Virus record (IMG/VR): IMGVR_UViG_3300005529_001089
Location: 1-41,705 of that record
Reading direction: 5' to 3' (one strand)
DNA from: a virus
Length of the DNA stretch: 41,705 bases
Every line of letters begins with the position of its first letter. Within the stretch, counting starts at the first letter, position 1. The notes under the pieces are model-generated. The model was not told where the DNA came from. It made no database searches and worked only from the letters and a program-made list of their open reading frames with translations. This document shows, piece after piece, positions 1 through 41,705 of this stretch. A program made the position numbers and the translations under genes.

Positions 1-38
1 TCAAGGCCGTAGCGCGGGTTCGAATCCCGCTGGGGGCA
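1..38 (+). tRNA. 3' end of a tRNA gene (partial), phage attachment-site core
   Basis: The T stem GCGGG, T loop TTCGAAT and CCCGC lie at 14-30. The 7-nt acceptor strand TGGGGGC follows at 31-37 and the discriminator A is at 38; CCA is not encoded. The 5' half lies outside the window, so the amino acid cannot be assigned. The integrase gene sits right against it, which is the usual layout when a phage attP carries the tRNA 3' end and integration restores the tRNA. The core of attL is therefore probably within 1-38. The matching copy at the other phage end is not visible. Confidence 0.85.
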
Positions 39-1041
39 CTCCTGCTGAGGGCGGAAACCCGAAGGTCAGGTCACGGACGGTCTCCATCGCCTTCGCCTTG
101 TTCTTCCGGCGGAGGTACGTCTGCGTCGTCTCCGGCCGGCTGTGGCCCATGAGGATCTGCAGCGTGTGCGAATGGTCAGGATGCTGCTCGTCGAACTGCA
201 CCGCGAACGCGGCCCGCAGCGCATGCGGATGCGCTGAGACCCTGGCCCTGGCGGCGACGCGCTTCACGATCGCGTAGACGACCTTGTTCGACCGCTGGCC
301 TGGCACGCGGGTCGCCCGGCGGTTTGGGATCAGGAAGTCACGCGGGCCGAGCCACACGCCGGCGGCGTCCGCCTGACGGTACAGCTCGAGGAGGGCGTGC
401 GGGATCGGCTTCGAGATGATCTTGCCGCCCTTCTCGCGGAACCTCATCTGGCCGAGATCCAGGTCGACGTCCTCCCGCCGAACCTGCGCGGCGGCGTTGC
501 GGCGCGGCCCGAGGTAGGAGAGCGTGCCGATGCAGAGCAGCTCGTCCCATTCCTCGCGCCTGGCCGGCACCACGCAAGCCGCGATGAGGCGGCCGACGTC
601 GCCTGTGCTCGTCGAGACAACGTCGATGTCCTCCGGCCGGGGCCGCTTCGGCCGCTTCAGCTTCGGCGAGAAGTCGACCTCGACGATCTCCTCCTCCGCG
701 AGGAAGCCGACGTAGCTGCGGACGATCGTCACGTACAACGCCAGCGTCGACTTCGACACAGGCGGCAGCGGCGTCTTCTGATGCTTCCGCGGCGCCCGCT
801 GCTTCAGCTTCGTGTCGAGGAAGCCGCGGCAGTGGTCGAGCGTCAGCTGATACGGAGCGACCTGGCGGCCGTCGAGGTAGTCGGCGAGCTCGAAGCCGAC
901 CTCCATGTATTTCCGGCGCGTCGCCTCTGTGAGGCCCTTGCGGGCGAGCTCCCCGAGCCAGAGGTCGATCGCGTAGCTGTGGTTGGTCATGCCGCGCATC
1001 CTCGCGGAGTCGAGCTCCACCGGCAAAGCCACAGCGCTCAT
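1..1041 (-). CDS. int: tyrosine site-specific recombinase (phage integrase)
   Basis: This 346-aa protein has an N-terminal SAM-like core-binding domain (about 20-120) and a C-terminal catalytic domain. Visible active-site candidates are R180, K204/K207, H273-x-x-R276 (HALR), H300 in MGHSRPETT, and the nucleophile Y309. It would catalyse integration and excision at the flanking tRNA. The ATG start has a GGAGGG ribosome site 6 nt upstream and overlaps the stop of the small gene before it (ATGA). The last 12 residues (VPPAGFEPALRP) are the antisense translation of the tRNA T arm, and the stop codon lies at bases 1-3 inside the tRNA. The C-terminal tail is therefore host-site sequence and would differ in the excised circle. 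Confidence 0.95.
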   Translation of the reverse strand: MSAVALPVELDSARMRGMTNHSYAIDLWLGELARKGLTEATRRKYMEVGFELADYLDGRQVAPYQLTLDHCRGFLDTKLKQRAPRKHQKTPLPPVSKSTLALYVTIVRSYVGFLAEEEIVEVDFSPKLKRPKRPRPEDIDVVSTSTGDVGRLIAACVVPARREEWDELLCIGTLSYLGPRRNAAAQVRREDVDLDLGQMRFREKGGKIISKPIPHALLELYRQADAAGVWLGPRDFLIPNRRATRVPGQRSNKVVYAIVKRVAARARVSAHPHALRAAFAVQFDEQHPDHSHTLQILMGHSRPETTQTYLRRKNKAKAMETVRDLTFGFPPSAGVPPAGFEPALRP

Positions 1042-1211
1042 GCAGCCCTCCGGAGTTCAGCGCCGAGCCCGTGAATGGGGCAGTCGATCTCATGGGCTAC
1101 GTCGCGAAACCGCGGGTCGCACGAACAGCCGTGTGCCAGCGTCAAGCCGTCGCGCAGGATGCACTCCAAGCACCGCGCGCCCTTCCGACACCAGCACAGG
1201 AGCGAACTCAT
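1038..1211 (-). CDS. small cysteine-rich protein, unknown function
   Basis: A 57-aa frame fills the gap between its neighbours exactly. Its ATG overlaps the stop of the upstream gene (ATGA at 1208-1211), and its TGA overlaps the integrase ATG. Seven cysteines (C6, C8, C14, C17, C29, C31, C44) with two histidines suggest a small metal-binding fold, though no known family is recognised. Position just before the integrase makes an accessory or excisionase-like role conceivable, but nothing in the sequence shows it. Confidence 0.65.
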   Translation of the reverse strand: MSSLLCWCRKGARCLECILRDGLTLAHGCSCDPRFRDVAHEIDCPIHGLGAELRRAA

Positions 1212-1432
1212 TCAGCCACCACCAGCCGGCGGAATCCCGCGAATATGGAAGCGCCGACGACACCGCCCACGCGGTGCGCACCTGCGATCTCAGATCGATC
1301 GACGGCGACCTGTTCAAGGCTCGCTGTGGGCTGAGCCGCGTAGACGACGAGTCGCCAGAGCGTCCCATCGTCCCGGAGGTAGAACGCCCCCACATCCTCC
1401 TCGCTCATGCGAGGTGGCAGCGACCGATTCAC
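1208..1432 (-). CDS. hypothetical protein (74 aa)
   Basis: The frame starts at a GTG that overlaps the upstream stop (GTGA at 1429-1432); an internal ATG at 1408 (MSEEDVGAFYLRDDGTLWRL) is an alternative start. The acidic N-terminus followed by RDDGTLWRLVVY looks like a small beta-rich domain. No catalytic motif is seen. It belongs to the repressor-to-integrase operon, and no function can be assigned. Confidence 0.6.
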   Translation of the reverse strand: MNRSLPPRMSEEDVGAFYLRDDGTLWRLVVYAAQPTASLEQVAVDRSEIAGAHRVGGVVGASIFAGFRRLVVAE

Positions 1433-1683
1433 GCTGCGTCCCCGATGAAGCCGCTGGTGTCGGCCATGGGCGTCGTTGCCACCGCCCTAATTGAAGGTGC
1501 GATGACACCACGGCCGACACCAACCTCGTCACGCCACAGCCGCTCGAGCAGCCGCCGGCGGCGCCTGCGGGCAGCGATCGATCTGACGATGCCGCGGGCG
1601 AGCCCGAACGCGTCCGGCAGCAGGCAGAGCAAGCAGATCCCGAGCGCGGGAACCCAGAGCGGGATGTAGATCGCGGCTATCAC
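1429..1683 (-). CDS. small single-pass membrane protein
   Basis: This 84-aa frame starts at a GTG overlapping the upstream TGA (GTGA, 1680-1683). The longer open frame upstream of that GTG is antisense/overlap noise inside the repeat gene. The N-terminus holds one hydrophobic segment (about residues 2-26, IPLWVPALGICLLCLLP), followed by a very basic stretch (ARRRRRRLLERLW). This gives an N-out or tail-anchored topology with a cytoplasmic basic patch. Function is unknown. Confidence 0.65.
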   Translation of the reverse strand: MIAAIYIPLWVPALGICLLCLLPDAFGLARGIVRSIAARRRRRRLLERLWRDEVGVGRGVIAPSIRAVATTPMADTSGFIGDAA

Positions 1684-2606
1684 GCGTCCTGCCGCTTCGA
1701 CACGTCGATGAGGCGATCGACGAGCTGCAGCACCGACGCCCTCGCGCCGATGCCGAGCTCCTCGAACTTCGCGAACCACCGCTCCTTGAAGAACGGATAG
1801 AAGACCTCGTAGGCCGCGGAGCGCTGCGACCAGTAGTCGCCTCCTTCGCTCTTGACACGGGCGACCGCTTCGGTCGCCTCCTTGTACTTGTCAGCGACGT
1901 CAGCGACGTCAGCGACGTCAGCGGCGGCAGCGACGGCAGCGACGTCAGCGACGTCAGCGACGGCAGTGACGGCAGCGGCGGCAGCGACGTCAGCGGCGGC
2001 AGCGACGTCAGCGACGTCAGCGACGTCAGCGACGGCAGCGACGGCAGCGACGGCAGCGGCGTCAGCGACGGCAGCGACGTCAGCGACGGCAGCGACGTCA
2101 GCGGCGGCAGCGGCGTCAGCGACGCGCAGGCGCTTCCACGCGGCATTGCGCGCCCCGCGAATGATCGGGCGAGCGTCGGCCCACAGCGTCGCGCTGGTGA
2201 CCGCGACCAGGGCCTCGAGCTGCTCGGCCTCCGTGGTCATCCCGCACGCGCGGAACAGACCGGGCAGGTACTCGTGGACGAGCCAATCGACGGCCATCCA
2301 TTCGCGCTTCTGCTCGTCCTCCGGACCGGTGTTCGTGCCGACGAGGCGGACGATGAACGGCTTCAGCTCCTGCCGGCGCTCGTCGTCCCACCGGTCGTTC
2401 AGATTGATCAGCAGGCGCGTCAGGAACGGGGACGCGCACTCGGGCCGATCCGACCACGGCTCGCCGGCGACGTACGCGACGGCTTCCATCACACACATGT
2501 CGGGCGGCCCGTCTCCCCCACCACCGCCGTCCGTCGGCGGCTGGTGCCCTCCGGACTGAAGCTTGACGGCCTCGATCTGCTCGAGGCGGTCGCTGACGAC
2601 GCTCAT
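1680..2606 (-). CDS. phage protein with Ala/Val/Asp tripeptide-repeat region
   Basis: The N-terminal third (about 30-165) is an ordered domain with MCVMEAVAYVAGEPWSDRPE and ASPFLTRLLINLNDRW, matching a family of phage and actinobacterial proteins I recognise by sequence but whose function is unknown. Family members usually carry a low-complexity alanine-rich stretch after this domain. Here it is about 78 residues of [A/V][A/D][A/V] triplets, encoded by a 9-bp tandem repeat. The C-terminal 75 residues (SVLQLVDRLIDV) are helical again. The start overlaps the upstream gene (ATGA). Confidence 0.85.
   Translation of the reverse strand: MSVVSDRLEQIEAVKLQSGGHQPPTDGGGGGDGPPDMCVMEAVAYVAGEPWSDRPECASPFLTRLLINLNDRWDDERRQELKPFIVRLVGTNTGPEDEQKREWMAVDWLVHEYLPGLFRACGMTTEAEQLEALVAVTSATLWADARPIIRGARNAAWKRLRVADAAAAADVAAVADVAAVADAAAVAAVAAVADVADVADVAAAADVAAAAAVTAVADVADVAAVAAAADVADVADVADKYKEATEAVARVKSEGGDYWSQRSAAYEVFYPFFKERWFAKFEELGIGARASVLQLVDRLIDVSKRQDA
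1891..2124 (-). repeat. 9-bp tandem repeat array inside a coding region
   Basis: About 26 tandem units of the type GACGTCAGC, GACGGCAGC, GGCGGCAGC or GGCGTCAGC (plus strand). Each unit adds three codons in the leftward gene (A-D-V, A-A-V, A-A-A or A-D-A), so slippage keeps the frame. The GACGTC core is a palindrome. Copy number is likely to vary between relatives. Confidence 0.9.
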
Positions 2607-2875
2607 GCAACGCTCCTTTCGATGGGCTGCGCTGCGCGAGCCGCGCGAGCGCGAAGATCAGCTGGCAGAGACGAGAGGACGACGAGCGGCACCGCGTTAC
2701 GCGCCTCACGCGAACAACGCGGGCAGCGGCGAGCGGTGAGGATCAGGTCGTGGACGATGCACCGCTCCTTCGGCGGGCAGTCCGGGCAGCGCACCTTCGG
2801 ACCGTCGACGACGTCGCCGTCAACGAACTCATACCCGTCGCACGTTGAACACGTCAGCACGGGCGCGATCACCAT
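2603..2875 (-). CDS. zinc-ribbon protein, unknown function
   Basis: A 90-aa protein with three CxxC pairs (C9/C12, C30/C33, C51/C54), consistent with two zinc ribbons or one zinc ribbon plus a DnaJ-type finger. It is preceded by a strong ribosome site (GGAGG) that lies inside the preceding 37-codon gene. The stop overlaps the next start (ATGA). A nucleic-acid or protein-binding role in the early leftward operon is plausible but not shown. Confidence 0.8.
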   Translation of the reverse strand: MVIAPVLTCSTCDGYEFVDGDVVDGPKVRCPDCPPKERCIVHDLILTARRCPRCSREARNAVPLVVLSSLPADLRARAARAAQPIERSVA

Positions 2876-2982
2876 CGTCTACGTCCCTCCTCAGATTGGC
2901 CCCCGACCCACACGACGAACAGAAAGACGAGAACCGGCGCACCGACAGCGCAGGCGATCGCTTCGATCGCGAGCGTGGTCAC
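2869..2982 (-). CDS. 37-aa single-pass membrane peptide
   Basis: The GTG start overlaps the stop of the HNH gene (GTGA at 2979-2982) and the frame ends 7 bp inside the next gene. Residues 4-28 (ALAC-type N-terminus, then APVLVFLFVVWVGG) form one hydrophobic helix, followed by a charged tail (SEEGRRRW). The exact overlap at both ends supports a real gene. It could be a small regulator of a membrane target, but that is only inferred. Confidence 0.6.
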   Translation of the reverse strand: MTTLAIEAIACAVGAPVLVFLFVVWVGGQSEEGRRRW

Positions 2983-3401
2983 GCTGCCTCCAGCGGCAAT
3001 GCCGCGGCCGGGTAGTGCTTATCGAGGTACCAGCCGAGGTCGAGGTCGGCCGCAAAAACGAAGACAGAAGCCGGCAGCAGCTCGCGCGGGATCGGCCGGT
3101 ACCCGGTCGTGTGCTGCGCGTGCCTGCGCTCGCACACCGGGACTCGGTTCCGGAGATCCATCGCCGCCGCGGTCAGGCCGAGCTGACGGAGCTTCGCTTT
3201 TGCTACGGCGTGATGTCCTTGCACGGGCCCAGAGCAGATGCCACCCTCAGCGGGGCAGACGATGCAGGCTCCGAGATCGCGACGCCAGATCGTCGAATCG
3301 ACCAGCTTCGGCCGCGGTCGCCGGCGCAGCTGCAGCCGCGAAGCCTTCAGCGGCTTGTGCGACCTGATCCGCGTCTTCCGCCTCAGCGCCGACCGCTTCA
3401 C
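2979..3401 (-). CDS. HNH-type nuclease-like protein
   Basis: A 140-aa protein with an arginine/lysine-rich N-terminus (1-35). An HNH-like zinc module follows: C46-x2-C49, the VQGHHAV core (H63/H64), N85, and C90-x3-H94-x2-H97. Such modules bind metal and cut DNA, and similar small proteins occur in many actinobacterial phages. The C-terminal SVFVFAADLDLGWYLDKHYP is characteristic of this group. Whether it cuts DNA here is not shown. It is in the leftward early operon, away from the terminases, so it is less likely to be the packaging HNH protein (see 31887-32213). Confidence 0.8.
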   Translation of the reverse strand: MKRSALRRKTRIRSHKPLKASRLQLRRRPRPKLVDSTIWRRDLGACIVCPAEGGICSGPVQGHHAVAKAKLRQLGLTAAAMDLRNRVPVCERRHAQHTTGYRPIPRELLPASVFVFAADLDLGWYLDKHYPAAALPLEAA

Positions 3402-3802
3402 GCCGCCAACCTCCGCTCCGAGCGCTTCCGGTTAGCGCGTTCCCGCAGCGACCGGCGGGTCTCCAGCTGGTCGATCGTCCACCGAAGCGTTCGGAAATAC
3501 CGGCGGCACTCCAACTCCAGGCGATCGCCGACGACTGGGGCAATGACGGCGAGCTGCTTGTCATCGAGCAGGTAGACGGCTGTGCAGCCGGAGTCGAGGA
3601 ACCTCTGCATCCGGTCGGCCTTGACGTACAAGACGGCCAGCCGGTCGCGGATCTCCTCGAGCGTCCGATAATCCGCGAGGAGCTTCTTCTTCGGCGTGCT
3701 CGAGGAGGCACCGGCAGAAGCCTCAGCGCTGCGGCCAGCGCGGTGGACGGCCGGTGCCTCCTCCAACACGCGCCGGCGGCGCAGATTCGCCCGCCACATC
3801 AC
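3398..3802 (-). CDS. hypothetical basic helical protein (134 aa)
   Basis: The protein has an arginine-rich N-terminus, a Ser/Ala linker and then long amphipathic helices (KLLADYRTLEEIRDRLAVLY and TLRWTIDQLETRRSLRERAN). There are no catalytic motifs. Overlaps with both neighbours (ATGA-type) tie it to the operon. The true start could lie downstream of the low-complexity N-terminus. Confidence 0.65.
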   Translation of the reverse strand: MMWRANLRRRRVLEEAPAVHRAGRSAEASAGASSSTPKKKLLADYRTLEEIRDRLAVLYVKADRMQRFLDSGCTAVYLLDDKQLAVIAPVVGDRLELECRRYFRTLRWTIDQLETRRSLRERANRKRSERRLAA

Positions 3803-4023
3803 CCTGCGACCTCGACCCTGATCAGCGTCCGCAGACGACGAACCAGAGTCCGGCTGCGCATATACAAGGACGCGAGCTCCGCGGCCTTCGCCGACATGCC
3901 GTGATGCGACGCGACCTCCGCGGCGAGATCGTCAGCGAGCCGGAACGCCTCGACCGTCTCCTCGTCCGCCTGAGCCCGCAGCTCGTCCAGATCGAGCGTG
4001 ACCTCGAGAGGTGCCGAGCTCAC
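3799..4023 (-). CDS. hypothetical acidic/helical protein (74 aa)
   Basis: A small protein with an acidic first half (VTLDLDELRAQADEETVEAF) and a basic second half (SRTLVRRLRTLIRV). The segment ASHHGMSAKAAELASLY could form a helix-turn-helix, but the match is weak. Start and stop overlap the flanking genes by 4 nt. Confidence 0.65.
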   Translation of the reverse strand: MSSAPLEVTLDLDELRAQADEETVEAFRLADDLAAEVASHHGMSAKAAELASLYMRSRTLVRRLRTLIRVEVAG

Positions 4024-4490
4024 GCCGCCACCTCAAGAGCGCGCACCGTGCGCGGCTGCTTCGAGCCCGATGGCTTCGACCTGACCGCAGGCTGCTTCAG
4101 CCAATACACGTCCAGGCGGCCCTGCCTGCCGTGGCACACGTCGAAGCCGCGTGAGCGGAGCTCCGAGGCAGCGTTGTTCGTCAGGAAGAACCGGCCGGCC
4201 AGCTGGAAAATCTCGTCGCGCGAATGGATCCGGCCGTCGCGCAGCACCGCGAGCATCGCGTCCGCTCTGGACTTGCCCCCACGCCCGCCCGGGACGCGAT
4301 GGGACACGTCGAAATACCTCGCGCGGGAGTTCGCCCCAGCCGGACGCTCCGTCACGAGGAAACCCGCCCCTGCGAGTACAGCATCGACGTCGTCGCGGCG
4401 GGCGCGGATCGCGAACGCGACCTCCTTCGCACGCGCCGGGCCATGCTCCAGCAGGAACTCTCGGATCTCCTCGCGCAGCGCCGGCCTCAC
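4020..4490 (-). CDS. predicted winged-helix protein
   Basis: A 156-aa protein with what look like two winged-helix-like units. The first is residues 4-55 (LREEIREFLLEHGPARAKEV, then a recognition-helix-like segment); the second is 75-130 (ADAMLAVLRDGRIHSRDEIF, then ASELRSRGFDVC). This architecture is common in phage DNA-binding regulators. It lies three genes downstream of the repressor in the same operon. The target is unknown. Confidence 0.65.
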   Translation of the reverse strand: MRPALREEIREFLLEHGPARAKEVAFAIRARRDDVDAVLAGAGFLVTERPAGANSRARYFDVSHRVPGGRGGKSRADAMLAVLRDGRIHSRDEIFQLAGRFFLTNNAASELRSRGFDVCHGRQGRLDVYWLKQPAVRSKPSGSKQPRTVRALEVAA

Positions 4491-4714
4491 GCCGACATCT
4501 CCATCTGCCGGTGGCGATCGAGCGTCACCATCAGGTCGTCGCCGATGTCAGGCTTCAGTGCGTTCGCGTCATGCGCGAGGAGCGTGAACAACTCGCGGTA
4601 CGCGTCGATGAGCAAGGTCTGCACCAGCGGCAACGTCGCCGTCGTCGCGCGTGCAGCCGCCGTCGTCAGCGAGCCGATCAGCCACGAGTAGTAGTCGATC
4701 TCGGCGGTCCTCAC
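4487..4714 (-). CDS. hypothetical helical protein (75 aa)
   Basis: An all-helical small protein between the repressor and the winged-helix protein, with 4-nt overlaps on both sides. The central part (TATLPLVQTLLIDAYRELFT) is amphipathic. No family is recognised. Confidence 0.65.
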   Translation of the reverse strand: MRTAEIDYYSWLIGSLTTAAARATTATLPLVQTLLIDAYRELFTLLAHDANALKPDIGDDLMVTLDRHRQMEMSA

Positions 4715-5034
4715 GAGACCGCTTCCCGGCGAGCCGCCTGAATCTCCTCGTGGAAAAGCTCGCGGACGCGAGCGCGGAGGTAGTCGTCGAGGCTCACCGG
4801 CTCGGCCTCCTCGTCATCGTCTGACTCGAAGAACGCCTCAGGCTTGCCTGTCGCCTTTGCGATGGCGCTAAGCAGCTCGGGCCGCGGCAGATGGGTGCCC
4901 TTCTCGAGCTTGATGAGGTGCTGGCGGCTTGAGCCGACGATCTGTGCCAGCCGATCGTGCGAATAGCCGGACTGCTTTCGCGCCTTCCGGATCTGCCGCC
5001 CGACGCGCTCTTTGTGCGCCTGAATCACGCTCAT
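4711..5034 (-). CDS. XRE-family transcriptional repressor (CI-like candidate)
   Basis: A 107-aa protein whose residues 12-68 form a canonical five-helix HTH (GRQIRKARKQSGYSHDRLAQ, then IVGSSRQHLIKLEKGTHLP). An acidic linker (DDDEEAE) and a C-terminal helix that could mediate dimerisation follow. It has no peptidase domain, so it would not self-cleave like lambda CI. It is first in the leftward operon that ends with the integrase. Its promoter overlaps a direct-repeat operator, which suggests autoregulation. The ATG coincides with the predicted transcription start, so the mRNA may be leaderless. Confidence 0.85.
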   Translation of the reverse strand: MSVIQAHKERVGRQIRKARKQSGYSHDRLAQIVGSSRQHLIKLEKGTHLPRPELLSAIAKATGKPEAFFESDDDEEAEPVSLDDYLRARVRELFHEEIQAARREAVS

Positions 5035-5040
5035 GTCGCG

Positions 5041-5069
5041 TTTATACGCTACGTCACGTCCCGTGTCAA
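5041..5069 (-). promoter_or_regulatory. leftward repressor/integrase-operon promoter
   Basis: On the minus strand, TTGACA (5069-5064), a 17-bp spacer and TATAAA (5046-5041) make a nearly perfect vegetative sigma-70-type promoter. The expected transcription start is around 5033-5035, on the first base of the repressor ATG (5034), which predicts a leaderless transcript. The spacer contains one copy of the 13-bp operator repeat. Confidence 0.85.
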
Positions 5070-5117
5070 GTATTCGTTCCTAGCAGAACCTAATTCACCA
5101 CGTCACGCTACGTCGCG
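5046..5117. promoter_or_regulatory. direct-repeat operator in divergent promoter region
   Basis: ACGCTACGTCACG at 5046-5058 and ACGCTACGTCGCG at 5105-5117 match at 12 of 13 positions. The first lies between the -35 and -10 boxes of the leftward promoter; the second runs up to the GTG of the rightward regulator. They are placed to let one or both HTH proteins switch between the two directions. No clear rightward promoter was found; TAATTC at 5091-5096 is the only -10-like box. Confidence 0.65.
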
Positions 5118-5527
5118 TGGAAAAGGGATGGGATGCAAAGGGCCTGCTGAAGCCGCTCTGGGGACGAGTCGGCGGTCGCGACGGTCTCGCACGCCTCACC
5201 GGGATCACAGGAGAAACGCTGTCCGGCTACAACACCGGCCGGCTCCCGCTAGGTCGCAAGAATGCCGAGAGGATCGCCGACGCGCTCAGCATCAGCGTGG
5301 CCGAACTCGGAGCCCCTGCCCCATATGTCGCCGAGGACGAGCTCACTCTTCACGAGCGCGTCTCTCTCCTGGAACAGCGCGTGGAGCTACTCGAGGCGCT
5401 CAATCGCGTGGAGGAGGAACCAGCCAGAGCCGCCGAGGCGATGGCTGTTCTTGAGCAACGGCTTCGTCGGCTTCGCGATGAAGCCGCGCATCGACAACCG
5501 ACTGAACCAAAGCGACAGAGCGGCTAA
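5117..5527 (+). CDS. rightward HTH regulator with coiled coil (Cro-like position)
   Basis: A 136-aa protein read divergently from the repressor. Residues 18-66 form an XRE-like HTH (GGRDGLARLTGITGETLSGY, then LGRKNAERIADALSISVAEL). Residues 75-128 are a strong coiled coil (LLEQRVELLEALNRVEEEPA), probably for dimerisation. The start is GTG because no in-frame ATG is near. There is no ribosome site, and the upstream operator copy abuts the start codon. It may be the lytic-switch counterpart of the leftward repressor, by position only. Confidence 0.8.
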   Translation: MEKGWDAKGLLKPLWGRVGGRDGLARLTGITGETLSGYNTGRLPLGRKNAERIADALSISVAELGAPAPYVAEDELTLHERVSLLEQRVELLEALNRVEEEPARAAEAMAVLEQRLRRLRDEAAHRQPTEPKRQSG

Positions 5528-5684
5528 GGGTGGCGAGCATCGTCGCGATGACCTCAAGAAGTTCCTGCTCGGACAATCGCCTGCGCCAGCCCCCCTCCTC
5601 GCCGCCGCCGCCCTTCCGCCAGCCGCAGGATCGTTCTACGATCTGCGCTCAATCGTAAGCACGTCCACCGCCTCGCGGCAATAA
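5478..5684 (+). CDS. possible small protein overlapping the HTH regulator
   Basis: A 68-codon ATG frame begins inside the 3' end of the regulator in another frame and runs to a TAA 18 nt before the next gene. It would account for the otherwise empty 5528-5702 stretch. It has a basic N-terminus (MKPRIDNRLNQSDRAAKGGE) and an Ala/Pro-rich middle. There is no ribosome site. The case is weak, and the stretch may simply be untranslated leader. Confidence 0.3.
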   Translation: MKPRIDNRLNQSDRAAKGGEHRRDDLKKFLLGQSPAPAPLLAAAALPPAAGSFYDLRSIVSTSTASRQ

Positions 5685-5702
5685 CCGGAGAGGGGAGTTC
5701 TG

Positions 5703-6026
5703 ATGGAAATCGAACGCGACCGCGGCAGCGCCGGAGTCATCATCGAAGTGATCGCGAGCCTCATCGCGATCGGCGCTGGCCTCTACCTCCTCTTCGAGCA
5801 CAGCATCGTCGCGACCACTGGCGACGGCCAGTCGTGGTTCGAAGTCCTCGCACACGGCATCGGCGCATACTTCCTTGCCAGAGGGCTGTGGATGCTCCGC
5901 CACGCCGGCATCGAGGATGAGTCGCGGCGGCTGCTCGGACGGCTTGTCTGGTTCGCCGCCGCGGAACATGAGCAAGCCCCGGTAGGCGAAGACACCGACG
6001 CGTCCTGGCCGGCCGTGCAGTCATGA
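5703..6026 (+). CDS. small membrane protein with two TM helices
   Basis: A 107-aa protein preceded by a good ribosome site (GGAGAGGGGAG). Hydrophobic segments are at about 11-31 (GVIIEVIASLIAIGAGLYLL) and 46-65 (FEVLAHGIGAYFLARGLWML). An acidic cytoplasmic or periplasmic tail follows. It is expressed from the repressor side of the prophage and sits next to a HIRAN protein. Such small membrane proteins in this position often act in superinfection exclusion, which is only a possibility here. Confidence 0.75.
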   Translation: MEIERDRGSAGVIIEVIASLIAIGAGLYLLFEHSIVATTGDGQSWFEVLAHGIGAYFLARGLWMLRHAGIEDESRRLLGRLVWFAAAEHEQAPVGEDTDASWPAVQS

Positions 6027-6027
6027 C

Positions 6028-6579
6028 ATGACCTTCTGGCGGCGTCGAGGGTTGACTCTTGAACATGCCAACGTTCAAGCGGGCTGGAAAGACGACGACG
6101 GCTGGCATGCGCACTGGGAACCACCGCGGAACGTCGTAGCCGGTGAGGCGTCATACCGCAAGGCTCTTCTTCACGCCGCCGGTCTAAAGGAGCCTGGAAA
6201 CGGCGTAATCCGTCCAGTCGATGTCGTGCTGCGCCGCGAGCGCCGAAACCGTCACGACTCCAATGCGTTCGCAGCGTATGTTGATGGTCTCCACGTGGGT
6301 TATCTACGCAAGGCGTACGCCGCTGCCATCGCGAAGCCGTGCGATCAAGTTGGTTGCGAGTCGTTCACGCTCTGCGGTGTATTGCGCGGCGGCTACGAAG
6401 ACGCTCCCGACATCGGATGTCACCTGTGGGTAGGTCGACGCATATCGAGCGCACCGCGCATCACTCTGGCTGACGACGACTGGATCGTTCAATGGCCACC
6501 TGGCGCGGATGAACTCCTCCGTGCAGCGCGAGCGAATCGAGACAAAGCCCCGCCCCGGCGCAGGCCGAGACGGGGCTAA
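6028..6579 (+). CDS. HIRAN-domain protein
   Basis: A 183-aa protein. Residues 36-105 fit a HIRAN domain: VVAGEASYRKALLHAAG, then IRPVDVVLRRERRNRHDSNA and FAAYVDGLHVGYLRKAYAAA, with the family hallmarks G-E, N-x-x-D-x-N-A and V-G-Y-L. HIRAN domains bind DNA ends or stalled forks and are often fused to helicases or nucleases; here it stands alone. The C-terminus is basic (PPRRRPRRG). It starts 1 nt after the previous stop and is likely co-transcribed. Cargo or defence-related function is inferred from position. Confidence 0.75.
   Translation: MTFWRRRGLTLEHANVQAGWKDDDGWHAHWEPPRNVVAGEASYRKALLHAAGLKEPGNGVIRPVDVVLRRERRNRHDSNAFAAYVDGLHVGYLRKAYAAAIAKPCDQVGCESFTLCGVLRGGYEDAPDIGCHLWVGRRISSAPRITLADDDWIVQWPPGADELLRAARANRDKAPPRRRPRRG
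6546..6577 (+). terminator. possible terminator hairpin between convergent operons
   Basis: A 7-bp perfect stem, AGCCCCG (6546-6552) and CGGGGCT (6571-6577), encloses an 18-nt GC-rich loop at the end of the HIRAN gene, followed by AAGAAAG. There is no T-run on either side, so termination is uncertain. The convergent arrangement with the lysis operon makes a terminator expected here. Confidence 0.3.
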
Positions 6580-6596
6580 GAAAGCTCGCGTGTAAT

Positions 6597-6839
6597 TCAG
6601 GACTTCGGCGCGGCAGTGTTCCCGGCCCAGACCTTCTTCGGGCCATTCCACAGCCGGCCGAGCGCGCCCTTGAGGCCGTCACGGCCGACGTACAGGGTGC
6701 CGGTGATCGTTGCGCCGGTGACGGCGGTCTTCCAGTAGCCGGTCAGGGCGACGTGTGCGTACCGCTGCACGAGCCACTGGACGCCGAGGCAGGCGGCGCC
6801 GGCGACGAGCGAGGCGACCGCGTTCGGGTTGCTTGTCAT
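6597..6839 (-). CDS. small membrane protein, holin candidate
   Basis: An 80-aa protein with two hydrophobic segments (about 8-24, VASLVAGAACLGVQWLV, and 36-52, WKTAVTGATITGTLYVG) and a basic tail (RLWNGPKKVW). The ATG is preceded by GGGAG. It is the last gene of the leftward late operon, directly after the endolysin, which is a common holin place. I chose ATG 6839 over the longer antisense-containing frame. Confidence 0.7.
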   Translation of the reverse strand: MTSNPNAVASLVAGAACLGVQWLVQRYAHVALTGYWKTAVTGATITGTLYVGRDGLKGALGRLWNGPKKVWAGNTAAPKS

Positions 6840-6862
6840 GGTGCTCCCTTCGTAGACGAGGA

Positions 6863-7762
6863 TCAGCGGGCGGCGACGAACGCGCGCTCGCGGCGCCACC
6901 ACACAGCCGGGACCGCTGCAGGCACGTGGGGACGGACGGCCGGCGCGTGGAGGGTGTAGCGCTTCCAGGCTCCTTCGTGGAGGTACCAGCCGAGCCACGC
7001 GAAGTAGCCGGTACGCGCGCGGAGCTTCGCCTCGGCGGCGGCCTTTGCAGCGGCCTTGCGCTGCGCCGGCGTCGGTGGCTTCGGCGGGAGGTAGTAGCCG
7101 ATCCCCTGCCCGTAGAAACCGTGCGCGAAGAGCGCGCCCTCGGCGAGCCGCCTCCGGTGGAGACCCTCGAGGTAGACGTGGCCGGCCGTGACGGCCGTAT
7201 GCGCGAGCGTGCCAGGCACGGCGGCGAGGTCGCCACGGTTGATCTCGTTCGCGATCCCGGAATAGTCGAGCGAACCGGGGCCTGCGTTGAACGCGAGATC
7301 GACGAGCGCGTCGAACTGGTATTGCGTGATCGGATGTGTGATCCGAGAGTTGACGCCGTTCTCGGCCCACGACACGTCGTGCAGCAGCAGCGTCGTGACC
7401 TGCGCCGGCGTGAACGTCTCCCGGAACTCGGCGGCCGAGCACGGATGGAAAGGCCTGAACGCGTGTCCGACGCCGACCGTGCACACCGGCGGAGAGGTCG
7501 CGTCGTTGTACGGGTGATAGCGGACGCCTTCGTTGCGCTCGATGAGCGCCGCGCCCTTCGTCGAGACGGAAAAGCTCGGGTGGTAGACGCGCGGCGCGGT
7601 CGAGCTCGTCGCGAGGATCGCTGCAGATGCAACCGAGGCGCCGAGACCGAGGGCGGCGGCGATCCGCCAGCCGATCCAAGCGACGTCGACGACGAAGGCT
7701 GCCTCTTCCTCGCCGCGCTTGTGCTCGCGCAGCTTGACGCCGACCCATCTCAGAGCCTTCAC
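6863..7762 (-). CDS. endolysin, GH24-type lysozyme with N-terminal membrane segment
   Basis: A 299-aa protein. Residues 66-210 resemble T4/P22-type muramidases (GH24): E78 in ALIERNEGVRYHPYNDA, D87 and T95 in CTVGVGHAF form the E-D-T triad. The fold continues through YQFDALVDLAFNAGPGS. Residues 27-51 are hydrophobic (WIGWRIAAALGLGASVASAA), suggesting a signal-anchor. The C-terminal region (from 225) is Ala/Lys/Arg-rich and may bind the wall. The GTG start has a GAAGGAG ribosome site folded into a CTCC-TGAA-GGAG hairpin. It lyses the host wall at the end of infection. Confidence 0.9.
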   Translation of the reverse strand: MKALRWVGVKLREHKRGEEEAAFVVDVAWIGWRIAAALGLGASVASAAILATSSTAPRVYHPSFSVSTKGAALIERNEGVRYHPYNDATSPPVCTVGVGHAFRPFHPCSAAEFRETFTPAQVTTLLLHDVSWAENGVNSRITHPITQYQFDALVDLAFNAGPGSLDYSGIANEINRGDLAAVPGTLAHTAVTAGHVYLEGLHRRRLAEGALFAHGFYGQGIGYYLPPKPPTPAQRKAAAKAAAEAKLRARTGYFAWLGWYLHEGAWKRYTLHAPAVRPHVPAAVPAVWWRRERAFVAAR

Positions 7763-7797
7763 AGTGGATCTCCTTCAGGAGTGGTGGATTGCTCGCG

Positions 7798-8259
7798 CTA
7801 CGCGGCGCGGCGGTGGCGGCGTGCAGGCGGTGGTGCTTCGCCGTTCAGCATGTCGCGGAGGTATTCGACGGCTTCGTCGACCTCGGCCGGGTCGGATTCG
7901 AGATGGCCGAGCAGCTTTATCGCGGCGCCGCGGAAACCGACGACGAGCATCCGCTGAGCCTCTGAGGCTTCCGTGCGCACGTGCTCGATGACCTTCTCGA
8001 GCAGCTCGATCTTCTTCGAGTGCTCCCTGCGCTCGCGCTCCTGCTCGCGCTCGACCTCGTCGAGACGCCCCTCGAGATCTTCGATCACCTGGCCGCGAAC
8101 ATCGGCAAGCTCGATCGCCTCCTGGCGGGCATCGCTCCGCTCACCCGACCGCGTCTGCCTGCGAATGTGCAGCAGCGTCAGGAGACTGATGCAGAGACCG
8201 CCGGCTCCGGCGAGCGCACCCGGCGTCAACAGCACACTCGTTGCGAACAGCAGCGTCAC
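7798..8259 (-). CDS. membrane-anchored coiled-coil protein in lysis cassette
   Basis: A 153-aa protein that starts at a GTG overlapping the upstream stop (GTGA). An N-terminal TM segment (about 8-31, LTPGALAGAGGLCISLLTLL) is followed by a charged coiled coil at about 40-100 (LEGRLDEVEREQERERREHS). This layout is like phage spanin- or holin-associated proteins, but no family is certain. It lies between a multi-TM protein and the endolysin. Confidence 0.7.
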   Translation of the reverse strand: MTLLFATSVLLTPGALAGAGGLCISLLTLLHIRRQTRSGERSDARQEAIELADVRGQVIEDLEGRLDEVEREQERERREHSKKIELLEKVIEHVRTEASEAQRMLVVGFRGAAIKLLGHLESDPAEVDEAVEYLRDMLNGEAPPPARRHRRAA

Positions 8260-8543
8260 GCGACCCCCCAGAAGACGTGAACGACGACAGCGATCAGGAT
8301 CCCGCCGAGCTCGGCGTGCCCGAACTTCGTGTGAAAGCGGATGTGCACTGCGAGACCGATGAGGAAGCCGAAGAAGACCGACTGCATGATCGGGACGGCC
8401 TTCTCGATCCACCAGGCCGTCTCCGACAAGGTCACCCATGGCGCGACGCGGTTGAGACCGACTAGCTCGACGGCGAGGCCGAGCACGAGGATGACGATCC
8501 CCCAGACGATCACGCTCGCGATGATCTGCTCGCGCGTCAGCAT
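8256..8543 (-). CDS. three-TM membrane protein, holin candidate
   Basis: A 95-aa protein with hydrophobic stretches at about 7-29 (IIASVIVWGIVILVLGLAVE), 51-67 (IMQSVFFGFLIGLAVHI) and 78-95 (ELGGILIAVVVHVFWGVA). With three TMs and a position upstream of the endolysin it is as good a holin candidate as the 80-aa protein at 6597. The sequence alone does not decide between them. Confidence 0.75.
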   Translation of the reverse strand: MLTREQIIASVIVWGIVILVLGLAVELVGLNRVAPWVTLSETAWWIEKAVPIMQSVFFGFLIGLAVHIRFHTKFGHAELGGILIAVVVHVFWGVA

Positions 8544-9140
8544 CTACGCCGCCGGCAGGTCGCCGGACATGTACCGCACCATGTTCGCGATCGCGCGGCA
8601 GCAGTTGAACAGGATCCTGTCCTTCGTCGCCTGGTCGAGCGCCTGGAAGTTCACCCATGCCGTCTTCGGATCCGGCTTGAGCGTGAGCCCTTCGTAGTAG
8701 GGGATCGCAGCCTGCGCCTGTGCGAGGAGCTGCTGGAACGTCGGCTCGATCGCGTCGCGCTTCACACCGGACGCAACGAGGTTGCCTGTGATGATCTCGG
8801 CGGTCGCCGCGGCAGCATCGGTGCTCGTCGCGAGATCGGAAGGTGGCGCCGGCGGCTCGTATGCAGCCACAGCGGCGGCTACAACAGCCTTATCGATGTT
8901 TGCCGGAACGCTGATCCAGTAGCCGACGTTCGCTGGATCTGCGTCGACGTCGAGGCGCACCGCGGACTGCCGGTTGCCTGCATCGTCATCGAAGTCTGCG
9001 AGCGGTGCCTGCTGCTTGAGCGCGTCGACGAGAGCGGCTGGATCGAAGGTGCCGGGCTGCCAGTACGAGGCAGGCTCAAAGCCGACCACGAACGCATCGC
9101 CGCTCGGGTCGGTGAGATCGGGTGGTATCGGTTTCGCCAT
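8544..9140 (-). CDS. phage structural/tail-associated protein, unknown
   Basis: A 198-aa soluble protein at the distal end of the tail module. It has a Pro/Asp-rich N-terminus, a beta-rich middle (SAVRLDVDADPANVGYWISV) and a helical C-terminus (ALDQATKDRILFNCCRAIAN). No enzyme motif is seen. Its position between the tail-tip genes and the lysis cassette suggests a virion or tail-assembly role. Confidence 0.75.
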   Translation of the reverse strand: MAKPIPPDLTDPSGDAFVVGFEPASYWQPGTFDPAALVDALKQQAPLADFDDDAGNRQSAVRLDVDADPANVGYWISVPANIDKAVVAAAVAAYEPPAPPSDLATSTDAAAATAEIITGNLVASGVKRDAIEPTFQQLLAQAQAAIPYYEGLTLKPDPKTAWVNFQALDQATKDRILFNCCRAIANMVRYMSGDLPAA

Positions 9141-9143
9141 CGT

Positions 9144-9920
9144 TTACGCCCTCGTGACTCGAATGAATCCCGGGACGAGAACGCCCGGGCCGCCGGCACC
9201 ACCGCTGATCGAATAGGTGCCGCTTCCGTACGCCTGAACCTTGTAGATGTGCGCGCCCGAGGCGGGAGTGTCGAAGACGACGCCGTACACCGCCTTGAGT
9301 CCGGTCGTGTTCGCCGCGGTGCGGACGTGCCCGAGCACGGTCGAGTCGCGAAGCACAACCGCGTAGCCGGTCGTGACGCTGCTGTCCGTCACCTCGGGGG
9401 CGAAGAACTCGACTTTGACGCGAGATCCGTCGTAGGTGATCGAGTTTCCAGTGACGACGGCGACTGCAGTGCCTTCCGTCGTTCCGGTCACCGACACAGT
9501 CCCGGTGAACTGGGCGTAGTCGAGTTCCCTGCCGGGGTTTGCTCCGACCCCTTCGCGCCAGACTGTGCCGTCGTTGACGAACGTAACGATCGCGTTCGTC
9601 GGGTAGACGGTGTCGGCTCCGCTGTTGGTGCGGATGTTGCCGGTGCCGCCGCCGTTGTTCTGGATGGTGAGCGGGCCACCCTTGATCAGCAGCTGTACCT
9701 GCTGGCTTTTGGAGGCGCCGAGAGCGTCGGTGATGTTGGTAATGGTCGTCGTGCCGGTGACGCCGTGGAACTCGTTCGTGATGGCGAGTGTCGCAGCGCT
9801 CGCGAGATCGGCGCCAGCGACGACGAGGTAGTTCACGTCGGCTTCGAGGCTGTTGTAGTTCGTGAGTCCGAACGCCTGACCGGAGATGCGGTCGGCGAGC
9901 GCGTTGAGACGCGTCGTCAT
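9144..9920 (-). CDS. tail-tip / fibre-like protein
   Basis: A 258-aa beta-rich protein with many Gly/Thr/Val stretches (LTIQNNGGGTGNIRTNSGAD and AYGSGTYSISGGAGGPGVLV) typical of tail fibre or receptor-binding proteins, ending in VLVPGFIRVTRA. It follows the minor tail gene in a leftward operon. Family assignment is by composition and context only. Confidence 0.65.
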   Translation of the reverse strand: MTTRLNALADRISGQAFGLTNYNSLEADVNYLVVAGADLASAATLAITNEFHGVTGTTTITNITDALGASKSQQVQLLIKGGPLTIQNNGGGTGNIRTNSGADTVYPTNAIVTFVNDGTVWREGVGANPGRELDYAQFTGTVSVTGTTEGTAVAVVTGNSITYDGSRVKVEFFAPEVTDSSVTTGYAVVLRDSTVLGHVRTAANTTGLKAVYGVVFDTPASGAHIYKVQAYGSGTYSISGGAGGPGVLVPGFIRVTRA

Positions 9921-9953
9921 ACGAGGAGGCCCCCTGGCGTTGAAAGAGGAGGG

Positions 9954-11168
9954 TTACGGGTAGCGGAGACCGTCGGTGCCGTCGAGCGCGCTGCCTGAGA
10001 CGGTGAAGGCGGTCTGCGGCCGGGACTTCATGAGGTACTCGGCCTGGTGCAGGCCGACGGAGATCGTCTGGCTGATCTGTTGCACGATCCCGTTGCCGGT
10101 CGAGCCGCCGAACGCGTCGGTGACGGTGAAGACGGTGAGCGGCGGCGACTGCAGCATGAGGAGCAGCGTCGTGTCGTCGATGTTCGCGACGGTCAGCTGC
10201 AGCGGCTGCTTGCCCTCGAGGCCTTGCGTGACGAGCTCGGATGCGAGCGCGCCGCCGTCCTGAACATAGGGGGATGAGATCGGAGGGAAGTCAGCCCGGC
10301 CGAGGCGATGCTCGAACACAGGGTCGGCCAGCGCAGACCATGTGCTGACGATGTTGCCGGTCACGGGATCGGTCTTTTCGACGGACGCGCGTGTGAAGAT
10401 GTCGTCGAGGTCGATGCCTGACTGTTCCTCGGACGCCTGCGACGTCACAGCGATCGTGGCTGCCGGTGCCCGCGTGAGCGCCGTGTCGTGCTGCTCGTAC
10501 ACGGGGACGCCGTTGCCATTCACATAGACCGTGCCGAGATCGACCGTGAGCACATCGGTCATGAGGTCGGTGACCGACCGTGTGCCGTCCGCGGAGAAGT
10601 CGTCGAGGGTAATGCCAACGTCACAGATCGGTGTCACGGTCGGATCGACGAACGACCACAGCAGCGTTATGAGCGCGCCAACGGTGATCGTTCCCGTCGA
10701 TGCGATCGTCGGGTAGACCCGCGAGGCCCACAGCAGCATGTCTTCTGCGTACAGCTCGCACGCTCGGGTTGTCGAGTTCCAGGTCGCGTGGCGGAGGAAG
10801 CCTTTGAAGAGGCTGTAGTCGACGCCGGAGAGCGTTGCGATCAACTTGACCGGCCGCATCGGGATGAACCCGGGGACGTTGCTGTTCAGCGGCGACGCTG
10901 GATTGTTCGGGTTCCAGAAGGACGGGTTGTCGACGCGGGAGACGGTGACGGTGAGGTTGCCCGGCTGCGTCTGCGACATGAGGTTGTCGGTTCCGACGAC
11001 GACCCGGTAGGGGTCCTGCGCATCGCTGCTGACATCGTCGAACGTGCCGGAGAACAGTCCGACGTCGGTGAGCCCGTCGGTGCCGTCGAGGGCGCTGCCG
11101 TCGACCGTGAAGACGCCTGCGACGTTCTCGTCGAACGCGACCTCGAGCCTGTATGTGGCGTTGGTCAT
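9954..11168 (-). CDS. minor tail protein (distal tail / baseplate)
   Basis: A 404-aa protein directly downstream of the tape measure (ATGA overlap), where siphoviruses encode distal-tail and tail-associated proteins. Residues 60-290 resemble the hub-like minor tail proteins of actinobacterial phages (VKLIATLSGVDYSLFKGFLR, then CELYAEDMLLWASRV). The N-terminal FTVDGSALDGTDGLTDV is repeated at the C-terminus as FTVSGSALDGTDGLRYP, matched by a 26-bp near-identical DNA repeat at both ends of the gene. Confidence 0.8.
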   Translation of the reverse strand: MTNATYRLEVAFDENVAGVFTVDGSALDGTDGLTDVGLFSGTFDDVSSDAQDPYRVVVGTDNLMSQTQPGNLTVTVSRVDNPSFWNPNNPASPLNSNVPGFIPMRPVKLIATLSGVDYSLFKGFLRHATWNSTTRACELYAEDMLLWASRVYPTIASTGTITVGALITLLWSFVDPTVTPICDVGITLDDFSADGTRSVTDLMTDVLTVDLGTVYVNGNGVPVYEQHDTALTRAPAATIAVTSQASEEQSGIDLDDIFTRASVEKTDPVTGNIVSTWSALADPVFEHRLGRADFPPISSPYVQDGGALASELVTQGLEGKQPLQLTVANIDDTTLLLMLQSPPLTVFTVTDAFGGSTGNGIVQQISQTISVGLHQAEYLMKSRPQTAFTVSGSALDGTDGLRYP

Positions 11169-14100
11169 CCGACGGTGACGACACGGTCGAGCGCCGGCTT
11201 GACCGCCTTCGCGGTAAGCCTGACCGCATGCCGGTTCCGGGAGAGGCCGTCAGCGTTCGCGCGTGCGAGCTCGCGGCCGTCGACCTCGAGCACGATGTCG
11301 CCAGCAGGGGCGGCGCGGCGGGTCATGGAGTTGAAGCTTCGGCCGCCGCCGCTGAACGCGAAGTCCTCTACGCCCTTCTCACCCGCGAGGAACAGCGTCG
11401 GCATCCTGACTGTGCCGATGCCACCGTCTGCCATCGGGATCGCGTGGCCGGCGATCGCCCTCGGGATCGCCCCGATCACGCCAGCCGCCGGCGACGTCGG
11501 CGGGTCGTCACCCGGGATCGTCGGGCGTGTCCCGGTGATCTGCGCGATGTAGTCGGCGAGTGCCTTGAACGCGTCCTTCAGCTGGCTCGTCGCGGTGGTG
11601 AGGTTGTCGAGGTCAGGGATCGTGACGGTGTCGAGCGTGATCCCGTACTGGGTCGCGAGATCGTTCAGATCCGAGATCGACGCGGTGCCGTTCGCGAACC
11701 CGTCGGAGAGCGTGGCTAGCTGCGCGTTCATCGCGTTCTCGAGCGCTGACCGTTCGGTCTGGATGCGCCGCACCTCGACCGCGTAGGCCTGGTCGGCGTC
11801 GGTGCGTTCCTTCGCCGCCCGGATGCCGAGGTCGTACTCGTCGAGTTGCCGCTGCGCCGCCGCCTTCGCCTCCGGCGTGGCCGCCTGCGATACGGCGTCC
11901 TGGAGCTGCTGCAGCTGATCCTGCGCCTGCATCGACGCCAGCTCGGCCTCGAGCGGCGTCTGGAGACCGTTCTGGAAGAACTGGGCGCCGGCCGCGTCGA
12001 TCATCTTCTGCGTCGCCGCCTCGAACGCCGTGTCGAGCTGCCGCTGCACGTTCTGGAAAGACGCCGACACCTTCTGCTGGAGCGTCTGCACGGTGCCCTG
12101 CAACGTCTGGACAACCTGCTCCTGCACCGACTGCAGCTCAGTTGTGATCTTCGCGAGCTCGTCGGCGGTGGCCTTCTTCTGCCGACCCGTCGACGAAGCC
12201 AGCCGCGCCGTCAGAACCGACACCATCGAAGTGAGCGTCTTCTCCTGGCCCCTGATGTCGCCGAGAAGAACCGACTGATACGCCTCAGCCGCCTGGCCCG
12301 TGAGGGCGCTCGCGAACGTGGAGTCGGCCTTGAACTTCGTCTGCAGCGCCATCAGCTGAGACTTCAAGCTCGCCGGAAGCAGAGCGTTGCCGGTCTCGAG
12401 GAGCGAGTTCTTGATGAGCGTCTGCGCCGATCGGATCTTGTTCTCGACGCCGGTGAGGGCCGTCTCCAGCTGCGTCTTGTTCTTGCCAGACGCGCCGACG
12501 AGCTTCGCCTCGAGCCCTTTCTTCGCAGCGTCGAGGTCAGCGATCTCGTTCTCGAGGTACCGCTTCGCGGTGCCGCCCTTGTCGCCCAGCTGGAGCGCCT
12601 TCGACGCGTTCGCGGAGGCGGCGTTCAACATCGCCGTCACAGCCGCCGGCACGACGGACGGCTTCGGGCCGAGGTTCTTCGTAAACGCCGGATCGGAACC
12701 GAACGGCGACCCGGCGCCCGATGTCGTAGAGGTCGACGTAGCGTCCGTGATGCCGAGCCCCTTCGCGGTCGTCCATGCCTTGTAGCCCTGCGACTGGTAG
12801 ATCTGGTAGGCGATCTTGGCCTGCGCGTCCGGATGCTCGCCGAGCCACTTCGTGAACGCCGTCACCGACATCGTCGGTGAGAGACCGAACTGCGGCGCGT
12901 ACTGCTTGACGCGTCCCGGGCCGAGTTTGTTGAAGAAGTTCTCCTGGAAGAGGCCGACGCTGTAGTCCCCTGTGCTCGGGTTGTTGTTGATCCGTGTCGG
13001 ATCGCCCGAGGGGTCTTCGCCTTTGGCGCTGACCCTTGCGAGGTTCTGTGCGACGTTGGCCGGGACGCCGTTGCGCAGCAGAAGACCGAGGACATCCTGC
13101 TGAGAGAAGTAGGCGCTGCTGGTGCCACCGCCGGTCTTGAGGATCCTGGCGTCCGTGAACGCCTGGGCCACCTGGTACTGATCGACTTTGCCCCTCAGTG
13201 CGTCCTGGATTTGCGCGGTTGTCTTCCCCTGCTGTTGGAGCGCGAGAACCTGTTGCGCGACTTTCAACCGCTGCCCCGTGATGGAAGACACGTCGGTTGA
13301 TCCGGACGGGAAGCTGCCGTTGAAGCTGTCCTGCTTGTTGCCGGTCAGCAGCAGCCATGCGCCGGCCGCCGCGGCGAGCGCGGCGAGCACTTCGGGTGCG
13401 CCGAGCGCGAGCATGCCGAGGCGGGCCTCTGTGAGCTTGCTGACGAAGCCGCCGACCGCTCCGGCGAGCGAGACGAACTTCAGCGCGAGGAACCCGCCGA
13501 GCACGAGCTCAAACGCAACCTTCCAGCCGCCGACTGCGTTCACGACCGCGTTGAGCATCCCGGCGAGAGTGCTGATGATCGGGATCAGAATCTTGACGGT
13601 CGAGACGAGCGCCGAGAGTGCTCCGCTGACGATGTCGCGGATGGTCTGCTTGTTGCGGTCGATCATCCCCGCGAGCGCGTTCAGCCCGTCGGTGAGATCC
13701 TTGACCGCGATCTTCGACACCGGGTAGAGCGCGGAGCCGAGCGCGCCGAGCACGTTCAGCAGCGCGCCGAGGAGGCGGCCGACGAGCTCGAGCGAGGTCT
13801 TGGCCTCGTTCATCGCGGTGCCGAGCTGCCCGGTTGCGTCCTTCGCATGGATCCACGAGTCCGCGAGTTGGGCGCCGGCGGCGATGCCCTTCGTCATCCA
13901 GTCGGTCAGCGGGATCGCCGCGCGGCCGAGAACACCGATCGCGTCGAACAGACTCAGCGCGGCGCCCGCGAGGTTCGTGACGGTGCGGGCAGCGGACTGC
14001 ATCAGCGGCCCGAAGATCGACTGGAATTCGCTCGATCCGATGTACCGGCCGATCTGTTCTCCGACCATGCCGAGCGCATGCCCGAGCTCTGAGATTGCCG

Positions 14101-14932
14101 TCGTGAATGCGGCGACGGTGCCGGGGGAGAGCGCGGACTTGAGCCCGGCTGTGAGGCCCGGGAAGAGGCTGCCAGCGGCGGTCTCCTTGAGCTTGTCGAA
14201 CCAGCCGTCCAGGGAGCGGACGGTTTCCACGAACGCCTGCGCGGACGGGCCGAGATCGTCGAAAGCTTTCTTGTCGCCGCCGATCGCTTTGCCGACGCCG
14301 TCGAACGCGAGCGCGAGCACGCCGAGCGACCCGGCAGCGGCTCCGGAGAGCGCGGGGATCGCTGCGAGCAGGCCCACGACAGCAGGACCGGCTGCAGGCG
14401 TCGTGAGGACACCAGCGCCGACCGCTGCGCCGAGAAGGCCGATCCGGCCGAATCCGGATCCGAACGGGCCGACTCCGGCACCGGGATTGCGGCCGCCTCC
14501 GCCTGGGCCGCCTGCGCCGCCCGCACCGAGGCCTGCGATTCGCATCGACTCGAGCGACCGGCGCGCCTCGTTCGCGTTGCCGGTGATGTCCTTGAGCTTC
14601 CGGTCGATGACGTCGCCGGCGGCGTCGGACTCGGCGGCCTGACGGTCGGTGATGCGGACACGGTCGAGCTCGCGCGCGGCGGTGCGGGCCTCGTCGCTGA
14701 TGCCCTTGACGCCGTCGACGATGCTCGACGCCGAGGCGCGCGACTCGTTGGCCTGCCGCGGGTCGATCTTGACCTGCTTGAGCGCTTCGGCGGCGATGTC
14801 TGTGATCGCCGTGAGGTTGTCGAGGACGCGTTCGAAGTCGCTGACCTCGGCGCGGCTCTGCTTGACGTTTCGGCGGAGCGGCTCCAGGTCGGCGTCGAGG
14901 GTGTAGGACGCCTTGCCGAGTTCACCGGCCAT
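11165..14932 (-). CDS. tape measure protein with embedded lytic transglycosylase-like domain
   Basis: A 1255-aa protein. N-terminal heptad-rich helices (1-150) are followed by Ala/Gly-rich hydrophobic segments (about 170-235 and 450-540). Residues 610-725 are a transglycosylase-like domain (ARVSAKGEDPSGDPTRINNN, then STGDYSVGLFQENFFNKLGP and KIAYQIYQSQGYKAW). Long coiled coils cover 770-1130. It sets tail length, and the lytic domain would open peptidoglycan during DNA entry. It is preceded by the frameshift chaperone pair, whose fusion product ends 11 bp inside it. At the usual 1.5 Å per residue the tail would be about 190 nm. Confidence 0.95.
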   Translation of the reverse strand: MAGELGKASYTLDADLEPLRRNVKQSRAEVSDFERVLDNLTAITDIAAEALKQVKIDPRQANESRASASSIVDGVKGISDEARTAARELDRVRITDRQAAESDAAGDVIDRKLKDITGNANEARRSLESMRIAGLGAGGAGGPGGGGRNPGAGVGPFGSGFGRIGLLGAAVGAGVLTTPAAGPAVVGLLAAIPALSGAAAGSLGVLALAFDGVGKAIGGDKKAFDDLGPSAQAFVETVRSLDGWFDKLKETAAGSLFPGLTAGLKSALSPGTVAAFTTAISELGHALGMVGEQIGRYIGSSEFQSIFGPLMQSAARTVTNLAGAALSLFDAIGVLGRAAIPLTDWMTKGIAAGAQLADSWIHAKDATGQLGTAMNEAKTSLELVGRLLGALLNVLGALGSALYPVSKIAVKDLTDGLNALAGMIDRNKQTIRDIVSGALSALVSTVKILIPIISTLAGMLNAVVNAVGGWKVAFELVLGGFLALKFVSLAGAVGGFVSKLTEARLGMLALGAPEVLAALAAAAGAWLLLTGNKQDSFNGSFPSGSTDVSSITGQRLKVAQQVLALQQQGKTTAQIQDALRGKVDQYQVAQAFTDARILKTGGGTSSAYFSQQDVLGLLLRNGVPANVAQNLARVSAKGEDPSGDPTRINNNPSTGDYSVGLFQENFFNKLGPGRVKQYAPQFGLSPTMSVTAFTKWLGEHPDAQAKIAYQIYQSQGYKAWTTAKGLGITDATSTSTTSGAGSPFGSDPAFTKNLGPKPSVVPAAVTAMLNAASANASKALQLGDKGGTAKRYLENEIADLDAAKKGLEAKLVGASGKNKTQLETALTGVENKIRSAQTLIKNSLLETGNALLPASLKSQLMALQTKFKADSTFASALTGQAAEAYQSVLLGDIRGQEKTLTSMVSVLTARLASSTGRQKKATADELAKITTELQSVQEQVVQTLQGTVQTLQQKVSASFQNVQRQLDTAFEAATQKMIDAAGAQFFQNGLQTPLEAELASMQAQDQLQQLQDAVSQAATPEAKAAAQRQLDEYDLGIRAAKERTDADQAYAVEVRRIQTERSALENAMNAQLATLSDGFANGTASISDLNDLATQYGITLDTVTIPDLDNLTTATSQLKDAFKALADYIAQITGTRPTIPGDDPPTSPAAGVIGAIPRAIAGHAIPMADGGIGTVRMPTLFLAGEKGVEDFAFSGGGRSFNSMTRRAAPAGDIVLEVDGRELARANADGLSRNRHAVRLTAKAVKPALDRVVTVG

Positions 14933-15634
14933 GCTCCACCCCCTCGTCGTGTCCCGTCGTGTCCCGTGCTACCGGGAGGCCGTCTGCTGTGACGTGCTCA
15001 ACAGCGATGCCCACCGCTGCGAGTCCGGCCTCCGTCGCCGGCACCGAACCGGCCTCGTCGAGCGCCTGCCTGTACTTGTTGAGGATCTCGCGGCGCGCCC
15101 TCGCATCCATGTCTGGGAACGACGCTGCTTCGATCGCTGCCAGCTGCCTTTCGGCCTTCAGCCGCGGCAGCATGTCGACGTACGCGGTTAGCGCGTACTT
15201 CGGGACGTGGAACCATGCTTCCGGGTCGCCGCCGTAGAACTCCTGGAGGCGCGGGACGAGCCTGCCCCAGTCCGGCGGGCCGCCCGATTCGGAGGGTTTG
15301 CCGCATCACCCTCGGGCTGGTTGTTCGCGATCCAGACGAGGATGATCTGTTCCCGGTTGGCGCGCGTGAGCTTGCGCAGCTCGGCCGGGGTGATCGTCGG
15401 GATCAGAAGCTTCACGGTGTCGCCGAGCACGCGCAGCAGCTCGGCCTCCTGCTTCGCGGACACCTTGCCGCCACGCACGGCCTTGTCGAGACGAACCGTC
15501 TCTGCCTGCAAAGCGGCGAGGCGTCCGAACTCGTAGGCGCCGAGGTCGGTCTGGTTGATCACCTCGCGGCTCGAACCACCAGGGAGAGCGATCGTGTCGT
15601 GGTGCGCGGCCTTCGAGAGGTCGAGGATCTCCAT
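14922..15634 (-). CDS. tail assembly chaperone, -1 frameshift fusion (gpGT-like)
   Basis: The 15634 frame is read for 114 codons to the slippery site, then the ribosome slips back one base and continues from 15293 to the TGA at 14922, giving 237 aa. The -1 frame begins SESGGPPDWGRLVPRLQEFY and continues GGDPEAWFHVPKYALTAYVD, then LPRLKAERQLAAIEAASFPD. This is the pattern of siphovirus tail chaperones (lambda G-T) placed directly before the tape measure. The -1 frame has no start codon of its own before MLPRLKAERQ. Confidence 0.85.
15188..15634 (-). CDS. tail assembly chaperone, unshifted product (gpG-like)
   Basis: A 148-aa product of frame 0. The N-terminal 115 residues (LGAYEFGRLAALQAETVRLD, then ITPAELRKLTRANREQIILV) form the conserved helical chaperone domain. 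After the slippery site the unshifted tail turns into low-complexity Ser/Thr/Arg sequence (AARRTGAGSSRASRSSTAAT), typical of a non-selected frame read through to the next stop. It folds and recruits tape measure and tail tube subunits. Confidence 0.9.
   Translation of the reverse strand: MEILDLSKAAHHDTIALPGGSSREVINQTDLGAYEFGRLAALQAETVRLDKAVRGGKVSAKQEAELLRVLGDTVKLLIPTITPAELRKLTRANREQIILVWIANNQPEGDAANPPNRAARRTGAGSSRASRSSTAATRKHGSTSRSTR
15293..15299 (-). promoter_or_regulatory. -1 ribosomal slippery heptamer A AAC CCT
   Basis: The minus strand reads A_AAC_CCT in frame 0 (AAC at 15298-15296, CCT at 15295-15293), an exact X_XXY_YYZ heptamer. Re-pairing as AAA CCC preserves the first two bases of both codons. 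The -1 frame has a TGA just upstream (in GAGGGTGATGCG), so the slip must occur after it, and this heptamer is the first suitable place. Confidence 0.85.
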
Positions 15635-15837
15635 TACGACTGTGCCTCCTTAGGGGCTGTGTCGATGACGAGGGTGATGCCGTACGCGGCGGCCGTCGCG
15701 CGGAGACGGTCGAGCTGCCGCTGCAGATCTCGTGCCTGCCGGCGGTGCTGACCTTCGGCGCGCTTGTGCGACCGGGCCGAGTTGTGAAGCGCCTGTGCCG
15801 CGCCCTGAAGGGCGGCTGTGACACCTTCCGAGGTCAT
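15634..15837 (-). CDS. small basic helical tail-region protein (67 aa)
   Basis: I chose ATG 15837 (MTSEGVTAALQGAAQALHNS); the long upstream extension is antisense noise. One long basic coiled coil (HRRQARDLQRQLDRLRATAA) makes up most of it. It lies between the tail tube and the chaperone genes and its TAA overlaps the next ATG by one base. Function is unknown. Confidence 0.65.
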   Translation of the reverse strand: MTSEGVTAALQGAAQALHNSARSHKRAEGQHRRQARDLQRQLDRLRATAAAYGITLVIDTAPKEAQS

Positions 15838-15842
15838 GGCTG

Positions 15843-16409
15843 TTACGCCGTCTGCACGAGCAGCTTGCCGAAGCCGAGGGCGAGATCCTCGAGCGCGGTG
15901 AACTGCACGTCCAGGGCCGCGGGTGCGCCCTTCGAGTAGACGATCGAGGGGGAAGCCGACTCGTACACGACGGGCACCTGGTACTGGGCCGGGAGGCCGT
16001 CGTTGACCGGCGACACGCCGCGTGCGAGCAGCGCGAACGTCGTCACCGTGAGGCCCTGCTCGAGGTTGATGTCCTGCGTCGCAGGCGGCCCCACCGTGGT
16101 GTTCACGGTCGCGCCGTTCAGCACCTTCGCGTACTGGGCGATCGAGAGGTCGGCGAGCTCGAACTCGATCGTCAGCGACTCGGCCGTACGGAACGCCTTC
16201 CGGGCCGCAGCGGAGCCGGCCGGGGTGAACGTCCCGAGCGTCTCGCTGTGCGTGACGGTGACGCCCTTCTCGGTGTAGTTCTTGACGCCGTTGGTGCCGA
16301 GCAGGAACCACGAGCCGCTCGGTGCGGCGTTCGTGAGCGGGAACGCCGTGCCGACCGGAGCGACGTACACCGACAGCGGCGCGACGATGATCTCGTACGG
16401 TGCAGCCAT
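15843..16409 (-). CDS. major tail tube protein
   Basis: A 188-aa beta-rich protein in the canonical position (after the tail terminator and before the chaperones and tape measure). Features of actinophage tail tube proteins are visible: APLSVYVAPVGTAFPLTNAA near the N-terminus, SGSWFLLGTNGVKNYTEKGV, and a middle with SLTIEFELADLSIAQYAKVL. It polymerises around the tape measure to form the tail tube. Confidence 0.85.
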   Translation of the reverse strand: MAAPYEIIVAPLSVYVAPVGTAFPLTNAAPSGSWFLLGTNGVKNYTEKGVTVTHSETLGTFTPAGSAAARKAFRTAESLTIEFELADLSIAQYAKVLNGATVNTTVGPPATQDINLEQGLTVTTFALLARGVSPVNDGLPAQYQVPVVYESASPSIVYSKGAPAALDVQFTALEDLALGFGKLLVQTA

Positions 16410-16622
16410 TTACTTCTCCTTCGTGTCGGACGCCGGCGGCTTGTCGGCCTTCGGCGGGTTGATGACGGTGACGACGCCGTAGACGTCGGGGCTGTCCAGC
16501 AGAAGCTGGGCGAGCTCGTCGTCGACGGGTGCGGCGCTGCCGAGACCGAGGATCAGGTCGTCGCTGATCGTCAGCGTGAGGGCGTGACTCGCCGGCCCGT
16601 CGTAGCGGATCCACTTGGCCAT
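16410..16622 (-). CDS. small virion-module protein (70 aa)
   Basis: A 70-aa acidic protein ending in a charged Lys/Asp/Pro tail (PPKADKPPASDTKEK). It lies directly before the tail tube gene. The core (HALTLTISDDLILGLGSAAP) is beta-rich. No family is assigned. Confidence 0.65.
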   Translation of the reverse strand: MAKWIRYDGPASHALTLTISDDLILGLGSAAPVDDELAQLLLDSPDVYGVVTVINPPKADKPPASDTKEK

Positions 16623-16632
16623 GAAGGTCTCC

Positions 16633-16977
16633 TTACGGGAGCTGGACGACGGCGACCGTGACTCCCGTTATGAACGAGAGCGTGAACGACACGTCGTGGT
16701 TCTGGTCGTCGTAGACGGCCGCCGGGAACGGCCCGATGAGCTTGTCGCCCGTCGTGATCGGGACGGTGACGGAGCCGGCGGAGAGCGTGTGCCCGGCGAC
16801 GGTGCCGTTCGCGTTGATCGTGACGACGCATGCGGTGCCGCCGGTGTTTTTGACGTGCAGGAACGTCTTGCCGTTGTTGCGGACGGTGTACGTGTTCGCG
16901 GTGGAGAGCCCCGAGTTGACGGTCTCGGAGAGGCCCGCCTCGGTCATCACGTCGGGCGTGAGCGGAACGATCGCCAT
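16633..16977 (-). CDS. small beta-sandwich virion protein, decoration-like
   Basis: A 114-aa protein in which almost every segment predicts as beta strand (FLHVKNTGGTACVVTINANG and VPITTGDKLIGPFPAAVYDD). It looks like small capsid/tail decoration domains in actinophages. It lies between the tail terminator-like protein and the tube. The function is inferred from fold type and position. Confidence 0.65.
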   Translation of the reverse strand: MAIVPLTPDVMTEAGLSETVNSGLSTANTYTVRNNGKTFLHVKNTGGTACVVTINANGTVAGHTLSAGSVTVPITTGDKLIGPFPAAVYDDQNHDVSFTLSFITGVTVAVVQLP

Positions 16978-17012
16978 CTAGGCGTCCTTTCTTGTGAGGG
17001 TGAGCGGCCGGG

Positions 17013-17426
17013 TCAGGCTGCAGGTACTTCGGATGCGAGCACGAGCCAGCTGCTGTACGTGACCGGCCATTGCTTCAACGGGTCACGCGCAGTCGCACCC
17101 TTCGCCTGAACGTCCGCGGAATGCACAAGGACGCCCTGCGAGAGCTCCCGCTCGATCGCGTTGAGGACGGTGTAGACGGCGAGGTACACAGTCCAGGACT
17201 CGGCCAGCGATTCGCCGTAGCAGATGACGTCGACGCGCTGGTTGCCGGTGGTCTGGTAGCCGCCGTCCTTCGGGCCGCCGGCTGGCTTCAGCACGATTGC
17301 AGCGACGGGCATGTTCTTCGCGTCGGCTTCGGGCACTTCCATCCCGACGCGCTTCACGACGAGGTTCGCGACCGTCGAGTCGGCGAGCAGGATCGCTTTG
17401 AGCGCAGACATCAGGTCGACCGTCAC
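17013..17426 (-). CDS. tail terminator / tail completion-like protein
   Basis: A 137-aa protein (DLMSALKAILLADSTVANLV, then QRVDVICYGESLAESWTVYL) that fits the tail terminator family of siphoviruses: an N-terminal helix followed by a beta sheet and helix. It lies after the gp10-like connector and before the tail genes. It would cap the tail tube at the neck. Confidence 0.7.
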   Translation of the reverse strand: MTVDLMSALKAILLADSTVANLVVKRVGMEVPEADAKNMPVAAIVLKPAGGPKDGGYQTTGNQRVDVICYGESLAESWTVYLAVYTVLNAIERELSQGVLVHSADVQAKGATARDPLKQWPVTYSSWLVLASEVPAA

Positions 17427-17773
17427 TTGAGCCTCCTGCGGATCCGGTCTGCGAGCGTCGGGAACTGCCGGTCAGCGGCCGGACGAATGAAGGGACGTTC
17501 GAACTCCCTCACGGTGCCTTCCTCGTGGAAGAGGCCGTAGAAGCCGCGGCGGCGTGTGGTGCCGAATTTGCCGGACGGGTTCGGATCCGCCGGGTCGGCG
17601 TGCTCGCTGACGATCTCTTCCTGAAGCTGGCCGTCTCGATTGATCCACTCGTGCGAGAGGGCTGCGTCGTCGCGTGCAGCATCGACTGTCTCGTCGACAG
17701 CTTCTCGCGCCGCTTGCTCGACTCGGGCGACGAAGTCGTCGCCGTTCCAGTCGAACCGTGACCGCGAAGGCAT
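17423..17773 (-). CDS. HK97 gp10-like head-tail connector
   Basis: A 116-aa protein with N-terminal FDWNGDDFVARVEQAAREAV and the C-terminal motif FYGLFHEEGTVREFERPFIR, characteristic of the gp10/tail-component family (GTxxxxxRPF-like ending followed by PAADRQFPTL). It is in the expected place between the stopper and terminator genes and overlaps the next start by 4 nt. Confidence 0.8.
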   Translation of the reverse strand: MPSRSRFDWNGDDFVARVEQAAREAVDETVDAARDDAALSHEWINRDGQLQEEIVSEHADPADPNPSGKFGTTRRRGFYGLFHEEGTVREFERPFIRPAADRQFPTLADRIRRRLK

Positions 17774-18132
17774 CAGCCGATCCGGGTGAGCACGAGCTCG
17801 AGGTGATCCTTATGGCGAAGCACCGCCTGGATGCCCACCGGTCCGGCGATCACGACGTCGCCGCGTTCGGTGACGTCGTCGATGCGGTCGGCCTCGGTCA
17901 CGTCGGTGTCGAGCGAGCACAGGAGTCGCATGTCTTCCACAACGGCAATGGTGGTCGCGTCAACTGCTTCGCGGCCGGCGGATGTCCATGCACGGCAAGC
18001 AAGATCGGGGATGTGCGACTGCCAGTTTGGCGTCGGCTGCTGCGAGCCCCAGTCGTCGGGTGTGCCGGCGCCAGCGTCGCGCATTACCGTCGCTCGCTGC
18101 GTGAGCTGCAGCCGGGAGGAGACGAGGCTCAT
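17773..18132 (-). CDS. head-tail stopper-like protein
   Basis: A 119-aa protein beginning at ATG 18132 (ATGA overlap with the adaptor gene). N-terminal helices are followed by a beta-rich core (CRAWTSAGREAVDATTIAVV, then EADRIDDVTERGDVVIAGPV) like head-closure proteins that cap the portal-adaptor after DNA filling. The match is by position and fold pattern. Confidence 0.7.
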   Translation of the reverse strand: MSLVSSRLQLTQRATVMRDAGAGTPDDWGSQQPTPNWQSHIPDLACRAWTSAGREAVDATTIAVVEDMRLLCSLDTDVTEADRIDDVTERGDVVIAGPVGIQAVLRHKDHLELVLTRIG

Positions 18133-19100
18133 CGCAGCGACAGCGACCCGGAGTGGCGGCGAAGGAGCTTGTTCAGCTGCGCCTTCTCCTCGGTCGTCAG
18201 CAGAAGCCCCGTCGGAGAGAACCGGTTGTTGTCGTAGACAGTCGATGTGTTGCCGACCGTCTCGCGCGCGACGGAGCCGGGGTTGACCCAGACGCGGACG
18301 ACCGCCTCCATGCAGACCGTCTTCACCAGCTCGGGCACCACGGCGTAGCCGTGCGTATAGGTGACGACGAGATCCCACCACGGGAAGCCCCAGCCTGCCC
18401 AAGGAAGTCCGAACGAAGAGTCCTGGATGACCGAGTTCCAGTTCAGCCTCACGAGCTCATCACGGTCGACGAAGAAGTTCGTTCCGGCGGTGAGAGCAAC
18501 ACCGTTCAGCATCACGCTCGCAACAGACAAGACAGGGCGCTCCGGGAGCCGGACGCGCGTGTCGTAGTCCCCAGGCCGCGTGTAGACGTCGTTGGTGACG
18601 AGGACGATCTTCTGCTTCGTTTCGTTCTGGATCAGGCCTGAGGCGCGAGCGAGGAGAGCATCAGCGCGGATGTAGTCATCGGCTGTGAAGTCGATGCCGA
18701 GGCGCGCTTGGAGATCCGCCGACGTGACGAACCTGGTCTCCGTGTCGATCGGGGTGGCGGCAGCGATCTCGACAAGGAGGTAGCCGCCGTTCGGGTAGGA
18801 CTGCACCACGCCGCCGCCGAAGGTCACAGTCCAGCGGCCGAGGTACATGCCGGCGGCCACAGTGTCTGCGGACTGCCAGACGTAGTGAACCTTCCCCTTG
18901 GATCCGTCGCTGCCGTCGCCGTTCTGATCGTTCGACGCAGTCACCGCGTTGACGACCGCTACGCCGCCGCCGATCGGGGCGACGGTCAGCTTGACAGTGG
19001 CGCCGCTGATGTCGACGGCGTTCCCTGCAGAGTCCTTCAGCGTGTCGGCGAGCTGCTCGCCGTGATCGTTCTGCCCGATGAAGTAGTCGGCTCCGGCCAT
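18129..19100 (-). CDS. head-tail adaptor with N-terminal beta-sandwich domain
   Basis: A 323-aa protein with two parts. Residues 1-112 resemble the BppU/baseplate-type beta-sandwich (DTLKDSAGNAVDISGATVKL, then DTVAAGMYLGRWTVTFGGGV). Residues 125-323 resemble gp6-type connector adaptors (TSADLQARLGIDFTADDYIR, then DELVRLNWNSVIQDSSFGLP and VKTVCMEAVVRVWVN). Usually these are separate proteins. It would bind the portal and hold the stopper. Confidence 0.75.
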   Translation of the reverse strand: MAGADYFIGQNDHGEQLADTLKDSAGNAVDISGATVKLTVAPIGGGVAVVNAVTASNDQNGDGSDGSKGKVHYVWQSADTVAAGMYLGRWTVTFGGGVVQSYPNGGYLLVEIAAATPIDTETRFVTSADLQARLGIDFTADDYIRADALLARASGLIQNETKQKIVLVTNDVYTRPGDYDTRVRLPERPVLSVASVMLNGVALTAGTNFFVDRDELVRLNWNSVIQDSSFGLPWAGWGFPWWDLVVTYTHGYAVVPELVKTVCMEAVVRVWVNPGSVARETVGNTSTVYDNNRFSPTGLLLTTEEKAQLNKLLRRHSGSLSLR

Positions 19101-19106
19101 GCGCGG

Positions 19107-20174
19107 TTACTCCTCGAGGGTCGTAGTGGTGAGGCCGCTGGCGGGCGACGTGCGTGTTCGGCCGCTAGCGGGGCTCGTGGTGGTGCGTCCGCTTGCCCCA
19201 TCGGCGCGTGTCCTCGTCGTAACGGGCGGCGCAGCGTCACCCGAGCTCGTCTTCGACCAGGCCTCTGAGAGAGCCACCGTGTCGGTGCCGGCGATGCTGG
19301 CGGCGAAGGTCGCCTGCTCAGCCTCGGCGATGACGTCCGCGACGGCGAGCGCCACAGCCAGGGCAGAAACGAGATCGGTCTCCGTTGCCGTGTCGGCGGC
19401 CGCAGCAGTCGCGAATACGACCGCTGTTTCCCCGAGCGTCGCGGAGTCACTGCTGCTGATCGGGGTGGTGCCGCCGCTGTTGACGCTGCTGGTCTCGGTG
19501 AGCGTCGCAGAGTCGGAGGCGCTGACCGCGACAGAGAGCGCGACCGTTTCTGCGTTGGCCGCCGTGTCGGCATCAGCAACCGATGCTGCAACGGCGTTGG
19601 TCTCTGCGTTGGCAGCGGTATCGGCGTCGGAGCCGGCCGCAGCGAGCGTGGATACTGCGTCGGTCTCGGCCGCTGTGTCGCTGTCGCTGACCGGTGTCGA
19701 GCCGCCTGACGGCGTGTAGACGGCGTATGCCGATCCGAGTCGGACATTGCCTGTTCCGCCGGCCGGGGCGGGGTTCGGTGGTGTCGCCCCCGCGACGATG
19801 ACGAAGTAGTTGGTTCCGCCAGAGGTCGCCTGTGTGACTGTCTGAGACGAGTTCCCGGTCGGGTTGAAGATCGCGATCCAGTAGTTCGTCGACGGCGCCA
19901 GCGTGTAGCCGAGCCCGGACAGATCGCGCCACGCCGCAGCGGTGCTCACTGTGACGGTGCCGGAGACGAGCAGTGTGCCGGGGCGGGCGCCGCCGGCGTC
20001 GTCCGCGTACAGGCAGAGATAGACGGTCTGCCCGTTTGTAGCGCCCTTCTCGTTTACGTTGAGGTCGGTGAGGGTGCCGGCATTAGACGGCGACGTCACC
20101 TTGTATGCCTGCAGCGAGCCGCCGTTCATTCCGGCCGACGAGGCCTCGACGTTGGTGTCCCCGAAGGTTGCCAC
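19107..20174 (-). CDS. repeat-rich virion surface protein (decoration/adhesin-like)
   Basis: A 355-aa protein. Residues 1-160 form a beta-sandwich domain (SLQAYKVTSPSNAGTLTDLN, then WIAIFNPTGNSSQTVTQATS). About 150 residues of degenerate Ser/Asp/Thr/Ala repeats follow, with a recurring DSATLxET or DADTAANAET core. A C-terminal Thr/Arg/Ser array (RTTTSPASGRTRTSPASG) ends the protein. No charge-rich helix is present. It starts with GTG. Composition suggests an exposed stalk; its place among head-tail genes suggests a virion component. Repeat number is likely to vary. Confidence 0.65.
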   Translation of the reverse strand: MATFGDTNVEASSAGMNGGSLQAYKVTSPSNAGTLTDLNVNEKGATNGQTVYLCLYADDAGGARPGTLLVSGTVTVSTAAAWRDLSGLGYTLAPSTNYWIAIFNPTGNSSQTVTQATSGGTNYFVIVAGATPPNPAPAGGTGNVRLGSAYAVYTPSGGSTPVSDSDTAAETDAVSTLAAAGSDADTAANAETNAVAASVADADTAANAETVALSVAVSASDSATLTETSSVNSGGTTPISSSDSATLGETAVVFATAAAADTATETDLVSALAVALAVADVIAEAEQATFAASIAGTDTVALSEAWSKTSSGDAAPPVTTRTRADGASGRTTTSPASGRTRTSPASGLTTTTLEE

Positions 20175-20214
20175 GCCTACCCTTTCGTCCAGAGAGATGA
20201 AGCGACGTCGAGAG

Positions 20215-20220
20215 TAGGAT
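20215..20220 (+). promoter_or_regulatory. possible -10 box of the sulfotransferase gene
   Basis: TAGGAT ends 7 nt before the ATG at 20228, so a transcript would be leaderless. No -35 match is seen. The 53-bp stretch 20175-20227 is the only place a rightward promoter for this lone plus-strand gene could be outside the neighbouring leftward gene. Confidence 0.35.
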
Positions 20221-20227
20221 CCGCGCC

Positions 20228-21061
20228 ATGAACGGGCCCAAAGTCGCGCGCAACCTTCGCCTCGCGGCCAAGCAGCCCAGCGTTTTCATCGGCCGCCGCG
20301 GATACGTGCTGATCCTCAGCCACATGCGCAGCTACAGCAGCCTGCTCGCGCACCTGCTCGGAAGCCACACCGAGATCGACGGGTACGCCGAGATGAACCA
20401 GCCCTACACCCGACCGACCGACCTGATGCGCTTGCGCGCCGCTGTCGCGCGCTCACTCGACACCGGCCTCGACGGTCGGCTCGTGCTCGACAAGGTGCTG
20501 CACAACCACCACCACGTCGCCGGCACGATCCTCAACCGCTCGAACGTGCACCCGATCTTCCTCGTCCGCAAGCCAGCCGAGACGATCGCAAGCGTCCTGC
20601 GGATGAACGACCAACTGCCAGAGCTCGCGATTCACCCGAGCGAGCGCAGCGTGACCGACTACTACACCACGCGGCTCGAAGCGCTCGAGCACATGGCGCG
20701 CGAACGTCGCCGGCACGCGCTCGTTATCCGCTCCGAAGACTTGGTATCGGATCCCGAGCGGACCCTTGGGAAGGTCGCGACGTATCTCGGCCTTCGTGCT
20801 CCAATCGAGACGAGCTACGCCACTTTCCCGCTCACCGGCGAGCCAGGCCGCGGCGACTACAGCGACGCCATCCGCGAGGGACGAATCCTGCCCGCAACGA
20901 CGGGTGCGATGGTCGCCCTTGATCCGAAGCTGGTGACCCGCGCCGAGCGCGCGTACGCGCGCTGCCTCGCAACGCTCGACAAGGAGTGCGCCTGGATGCC
21001 GCTCCCAGAAGACGCGATGTACTTCCCCGCGCACGAAACGCCCGTCGCAAGCGACTACTAG
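20228..21061 (+). CDS. PAPS-dependent sulfotransferase family protein (prophage cargo)
   Basis: A 277-aa protein with the sulfotransferase PAPS-binding signature. The 5'-phosphosulfate loop is at about 26-40 (YVLILSHMRSYSSLL, like the RSGSTLL loop). The 3'-phosphate site is at 111-123 (FLVRKPAETIASV, with R114 and S122). The C-terminal half (VIRSEDLVSDPERTLGKVAT, then YLGLRAPIE) matches family helices. It would move sulfate from PAPS to a sugar, lipid or protein hydroxyl. It is the only rightward gene within the late region, overlaps the end of the convergent gene by 4 bp, and is read against the late transcript. It probably modifies a host surface molecule in the lysogen. Confidence 0.85.
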   Translation: MNGPKVARNLRLAAKQPSVFIGRRGYVLILSHMRSYSSLLAHLLGSHTEIDGYAEMNQPYTRPTDLMRLRAAVARSLDTGLDGRLVLDKVLHNHHHVAGTILNRSNVHPIFLVRKPAETIASVLRMNDQLPELAIHPSERSVTDYYTTRLEALEHMARERRRHALVIRSEDLVSDPERTLGKVATYLGLRAPIETSYATFPLTGEPGRGDYSDAIREGRILPATTGAMVALDPKLVTRAERAYARCLATLDKECAWMPLPEDAMYFPAHETPVASDY

Positions 21062-22833
21062 ATCGCGCCGCGGTCGCACACGCCAGCAGAACGCGGGTTG
21101 CCGTTGACGTCGAACGGCGGGCAGTAGGACGGATCACCGTTGCTCTGGATCGGCGGGAGCGGCGTGAAGTCGAACGCCCCAGGCGCCTTCCAGAAAGCGG
21201 TGGCCGGCGTGTTGCTGTATTTCGCGTCGGTCGGCCCGCACGTCGTGGTGTTGTTCGCCGGTGCCCACCAGGTGTTGTGCGAGTAGACGGCGGCGGTGAA
21301 GCAGCCGACGCTCGACAGTGACGCGACGACGTTCGCGAACGTCATGTTCTTGCCGGTGAGCAGGCTCGGCGTCGCCGTTGGGCCGCACTTGTTCGCGGAG
21401 ACGCCGCACACGGTGAGCGAGCTGTCCATCGAGTCGTTCACGAACGTGAAGGTCGGCTCAGTTCCGGCCGGGACGTCGTAGCCGGACTGGAAGGACTTCT
21501 GCAGCGGGTGGCCGCCGGCGATGATCGTGTTGCTGATCGTCAGGTGATTCGTCGTCGGGATCGTCCCGGCGAGCTGGCCGACGAAGACGACGGAGGTGTT
21601 GCAGCTCGTGTTGACCGCGTACCCGGTCGACGCGGGCGGCGCGCAGTCGACCATCTGGTCGGAGTCGAACGTGATGCCGTCGCCTCCGTTGAGGAACCAG
21701 AGCTCGCTATGGATGCCTGACGAGTCGAGCGCGAAGTAGTTCCGCTGCGTCACGCCCTGGATCAGCACGTTCCTGGCGGCCGGGTTGATGAAATCGTCGT
21801 TCGGATTGCCCTGCGGCCCCGTGTGCGTGCAGCTCGTCTCACAAACGCCCCAGGCGGACTGGTCTCCGAAGATCCATTGGAAGCCGTTCGCGTTGATGTT
21901 GATCGCGTCGTTGCAGGCGTCCTCGCCGGTCTGGTTCGAGTGGATCTGGATCCAGCCGGTCGGCCCGCCGCCGACCTGGCAGTACAGGTTGACGTCGTTC
22001 CAGACGAGGCCCGTGTTGCCGGCCGGGACCGACGAGTATGCCAGCGAGAACCCGACGCCGTGGCCCTTCGCGTCTCCCCGGAGCGTTACGTTCGTCGTGT
22101 TCGTGAACGTCGAGTTCGGCTCGAACGCCGCGAACGCGCCAGTGTCGGTCTGGAAGGTGACGTCATGGCAGCCGTTGAGGTTGAACCCGACGCTCGGGTA
22201 GAAGCCGCCCTCGACGCCGATCGTGTGGCCGTTGCCGTTCGCGTCGGCGATCGCGCACGCCTGCTGCGGCGTCGCGCAGCTCGACGCGCCCGGATTGCCT
22301 ACCGCCGTCGTCCGGAAGGCGCAGCCGGGGCCGCTGTCTGACCCGTTAGGGCCGAGCCAGACTGAAGCGACGAAAGGGCCGGGGGCGCCGCTACCTCCGG
22401 GAACGGTAATGGTCTGCGTGACGGTCGTCGTCACCGGCGGCTGCGTCACAGTCTGCGTCGTGGTGACGGTCTGCGCGGGGAGCGTGGTCGTGACCGGCTG
22501 CGTCACCGTCGTGGTGACCGGGAGCGTCGTCGTGAGGACGGTCGTCGTGCCGGGCAGCGTCTCCGTCTGGGTCTGCGTCTCCGTCGTCGTCTCGGTGCGC
22601 GTCTCGAGCGTCGTCGACGTCTCCGTCGGCACCGTGTATGTGACGGTGCGGCAGTCGACGGCTCGCTTGCCGGGGATGACCGCGATCGGCTTTCCGTTCG
22701 CGGCGATCGTCTGTGCAGGCACCTTCGCGCCGACGCACACAGCGACGGAGCCGGTCGAGACCGCGCCCGCGAGGGCGTAGCCGGCGATTGCGAGTGTGCC
22801 AAGCAGCGCTCCGAACGCGAGGATCCGCTTCAT
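21058..22833 (-). CDS. secreted parallel beta-helix protein with Thr-rich stalk
   Basis: A 591-aa protein. A signal peptide is at 1-23 (MKRILAFGALLGTLAIAGYA), a small Cys-containing domain (C33 and C61) follows, and a Thr-rich linker covers about 68-145. A pectate-lyase-like right-handed beta helix runs from 155 to the end (TNNVTLRGDAKGHG-type turns, NVLIQGVTQRNYF, LTISNTIIAGG). Many cysteines (SCATPQQAC, CGPTA) could form disulfides, consistent with export. Proteins of this type are common in Thermoleophilia exoproteomes. A signal peptide is unusual for a virion protein, so a host-surface role (lysogenic conversion) is a strong alternative to tail spike. It overlaps the sulfotransferase tail-to-tail by 4 bp. 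Confidence 0.8.
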   Translation of the reverse strand: MKRILAFGALLGTLAIAGYALAGAVSTGSVAVCVGAKVPAQTIAANGKPIAVIPGKRAVDCRTVTYTVPTETSTTLETRTETTTETQTQTETLPGTTTVLTTTLPVTTTVTQPVTTTLPAQTVTTTQTVTQPPVTTTVTQTITVPGGSGAPGPFVASVWLGPNGSDSGPGCAFRTTAVGNPGASSCATPQQACAIADANGNGHTIGVEGGFYPSVGFNLNGCHDVTFQTDTGAFAAFEPNSTFTNTTNVTLRGDAKGHGVGFSLAYSSVPAGNTGLVWNDVNLYCQVGGGPTGWIQIHSNQTGEDACNDAININANGFQWIFGDQSAWGVCETSCTHTGPQGNPNDDFINPAARNVLIQGVTQRNYFALDSSGIHSELWFLNGGDGITFDSDQMVDCAPPASTGYAVNTSCNTSVVFVGQLAGTIPTTNHLTISNTIIAGGHPLQKSFQSGYDVPAGTEPTFTFVNDSMDSSLTVCGVSANKCGPTATPSLLTGKNMTFANVVASLSSVGCFTAAVYSHNTWWAPANNTTTCGPTDAKYSNTPATAFWKAPGAFDFTPLPPIQSNGDPSYCPPFDVNGNPRSAGVCDRGAI

Positions 22834-22843
22834 GTCCGCTCCT

Positions 22844-23422
22844 CTACGAGAGGGTCAGGGTGACGGTGAGCTGCCACGACGCGGCAGAGGTCTTCGTGCC
22901 GAGCGCCGTGACCTTCCGGTTGAGCATCCGGCCGCCGGCGGAGCCGTTGAAGATCGCCCACTCGGCCCAGACGAAGTTCGCGTCGGTGGTCGCGAACGTC
23001 GCCCGGAACGTGATCGTGGCGGCGCCGACGACGGTTCCGTCGGCGTGGGACGGGTAGGTCGCGTCCATCGCCTTGCGGAGCTTGTTCGACGCGGCCTGCA
23101 GGTCGGTCTGCGTCGCCGCCTCGGCGGTGTTGCTGTCGCCGACGCCGAGGAACGCGTTGCCGTTGTTGAAGTATGTGAGGGTCTGTGCGGCGGTGCCGGT
23201 GCCGTTGCCGATCAGCGCCTCCCACAGGCAGGACGCGCCGCCGTACATGAGGAGGTTGCCTTCGCCCTCGATGATCTCGAACGGGTCAGCGTCGAGGTCG
23301 TCGCCGTGGAACTTCTCGACCTTCCAGTTGGCGCGCCACCTGACGCCTTCATGCTGGTCGAGGAGCGCCCCGATCTCTGCTGACTCGACAGCGCCGATGC
23401 CGTCGCCGCGTGCCTCTGACAT
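22844..23422 (-). CDS. phage virion-module protein, unknown (192 aa)
   Basis: A 192-aa protein related by pattern to actinophage virion proteins: GEGNLLMYGGASCLWEALIG, then LTYFNNGNAFLGVGDSNTAE and a beta-rich C-terminus (WAIFNGSAGGRMLNRKVTAL). It is separated by about 100 bp (with a tRNA-like hairpin) from the gene upstream. Role unknown; possibly a minor capsid or neck protein. Confidence 0.7.
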   Translation of the reverse strand: MSEARGDGIGAVESAEIGALLDQHEGVRWRANWKVEKFHGDDLDADPFEIIEGEGNLLMYGGASCLWEALIGNGTGTAAQTLTYFNNGNAFLGVGDSNTAEAATQTDLQAASNKLRKAMDATYPSHADGTVVGAATITFRATFATTDANFVWAEWAIFNGSAGGRMLNRKVTALGTKTSAASWQLTVTLTLS

Positions 23423-23459
23423 GTCGTCTCCTGTTTCAGAGTTGAGGGTCTCGGTGGAT

Positions 23460-23502
23460 GCCCCGCCGCCGGACTCGAACCGGCCGTGCGGCCTTGCGGG
23501 GC
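23460..23502 (-). other. tRNA-like acceptor/T-arm hairpin in an intergenic gap
   Basis: On the minus strand a perfect 7-bp stem GCCCCGC/GCGGGGC (23502-23496 and 23466-23460) encloses a second 5-bp stem with a T-loop (GCCGG-TTCGAGT-CCGGC), and an A follows the outer stem. GGTTCGAGTCC fits the tRNA B-box consensus. D and anticodon arms are absent, and one extra G lies between T stem and acceptor, so it is not a working tRNA. It could be a tRNA remnant, an RNase-processing signal or an intercistronic hairpin. Confidence 0.5.
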
Positions 23503-23521
23503 GACGTGCTTGCTGCCGGTC

Positions 23522-23893
23522 TTACTCCTGCTGTGCGCCGGCGGCCGCGAGCTCGGCGGCCTTCGCGGCGAGCGCTTTCTTCTTGTCGGCGACGCTCGGC
23601 TTCTTCTCGGTGAAGCCATCGACGCCGAGCTCGTCGGCGAGCGCGTTCGCGGCCGCGTGGCCGTCGACCGCTTCGATGCGCTGCTCGAGCGTCAACTCGC
23701 CGCCGCTGTCCTCGGTGGCCGCTGCGGCGGCCTGCTCCTCGAACAGGTGGGCGACCGCTGCGGCTGAGTCGTCGTCGGCCGGGGTGAGCGTGCGTGCCTT
23801 CACCTGGTCGGCGAAGACCTCGCTGAGCGGGAGTTCGAACTCCCATTCGCCGCCGCCTTCCCCACGGAGACGTACCACCGTCTGGTCGGACAT
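23522..23893 (-). CDS. capsid-region protein with Ala/Lys helical C-terminus
   Basis: A 123-aa protein starting at ATG 23893 (MSDQTVVRLRGEGGGEWEFE). A beta-rich N-terminal 30 residues and a helical, Ala/Glu-rich remainder (HLFEEQAAAAATEDSGGELT, then KKKALAAKAAELAAAG) are visible. It lies downstream of the decoration protein in the head module. Function unknown. Confidence 0.7.
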   Translation of the reverse strand: MSDQTVVRLRGEGGGEWEFELPLSEVFADQVKARTLTPADDDSAAAVAHLFEEQAAAAATEDSGGELTLEQRIEAVDGHAAANALADELGVDGFTEKKPSVADKKKALAAKAAELAAAGAQQE

Positions 23894-23897
23894 GGCC

Positions 23898-24278
23898 TTA
23901 GGCCGTCCGCGGGACGTGGAACGCCTTGATCGTGCCCGTGGCGCCCGCCTGGACGTCGATCCAGATCGAGCCGTCCTTCTGCGCGAACCGAGAGGACGAG
24001 AACGGGCCGACATGGCCGACGACAGCGTTCAGCGACACGACGAGGTCGCCCTGCCCGGCGGAGAGCGCCGGCGGGTTCGCGCCCGCCTTGAACGTGAACG
24101 TCTTCGCGCCGGCGAACGTCGAGTTGATCTCGATGTGCAGCTCCTCGAGCTGAGCGCCCGCCGGGAGCGGTGCGACGGAGATGATGTGACCGTTCGTCGG
24201 GTCGACCGCGGTACCGGCCGGATCGGCGATGTTGGAGTTGACCACGAGTTCCGTGGTCGGAACGGGAGTACGTGCCAT
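23898..24278 (-). CDS. capsid decoration-like protein
   Basis: A 126-aa beta-rich protein directly downstream of the major capsid gene, the usual place of head decoration proteins. Visible: LEELHIEINSTFAGAKTFTF, then LSAGQGDLVVSLNAVVGHVG and WIDVQAGATGTIKAFHVPRT. Its ribosome site lies in a CTCC-TGAA-GGAG hairpin identical to that of the endolysin gene. Identification is by place and fold type. Confidence 0.65.
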   Translation of the reverse strand: MARTPVPTTELVVNSNIADPAGTAVDPTNGHIISVAPLPAGAQLEELHIEINSTFAGAKTFTFKAGANPPALSAGQGDLVVSLNAVVGHVGPFSSSRFAQKDGSIWIDVQAGATGTIKAFHVPRTA

Positions 24279-24328
24279 GTTCGATCTCCTTCAGGAGGAT
24301 GGTTAGCCGAGACTCGGTGCGTCTTGGC

Positions 24329-25177
24329 TTACGTCTGCGAGGCCTGCGCGACCGCGATGCCGTCCGGGCGGACGAGCTTGCCGCCGTACAGAGCGAGGCC
24401 CTTGATGGCGTCCTCGAACGCGGACTGCGGCCGGTACGCCTCGGTCTTGGAGATCTGCTGCGCGAACGAGATCGCGTTGTTCGTGCCGGAGATGACGATG
24501 TTGTCGTCGCCGCCGGGGAACGGCGTGTTGTTCGACACGTAGATGTCCATGCCGGCGGCACGGCCGACCTGGCCGGTGATCATCGCGCCGACGTCCGCAC
24601 CGGTCTCGTTCGCGCGGATGAACCGCGTGTCTCCGAGCAGGCGCCCGTGGAACCAGGGCGGCACGACGCACCAGCGGCCCTCGTTCGGGACGTTGGAGAC
24701 GTCGAGCTGCACCTTGAGCGGGATGAGCACCTTGTCGTACGCGTCGGTGACGACCGCGGTCGTGACAGGGATGATCCCGAGCGAGTTCGCGGTCTGGACG
24801 GCCGTGTAGAGGCCGGCGATGAACTGGTCGATCGTGTCGGCGAGCGCGTAGCCCGCCTCGACGAGCGCGGACGGGAGCAGCGCCCCGCGGGCCTGCCGTG
24901 CGTCGACGTCGTCGATCATGAACGCGAAGTACTTCGCCTGATCGATGAGCAGCTTCCGCTGCGCAGTCGTCAGCGCTTCCGGGGTGATCGTGGTCGAGTT
25001 CGGCGTGTACGTGCTGATCGTCGGCCGGGAGACCGAGTTGATCGTCACGGTGTCGCCGTACTCGGAGATCTCGCCCTCGTAGTCGCTGTTCGCCAGCGAC
25101 CCGTACACGAGCTTCTTCTTGAGGCTCGCGAGCAGGACAGCCGACCAGACTTCCGGCTTGAAGGTATCGACGGACAT
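24329..25177 (-). CDS. major capsid protein (P22/gp5-like coat family)
   Basis: A 282-aa protein with the signature start of this coat family (FKPEVWSAVLLASLKKKLVY, then YGDTVTINSVSRPTISTYTP). Next come a spine-helix region (LLIDQAKYFAFMIDDVDARQ), the P-domain (VPNEGRWCVVPPWFHGRLLG) and a C-terminal NNAISFAQQISKTEAYRPQS. It follows the scaffold gene. HK97 fold is expected. The strong ribosome site GAAGGAG supports high expression. Confidence 0.85.
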   Translation of the reverse strand: MSVDTFKPEVWSAVLLASLKKKLVYGSLANSDYEGEISEYGDTVTINSVSRPTISTYTPNSTTITPEALTTAQRKLLIDQAKYFAFMIDDVDARQARGALLPSALVEAGYALADTIDQFIAGLYTAVQTANSLGIIPVTTAVVTDAYDKVLIPLKVQLDVSNVPNEGRWCVVPPWFHGRLLGDTRFIRANETGADVGAMITGQVGRAAGMDIYVSNNTPFPGGDDNIVISGTNNAISFAQQISKTEAYRPQSAFEDAIKGLALYGGKLVRPDGIAVAQASQT

Positions 25178-25202
25178 TCAGGATTCTCCTTCGTGAAAGG
25201 GT

Positions 25203-25961
25203 CTACTTCTTGGTCTTCAGGTACTCGTCGAGCTCGCCCCTGGCGACCGCTTCCGCGATCTGATCGGGCGTCATGCCCTCGGTTGAGGCCAGCTGCTTGC
25301 CGCTGCCGCCACCGCGGGCTCCCTGATCCGCGTTGCCGTTGCCGGTTACGCGTCCGTCGTTCCCTCCGCCGGCCAGGTACGGCTTGGCCTCCAGGAGTGC
25401 TTCCATCGCTTCGGCGATGTTCGTCGGGTTGCCGTCGTCGTCGAGTTGCAGCTTGGAGCGGTCGATCAGCGCGATCGCGTCCTGCGGATCCGATACGCCC
25501 TTCTTCGCTGCCTCCGCGACGATCGCTGAGCGCAGCCGTGTCTCCTTCGCGGAGGTCTGGGCTTCGTCGCGTTCGCGCTCGAGCTGCTGCGCGCGCTCCT
25601 GCGCCTTCTGAAGCTCAGTCTTCTCGCCGTCGCGGATCTTGTCGAGCTCGGCCTTCGCGGCCTTCAGCTCTTCGTAGTCGTCCGGCGGCGTGGTCTTCGC
25701 CCGCGCGAGGCGCTCCTGGACGATCCGGTCGACGTCGGCCTGCGAGAACGACTTGTCGGCCGCCGCTGCCGCCGCAGCCGCAGTGGCTGCTGCGTCGCGT
25801 TCGGCTCTCTCGCGTGCTTCCTTCTCCTCGGGCGTCTCGTCGTTCAGCGGGACGCCGGACGCGCGGAGACGTGCCTGCATCGCCGGCCAGCGGGACTCGA
25901 GGCGGGCCTGCAGTTCTGCGAGGCCTTCGGGCATGGTGAAACGCCGCTCGTTGAGCGTCAT
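25203..25961 (-). CDS. capsid scaffolding protein
   Basis: A 252-aa protein with long charged helices (PEEKEARERAERDAAATAAA, then KTELQKAQERAQQLERERDE) and a Gly/Asn/Asp-rich C-terminal linker ending in a small helical tip (GMTPDQIAEAVARGELDEYL), as in phage scaffolds that bind coat protein through their C-terminus. It is just upstream of the coat gene and preceded by AGGAGG. It guides procapsid assembly and leaves or is degraded. Confidence 0.85.
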   Translation of the reverse strand: MTLNERRFTMPEGLAELQARLESRWPAMQARLRASGVPLNDETPEEKEARERAERDAAATAAAAAAAADKSFSQADVDRIVQERLARAKTTPPDDYEELKAAKAELDKIRDGEKTELQKAQERAQQLERERDEAQTSAKETRLRSAIVAEAAKKGVSDPQDAIALIDRSKLQLDDDGNPTNIAEAMEALLEAKPYLAGGGNDGRVTGNGNADQGARGGGSGKQLASTEGMTPDQIAEAVARGELDEYLKTKK

Positions 25962-26029
25962 GGTGTTCGTTCCTCCTGTGGAGTGGCCGGCGGCGTTACG
26001 AGCGCCCCGCCGTGTAGCGCTGAACGCGT

Positions 26030-26278
26030 CTAGAAGGAGCCGCAGCGCCTGCCCGTGAGCAGGTTGTCCACGACCTCCGACCCGCTGCCGGGCCAGTGGT
26101 GAACGGTGGCCTCTGTGACGCTGTTGCCGGTCGCCTGTAGCTCCTTGACGGCGCGGGCGATGATCGCCTCCGGCGAATTCGTGTTGTCGGCCTCGAAGTC
26201 GACGATCTCGCCGTGGCCCTTGCTGCGATCCTGGCCGTGGCCGCCAACTGCGTTGATGACGATGCGGTAGTTGCCCAT
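26030..26278 (-). CDS. conserved small phage protein (82 aa), unknown
   Basis: Begins MGNYRIVINAVGGHGQDRSK and ends with TVHHWPGSGSEVVDNLLTGR, a pattern I recognise from small proteins of other phages and bacteria without a known function. The HHWPG segment is the most conserved-looking part. It sits between the MuF-like and scaffold genes. Confidence 0.7.
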   Translation of the reverse strand: MGNYRIVINAVGGHGQDRSKGHGEIVDFEADNTNSPEAIIARAVKELQATGNSVTEATVHHWPGSGSEVVDNLLTGRRCGSF

Positions 26279-26289
26279 GAGGTTTCCTT

Positions 26290-27081
26290 TCAGATGTTGA
26301 GCGCGTCGGCGACGTCGAGGACGTGTCCGCCGAGCGAAGGCGTGTCGAGGTTGATGCGCGGCCCGACGTTGCTCCAGTTGTCGGCCATGAGCCGCGGCCC
26401 GAGCTCCGGATCGTCCTCGACGCGCACGCTAGTGCCGATCGAGGGGACGGGCTCGGTGCCGTACAGCGGCTGGACGCCGCACGTGCAGTGCTCGTGGATC
26501 GGGAGGAGGTCTGCGAGCCGGTAGGTGCGGGTTGCGGCGGCTTCGCAGAGCGCGCAGTGCGGCCCTGGACCGGATAGCACTCTCCGGTAGCCGACGATGC
26601 GAACGTCGCCCTTCGCCTCCTGGCCGGCGGCCTGCTGCATCCAGTCGCGCGCGGCGCGCGTGTGCGCGAGCTGCAGGTCGGTCGCGGCGAGCTTCGCCAC
26701 TGAGGCGCGGGCTGCCTGCACGGCGTCTGTCGGGTGGGAGCCGTCCTTGAGGAACGCTCCGTATGCGCCGAACGGCCGGCTGTAGACGATCTCTGCGGCG
26801 ATCCCGCGGAGCGTCGCCGTCGTGTAGAGGGCCGGGTTGAGTGTGATCGGCAGCGTGCGGCCGGTAGCGAGGAGTGTCGCTGCGGTCAGGTACGCGTCGA
26901 CGAGGCGGATGGTGTTCGACTGGCCAGCCTCGACGAGACGAACGATCTGGTCGATAGCGGCCTGACGATCGCCATGCAGATGCGCCCACGTGGCGGCGGT
27001 AGCGGCAGTGACGGCTGCTGAGAGGCGCAAGCGTCGTGTCTGGTAGGCGATGTCGAGCTGCGTCTGGTCGACGGTGCTCAT
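26290..27081 (-). CDS. MuF-like head morphogenesis protein
   Basis: A 263-aa protein in the canonical place between portal and scaffold. An N-terminal helical region (1-150) is followed by a Cys/His module: C176-x2-C179 in SGPGPHCALCEAAATRTYRL and H196-x-H198-C199-x-C201 in LLPIHEHCTCGVQPLYG. MuF-family proteins are packaged in small numbers and act early in head assembly. A toxin/ADP-ribosyl domain, sometimes fused to MuF, is not present. Confidence 0.8.
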   Translation of the reverse strand: MSTVDQTQLDIAYQTRRLRLSAAVTAATAATWAHLHGDRQAAIDQIVRLVEAGQSNTIRLVDAYLTAATLLATGRTLPITLNPALYTTATLRGIAAEIVYSRPFGAYGAFLKDGSHPTDAVQAARASVAKLAATDLQLAHTRAARDWMQQAAGQEAKGDVRIVGYRRVLSGPGPHCALCEAAATRTYRLADLLPIHEHCTCGVQPLYGTEPVPSIGTSVRVEDDPELGPRLMADNWSNVGPRINLDTPSLGGHVLDVADALNI

Positions 27082-27377
27082 CGCTTCTTCGGCGCGAGCG
27101 TGATGCGCTCGAGGATCGCCACCTTGGGGATCTGCATGATGTCGCTGATGTTGAAGTCCGACTCGTTGACGTGTTCAACGCCACGCGATGAGCAGAACGA
27201 CACGGACTCGGCGTCCTCGTAAAAGATCCAGCCGACGGATTCGTGCCGAAGACCATCAGGTGTCTGGTTCTTCCGGTACTCGGAGAGACGCCCCCAGCCG
27301 CCATTTCCGTGGCTCATCGAGTCGAGCCAGACGAGTAGCGTCGGCTCTTCGTCCATCGGAGCGACCATGTCGGTCAT
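27078..27377 (-). CDS. small conserved phage protein, unknown (99 aa)
   Basis: A 99-aa protein with WLDSMSHGNGGWGRLSEYRK, then RHESVGWIFYEDAESVSFCS and DIMQIPKVAILERITLAP. The V-G-W/Y-x-x-x-E-D and IPKxAI pattern is shared by small phage proteins of unknown function. It overlaps both neighbours by 4 nt in the head operon. Confidence 0.7.
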   Translation of the reverse strand: MTDMVAPMDEEPTLLVWLDSMSHGNGGWGRLSEYRKNQTPDGLRHESVGWIFYEDAESVSFCSSRGVEHVNESDFNISDIMQIPKVAILERITLAPKKR

Positions 27378-27727
27378 GCCGCGGGGAGCGGCTTCGCGCC
27401 TTCACCGTTCCATGGTGCGGCGTGGCCGGCCTTGATCATCGCGTCCGTGAGATCCACACCGGCAGCGGTGGTCAGCTCGCCGAGCACGCGGCCGTACTTG
27501 TCGAGACCGTGCGAGACGCAGGTGACCGTGTCGCCGACCTTCACGAGCGTCTCCAGGTAGGCGAGTGCGGTCTTGCCTTCCGGCGTAGCGAGCTCAGGCG
27601 CGTTGCAGCGCGCGAACCGGATCGACTGGCGGCGAAGCATGATGTTCCAGCCGAGGTCGATGTCGCCGTCGAGGGTGTCGCCGTCGTGGATATGCGTGAC
27701 GGTCACCTGGACAGTCCAGGTGGTCAT
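27374..27727 (-). CDS. staphylococcal nuclease-like (SNase/TNase) protein
   Basis: A 117-aa OB-fold nuclease domain without signal peptide. HDGDTLDGDIDLGWN holds the metal-binding aspartates (D15, D17). R37 in IRFARCNAPE, E45 and R80 in LDKYGRVLGEL correspond to the R-E-R catalytic set of staphylococcal nuclease. VDLTDAMIKAGHAAPW is the typical end. It would cut DNA or RNA with Ca2+ inside the cell. Its place in the head operon is unusual. ATG 27727 was chosen over the longer open frame. Confidence 0.85.
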   Translation of the reverse strand: MTTWTVQVTVTHIHDGDTLDGDIDLGWNIMLRRQSIRFARCNAPELATPEGKTALAYLETLVKVGDTVTCVSHGLDKYGRVLGELTTAAGVDLTDAMIKAGHAAPWNGEGAKPLPAA

Positions 27728-27897
27728 CGGCGCTCGGCGCGGTCGACGTCGCAGTGCGTGCACAGGAAGACGATGGCGCCGTTGTCGTACTCGAGGCGGC
27801 GGAGCTTGAACTCGTTGCAGCAGTCGCACTTCCGGTCGTTGACCGGGGCGGCATCTTCTAACAGCTGCATCGTCGATAAGACGGCCGGGTAGCTCAT
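27724..27897 (-). CDS. small zinc-ribbon protein (57 aa)
   Basis: Two CxxC-type pairs (C24/C27 in DRKCDCCNEFKLRR, and C46/C49 in AIVFLCTHCDVDRAERR) indicate a single zinc ribbon. Start and stop overlap the neighbours by 4 nt. It is too small for an enzyme and is probably a binding module next to the SNase-like protein. Confidence 0.7.
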   Translation of the reverse strand: MSYPAVLSTMQLLEDAAPVNDRKCDCCNEFKLRRLEYDNGAIVFLCTHCDVDRAERR

Positions 27898-28292
27898 GCG
27901 GTGGCTCCTGTGACGAGCTTGCGTGCCTGCTCGTAGGTGACGATGCCGCCGTACATGCGGCTCGAGAGACTGCGGCAGATGTGCTGGAGGCGGGCGCGCC
28001 GTTCGGGCCGCGGCATGTCGCGGACGATCGCCCACTGGACGCGGTAGGCCTCGACTTCCTGCTCGAGACGGAACCTGGCGTCGTCGATATAGCGGCGCCA
28101 CCATGCTTCGGGGCCGCCGACACGACGCTGCTGGACGAAGTGAACCTCTTCGTGCGCGATCAGGTCAGCCGGAAGCGGGCCGCTGTCGGGCGCGTAGATC
28201 GTGTCGCCGTACGCGTAAATGGTGCCGCGTGGCGGGTTGAAGCGTGCGCGGATCTCGTCGATATTCGGCGGATACGCGTTGACGACGGTCAT
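27894..28292 (-). CDS. HExxH metallopeptidase-like protein
   Basis: A 132-aa protein with HEEVH at 47-51 (ADLIAHEEVHFVQQRRVG) and a downstream glutamate helix (E79/E81 in RLEQEVEAYRVQW) as in gluzincins. Similar small proteins are common in phages and mobile elements. A zinc peptidase acting on a capsid or host protein is possible; substrate unknown. ATG 28292 overlaps the portal stop (ATGA). Confidence 0.8.
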   Translation of the reverse strand: MTVVNAYPPNIDEIRARFNPPRGTIYAYGDTIYAPDSGPLPADLIAHEEVHFVQQRRVGGPEAWWRRYIDDARFRLEQEVEAYRVQWAIVRDMPRPERRARLQHICRSLSSRMYGGIVTYEQARKLVTGATA

Positions 28293-29752
28293 GCGACCAC
28301 CGTCGGCGGCACAACCTTGTCGGGCGCGGGAGGCTCGGGGTTCGCGATGCCCTGCAGCAGCGAGTCCGCGAGGCGCATCTTCGAGAACCGCTGGATCTGC
28401 GTCTGCGTGTAGCCGAGCTTTTCGAGCGCCGCCTCCCATGGGATGAGGCCGCCGGCGAACTGCTTCATCACGCCGTCGGTGACGGACGCGATCGATTCGG
28501 TCTTCGCGTCGCCCCAGATGATCTCCGAGTCGACCGGCGTGTTCGTCTCGCCGTCGAAGCGGCGTGCAAGGCCGAGCGTCTCCTCGAGCGACTCGCCCCA
28601 CGGGCGCTGCTTCCGTTCGCTCTTCGCGACCAGGCCCGACTCGGCGGACTCGATCGCGTCGCCGGACGGAGACTGGCCTTCCTGGAACAGGTAGTGGCGC
28701 GGCGTTCGCGACGTGACAGCGATGTGCAGCACCTTCTGCTCGATCGACTTGATGTAGCCGTCGAGCTCGGTGGCGCTGAACTCGCCGAACTTGACGTCGC
28801 CGTCCTCAGCGACCCAGAGCTTGTCGACGGCGGAGTCGAACGGCTCCATTGGCCGGCCGTTGTCGTCTTCCATGAGGGCGATGCCTGACGCCCACCGTTG
28901 CCGGTGCGCGCCGAAGTAGCCGGCGATGGCGAGCAAGAAGAGGAACCCGTTGATCTGGTTTTGGATGCGGTACACGTCGGCGAGCTCGGACTCGCCCTCG
29001 ATGAGCACGCGCGGCCGGTTGCGCATCGGCACGACAGGGACGATCCCGAGAGGGTTCTTGAGGAAGCCGTCGGTTCCGTCGAGTTGCTTCCACGGCGGCT
29101 GCTGCGTCTGCTGGCTGAGCGGCTGCGACGTCTGGTTAGTGGAGTCGGTCGAGTCGGCTTTGCGCTGGAACTTGTAGATGCCGTCGGGCATGAACACGTT
29201 CGCGCGCCGCATGCCTGTCCAGTCGTCCGTCCATACCTTGAGCGCGGCCGCGCGCTGGCGGTAGTTCGAGCCGGGCACATAGCCGACGATCGTCTGCGTC
29301 GGATCCTCGACGGCGATCGTGGGGTACTTGTCGCCGTCGTTCTTCCAGACGGAGAAGTACGAGATGCCCTTGATGAGCGCTTCGAGGAACGCGGACTGCG
29401 ACTCAGCGTCCATGTGGTTGGCCTGCCAGATCTCCCACGTCGGACCGTCGGAGACGGGATCGGTCGAGCCGGAGAGGCGGATGCCTTCGACCTTCATGCG
29501 TTCTTCGACCGCGTCGACGACGAGTCGCATGAAGTTCGAGCGGGAGTCCTCGAGCAGGATCCGGAACTCGCTGCGAATCTTCGACTCGTGCGCTTTCGTC
29601 AGGAACGGCAGCGGGTGCTCTCCGGTGTAGTACCGCTCCATGAGATCCATCTGCGTCTGCCGCGACTGCAGCTCGTTCGAGAGCTTGCCGAGCCACCACT
29701 CGGGCGACTGCGGCGCAGGCGAAGACTGGTTTCGCCGCGGGATGAGAGCCAT
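28289..29752 (-). CDS. portal protein (SPP1 gp6-like)
   Basis: A 487-aa protein with the features of actinophage/SPP1-type portals: LMERYYTGEHPLPFLTKAHE, then DSRSNFMRLVVDAVEERMKV, the wing/stem (ESELADVYRIQNQINGFLFL), and the channel-tunnel-loop area (VTSRTPRHYLFQEGQSPSGD, then ESAESGLVAKSERKQRPWGE). Twelve copies form the DNA gate at a capsid vertex. It lies directly after the large terminase. Confidence 0.92.
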   Translation of the reverse strand: MALIPRRNQSSPAPQSPEWWLGKLSNELQSRQTQMDLMERYYTGEHPLPFLTKAHESKIRSEFRILLEDSRSNFMRLVVDAVEERMKVEGIRLSGSTDPVSDGPTWEIWQANHMDAESQSAFLEALIKGISYFSVWKNDGDKYPTIAVEDPTQTIVGYVPGSNYRQRAAALKVWTDDWTGMRRANVFMPDGIYKFQRKADSTDSTNQTSQPLSQQTQQPPWKQLDGTDGFLKNPLGIVPVVPMRNRPRVLIEGESELADVYRIQNQINGFLFLLAIAGYFGAHRQRWASGIALMEDDNGRPMEPFDSAVDKLWVAEDGDVKFGEFSATELDGYIKSIEQKVLHIAVTSRTPRHYLFQEGQSPSGDAIESAESGLVAKSERKQRPWGESLEETLGLARRFDGETNTPVDSEIIWGDAKTESIASVTDGVMKQFAGGLIPWEAALEKLGYTQTQIQRFSKMRLADSLLQGIANPEPPAPDKVVPPTVVA

Positions 29753-29773
29753 GCGTCTCCTCTGGGTGCGGCT

Positions 29774-31426
29774 TTAGCGGAAGCCGGCGGCGCGCGAGCC
29801 GCCCTTCTTCTTGCCGGACACGAGCCGGCGCGCCATCCGGGCGAGCATCACGGCCATCACGGAATCGATCTTCCGAGCCGATTCGCGGTGTTCCTTGCGA
29901 ACGGTGACGCCCCACGCGTTCGGCCAGCGGCGCGCGTTGTGGAAATGCTGCTTCACCGCGGCGTTGCCGTCGTGGTGGAACGTCTGCTCGGTGATCTCGT
30001 TCTGCAGCCGCTCGATCTCGATCGTCGTGTCCTTCTGATGCGACCGCATGTCCCACGCGATCGGATGCTTCGGCGACGCCTTGATCTTCAGCTTCTTCCC
30101 GTACTCCTCGGCCCACTTGTCGACGTAGGACTCGAACGGGTGCAGATCACTGAAGAACGCGAGCACGTTGAACCGCTCAAACGCGTTCGCGACGGCACCA
30201 TCAACGAGGTCGCGCGGCACCTCACCGTCATGCTGGGCCGGATCCCACACGCCGAGCGTGAAGACGTATCCGTCCGACACGCGGCAGCCAATCAGCGACG
30301 TGTGATCGTCGGTGAGCGACGGGTCGAGACCGAGCGTGATGTCGGCGCCATCCCTGACCGTCACCGGGTCGGCGAGCCTGTCCCACTCGTGCGGGGCAAT
30401 CCACGCGTCCTCGGCGGCGACGATCTGGTTGAGATAGAACCTGCGCGACGTCGACGGGCTGTTGCGCGGGTCGTAGATCTCCTCGACATGGCGGTCTTCG
30501 TCGAGCCACTTCGAGTCACCCTTGGCTGCGCTAAGACCCGCACGGAGGAGCAGTTCGTCGGCGAGGTCGATGTCAGGCGGCGCTTCGAGCGAGTCGTACA
30601 GAAATCCGGTAGAGCGCGAGCGCCCCTGGTCGATCGCCTGCCACGCCTCGTAGTCGTGCTCGGCGTCGCTGTCCTCGCCCGGCTCATGCGCGTTGCTGAT
30701 AGCGAGCACGCGGGAGGCACCGTCACGTGACTTAGTCGCGTTGCGGGCGATGACCTTCGCCATCTCGTGCCCGTCGTTGTTCGCAAGCCAGTGCTGCGTC
30801 TCGTTCTTCAGCACGAACGTCGCTCGCGGCCCCTCGAGCGCGCGCGGGCTGGATGTAACCGCCTCCAGACGCGAACGGCCGTGATTGGCGAAGAGGATCT
30901 CCTTGCCGAGGTCGATGCCGTACTCGCGGATCGCAGCATCGGAGAAGAGCCCCGGGAAGAGCGTCATCGTGTTGCGGGTCTGATCCTTCGCAACAGCGGC
31001 CGTCAGAACCCAAGCGGCCGGATGCGGCGCAGCGACCGGGTCGCCAGCATCGTTGAAGCCTGCGAAGCGGCAAGGACCGACGAACTCGTTCGCGCACAGC
31101 GTCGCGCCGACTGGATCCTTGCCCCACCCCTTGACCCGACGGAGCATCCCGTACCGGTAGATGAACCGGCCGTGATCATCGATCGCGTACCACCAGAGGA
31201 CGAAACGTGCTTGTTCGTCGGTGTAGCGCCAGCGCTGGCCGGCGTCGGGGCCGTCGGGCTGACGCAGGTACTCGGCCGTCCAGGCGAGCACGTCCCAGCC
31301 GAGCGTGAGCTCGGGTAGCACGTACTTCGTCTTCGAGCCCTTACGCAGCTGCCAGGTCGGCCCGATTGAGACAGGCTTGATGGACGGCTTAGCAGGCGCG
31401 GCCCGTTTGGTCGCCGCTGCGGGCAT
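29774..31426 (-). CDS. terL: terminase large subunit
   Basis: A 550-aa packaging motor. The ATPase domain has a Walker A-like loop at 97-106 (RRVKGWGKDP) and a Walker B region at 202-210 (ATFVLKNET; N-E instead of the common D-E). The RNase H-like nuclease domain has D368 (ITLGLDPSLTDDHT), an acidic site near D427 (FFSDLHPFESYVDKW) and D521 (RKIDSVMAVMLARM). It pumps and cuts DNA together with the small subunit and portal. Confidence 0.93.
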   Translation of the reverse strand: MPAAATKRAAPAKPSIKPVSIGPTWQLRKGSKTKYVLPELTLGWDVLAWTAEYLRQPDGPDAGQRWRYTDEQARFVLWWYAIDDHGRFIYRYGMLRRVKGWGKDPVGATLCANEFVGPCRFAGFNDAGDPVAAPHPAAWVLTAAVAKDQTRNTMTLFPGLFSDAAIREYGIDLGKEILFANHGRSRLEAVTSSPRALEGPRATFVLKNETQHWLANNDGHEMAKVIARNATKSRDGASRVLAISNAHEPGEDSDAEHDYEAWQAIDQGRSRSTGFLYDSLEAPPDIDLADELLLRAGLSAAKGDSKWLDEDRHVEEIYDPRNSPSTSRRFYLNQIVAAEDAWIAPHEWDRLADPVTVRDGADITLGLDPSLTDDHTSLIGCRVSDGYVFTLGVWDPAQHDGEVPRDLVDGAVANAFERFNVLAFFSDLHPFESYVDKWAEEYGKKLKIKASPKHPIAWDMRSHQKDTTIEIERLQNEITEQTFHHDGNAAVKQHFHNARRWPNAWGVTVRKEHRESARKIDSVMAVMLARMARRLVSGKKKGGSRAAGFR

Positions 31427-31432
31427 GAGGGA

Positions 31433-31855
31433 TCAGGCGTCGAGCGTCTTGCGGTAGTCCGACAGTGCGGTCACGCCGGCGAGCTCGAGTTGCTCCGGGC
31501 CTCGGTCGATCTCCATCCGCACGCGGCGGCGCGCCGCCTCTGTGGTGAGCAGGTCGCCCATCGCGTCCCAGACGGCTGAGAAGAGCACCGCGGAGAACTT
31601 CCGCTGCTGCCGAAGGTTGATCGACATGCTCTCCGCGACGTACTGCGCGGCGGCCCAGTCGGACGGCTCGAAGAAATGCGACTGACCCGACTCGGAGAGC
31701 GCCTTGTACCACGCCTTCGCGATCGGATGCCACTTCGCGCTCGGCCTTGGCACGACGACGTTTTCGACGATCGCGCGGACAGTGTCCGGCTCTGCTTCCT
31801 TGTTGCGCCGGCGACGCTCGCTCGAGTGCTTCGGCACGGGGCCTCGGACTCCCAT
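31433..31855 (-). CDS. terS: terminase small subunit
   Basis: A 140-aa protein beginning MGVRGPVPKHSSERRRRNKE, the typical start of small terminase subunits of actinophages. Helical segments follow (WYKALSESGQSHFFEPSDWA, then LRQQRKFSAVLFSAVWDAMG). ATG 31855 is preceded by GGAGGG; the longer upstream frame is noise. It recognises the packaging site and activates the large subunit. Confidence 0.85.
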   Translation of the reverse strand: MGVRGPVPKHSSERRRRNKEAEPDTVRAIVENVVVPRPSAKWHPIAKAWYKALSESGQSHFFEPSDWAAAQYVAESMSINLRQQRKFSAVLFSAVWDAMGDLLTTEAARRRVRMEIDRGPEQLELAGVTALSDYRKTLDA

Positions 31856-31886
31856 GGTGCTGCCCTCCGTATCGGAGTAGTCCGCC

Positions 31887-32213
31887 TTACGGCGTGGGAA
31901 GGTCGCCAGGATGTTGCTCGGGCGGCCGTTTGCGCGACGTCGGCGGCTTGTGCCTCTTCGTCGCGCGGTTGCAGCCCGCATGTTCTGGGCCGCTGTACTT
32001 GCTCCGGTCGTAGTCGTCGTGGCCGAGATCCCATGCATCTCCTGGACGGATCAGACCGCCCACGAGTTCGCCGCCGACGAGCTCGGCGTCCTTGCACTTC
32101 GCGCCGCGCGCGCACCGGACGGTGCCTGTCGCAACTCTGCGTTCTTCGCTCTCGCGCAACTCGCGATGCTGCCGTGTGTAGCCGCGGCGATGCGAGCTTG
32201 GTCGAGCGTTCAT
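31887..32213 (-). CDS. HNH endonuclease next to terminase
   Basis: A 108-aa protein: C34-x5-C40, WDLGHDDYDRSKYSGPEHAG (D62, H65, H78), C81-N82 and H88 fit an HNH fold with structural zinc. HNH proteins beside terminase genes help in cos-type packaging in many siphoviruses. The ATG lies only 4 nt after the predicted tmRNA 3' end and has no ribosome site, so processing of the tmRNA would leave an almost leaderless mRNA. Confidence 0.8.
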   Translation of the reverse strand: MNARPSSHRRGYTRQHRELRESEERRVATGTVRCARGAKCKDAELVGGELVGGLIRPGDAWDLGHDDYDRSKYSGPEHAGCNRATKRHKPPTSRKRPPEQHPGDLPTP

Positions 32214-32217
32214 CGGA

Positions 32218-32537
32218 TGGAGCCGGCGGGAGTCGAACCCGCGTCCGACCAGGTCGTGCAGGAGTGCCGTCTACCAGCTTTCTGGGGGCGTGTGCCCTCC
32301 ACCAGGGCGCCGTCTTTCCCGGCCCGAGTCAGCCCGTCTTTCCAGGCTGTCCGTCGCGTAGGTGCTGTTACGCGGCGACCAGGTCGAACTCGCGCACCCA
32401 CTCGGTGGGGAACGTGAGATCCGACGCGGAACGATCCATGTCGTTCGCACTTGCGGTTGCCCGGCTGGGCCAGCACGGTAGGCCGTGACCCGCTGGAGCA
32501 CTGCTGTCGTGCCAAGCCGTCGAAGCCAAGCGGCCCC
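32218..32537 (-). ncRNA. ssrA: phage-encoded tmRNA
   Basis: The 320-nt minus-strand RNA starts GGGGCCGCTTGGCTTCGACG, the tmRNA signature, and ends with GGACGCGGGTTCGACTCCC, then GCCGGCTCCA. The acceptor GGGGCCG/CGGCTCC pairs at all seven positions and has G3-U70, the alanine identity pair. CCA is not encoded. The tag frame runs from GCG at 32448 to the TAA at 32370-32368: 26 codons beginning A-N-D-M-D and ending F-D-L-V-A-A. A helix CAGCAGTGC/GCACTCCTG joins the two halves, and GC-rich segments on either side can form pseudoknots. It rescues stalled ribosomes and tags the peptide for proteolysis (with host SmpB). It lies 5 nt after one CDS and 4 nt before the next, without a visible promoter. 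Confidence 0.95.
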
Positions 32538-32542
32538 ATGTG

Positions 32543-32752
32543 TTACGCCGCAGCGAGCTCGTCAGCGACGAGCACACGGCGGATCCAGTAAACGCGGTCA
32601 GAGGGGAACATGGCGGCGAAGATGACCGCGGCCTTCTCGCCGTCGTCGTCGCACTCCCGAGCTGCGCGCCGCGCGGCGGACATGCGCTTGTCGAACGGGA
32701 TGTCGCACAGTCGAATCGGCTCCATGCCGCGCAACTTCGCAGTCACGGTCAT
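32543..32752 (-). CDS. small hypothetical protein (69 aa)
   Basis: I chose ATG 32752 because it overlaps the upstream stop (ATGA). A helical protein: IRLCDIPFDKRMSAARRAAR, then AAVIFAAMFPSDRVYWIRRV. No family recognised. Its TAA lies 5 nt before the tmRNA 5' end, so both are probably on one transcript. Confidence 0.7.
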   Translation of the reverse strand: MTVTAKLRGMEPIRLCDIPFDKRMSAARRAARECDDDGEKAAVIFAAMFPSDRVYWIRRVLVADELAAA

Positions 32753-33057
32753 TGCGCGAGTCCAAGCGTGCAGAGGAGCACAACCCAGCCGTGGCTGCGT
32801 GCGCCGCGCGTCCAGCCGTTGCACTTGAAGTTGGGAAGCTCAGAGAGTTGGCCGCCGACGACGTAAGGCTTGCCGGCGAAGTTCGCCCGAACTTGCGAAG
32901 CCGACGCGCGCGCAGAGATCTTCTCGCGCTGCACGTACACAGTCGTTGTGCCCGCGTTCCAGTAGCGGCCGGTGATCGCGCCCGAGCCGATCGCGGACGC
33001 GACCAGCAGGACGTAGACGGCCGGGATCCACCGTGTGGACTTCCGGATAAGAGCCAT
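32749..33057 (-). CDS. membrane-anchored or exported protein, unknown
   Basis: A 102-aa protein: basic start (MALIRKSTR), one hydrophobic segment at 10-29 (WIPAVYVLLVASAIGSGAIT), then an extracytoplasmic domain with two cysteines (C79 and C96) and VYVQREKISARASASQVRAN. No enzyme motif. It is at the start of the late region. Confidence 0.7.
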   Translation of the reverse strand: MALIRKSTRWIPAVYVLLVASAIGSGAITGRYWNAGTTTVYVQREKISARASASQVRANFAGKPYVVGGQLSELPNFKCNGWTRGARSHGWVVLLCTLGLAQ

Positions 33058-33060
33058 TGC

Positions 33061-33258
33061 TCACGCAGCCTTTGAGAGCAGAGAGCGGATGATCGGCGTC
33101 AGCACCTTCAGTGCGTGAGCCGGCTTGATGCCTGATTCGCGCACCGCGTCGTCGAGGTCATGGCCAGCGACGAGAAGCTGCTTGAAGCTGCTCTCTCGTT
33201 GGCTGAGCTCGCTGTTACGCGGGCGTCCGCCGGCGCCGCCGAACTTGCTGCTTGCCAT
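33061..33258 (-). CDS. small HTH-like protein (65 aa)
   Basis: ATG 33258 with a G-rich ribosome site (GGGGG). The helical core FKQLLVAGHDLDDAVRESGI, then KPAHALKVLTPII looks like a small HTH of the sigma-4/transposase kind. It is the first gene after the hairpin terminator and so the first of the late operon; a late regulator is possible. Confidence 0.6.
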   Translation of the reverse strand: MASSKFGGAGGRPRNSELSQRESSFKQLLVAGHDLDDAVRESGIKPAHALKVLTPIIRSLLSKAA

Positions 33259-33277
33259 GCGACCCCCAGAGACAGAA

Positions 33278-33301
33278 ACGCCGCCCTGGTCGAGGCGGCG
33301 T
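33278..33301 (-). terminator. hairpin terminator between early and late regions
   Basis: On the minus strand ACGCCGCC, an 8-nt loop (TCGACCAG) and GGCGGCGT form a perfect 8-bp stem followed by TTTCTGTCT. It lies in the 137-bp gap 33259-33395, the only real gap between the replication operon and the late operon. The rest of that gap shows no clear promoter. Confidence 0.6.
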
Positions 33302-33395
33302 GAGGGCGCAGTTCGCCCAGCTGTACCGGTGGCAAACGTCGATTTCTCGACCGCCGCAGTCATCATGGAAGAGGGGTCGGACGACACTTGTTGGG

Positions 33396-34322
33396 TCAGG
33401 CGGCTTCGCCGTTCACGACGCGGTAGACCGTCCGAAGCGAGACGCGGAATTCGACGGCGATCTCCGCTGGCGTGGCCCCGGTGTCCGCGCGCTCGCGCAT
33501 GCGGTTGTCGCGAAGGTCCTTCGCCGCTGTGCCTGCCTCAGCTCGCATCGGCCCGAGGACGCGTTTCTCGGGCGGGGCAGCCGGCGCGCGAAGCTGGCGG
33601 TTTCTGTCGACGTCGCCGGCGCGCTCGTGCCAGACGTCGCCCCCTGGAAGTCGATCCGACAGGAAGGCGAGCGCGGCGTCGCGCTCAGCCTCGACGACCG
33701 CGGAGAGCTTGGTGAGCCAGCCGTAGATGTGGACGGCGTGGATGATCCGGTAGGCGCGATCGTCAGCTTCGCGCAGCTGCTCGAGCGCGCGGTTGAGCGG
33801 GCCGTAGTCGAACCGCTCATACATCCGCTCGCGTGCCGATTCCCAGGCGTACCCGTGCTGGTTGGCTTCTTCGAGGAGGTCTGATTCGGATCGCGGCGGC
33901 TTGGTCTGAAGTTCGAGGATTGCGATCTGCCGGTCGCGTTCACGTGCGGCTTCATGCCTGTTGATGTCGACGCCGACGACGGTGCTGACGGCGTAGGGGT
34001 CGCGGCTGCGCGGGGTGCGGATGGTGCCGGCGCCGCGGCAGGTCTCGCAGCCGAACATCACCTTGTCGTTCGCGAGGCAGTCGGGGCAGGTCTCGCGGTG
34101 GTCGCGATCGTCGTGGACGAATCCCGGTGCGGCGTCGATGCGAACGGTCTGCTGTGGGAGGTTGTCGTCGCTGGTCTCGAGGAGGCGGATGATGGCGGCA
34201 CGCCGGACCGGATCTAGCCCTTCCACCCCTGTTTCAAGACCTCTGAAACCCGTACACGTTCTCGGCTGCTGAGTCCACCGGTCTACATCGCGGTCGTCTA
34301 GTGGTGCTACCCCACCCGTCAT
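33396..34322 (-). CDS. zinc-finger plus HTH protein, replication region
   Basis: A 308-aa protein. A DnaJ-like four-cysteine finger is at C79/C82 and C92/C95 (ETCPDCLANDKVMFGCETCR). The middle is helical (DYGPLNRALEQLREADDRAY). A resolvase-like HTH at the C-terminus (TPAEIAVEFRVSLRTVYRVV) suggests DNA binding. Start overlaps the initiator gene stop (ATGA). It could be a transcriptional regulator or replication accessory factor. Confidence 0.75.
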   Translation of the reverse strand: MTGGVAPLDDRDVDRWTQQPRTCTGFRGLETGVEGLDPVRRAAIIRLLETSDDNLPQQTVRIDAAPGFVHDDRDHRETCPDCLANDKVMFGCETCRGAGTIRTPRSRDPYAVSTVVGVDINRHEAARERDRQIAILELQTKPPRSESDLLEEANQHGYAWESARERMYERFDYGPLNRALEQLREADDRAYRIIHAVHIYGWLTKLSAVVEAERDAALAFLSDRLPGGDVWHERAGDVDRNRQLRAPAAPPEKRVLGPMRAEAGTAAKDLRDNRMRERADTGATPAEIAVEFRVSLRTVYRVVNGEAA

Positions 34323-35602
34323 GCAGCGACCTCCTCGGAGTCGTCGGCGTCGGTTCGGATCTGATCGGCGAGCGCGTGCAGCTCGCCGCGCTCAATGTCG
34401 TCCACGTTCTGCCAGTCGTCGATGACGTCGTGCAGCTCGCCGATCGGAAACCCGCGCTCGTTCGCCTTCACGCTCACCCAGCGCAGCCTGGCCTGCTCGG
34501 GCGTCTCACGCTCAGCCGCCGGCTCTTCGCCAGCGCGGACGCGAGCGGCAAGCTCGAGAAGTTCGGCGAGCCGATCATGTGAGTGGTGCTGGGCGAGCGC
34601 GACCTTCAGGTCAGCATCGGACAAGCTGGCCATGAGCCGGACGTACCGTTCGGGATCGTCACGCTTGAGAGCGTCCGCCGTCCAGGGTGCCACCGCGTAC
34701 GCCACGCTCGGCATCGCAGCCATGAACTCGGCCTGGAATTGCGCGGCACGCTCGGCTCTGACGATGCGCAGCAGATGCGTCAGCAGCCCGCACGGGTTGG
34801 CCGGCCGCCGCGATCGCATCGTCTCCACGGCATCGAGGAAGACGCTCCGCGGCAGCCCATATGCGAGCTCGCCGATCCTCTTCGGGGACGCGGTGTCAGC
34901 GCCCGGCAGTGCGTTCACGATCTCGGCGACCTCGCGATCGGTGATCGCTGGTTCTGCAGCAGCAGGATCTCCAGGCCCTTCGCCTTCAGGTTCTCTTTCG
35001 GTTCTGCTGCTGCTTCTCTTACGGTTCTTCTGCACGTGCGCGCGGGGGGCTGACACGTTGAAGTCATCGGTTTTGACACGTTGAACAGTGGCTTCTTGAC
35101 ACGTTGAATGGTCTGGGATGACACGTTGAACGGGTTCGGTTGAACGTGTCAGATTGCCGCCCTGACCCTCAGACGCATCCGCAACGCCGCTCACCGAGCG
35201 GGATGCAGCGACCACCGGAGTTGAACGTGTCAGATTGCCGCCCTCAACCGGGATGGGCGATTCATCGAAGCGATGGGGAAGGTCGAAGGGGATGCGCTCG
35301 TAGTCGACGTCGACGGCGCCGTGCAGCACGCGATAGACGGTCACGAACGACCGGCCGCGGCGCACCTTCAACGTCTGGATGTCCCCGAGCTCCAGGAGCG
35401 ATTGGATCGCCCGCCAGACCGTCTTGCGGTGGACGCGCGCCAGCCGACAGAGCGTCTCGTCATCGTCATGCTTGTCGTCGCCGACGAGGATCCAGGTCAC
35501 GCCGTCTCGCCATGCACAGTCGGCGAGCGCCAGGAGAACGTTCCTGTCGTTTCCCTCGGCGAGCGAGTTACGCATGGCCGCGGCGAAGACGTTCGAAGCC
35601 AT
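34319..35602 (-). CDS. replication initiator-like protein with winged helix
   Basis: A 427-aa protein. Residues 20-92 form a winged helix (DDETLCRLARVHRKTVWRAI, then RRGRSFVTVYRVLHG), as in phage O-type and plasmid initiators. A long unstructured middle (105-235) is encoded by DNA with iteron repeats. The C-terminal part (ITDREVAEIVNALPGADTAS, then VFLDAVETMRSRRPANPCGL) is helical and could bind the helicase. ATG 35602 overlaps the upstream stop (TGATG). Lambda O has the same layout: DNA-binding domain, origin in the coding sequence, partner-binding C-terminus. There is no loader gene like P nearby; the SNF2-like helicase is upstream. Confidence 0.75.
   Translation of the reverse strand: MASNVFAAAMRNSLAEGNDRNVLLALADCAWRDGVTWILVGDDKHDDDETLCRLARVHRKTVWRAIQSLLELGDIQTLKVRRGRSFVTVYRVLHGAVDVDYERIPFDLPHRFDESPIPVEGGNLTRSTPVVAASRSVSGVADASEGQGGNLTRSTEPVQRVIPDHSTCQEATVQRVKTDDFNVSAPRAHVQKNRKRSSSRTEREPEGEGPGDPAAAEPAITDREVAEIVNALPGADTASPKRIGELAYGLPRSVFLDAVETMRSRRPANPCGLLTHLLRIVRAERAAQFQAEFMAAMPSVAYAVAPWTADALKRDDPERYVRLMASLSDADLKVALAQHHSHDRLAELLELAARVRAGEEPAAERETPEQARLRWVSVKANERGFPIGELHDVIDDWQNVDDIERGELHALADQIRTDADDSEEVAA
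35051..35151. repeat. iteron cluster, candidate phage replication origin
   Basis: TGACACGTTGAA occurs exactly at 35051-35062, 35074-35085, 35097-35108 and 35119-35130, spaced 23, 23 and 22 bp (two helical turns). An inverted copy TTGAACGTGTCA lies at 35140-35151 and another at 35221-35232. The four direct copies are read in all three codon phases of the host gene (FNVS, VQRV, STCQ), so DNA rather than protein is conserved. A pyrimidine-rich strand with about half A+T follows at 34987-35034, resembling an unwinding region. Confidence 0.85.
35139..35244. repeat. 25-bp exact direct repeat flanking the iterons
   Basis: The 25-bp sequence starting GTTGAACGTGTCAGATTGCC is present at 35139-35163 and again at 35220-35244. 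Each copy includes one inverted iteron. In the protein it gives the repeated GGNLTRST. Recombination between the copies would remove 81 bp (27 codons) in frame. Confidence 0.85.
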
Positions 35603-36522
35603 CAGGCAGCCTCCGGGACACGATGGGACACGATGGTCGGCCACTCCCTGGTGCGCAGGTCGCTGGGCCACTCGTCCATGTCTCCGCCCTTCGCATCAGC
35701 CAGCGTGAGCGGGCCGTCCATGACGCCGCCCACGGGGTTGGAGCCGAGTTGCTTGACGAACACCGCCGGCGGATTCCGCCACACGCGCGACGAGCGCGCA
35801 TGCATGAGCTCGCGAGCCCACTCCAGTTGCATAGGTCGAGCGCGTGGCCCGGACTCGCCGCCGATGATGAGCCAGTCGATCCCCGTCAGATTGAGCGGAG
35901 CGCGGCCGCCGTTGTCCTCCACAAACGCAGAGAAGTGCTGGCCACGGCGATCGCGGACGAGGCTACCGAGTAGCGGCTCCGCACTGATGAAGCGCACCGC
36001 GGCAGGGATCTCGCGGAGCACGTCCGCGCGGTATGTCTGACGGCTCGTCTCGATCGACGCGCCGATCCAGAGGTTCGCTGGCAGCTGCGTGTCCCATGGC
36101 TTCGCGTGGCTGTGCGTCTTGCGGAGGAAGTCCCGTGCGAACTCCGGCCGCTTCGTGAGTACGAGCCAATCGAGCTCCGGCGTGTCGCAGATCAACGAGA
36201 GCAACCGGAACCGCGGGCCGCGCAGCTCGTCGCGCTCCTCGAACACGTCTGCCATCGACGCGCAGAAGATCCGCGGACGCCGGCCGAGCTTCGCCGGAAG
36301 CGTGCGCGCCCACCTCAGCGGCATCTTCCAGTGCGCATCGTCGAAGAAGCGGAACGCGTGCGGCAGCCCCGAATCCACGCTCGGACGCTTCGGCCACAGA
36401 TGATCCATCCCCAGCCGCCTCGAGAACGTCGCCGCGTAACAGTGCGCGCAGCCCGGCGACACCCGCTCGCATCCCCACCATGGATTGAAGGTCTCGTCGC
36501 ACCACTCGATCTTCGTCGGCAT
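35602..36522 (-). CDS. DUF5131 (phage Gp37/Gp68 family) protein
   Basis: A 306-aa protein with the family start (IEWCDETFNPWWGCERVSPG, then CAHCYAATFSRRLG) containing C18, C25 and C28, arranged like an iron-sulfur or metal site. Further conserved parts are CASMADVFEERDEL, LDWLVLTKRPEFA and WLIIGGESGPRARPMQLEWA. The family is widespread in phages and has no proven activity; a TIM-barrel radical-SAM-like enzyme has been the usual guess. It overlaps the initiator start (TGATG). Confidence 0.85.
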   Translation of the reverse strand: MPTKIEWCDETFNPWWGCERVSPGCAHCYAATFSRRLGMDHLWPKRPSVDSGLPHAFRFFDDAHWKMPLRWARTLPAKLGRRPRIFCASMADVFEERDELRGPRFRLLSLICDTPELDWLVLTKRPEFARDFLRKTHSHAKPWDTQLPANLWIGASIETSRQTYRADVLREIPAAVRFISAEPLLGSLVRDRRGQHFSAFVEDNGGRAPLNLTGIDWLIIGGESGPRARPMQLEWARELMHARSSRVWRNPPAVFVKQLGSNPVGGVMDGPLTLADAKGGDMDEWPSDLRTREWPTIVSHRVPEAA

Positions 36523-36803
36523 CAGGCAGCATCGCTTTCAACAAGGGGGACGGCGTATGCGGAAGCGATCCGCCACGGGCGCGGCGACTCGTCATCGGCC
36601 GTCGCATCCCACTCCTCGCGAGAGAAGAACGAGATGCGGCCGAGCTCGTGTACGCCGAATCGTCGGTCGCAACACGGCGGCGTAAGCGGCTTCGCTCCCG
36701 TCGCGGCAGCTACGACGTCAGCCAACGGCGCGAGCCACACGGGCGCGTCCGCGTGCTCGCACTGGAAAGGCGCCACGAGATCGCGGGGGGCCATGCGCTT
36801 CAC
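36522..36803 (-). CDS. hypothetical protein with Cys/His motifs (93 aa)
   Basis: The GTG start overlaps the upstream stop (GTGA); ATG three codons later is an alternative. Contains QCEHADAPVWLAPLADVVAA, then TPPCCDRRFGVHELGRISFF. C15, H17 and the CC pair could bind zinc. No family recognised. Confidence 0.65.
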   Translation of the reverse strand: MKRMAPRDLVAPFQCEHADAPVWLAPLADVVAAATGAKPLTPPCCDRRFGVHELGRISFFSREEWDATADDESPRPWRIASAYAVPLVESDAA

Positions 36804-37198
36804 CGCTGTACCTGCGCTCTCTCAGGGATCCAGAGCGTGCGCGGCTGCCACCACTCGGCGTGAAAGCCGAGCTGCTGAGAGCTGCTGTCGTACGCCCACC
36901 GCTTCGTGAGCACTGCGACGGCATCGTCGAGGTCTTCGATCGTCCACACGTAAACCTCGCCCCCAGCGCGAGCGAGACGGTCAAGCCAGTCGATCTGAGT
37001 CGGCCGTGGCGTCTCGCCCTGACGCTTCATCTCGACATGGACGATCCGCTCGCGCACGAGCACGAGATCGGGGAAGCCGGGGTCGGAGCCGCGCGAGTCG
37101 TGCGTGTGGTACGTCAGCCAGTGCTGCAGCCGCGCGATGTCCAAGATCGCCGCCTGGGCGTCAGCCTCGAGCGGAATGATTCGGCTCGCGCTAGCCAC
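36800..37198 (-). CDS. VRR-NUC domain nuclease
   Basis: A 132-aa protein of the PD-(D/E)XK type: DSRGSDPGFPDLVLVRERIV contains the catalytic D44, and HVEMKRQGETPRPTQIDWLD has E56-x-K58 with Q68. VRR-NUC domains cut branched or flap DNA, and stand-alone versions are common in phage replication modules, perhaps as junction resolvases. Start GTG, overlapping the upstream gene by 8 bp. Confidence 0.85.
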   Translation of the reverse strand: MASASRIIPLEADAQAAILDIARLQHWLTYHTHDSRGSDPGFPDLVLVRERIVHVEMKRQGETPRPTQIDWLDRLARAGGEVYVWTIEDLDDAVAVLTKRWAYDSSSQQLGFHAEWWQPRTLWIPERAQVQR

Positions 37199-37427
37199 GC
37201 TCGACCTCGTCGTCTTTCACGAGTGCGAGCTGCCCGCGGCGCGACTCGATCGCGGCCACTCGACCAGGTGTCGCCTCGATCACAGGCGTCCGACACTCCG
37301 GGCACCGGTAGTACGGGTAGCGTGGCGGCTCCGTCGCGCCGAACGCGCAATAGATGCACCACGGATCGCCGCAGTCGCGGCACGTGCGCTGATACTGAAT
37401 GACGTCCGGGATGGCGAACTCGGTCAT
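37191..37427 (-). CDS. zinc-ribbon protein (78 aa)
   Basis: Three CxxC pairs: C16/C19 and C24/C27 (RTCRDCGDPWCIYCAFG), and C42/C45 (YYRCPECRTPVIEATPG). Probably two small zinc knuckles. Encoded immediately before the VRR-NUC nuclease, and may assist it in DNA binding; this is inferred from position. Confidence 0.75.
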   Translation of the reverse strand: MTEFAIPDVIQYQRTCRDCGDPWCIYCAFGATEPPRYPYYRCPECRTPVIEATPGRVAAIESRRGQLALVKDDEVERG

Positions 37428-37594
37428 GCCGCTCTCCGGAGCGCACGCCTGCTAGTCGTGACGCGCTCGCCCGTGTCAAGGAACCTGACGAGTGTCGTCC
37501 GCATCGTCCCGGCCGCTTCGATCACGCATCTGCGTCCCTTCAGTTCCGCGCGGCGGGGATTGTTGCCCCACGCGAATATGTAGACGACCGTCAA
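37424..37594 (-). CDS. small beta-barrel-like phage protein (56 aa), TTG start
   Basis: The frame begins at a TTG overlapping the upstream stop (TTGA at 37591-37594) and reads TVVYIFAWGNNPRRAELKGR, then RTTLVRFLDTGERVTTSRRA. The GNNPRRAELKGR segment and V-x-F-x-D-G pattern match small phage proteins with an SH3/KOW-like look. Function unknown. A longer ATG frame is possible but its first 18 residues are arginine-rich noise. Confidence 0.7.
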   Translation of the reverse strand: MTVVYIFAWGNNPRRAELKGRRCVIEAAGTMRTTLVRFLDTGERVTTSRRALRRAA

Positions 37595-37725
37595 GCGGCC
37601 TCTTCGAACTCGCCGTCGTCTTCTGACCTGAACGCTGCGCATTCGCACGTCGGCGCGTGGCAGGCACCACCATCGTCATGGTGCGCCTGGAGAAGGTGTC
37701 CGCATTCGCACACGTCGGCCGTCAC
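37591..37725 (-). CDS. 44-aa cysteine/histidine-rich protein
   Basis: GTG overlaps the methyltransferase stop (GTGA at 37722-37725). The sequence TADVCECGHLLQAHHDDGG, then ACHAPTCECAAF gives C6, C8, H10, H15, C22, C27 and C29, a compact zinc site. An acidic tail follows (EDDGEFEEAA). Similar short proteins with C-x-C-G-H-x4-H are common in actinobacteria and their phages. Confidence 0.7.
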   Translation of the reverse strand: MTADVCECGHLLQAHHDDGGACHAPTCECAAFRSEDDGEFEEAA

Positions 37726-38645
37726 GCTGCCGCTTCCGTAGCGCCCGCAAGCGCAAGCGTCTGTTGGCCCTCGACGGACTCGCCGGCTGCGACGCGGCGG
37801 ATGTTCCGCTCCGCGAGCGCGTGGTAGCTCTCCTTCAGCTCGAAGCCGATCGCGCGCCGTCCTTGCTCGAGCGCGACGACGGCGGTCGAACCGATGCCCA
37901 TGAACGGGTCGAGGACGAGCTCGCCGGGGTTCGTGTAGAGGCGGACGCAGCGACGGATCACTTCGAGTTGCAGTGGGCACACGTGTTTCTCGTCGCCCTC
38001 CTCGCGGCCGTGGTTCCAGCCGTCGAGCACGTCGGTCTCGCGGATGTCGGCCCAGACGCCGTGTGCGTCGCGGATCCATTCGTCCGTCGTCACCCAGCCG
38101 CCGGGGTTCTTGTCCGTGCGCAGCGCCGGCACCGGCGGTGCCTCGCCTGGCCGCTGGAAGATCAGGACGTAGTCGTTGACGGCCGGCGCGAGTTGTCGCG
38201 CGTCACGGCCTCCTGTGACGAAGAGCAGCGAGTGGAGTTTCTGCCGCTGCGCGATCGCCTGCGGGTTCTTCGGAATGACGAACTCGCCCTTCCAGTCGAA
38301 CCCGGCCGCCTCGAAGAGCTTCCGCGTGTCGTCCTTGAACGCACGCCGGCCGATGAAGCCGTGCTCGACCTTCGTCGCCACGAGCTGCTGCACGTGGATG
38401 CACGCGTTCGTGCCCGGCCGTGTGACGCGGAACAGCTGCTCGCAGAAGAACCGAAGGTGCAGCCCGAACTGCGAGCCGACGAAATCGACGCCGGACGCGC
38501 CGCAGTTGCCGATGTCCTCCGTCTTGTGGCTGTACGTGAAGAGGTCGGCGAACGGGATGCTCGTCACCGTCAGGTCGACCGAGCCCTCCGCCAGGTGCTC
38601 GGCCATCCCTGGGATGCAGTCGACGTTGTGGACGACTGCATTCAC
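37722..38645 (-). CDS. DNA methyltransferase (N4-cytosine/N6-adenine, beta-class order)
   Basis: A 307-aa protein. Catalytic motif IV is TSIPF at 28-32 (DLTVTSIPFADLFTYSHKTE), a variant of the usual SPPY/DPPY. The SAM-binding motif I comes later at 246-254 (LVLDPFMGIGSTAVVALEQG), giving the beta-class order. No restriction enzyme is adjacent, so it is an orphan phage methyltransferase, probably protecting phage DNA from host restriction. GTG start. Confidence 0.88.
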   Translation of the reverse strand: MNAVVHNVDCIPGMAEHLAEGSVDLTVTSIPFADLFTYSHKTEDIGNCGASGVDFVGSQFGLHLRFFCEQLFRVTRPGTNACIHVQQLVATKVEHGFIGRRAFKDDTRKLFEAAGFDWKGEFVIPKNPQAIAQRQKLHSLLFVTGGRDARQLAPAVNDYVLIFQRPGEAPPVPALRTDKNPGGWVTTDEWIRDAHGVWADIRETDVLDGWNHGREEGDEKHVCPLQLEVIRRCVRLYTNPGELVLDPFMGIGSTAVVALEQGRRAIGFELKESYHALAERNIRRVAAGESVEGQQTLALAGATEAAA

Positions 38646-38890
38646 AGAGCGACCTCATCGCTGACGTTCAGCGAGACCGGCGGGAAGCCGCCGATCCACG
38701 CCACGTCGAGCTCGATGTTCGCGCCGTCGGCGATCGCGCGGCGCTCGTCCTCGGACGGCTGCCACACCGACCGAATCCAGGGGATGTTCTCCTCGGTAAG
38801 GCGTTGGCACGGCAGGTCGCCGATCGAGCCTTCGTGACCGGCAGGCGGCCCGAAGTTGTGGTTCGACCTCGCGGTCTTGATCGGCTTCAC
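38642..38890 (-). CDS. conserved phage protein, unknown (82 aa)
   Basis: Contains VWQPSEDERRAIADGANIEL, then DVAWIGGFPPVSLNVSDEVA. The pattern W-x-P-x3-E, then G-A/G-x-h-E-L and P-P-V-S-L is found in many small phage proteins without a known function. GTGA overlaps on both sides join it to the methyltransferase and helicase. Confidence 0.75.
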   Translation of the reverse strand: MKPIKTARSNHNFGPPAGHEGSIGDLPCQRLTEENIPWIRSVWQPSEDERRAIADGANIELDVAWIGGFPPVSLNVSDEVAL

Positions 38891-40509
38891 GCCGCCTTCC
38901 TTTCGTCGAGAGAGTCGGCGAGCGCGGCGCGATACCAGCGCTCCTGCTCAGCCGTGTCGGCGTCGAACTGGGCCTGCTTGCGGTGCAGGTTGTCGAGCAT
39001 CAAGCCCTCGAGCTCGGGAATCACCGGCACATGAACATGCACCGGGTCGGTCTGGCCGTACCGGTAGGCGCGGCGGATCGCCTGGTACATGCGCTCGAAG
39101 CTGTCGTCGATCCCGGAGAACACCATGGCCTTGCAGTGCTGGAAGTTCAGGCCGTAGCCGACGAGTGAGGACTTCGTGACGAGGATCTGCACGTCGCCCG
39201 CGCGGAACGCGGCGATGATTCGGTCGCGCTCCGACTCGGGCGTGTCGCCGGTCAGCAGCGCGACGTCGGTCCGGTCGACGCCGAGCTCGCGGACGATGAG
39301 ATCGCCCTCAGCGTCGAAGCTCGTCCACACGATGGTCGGCCGGCCGCGCCGCACCTCGTCACGTGCGAGCTCTGCGACCTTGCCGGGCTTGACCGACTCG
39401 ACGGGTAGCACTGCACGGCCGGGTCCGGATCCCTCGTAGAGGCCGCGCGCGAGTTGCGCAAACTTGCCGCGCTCGCGGATGCCGCTGCGCTCGTCGAAGA
39501 GGCCGCGGCCGGACACGATGCGCAGCTCGTCCGCGAGCGACCTCTGCTGCTCGCTCATCGGCAGCCGGTGCTCGTGCATCACCGGATCCGGCAGCGAGCT
39601 GAGGATGTCGGCGAAGCCGAAGCGGGCCGGATCGCGCAGGTAGATCGACCAGGACGACATGAACCGGTAAAACGCCTCGCGAGCGTGAGGCTTGACCTGC
39701 CAGACGCCGCGCGCGTCACGCTGGAAGAACGTCCACAGGATCTCGCCCTCGCTGCGGAGCTTCTCCAGGAAGGCCGCCTGCGACGCGTACTCCATAGGCT
39801 CGTTCGGCGCCGGTGTCGCTGTGCAGCTCAGCTTGTACTCGACGCCGCGTGCGGACTTGATCAGGTTCCATTTGATGACGCCGCCACCGGTCTTCAAGAT
39901 CGACGACTCGTCCGCGACGATGCCGCCGATCCGGCGCATCTCCGGCAACACGTCCGCGATCATCTTCTCGTAGTTCACGATCGCCAACGGCGGGCGCGGA
40001 TGCGACGACTCCTCAGCGCACCACGCCGCGAGCTCCTCGCGCGTGTCGAGCCGATGGATGAACGGCTGCGTCGGATAGAACCGCGCCCACTCCGCCCTGG
40101 TCTGCTCGATAACCTGCAGCGGCGAGAGGATCACAACGCGGCGGCCCGTGCGGTCGCGCACCTGGCGCGCCCACTCCAGGAAGATCGCCGTCTTGCCTAG
40201 GCCGGTGTCGGCCCAGCACGCGTACCGGCGTGCAGCGAGGGCCTGCGCCACGATGAAGCGCTGATAGTCGAAGAGGTGGTCTGCAAGTGGAAGCTCCTCG
40301 CGCACGGCCGCGGCGATCGACTCGTCGAGCAGCGGAGCGAACCGAGCGTCCGTCGATACCACATACGTTGCGCTCTCCTCGTCGTACTCGACTGCCGACT
40401 CGGGCAGACGCTTCGCGCGAAGGAACATCCGATAGGCGTCGAGGTCGAACCGGTCGAAGCGCACACTCGCCTGGCCACGATCGAGCTGGACGTGAAGGTT
40501 CGCGGTCAC
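38887..40509 (-). CDS. SNF2-like superfamily 2 helicase
   Basis: A 540-aa protein. Walker A is at 100-107 (ADTGLGKT), motif Ia in VVILSPLQVIEQTRAEW, motif II DESS at 200-203 (IVADESSILKTGGG) and motif III SCTATPAPNEPMEY at 228-241. The C-terminal RecA domain has LVTKSSLVGYGLNFQHCKAM and motif VI QAIRRAYRYGQTDPV. It uses ATP to move on duplex DNA; in phages such genes belong to the replication/recombination module. N-terminal 80 residues are a family-specific extension. Confidence 0.9.
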   Translation of the reverse strand: MTANLHVQLDRGQASVRFDRFDLDAYRMFLRAKRLPESAVEYDEESATYVVSTDARFAPLLDESIAAAVREELPLADHLFDYQRFIVAQALAARRYACWADTGLGKTAIFLEWARQVRDRTGRRVVILSPLQVIEQTRAEWARFYPTQPFIHRLDTREELAAWCAEESSHPRPPLAIVNYEKMIADVLPEMRRIGGIVADESSILKTGGGVIKWNLIKSARGVEYKLSCTATPAPNEPMEYASQAAFLEKLRSEGEILWTFFQRDARGVWQVKPHAREAFYRFMSSWSIYLRDPARFGFADILSSLPDPVMHEHRLPMSEQQRSLADELRIVSGRGLFDERSGIRERGKFAQLARGLYEGSGPGRAVLPVESVKPGKVAELARDEVRRGRPTIVWTSFDAEGDLIVRELGVDRTDVALLTGDTPESERDRIIAAFRAGDVQILVTKSSLVGYGLNFQHCKAMVFSGIDDSFERMYQAIRRAYRYGQTDPVHVHVPVIPELEGLMLDNLHRKQAQFDADTAEQERWYRAALADSLDERKAA

Positions 40510-40814
40510 GCTGCGGCCTTCCGCGCGGACGCATCGAGGGCCTCGATCCAGCCGACGGCGATCGCAGCCACCTGGACGAGCTCGACGCGGAGGTTCGGCG
40601 CGGGCTCGCGTTTCTCAGCGCGCGCATCACAGAGCTCGCGCGCGACCTCGCCGACCTCCTCGACCAGCACCGCGAGGCGCTCCGCGGACGGCATCCGCGG
40701 ATCCGCGCACGTCAGCCACAGGAGGCCCTCGTCGCGCTTCTCGGCGCACTTGGCTTCCTGCCGGTTGCGCTCCGCTGCGACCTCGCCGAGAACGACCCTC
40801 ATCGCGAAGTTCAC
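40506..40814 (-). CDS. MazG-like nucleotide pyrophosphohydrolase
   Basis: A 102-aa all-helical protein. E52-E53-x2-E56 in LAVLVEEVGEVARELCDARA and E78-x2-Q81 in NLRVELVQVAAIAVGWIEAL fit the EExxE...ExxD-type Mg site, with Q in place of D. MazG-like phage enzymes hydrolyse dNTPs or (p)ppGpp-related nucleotides and shift host metabolism. The start is GTG 40814. Confidence 0.8.
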   Translation of the reverse strand: MNFAMRVVLGEVAAERNRQEAKCAEKRDEGLLWLTCADPRMPSAERLAVLVEEVGEVARELCDARAEKREPAPNLRVELVQVAAIAVGWIEALDASARKAAA

Positions 40815-40818
40815 TCGG

Positions 40819-41163
40819 TCACCTGACTCCGCAGATCCGCGACGTGTTCGGCCACTGATTGCCGCCCCACCGGCGCCCGTTCGCTTGCCAGATCAGCCAC
40901 GCCACGAATGTCTGCTGTGCCGGCGACGCATCCGCCGGATCCCTCGGCCAACCCCTCGGCGCGAACACCGCCCACGTCGTGACGTCGATCTGGAAGCCGC
41001 CATGATCGCGCGAGCGCGCACCAGTCGAACTCGTCCTCTCGTGCCAACTCCCTTCGTACCGATGGATGCACGCCGCCTGGGTCAGCCACCATTTCGGGTA
41101 GGCGGCCGCTGTCGATGGGACGAGCAGTGACGCTATGACGAGAACGAGCGCGATCCACTTCAG
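40819..41163 (-). CDS. secreted lysozyme/Rpf-like protein with CTG start
   Basis: A 114-aa frame without any ATG, GTG or TTG near its start. The first codon after the in-frame stop that fits is CTG at 41163, which overlaps the preceding TGA (CTGA) just as neighbours do with ATGA/GTGA. It gives a signal peptide (KWIALVLVIASLLVPSTAAA). The compact domain has C32, E37 (ACIHRYEGSWHER), a GGFQI motif (55-59) and C111 (WPNTSRICGVR), as in transglycosylase/resuscitation-factor-like actinobacterial proteins, where E is catalytic and the two Cys pair. It would cut peptidoglycan outside the membrane. Confidence 0.75.
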   Translation of the reverse strand: MKWIALVLVIASLLVPSTAAAYPKWWLTQAACIHRYEGSWHERTSSTGARSRDHGGFQIDVTTWAVFAPRGWPRDPADASPAQQTFVAWLIWQANGRRWGGNQWPNTSRICGVR

Positions 41164-41705
41164 GCCTCAGCCCGTCCGGCAGGGGACACGGCCTCGGGCG
41201 GCAACACCCGGCGTTCAGAAGCGACGACCGCGAAGAGATCGCGGCGCCACCTGATCTTTTCTTCGCTCTCCGTCTCGACTGTCTCGCCGAGAAGGTTCAC
41301 GTCATAGCGCGGCCTGGATCCGTTCTTCGTTGCGCGGTCGCTGGCCGGCACGATCCCGTCCTCGACGAAGCCCGCCGCGCGCGGGCTCGTTCCAGGCTCG
41401 CTCGCCAACGTGTAGGTGTAGAGCCTGCGCCAGCCGAGCGCCTTCGCAGCGCGCGCGATGGCGCCGTACAGCCTGGAGCACGCGTTCTCGTGGCCGAGCG
41501 TGCAGATCCGAGTGACCTCGAGAGTCCGACCATCCATGAGCTCGCGAGCCGGGACGCCCGCCAGCGCCACAGCGACGAGCTGCGAATCGATCGCAAGCCC
41601 GACGCGGAGCACTTCAGCGCTCGCTGGACGCCGGTTGTGGCGATGGTGCGCACGCACGAACGCACGCGCGTCGTCACGCGAAACGGGAACGAGCTCTACG
41701 GCCAC
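41160..41705 (-). CDS. XF1762-family GNAT-like protein
   Basis: A 181-aa protein whose parts match the phage XF1762 family: FVRAHHRHNRRPASAEVLRV, then RTLEVTRICTLGHENACSRL and YTYTLASEPGTSPRAAGFVE. The fold is GNAT-like (an acyl-transferase core), with unknown substrate. GTG at the very edge of the window is taken as start, but a longer protein cannot be excluded. Its TGA overlaps the CTG start of the next gene. Confidence 0.8.
   Translation of the reverse strand: MAVELVPVSRDDARAFVRAHHRHNRRPASAEVLRVGLAIDSQLVAVALAGVPARELMDGRTLEVTRICTLGHENACSRLYGAIARAAKALGWRRLYTYTLASEPGTSPRAAGFVEDGIVPASDRATKNGSRPRYDVNLLGETVETESEEKIRWRRDLFAVVASERRVLPPEAVSPAGRAEA

Follow-up and report, generated by a model that had tools for sequence, protein, structure and literature searches.

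The stretch of DNA analysed here, a linear virus record 41,705 bases long and referred to as the window, contains a complete tmRNA gene within the packaging operon of a phage. tmRNA is an RNA that frees stalled ribosomes and tags the incomplete protein. The gene is real and no artefact, and a preliminary description made from the letters of the sequence had described it correctly. Its product is probably a working, phage-owned one-piece tmRNA, which, as deduced from the sequence, would add to the ssrA RNA of the host and act through the SmpB protein and the proteases of the host.

A search of the whole window with ARAGORN revealed a single RNA gene, the tmRNA on the minus strand, with end points identical to those given in the preliminary description (Table 1). 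Rfam cmscan, likewise applied to the whole window, yielded one match above the gathering score, RF00023 at 32215-32537 on the minus strand, which covers the complete model (1-374) with 50.4 bits (cut-off 47) and an E-value of 4.3e-17 that excludes a chance match. The check proposed beforehand, ARAGORN and a covariance model, thus called a tmRNA; a score below the threshold, or a sole host ssrA among non-phage genes, which had been named as speaking against the claim, did not occur. The score is low, 50 bits versus 116-173 bits for the bacterial tmRNAs tested; the related phage RNAs described below score 54.5 (L096), 53.3 (L100) and 50.2 bits (L005).

Direct reading of the RNA reveals a 5'-terminal GGGGCCG, TTCGACGG and a 3'-terminal GGACGCGGGTTCGACTCCCGCCGGCTCCA, and confirms the anatomy proposed earlier: both ends, the acceptor stem with G3-U70 and the tag closure L-V-A-A-stop. 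G3-U70 is the alanine identity pair. The alanine identity elements comprise an acceptor stem of 7 bp with G3-U70 and the discriminator A; a T arm is present and an anticodon arm is absent. All seven acceptor-stem pairs are identical across four phage copies. Since TCC comes next, CCA is not encoded and must be added post-transcriptionally. By the properties that could be tested, namely the RF00023 score, alanine identity, the connecting helix and the tag frame, the window RNA is a tmRNA.

Phage genes flank the tmRNA on both sides, as claimed in the preliminary description, and the gene lies away from the integration site; host sequence is confined to the end of a tRNA-Glu gene at the left edge of the window. 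The spacing is tight, with 5 nt between the stop codon of a small CDS and the tmRNA and 4 nt between the tmRNA and the ATG of the HNH endonuclease gene. Behind the tmRNA the same strand encodes, in this order, the HNH endonuclease, the small (TerS) and large (TerL) terminase subunits, the portal, the maturation protease, the capsid, the tape measure and the endolysin. A simple scan for promoters of the sigma-70-like type found none near the tmRNA, which is therefore probably cut from a polycistronic transcript. An ORF of 109 aa called mechanically across the tmRNA (32210-32539) was rejected as a gene. In all three homologues the small CDS closes with a degron-like tail, ADELAAA in the window, EEFLAAA in L005 (end 1290) and GELPVAA in L003 (end 496), so that its product may be short-lived. 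An element GGCATAGCAG-N8-GTGTACGGG with fixed spacing recurs in six related contigs, upstream of TerS/TerL; a copy with 3 mismatches is found at 34249-34275 of the window. The element is perhaps a promoter or a packaging site.

Table 1. Features of the tmRNA gene and its surroundings; positions refer to the window unless another contig is named.
Feature	Position	Strand	Evidence or remark
tRNA-Glu gene, 3' end, probable attachment site	1..38	+	adjoins integrase; 38/38 exact in four bacterial genomes
Tyrosine integrase	1-1041	-	beside tRNA-Glu end
Terminase large subunit (TerL)	29774..31426	-	phrog_9, E 8e-70
Terminase small subunit (TerS)	31433..31855	-	Pfam Terminase_7, 139.6 bits; inferred start
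HNH endonuclease CDS	31887..32213	-	phrog_1808, E 3.7e-5; likewise behind tmRNA in L005, L012
One-piece tmRNA gene, 320 nt, CCA not encoded	32218..32537	-	ARAGORN; RF00023; homologues L005, L012/L096, L100, L097
Acceptor stem, 3' strand CGGCTCC and discriminator A	32218..32225	-	sequence; four-copy alignment
T arm GCGGG-TTCGACT-CCCGC	32226..32242	-	Rfam alignment; four-copy alignment
Three hairpins after the tag, in place of pseudoknots 2-4	32283..32349	-	both partners changed in five pairs
Tag frame, resume codon GCG, 26 aa ANDMDRSASDLTFPTEWVREFDLVAA and TAA	32368..32448	-	ARAGORN; homologues
Hairpin in place of pseudoknot 1	32467..32491	-	both partners changed in two pairs
Long connecting helix (H2), 5' strand	32492..32519	-	pairs with 32246-32278; 96-100% of cells per segment
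Acceptor stem, 5' strand GGGGCCG; G3 pairs with U70	32531..32537	-	sequence; four phage copies
Small CDS, 93 aa, ends ADELAAA	32543..32824	-	directly upstream of tmRNA; homologues in L003, L005
GGCATAGCAG-N8-GTGTACGGG copies	L002 13-39, L003 151-177, L004 806-832, L005 2034-2060, L009 11-37, L012 6998-7024		

The fold was examined in an alignment of the four full phage copies, a small number, on which the tmRNA structure was also drawn by hand. The acceptor stem, the T arm, the long connecting helix and the hairpins are paired in 98.4% of the cells. Seven pairs are changed on both sides, as compared with 2.4 in shuffled alignments, where seven was reached once in 500, and with 0-1 when the structure was slid along the alignment. 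H2 consists of 21 pairs, almost all of which are formed in the four phages, and one pair varies between U-G, U-A and C-G. The places of pseudoknots 1-4 hold conserved hairpins with compensatory changes, seen in these four sequences as hairpins only.

For the tag, ARAGORN called 28 aa (ASANDM...) with a start at 32454, two codons ahead of the GCG. Very probably this start lies two codons too early and the tag comprises the 26 aa ANDMDRSASDLTFPTEWVREFDLVAA, with GCG as its first codon, as judged from the homologues in L005, L012 and L100 and from the bacterial tmRNAs L117 and L120: the window tmRNA and the two bacterial RNAs have in common the context CAAGU followed by GCG, and ARAGORN reads the latter two from GCG. 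The window frame closes D-L-V-A-A-stop. In all four full phage copies the tag is open, with a length of 23-32 aa: ANDMDRSASDLTFPTEWVREFDLVAA (window), GNDHMDRSASDLTFPKEWAREYDLVAA (L005), ANSFEHASVSTSLSREFDLAAAA (L012) and ANENDRSVTDEYVAAGLAELEAFANSNVLVAA (L100). The start A/G-N and the end LVAA or AAAA are kept while the interiors vary, which is a sign of function. Between the window and L005, 76 of 84 tag positions and 206 of 236 backbone positions are conserved; as the two are about equal, selection on the tag interior is not demonstrated.

Relatives were located by TerL searches and DNA patterns. The same RNA family was found in four other uncultivated phage contigs, L005, L012 (the contig of L096), L100 and L097. 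The L097 copy is cut by the contig end, so that the four full copies are those of the window, L005, L012 and L100. Patterns of the tag-coding and 5'-domain DNA retrieved L005 only, and 3'-domain patterns added L096, L097 and L100. The latter patterns also brought L098 and L099, which were dropped because they have no tmRNA match; a stretch of L002 (7986-8109, 17.9 bits) without tmRNA ends and a 'tRNA-SeC' of L017 that sits in an apparent transposon-type gene were rejected. ARAGORN misses the tmRNA at L096 1703-2024 (-), which is L012 6338-6659 (+), to which Rfam gives 54.5 bits; surveys of phages that rely on ARAGORN only may therefore count too few. A blastn search with the window tmRNA against 50,697 public phage records gave no match, and no tmRNA of the window's kind was found beside HNH relatives elsewhere. 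The full phage copies, on which a model of the phage family was trained, score 285-363 bits with it. Among 149 genomes of the probable host class its best score was 35.5 bits; among 151 from the phylum of L092, included as a control of origin, the best was 30.1 bits, and no closer relative emerged there. On these sequence comparisons the window tmRNA represents a divergent family, new among the already known phage tmRNAs and far from the bacterial tmRNAs sampled.

L005 and L012 share with the window the slot in which HNH follows the tmRNA. Behind the tmRNA, L097 and L100 carry a common gene other than HNH and TerS, yet 214 of 240 backbone positions are the same in L005 and L100, from which it appears that the RNA cassette is mobile between phages. 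Many of the nearest TerL relatives, several of them on short contigs, lack the tmRNA, and the gene is thus dispensable. A tRNA-Met (CAT) immediately precedes the tmRNA in L005 (1290-1361), a tRNA-Met alone occupies the tmRNA slot in L003 (500-570), and a tRNA-Met-like sequence, recognised by eye and not called by ARAGORN, lies before the tmRNA in L100 (about 2316-2384). tRNA-Met and tmRNA look like an RNA cassette common to different phages.

At the left edge of the window the last integrase codons run into the T arm and the acceptor stem of the tRNA-Glu end (1-41), which places the integrase stop codon inside the attachment site. Because the tRNA-Glu end lies beside the integrase and about 31 kb from the tmRNA, integration probably occurs at tRNA-Glu, and the idea that the tmRNA is an att remnant of a host ssrA was dropped. 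The window contains no second copy of the 38-base end. When one mismatch was permitted, a search of 396 genomes from the phylum of an actinobacterial genome recovered the 38 bases once, without any mismatch; of 119 genomes of the class of this genome, 4 contained them exactly. The host probably belongs to the soil actinobacteria, and the class assigned by the tRNA-Glu end is only a lead. When 399 genomes of this probable host class were searched with TerL, the proteins retrieved were only 38-44% identical, and no close prophage or lysogen of the window phage was found.

Each of the four genomes with the exact tRNA-Glu end has its own ssrA. The ssrA RNAs from the probable host class, L117-L120 among them, resemble the window tmRNA in being one-piece with G3-U70, in their case within the acceptor stem GGGGGCG/CGCCUCC, but they are about 360 nt long, score 129-173 bits on Rfam and encode tags of 9-10 aa ending LALAA. 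In other genomes of this class the tags have 9-11 aa and mostly end LALAA; in the tmRNA database, tags of 10 aa are the most common (PMC11915505). The tags of the phage family exceed those of the probable host two- to threefold in length, and the window tag ends VAA versus LAA in the likely host class. The comparison with a host ssrA envisaged in the preliminary description could thus be made with the probable host class, the host itself being only a lead. A search with a positive control detected no SmpB on the window or on six other virus records, so that the phage tmRNA would act through the SmpB of the host. The own ssrA of the four matched genomes and the lack of SmpB on the phage also bear on the earlier suggestion that the phage replaces or adds ribosome rescue, perhaps where host tmRNA is scarce or its tag pathway is blocked: addition fits better and replacement less well.

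Phage tmRNAs have long been listed for Bxz1 and its relatives, Wildcat, Bacillus phage G and DS6A (PMC4131195), and a survey found tmRNA in 402 of 18,146 phage genomes, about 2% (PMC9004378). The cluster C1 mycobacteriophages (ET08, Bxz1 group) also have a one-piece phage tmRNA beside the host's own, with a long tag unlike that of the host. The ET08 RNA has 435 nt and a 25-aa tag, ATDTDATVTDAEIEAFFAEEAAALV, compared with 320 nt and 26 aa in the window, and unlike the window gene it lies inside a large tRNA array of a genome of about 155 kb. In the phage collection, blastn with the ET08 tmRNA matched mycobacteriophages only, and no DNA similarity between the window tmRNA and the ET08 family was detected. 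Streptomyces phage Jay2Jay is another actinobacterial phage with a one-piece tmRNA, but this RNA has 283 nt, scores 96.5 bits, carries the host-like 11-aa tag ANSNVAFALAA and belongs to a 133-kb genome with tRNAs. Mycobacteriophage DS6A has the tRNA-like domain and little beyond it, with no tag (PMC4131195), whereas the window RNA is complete; a DS6A-like tagless inhibitor was considered for the window RNA and dropped. The tmRNA of phage Melnitz, like that of the window, has no known role, but it is two-piece, permuted and associated with a glutamine riboswitch (PMC9004378). The cluster AZ Arthrobacter phages were dropped as a small temperate precedent, as none is reported to be predicted there (PMC9476940).

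In the most plausible model, the tmRNA would be transcribed together with the leftward packaging genes, trimmed like a tRNA from the polycistronic RNA, completed with CCA and charged with alanine. With host SmpB and EF-Tu it would then enter ribosomes stalled at the ends of broken or non-stop mRNAs, which would switch to the 26-aa tag, terminate and go free. By its Ala-Ala carboxyl end the tagged peptide would be routed to a ClpXP-type protease of the host. ClpX recognises the terminal Ala-Ala and the carboxylate, both kept in the window tag, and ClpXP degrades degrons of five residues and longer in vitro, so that tag length alone is no bar to degradation (PMC7652416). The phage would probably benefit from free ribosomes and from disposal of the fragments as infection multiplies broken messages.

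In the chief alternative, tag switching or interference, the phage tmRNA would compete with that of the host for SmpB, and its main use would be a long, different tag on rescued peptides that leads to another speed of degradation, another protease or no degradation. The phage tags, 23-32 aa with LVAA or AAAA ends as compared with 9-11 aa and mostly LALAA in the probable host class, would suit such a role; a parallel is seen in the cluster C1 mycobacteriophages, with 25 aa ending AALV versus ADSNQRDYALAA in a Mycolicibacterium (L102), and a molecule similar to the tagless DS6A piece inhibits tmRNA (PMC4131195, PMC11915505). However, the Ala-Ala end is retained in all four tags, ClpXP still degrades a degron of greater length in vitro (PMC7652416), the plain tag of Jay2Jay argues against long tags as a general rule, the tag of the window and L005 is no more conserved than the backbone, and the host tags compared are those of a probable host whose assignment is only a lead. 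Tag switching or interference is rather unlikely. The broader proposal that unrelated phages evolved long tags of their own, by which rescued peptides meet another protease or another speed or are spared, is also unlikely; if true, phage tmRNA would be a tool that reprograms protein quality control, beyond an extra copy.

Two further explanations deny the RNA a present use or a phage origin. It might be a passenger, a formerly bacterial tmRNA that travels with tRNA genes and slowly decays, as would be suggested by the patchy distribution among relatives and by the tRNA-Met, which adjoins the tmRNA in L005 and occupies this slot by itself in L003. Decay is very improbable in view of complete copies in four phages, the intact acceptor stem and T arm, and the compensatory changes and open tags maintained despite the diverged tag interior. 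That the gene is a fragment of host ssrA at an integration site, or was captured by imprecise excision, is prompted by the frequent use of tmRNA genes as integration sites, mycobacteriophages included (PMC3029335). This already disfavoured explanation is scarcely credible, since the copy is whole, lies about 31 kb from the integrase, which adjoins the tRNA-Glu end, and recurs as the same RNA in the same slot of other phage contigs, while the phage-family model stays at or below 35.5 and 30.1 bits in the 149 and 151 bacterial genomes as against 285-363 bits in the phage copies on which it was trained. A working tmRNA that adds to host ssrA remains the preferred reading.

Since phage tmRNAs, including long-tagged ones such as the 25-aa tag of cluster C1 reproduced here, were already known, that of the window is not categorically new. 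It reveals a tmRNA settled beside the packaging genes of small tailed phages of about 42 kb, in the window phage together with an integrase, and extends a pattern, found in some phage tmRNAs, of a retained RNA machine with tags that are two to three times the length of those of the host and have another ending.

Other genes of the window were noted in passing. A sulfotransferase-like gene (20228-21061, plus strand; PF13469, E 1.1e-10) lies within the tail region, in the opposite orientation, and is a probable cargo gene. A Mom-like DNA modification protein (phrog_1384, E 3.5e-24) is encoded at the right contig end (41160-41705, minus strand), besides a DNA methylase at 37722-38645. The gene at 1680-2606 (minus strand) encodes a protein without a Pfam match that contains a long Ala/Val/Asp repeat (DVADVAAVADAA...).

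Follow-up and report, generated by a model that had tools for sequence, protein, structure and literature searches.

The repeats inside the O-like replication initiator gene of this phage are very probably its origin of replication, a theta-type origin of the lambda kind at which the encoded protein would bind and from which replication would fire; we put the probability of this reading at roughly 0.86. The DNA analyzed here, hereafter the window, is an IMG/VR virus record of 41,705 bases (66.9% GC) that carries integrase, tape measure, major head, portal, and terminase genes. An earlier note on this DNA had placed the phage origin in the initiator gene, and this placement is supported by the observed repeats and their codon phases, the gene family, the winged-helix model of the N-terminal domain, the recurrence of the arrangement across the gene family in a census, and the likeness to lambda. 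The result is a precise, testable candidate origin for an uncharacterized high-GC phage group. The genes referred to below are:

29774-31426, terminase large subunit gene, about 3.6 kb from the repeats
32215-32537 (-), tmRNA gene (Rfam RF00023, 50.4 bits, gathering score 47)
33396-34322 (-), paired-cysteine gene, next after the initiator gene, with motifs CPDC and CETC
34319-35602 (-), O-like replication initiator gene, 427 aa, ATG at 35602
35273-35602 (-), winged-helix N-terminal domain of the initiator (residues 1-110, AlphaFold2 model), candidate iteron-binding domain
41160-41705 (-), gene matching Mom-like DNA modification proteins (PHROG 1384, E 3.5e-24)

The O-like initiator and its relatives

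The gene encodes an O-like phage initiator, since weak PHROGs matches, a profile built without the window, and the predicted fold all agree; the previously suggested winged-helix, initiator-like character of the gene is thereby backed. In PHROGs, the matches to O-like families have E values of 2.5e-4 and 9e-4 (PHROG 8540/391 group), and there was no match above the cut-off in Pfam and none in NCBIfam. The window-free profile comprises the N-domains of 69 phage initiators (69 of the 73 in the census below, the other four being without the anchor motif), relatives of four of the five phage matches inspected below. Searched against 642 ORFs, it recovered the window initiator at E 6.8e-8 and the same-slot gene of locus L015 at E 3.3e-11, with the next match at 0.66 and the next window ORF only at E 1.1. 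Residues 1-110 were modeled with AlphaFold2 from a 59-sequence alignment (the window, L015, and 57 of the 69 profile members), giving helices and a beta wing, i.e., a winged helix, at a mean pLDDT of 80.7. The best match of this model in BFVD is replication protein O of phage Min27 (E 3.5e-6), one of 44 matches at E <=0.001, and solved structures in the PDB match weakly, all at E >=0.02. The full-length model was poor (pLDDT 42, with the linker unstructured) and was left out of the fold searches.

No close relatives of the initiator were found in the phages, plasmids, viral_contigs, or genome_contigs collections, and the exact two-iteron pattern had no match in viral_contigs. A terminase search yielded 80 loci, in two of which (L008 and L015) the gene adjacent to the initiator was detected by tblastn, and in none of which the initiator itself was. 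The neighboring gene retrieved seven loci, two of them again on the L008 and L015 contigs, and a profile search of six records gave no initiator match. Of four same-slot genes (L015, L087, L090, and L091), the two compared with PHROGs, those of L015 and L087, both match initiator families, and repeats comparable to the multi-phase array of the window are absent from all four. The lack of close relatives and of comparable repeats in these four same-slot relatives counts against the origin reading.

Two other sets of repeats were considered in these loci. Three nearby copies of AGGGGGTGC/GCACCCCCT in L015 were not counted as an array because all are in one phase. Locus L088 has two intergenic repeat sets at 216-489, ACGTCAGACCCGTCTGACG palindromes and AACCCGTCATA copies, located between a helix-turn-helix (HTH) gene and the paired-cysteine gene; being intergenic and near the HTH gene, they were not treated as homologous to the window iterons.

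The iteron array within the gene

The array and the tract next to it consist of the following elements:

35220-35249, second 30-nt unit holding an inverted copy, 93% identical to the first, 81 bp away, same frame
35221-35232 (+), inverted copy, identical to the copy at 35140, one substitution relative to the iteron, phase 1
35140-35151 (+), inverted copy with one substitution (TTGAACGTGTCA), phase 1
35139-35168, first 30-nt unit holding an inverted copy, encodes GGNLTRST
35119-35130 (-), direct iteron 1 in gene order, TTCAACGTGTCA on the coding strand, phase 1
35097-35108 (-), direct iteron 2, phase 2
35074-35085 (-), direct iteron 3, phase 1
35051-35062 (-), direct iteron 4, phase 0
34976-35035 (+), pyrimidine-rich tract of lower GC on the downstream side (gene direction) of the direct copies, candidate unwinding element

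The four exact direct copies of TGACACGTTGAA reported earlier are all present. They had been described as 22-23 bp apart and in codon phases 0, 1, 2, and 1; the measured steps are 23, 23, and 22 bp, and the same phases were computed in the minus-strand ORF. Allowing up to two mismatches, TGACACGTTGAA has 11 matches, compared with 1.68 on average and never more than 6 in 100 shuffles. When the codons of the gene were shuffled synonymously 1000 times, no 12-mer was repeated in 679 of the shuffles and none exceeded two copies in the other 321, vs. four copies observed. The 10-nt flanks of the direct copies agree pairwise at 1-5 of 10 positions (random mean 2.75), whereas the cores agree at 12 of 12; because the flanks are near random while the cores are identical, the direct copies are not a recent plain tandem duplication. 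Protein coding does not explain these direct repeats. Compared with its own reverse complement, TTCAACGTGTCA agrees at 6 of 12 positions and thus has no obvious dyad.

The two inverted copies are a different matter. Both exist, as had been noted, but neither is exact, they share one phase, and each sits in a copy of a duplicated unit. The two 30-nt units have a 25-nt identical core and look like an in-frame duplication. Since the inverted copies are identical to each other, in one phase, and part of a duplicated unit, they are weaker evidence and give no independent sign of selection at the DNA level. The earlier claim that selection acts on the DNA therefore depends on the four direct copies, with the inverted copies adding less than had been assumed.

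These duplicated units, together with the unstructured linker of the poor full-length model, would fit a neutral expansion of repeats within a disordered linker, functionless as DNA sequence. However, such an expansion is very unlikely to account for identical direct cores between random flanks, for direct copies spread over three codon phases, for a copy number of which even three was never reached in the synonymous shuffles, and for an architecture that recurs in the initiator family. One other cluster of at least four identical 9-mers within 300 bp occurs in the window, at about 1890-2100; its 9-nt units (AGCGACGTC type) repeat in frame within coding sequence, making it a protein-level repeat unlike the iterons.

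The DNA around the iterons is also unusual in composition. The T/C-rich flank noted previously contains 46 pyrimidines in 60 nt (34976-35035) and is the most pyrimidine-biased 60 nt in the window; the fraction of 60-nt stretches equally biased on either strand, 2.4e-5, corresponds to about one stretch, namely this one. The flank was likewise described correctly as lower in GC (31 of 60 at 34978-35037, within the lowest 0.4% of the window). No 100 bp of the window is lower in GC or less stable than the iteron array (35055-35154, 48% GC), and the AT-richest 60 nt lies inside the array, with the low-GC tract at 34978-35037, which overlaps the most pyrimidine-biased stretch, next to it downstream. 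Third-position GC starts at 0.88 in the N-domain, falls to 0.57 across the iteron linker and to 0.49 over the 37 codons that follow, and recovers to 0.83 in the C-terminal part; given this drop in the linker, the shift in composition also affects synonymous sites. The drop is not unique in the window, as 5.0% of 8640 stretches are equally low, many of them in ORFs unconfirmed as genes. GC skew had been proposed as a check on the origin. Cumulative skew does turn near 35-36 kb, but the turn is a maximum, whereas the usual rule for origins would have the reverse; this counts against the origin reading, with GC skew here confounded by gene strand and uninformative as an origin marker.

Intragenic repeats in other O-like initiators

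A tblastn search with residues 1-110 returned nine weak phage matches (best E 0.5), five of which were inspected; the other four were a duplicate phi2 record, a capsid protein, and two ECD7 records. The five are annotated as an O-like initiator, a primosomal protein, a helix-turn-helix protein, and two hypothetical proteins. Clear multi-phase repeats are present in Pseudomonas phage phi2, Sphingopyxis phage VSN-002, and Burkholderia phage Bcep176; p42 is a weak case, in which a single near-palindromic 9-mer was counted three times, and there are none in 45A6. The N-domains of the phi2, VSN-002, and Bcep176 initiators align with that of the window at 28-32% identity, and their intragenic repeats fall in several phases, as in the window; Bcep176 gp11, for example, has four AACAGTCCCAA copies at exactly 22 bp in phases 2, 0, 1, and 2. 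By contrast, the iteron sequences in this group differ from that of the window (AACAGTCCCAA, ACCCCCGCA), and the proteins are shorter (211-268 aa vs. 427 aa).

We then conducted a census of O-like initiators in IMG/VR, with loci gathered by N-domain similarity and by searching with the whole Bcep176 gp11 protein. This gave 115 loci, 106 with an N-domain match, 105 complete ORFs, and 73 genes after removal of near-duplicates, including L123, which seems unrelated and was retained as a negative. A gene was scored as having multi-phase repeats if a 9-mer was repeated three or more times within a 200-bp span, using two or more codon phases, and 98 other ORFs of at least 180 aa from the same loci served as controls. 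Of the 73 non-redundant initiators, 63 had multi-phase repeats, compared with a single one of the 98 controls and with 22 of 1460 shuffles that kept the amino acids; the census members are related and so not independent events, and the loci were drawn with queries (Bcep176, VSN-002, phi2, and p42) some of which were already known to carry repeats. Within the census, multi-phase repeats inside O-like initiator genes are the rule. Among the 63 genes with repeats, 42 have them in all three phases and six in mixed orientation. The commonest step is 22 bp (71 intervals), followed by 17 bp (61 intervals), and the 22-23 bp steps of the window belong to the 22-bp class. Relative to the repeats, the AT-richest 60 nt is downstream in 54 of the 63 genes, upstream in nine, and inside in none; its position inside the array of the window is thus unlike all 63 census genes and counts against the origin reading.

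Lambda served as a control, and the likeness to lambda drawn previously is borne out, as its annotated origin also has multi-phase iterons within gene O. Its four annotated iterons are spaced at 20, 24, and 23 bp in phases 0, 2, 2, and 1, with the AT-richest 60 nt directly downstream. The exact 9-mer criterion misses these degenerate iterons, so that lambda scored through a chance 9-mer only; its real iterons emerge with 7-mers. The lambda origin and the window share iterons in the middle of the initiator gene, steps of about 20-24 bp, and three codon phases, and the low-stability tract downstream in lambda may have a counterpart in the lower-GC tract of the window. They differ in that each lambda iteron is an inverted repeat to which an O dimer binds, as stated in passages of PMC5043065, whereas the window has 12-bp direct repeats plus two inverted copies, and in that the lambda AT-rich tract (18 of 60 GC) is far AT-richer than that of the window (31 of 60). 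The window protein did not match lambda O by blastp, N-domain profile, or hhalign; the only link is PHROG 391, matched by the C-terminal half of lambda O and the N-terminal half of the window protein. According to passages of PMC7466680, gene O of lambdoid phages carries the origin in its middle; this origin comprises an AT-rich region together with iterons, of which lambda has four and Stx phages have six. Iteron changes designed to preserve the amino acids abolished transformation by the plasmids in that work.

The candidate origin

A plausible course of initiation can be proposed. The winged-helix N-domain would bind the 12-bp iterons at their intervals of about two helical turns, and the DNA could be bent in a nucleoprotein complex made up of several bound copies. 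The low-stability array and the adjoining pyrimidine-rich tract might then open for helicase loading, in which the initiator's helical C-terminal part may be involved. We infer these steps, from binding and bending through opening and helicase loading to origin firing. No P, DnaC, or DnaB homologues were seen among the ORFs scanned, a subset of all ORFs, which counts against the origin reading. The product of the paired-cysteine gene might be a replication partner of the initiator; in the window it also has a C-terminal helix-turn-helix, and several of the group's phages carry relatives of the gene.

Winged-helix proteins are commonly regulators, and the repeats could be operator sites bound by the initiator or another phage regulator for transcription control, with no origin function. 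The PDB profile matches include MarR and ArsR repressors, and L088 has repeats of a different sequence upstream of its HTH gene, in keeping with such a role. We nevertheless consider operators unlikely, as the array lies about 370-550 bp within the gene and not at a promoter, its position recurs in 63 of 73 O-like initiators, and the same intragenic position is a proven origin in lambda-type phages, according to passages of PMC7466680.

It is extremely unlikely that the repeats serve DNA packaging or partition instead of replication. The terminase large subunit gene is close enough to bring packaging to mind, and partition proteins such as TubR are winged helices too, with a weak fold match to 6tey. 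However, the repeats are located within the initiator gene and not in a terminase small-subunit or par gene, and the architecture tracks the initiator family across diverse phages.

With a lambda-type origin as the preferred reading, the architecture is of a known kind and probably a distant relative of the lambda arrangement. It differs from plasmid iteron origins of the F, P1, and RK2 type in that the iterons are inside the initiator gene, whose family-model matches are to phage O-like proteins and not to plasmid Rep. The window has features of its own in the sequence of its iterons, in plasmid-like direct repeats joined by an inverted pair, in the pyrimidine tract, and in a distant initiator. 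It is possible, although somewhat doubtful, that an origin in the linker is a near-rule for O-like initiators, whatever the phage or the iteron sequence, with a preferred 17/22-bp grammar running through three phases, and that the window extends this rule to a distant branch combining plasmid-type direct, non-palindromic iterons, an inverted pair, and a pyrimidine-rich instead of an AT-rich tract. A literature search of listings and passages found no paper on this phage group and no survey of intragenic iterons across O-like initiators, and we do not claim that there is none. Scanning O-like initiator genes for multi-phase repeats yields candidate origins from sequence alone, and may aid origin annotation in uncultured phages and the building of phage-based replicons.

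A few other features of the record are worth describing. The tmRNA gene lies between the initiator operon and the terminase genes, and its tag comprises 28 residues (ARAGORN); tmRNA is also present in two related phages (L015, 8338-8662, and L008, 1372-1701). At the left end, positions 1-40 resemble by eye the 3' half of a tRNA gene and directly adjoin the integrase gene, and therefore this end may be an attachment site. The Mom-like gene sits at the right end of the record.
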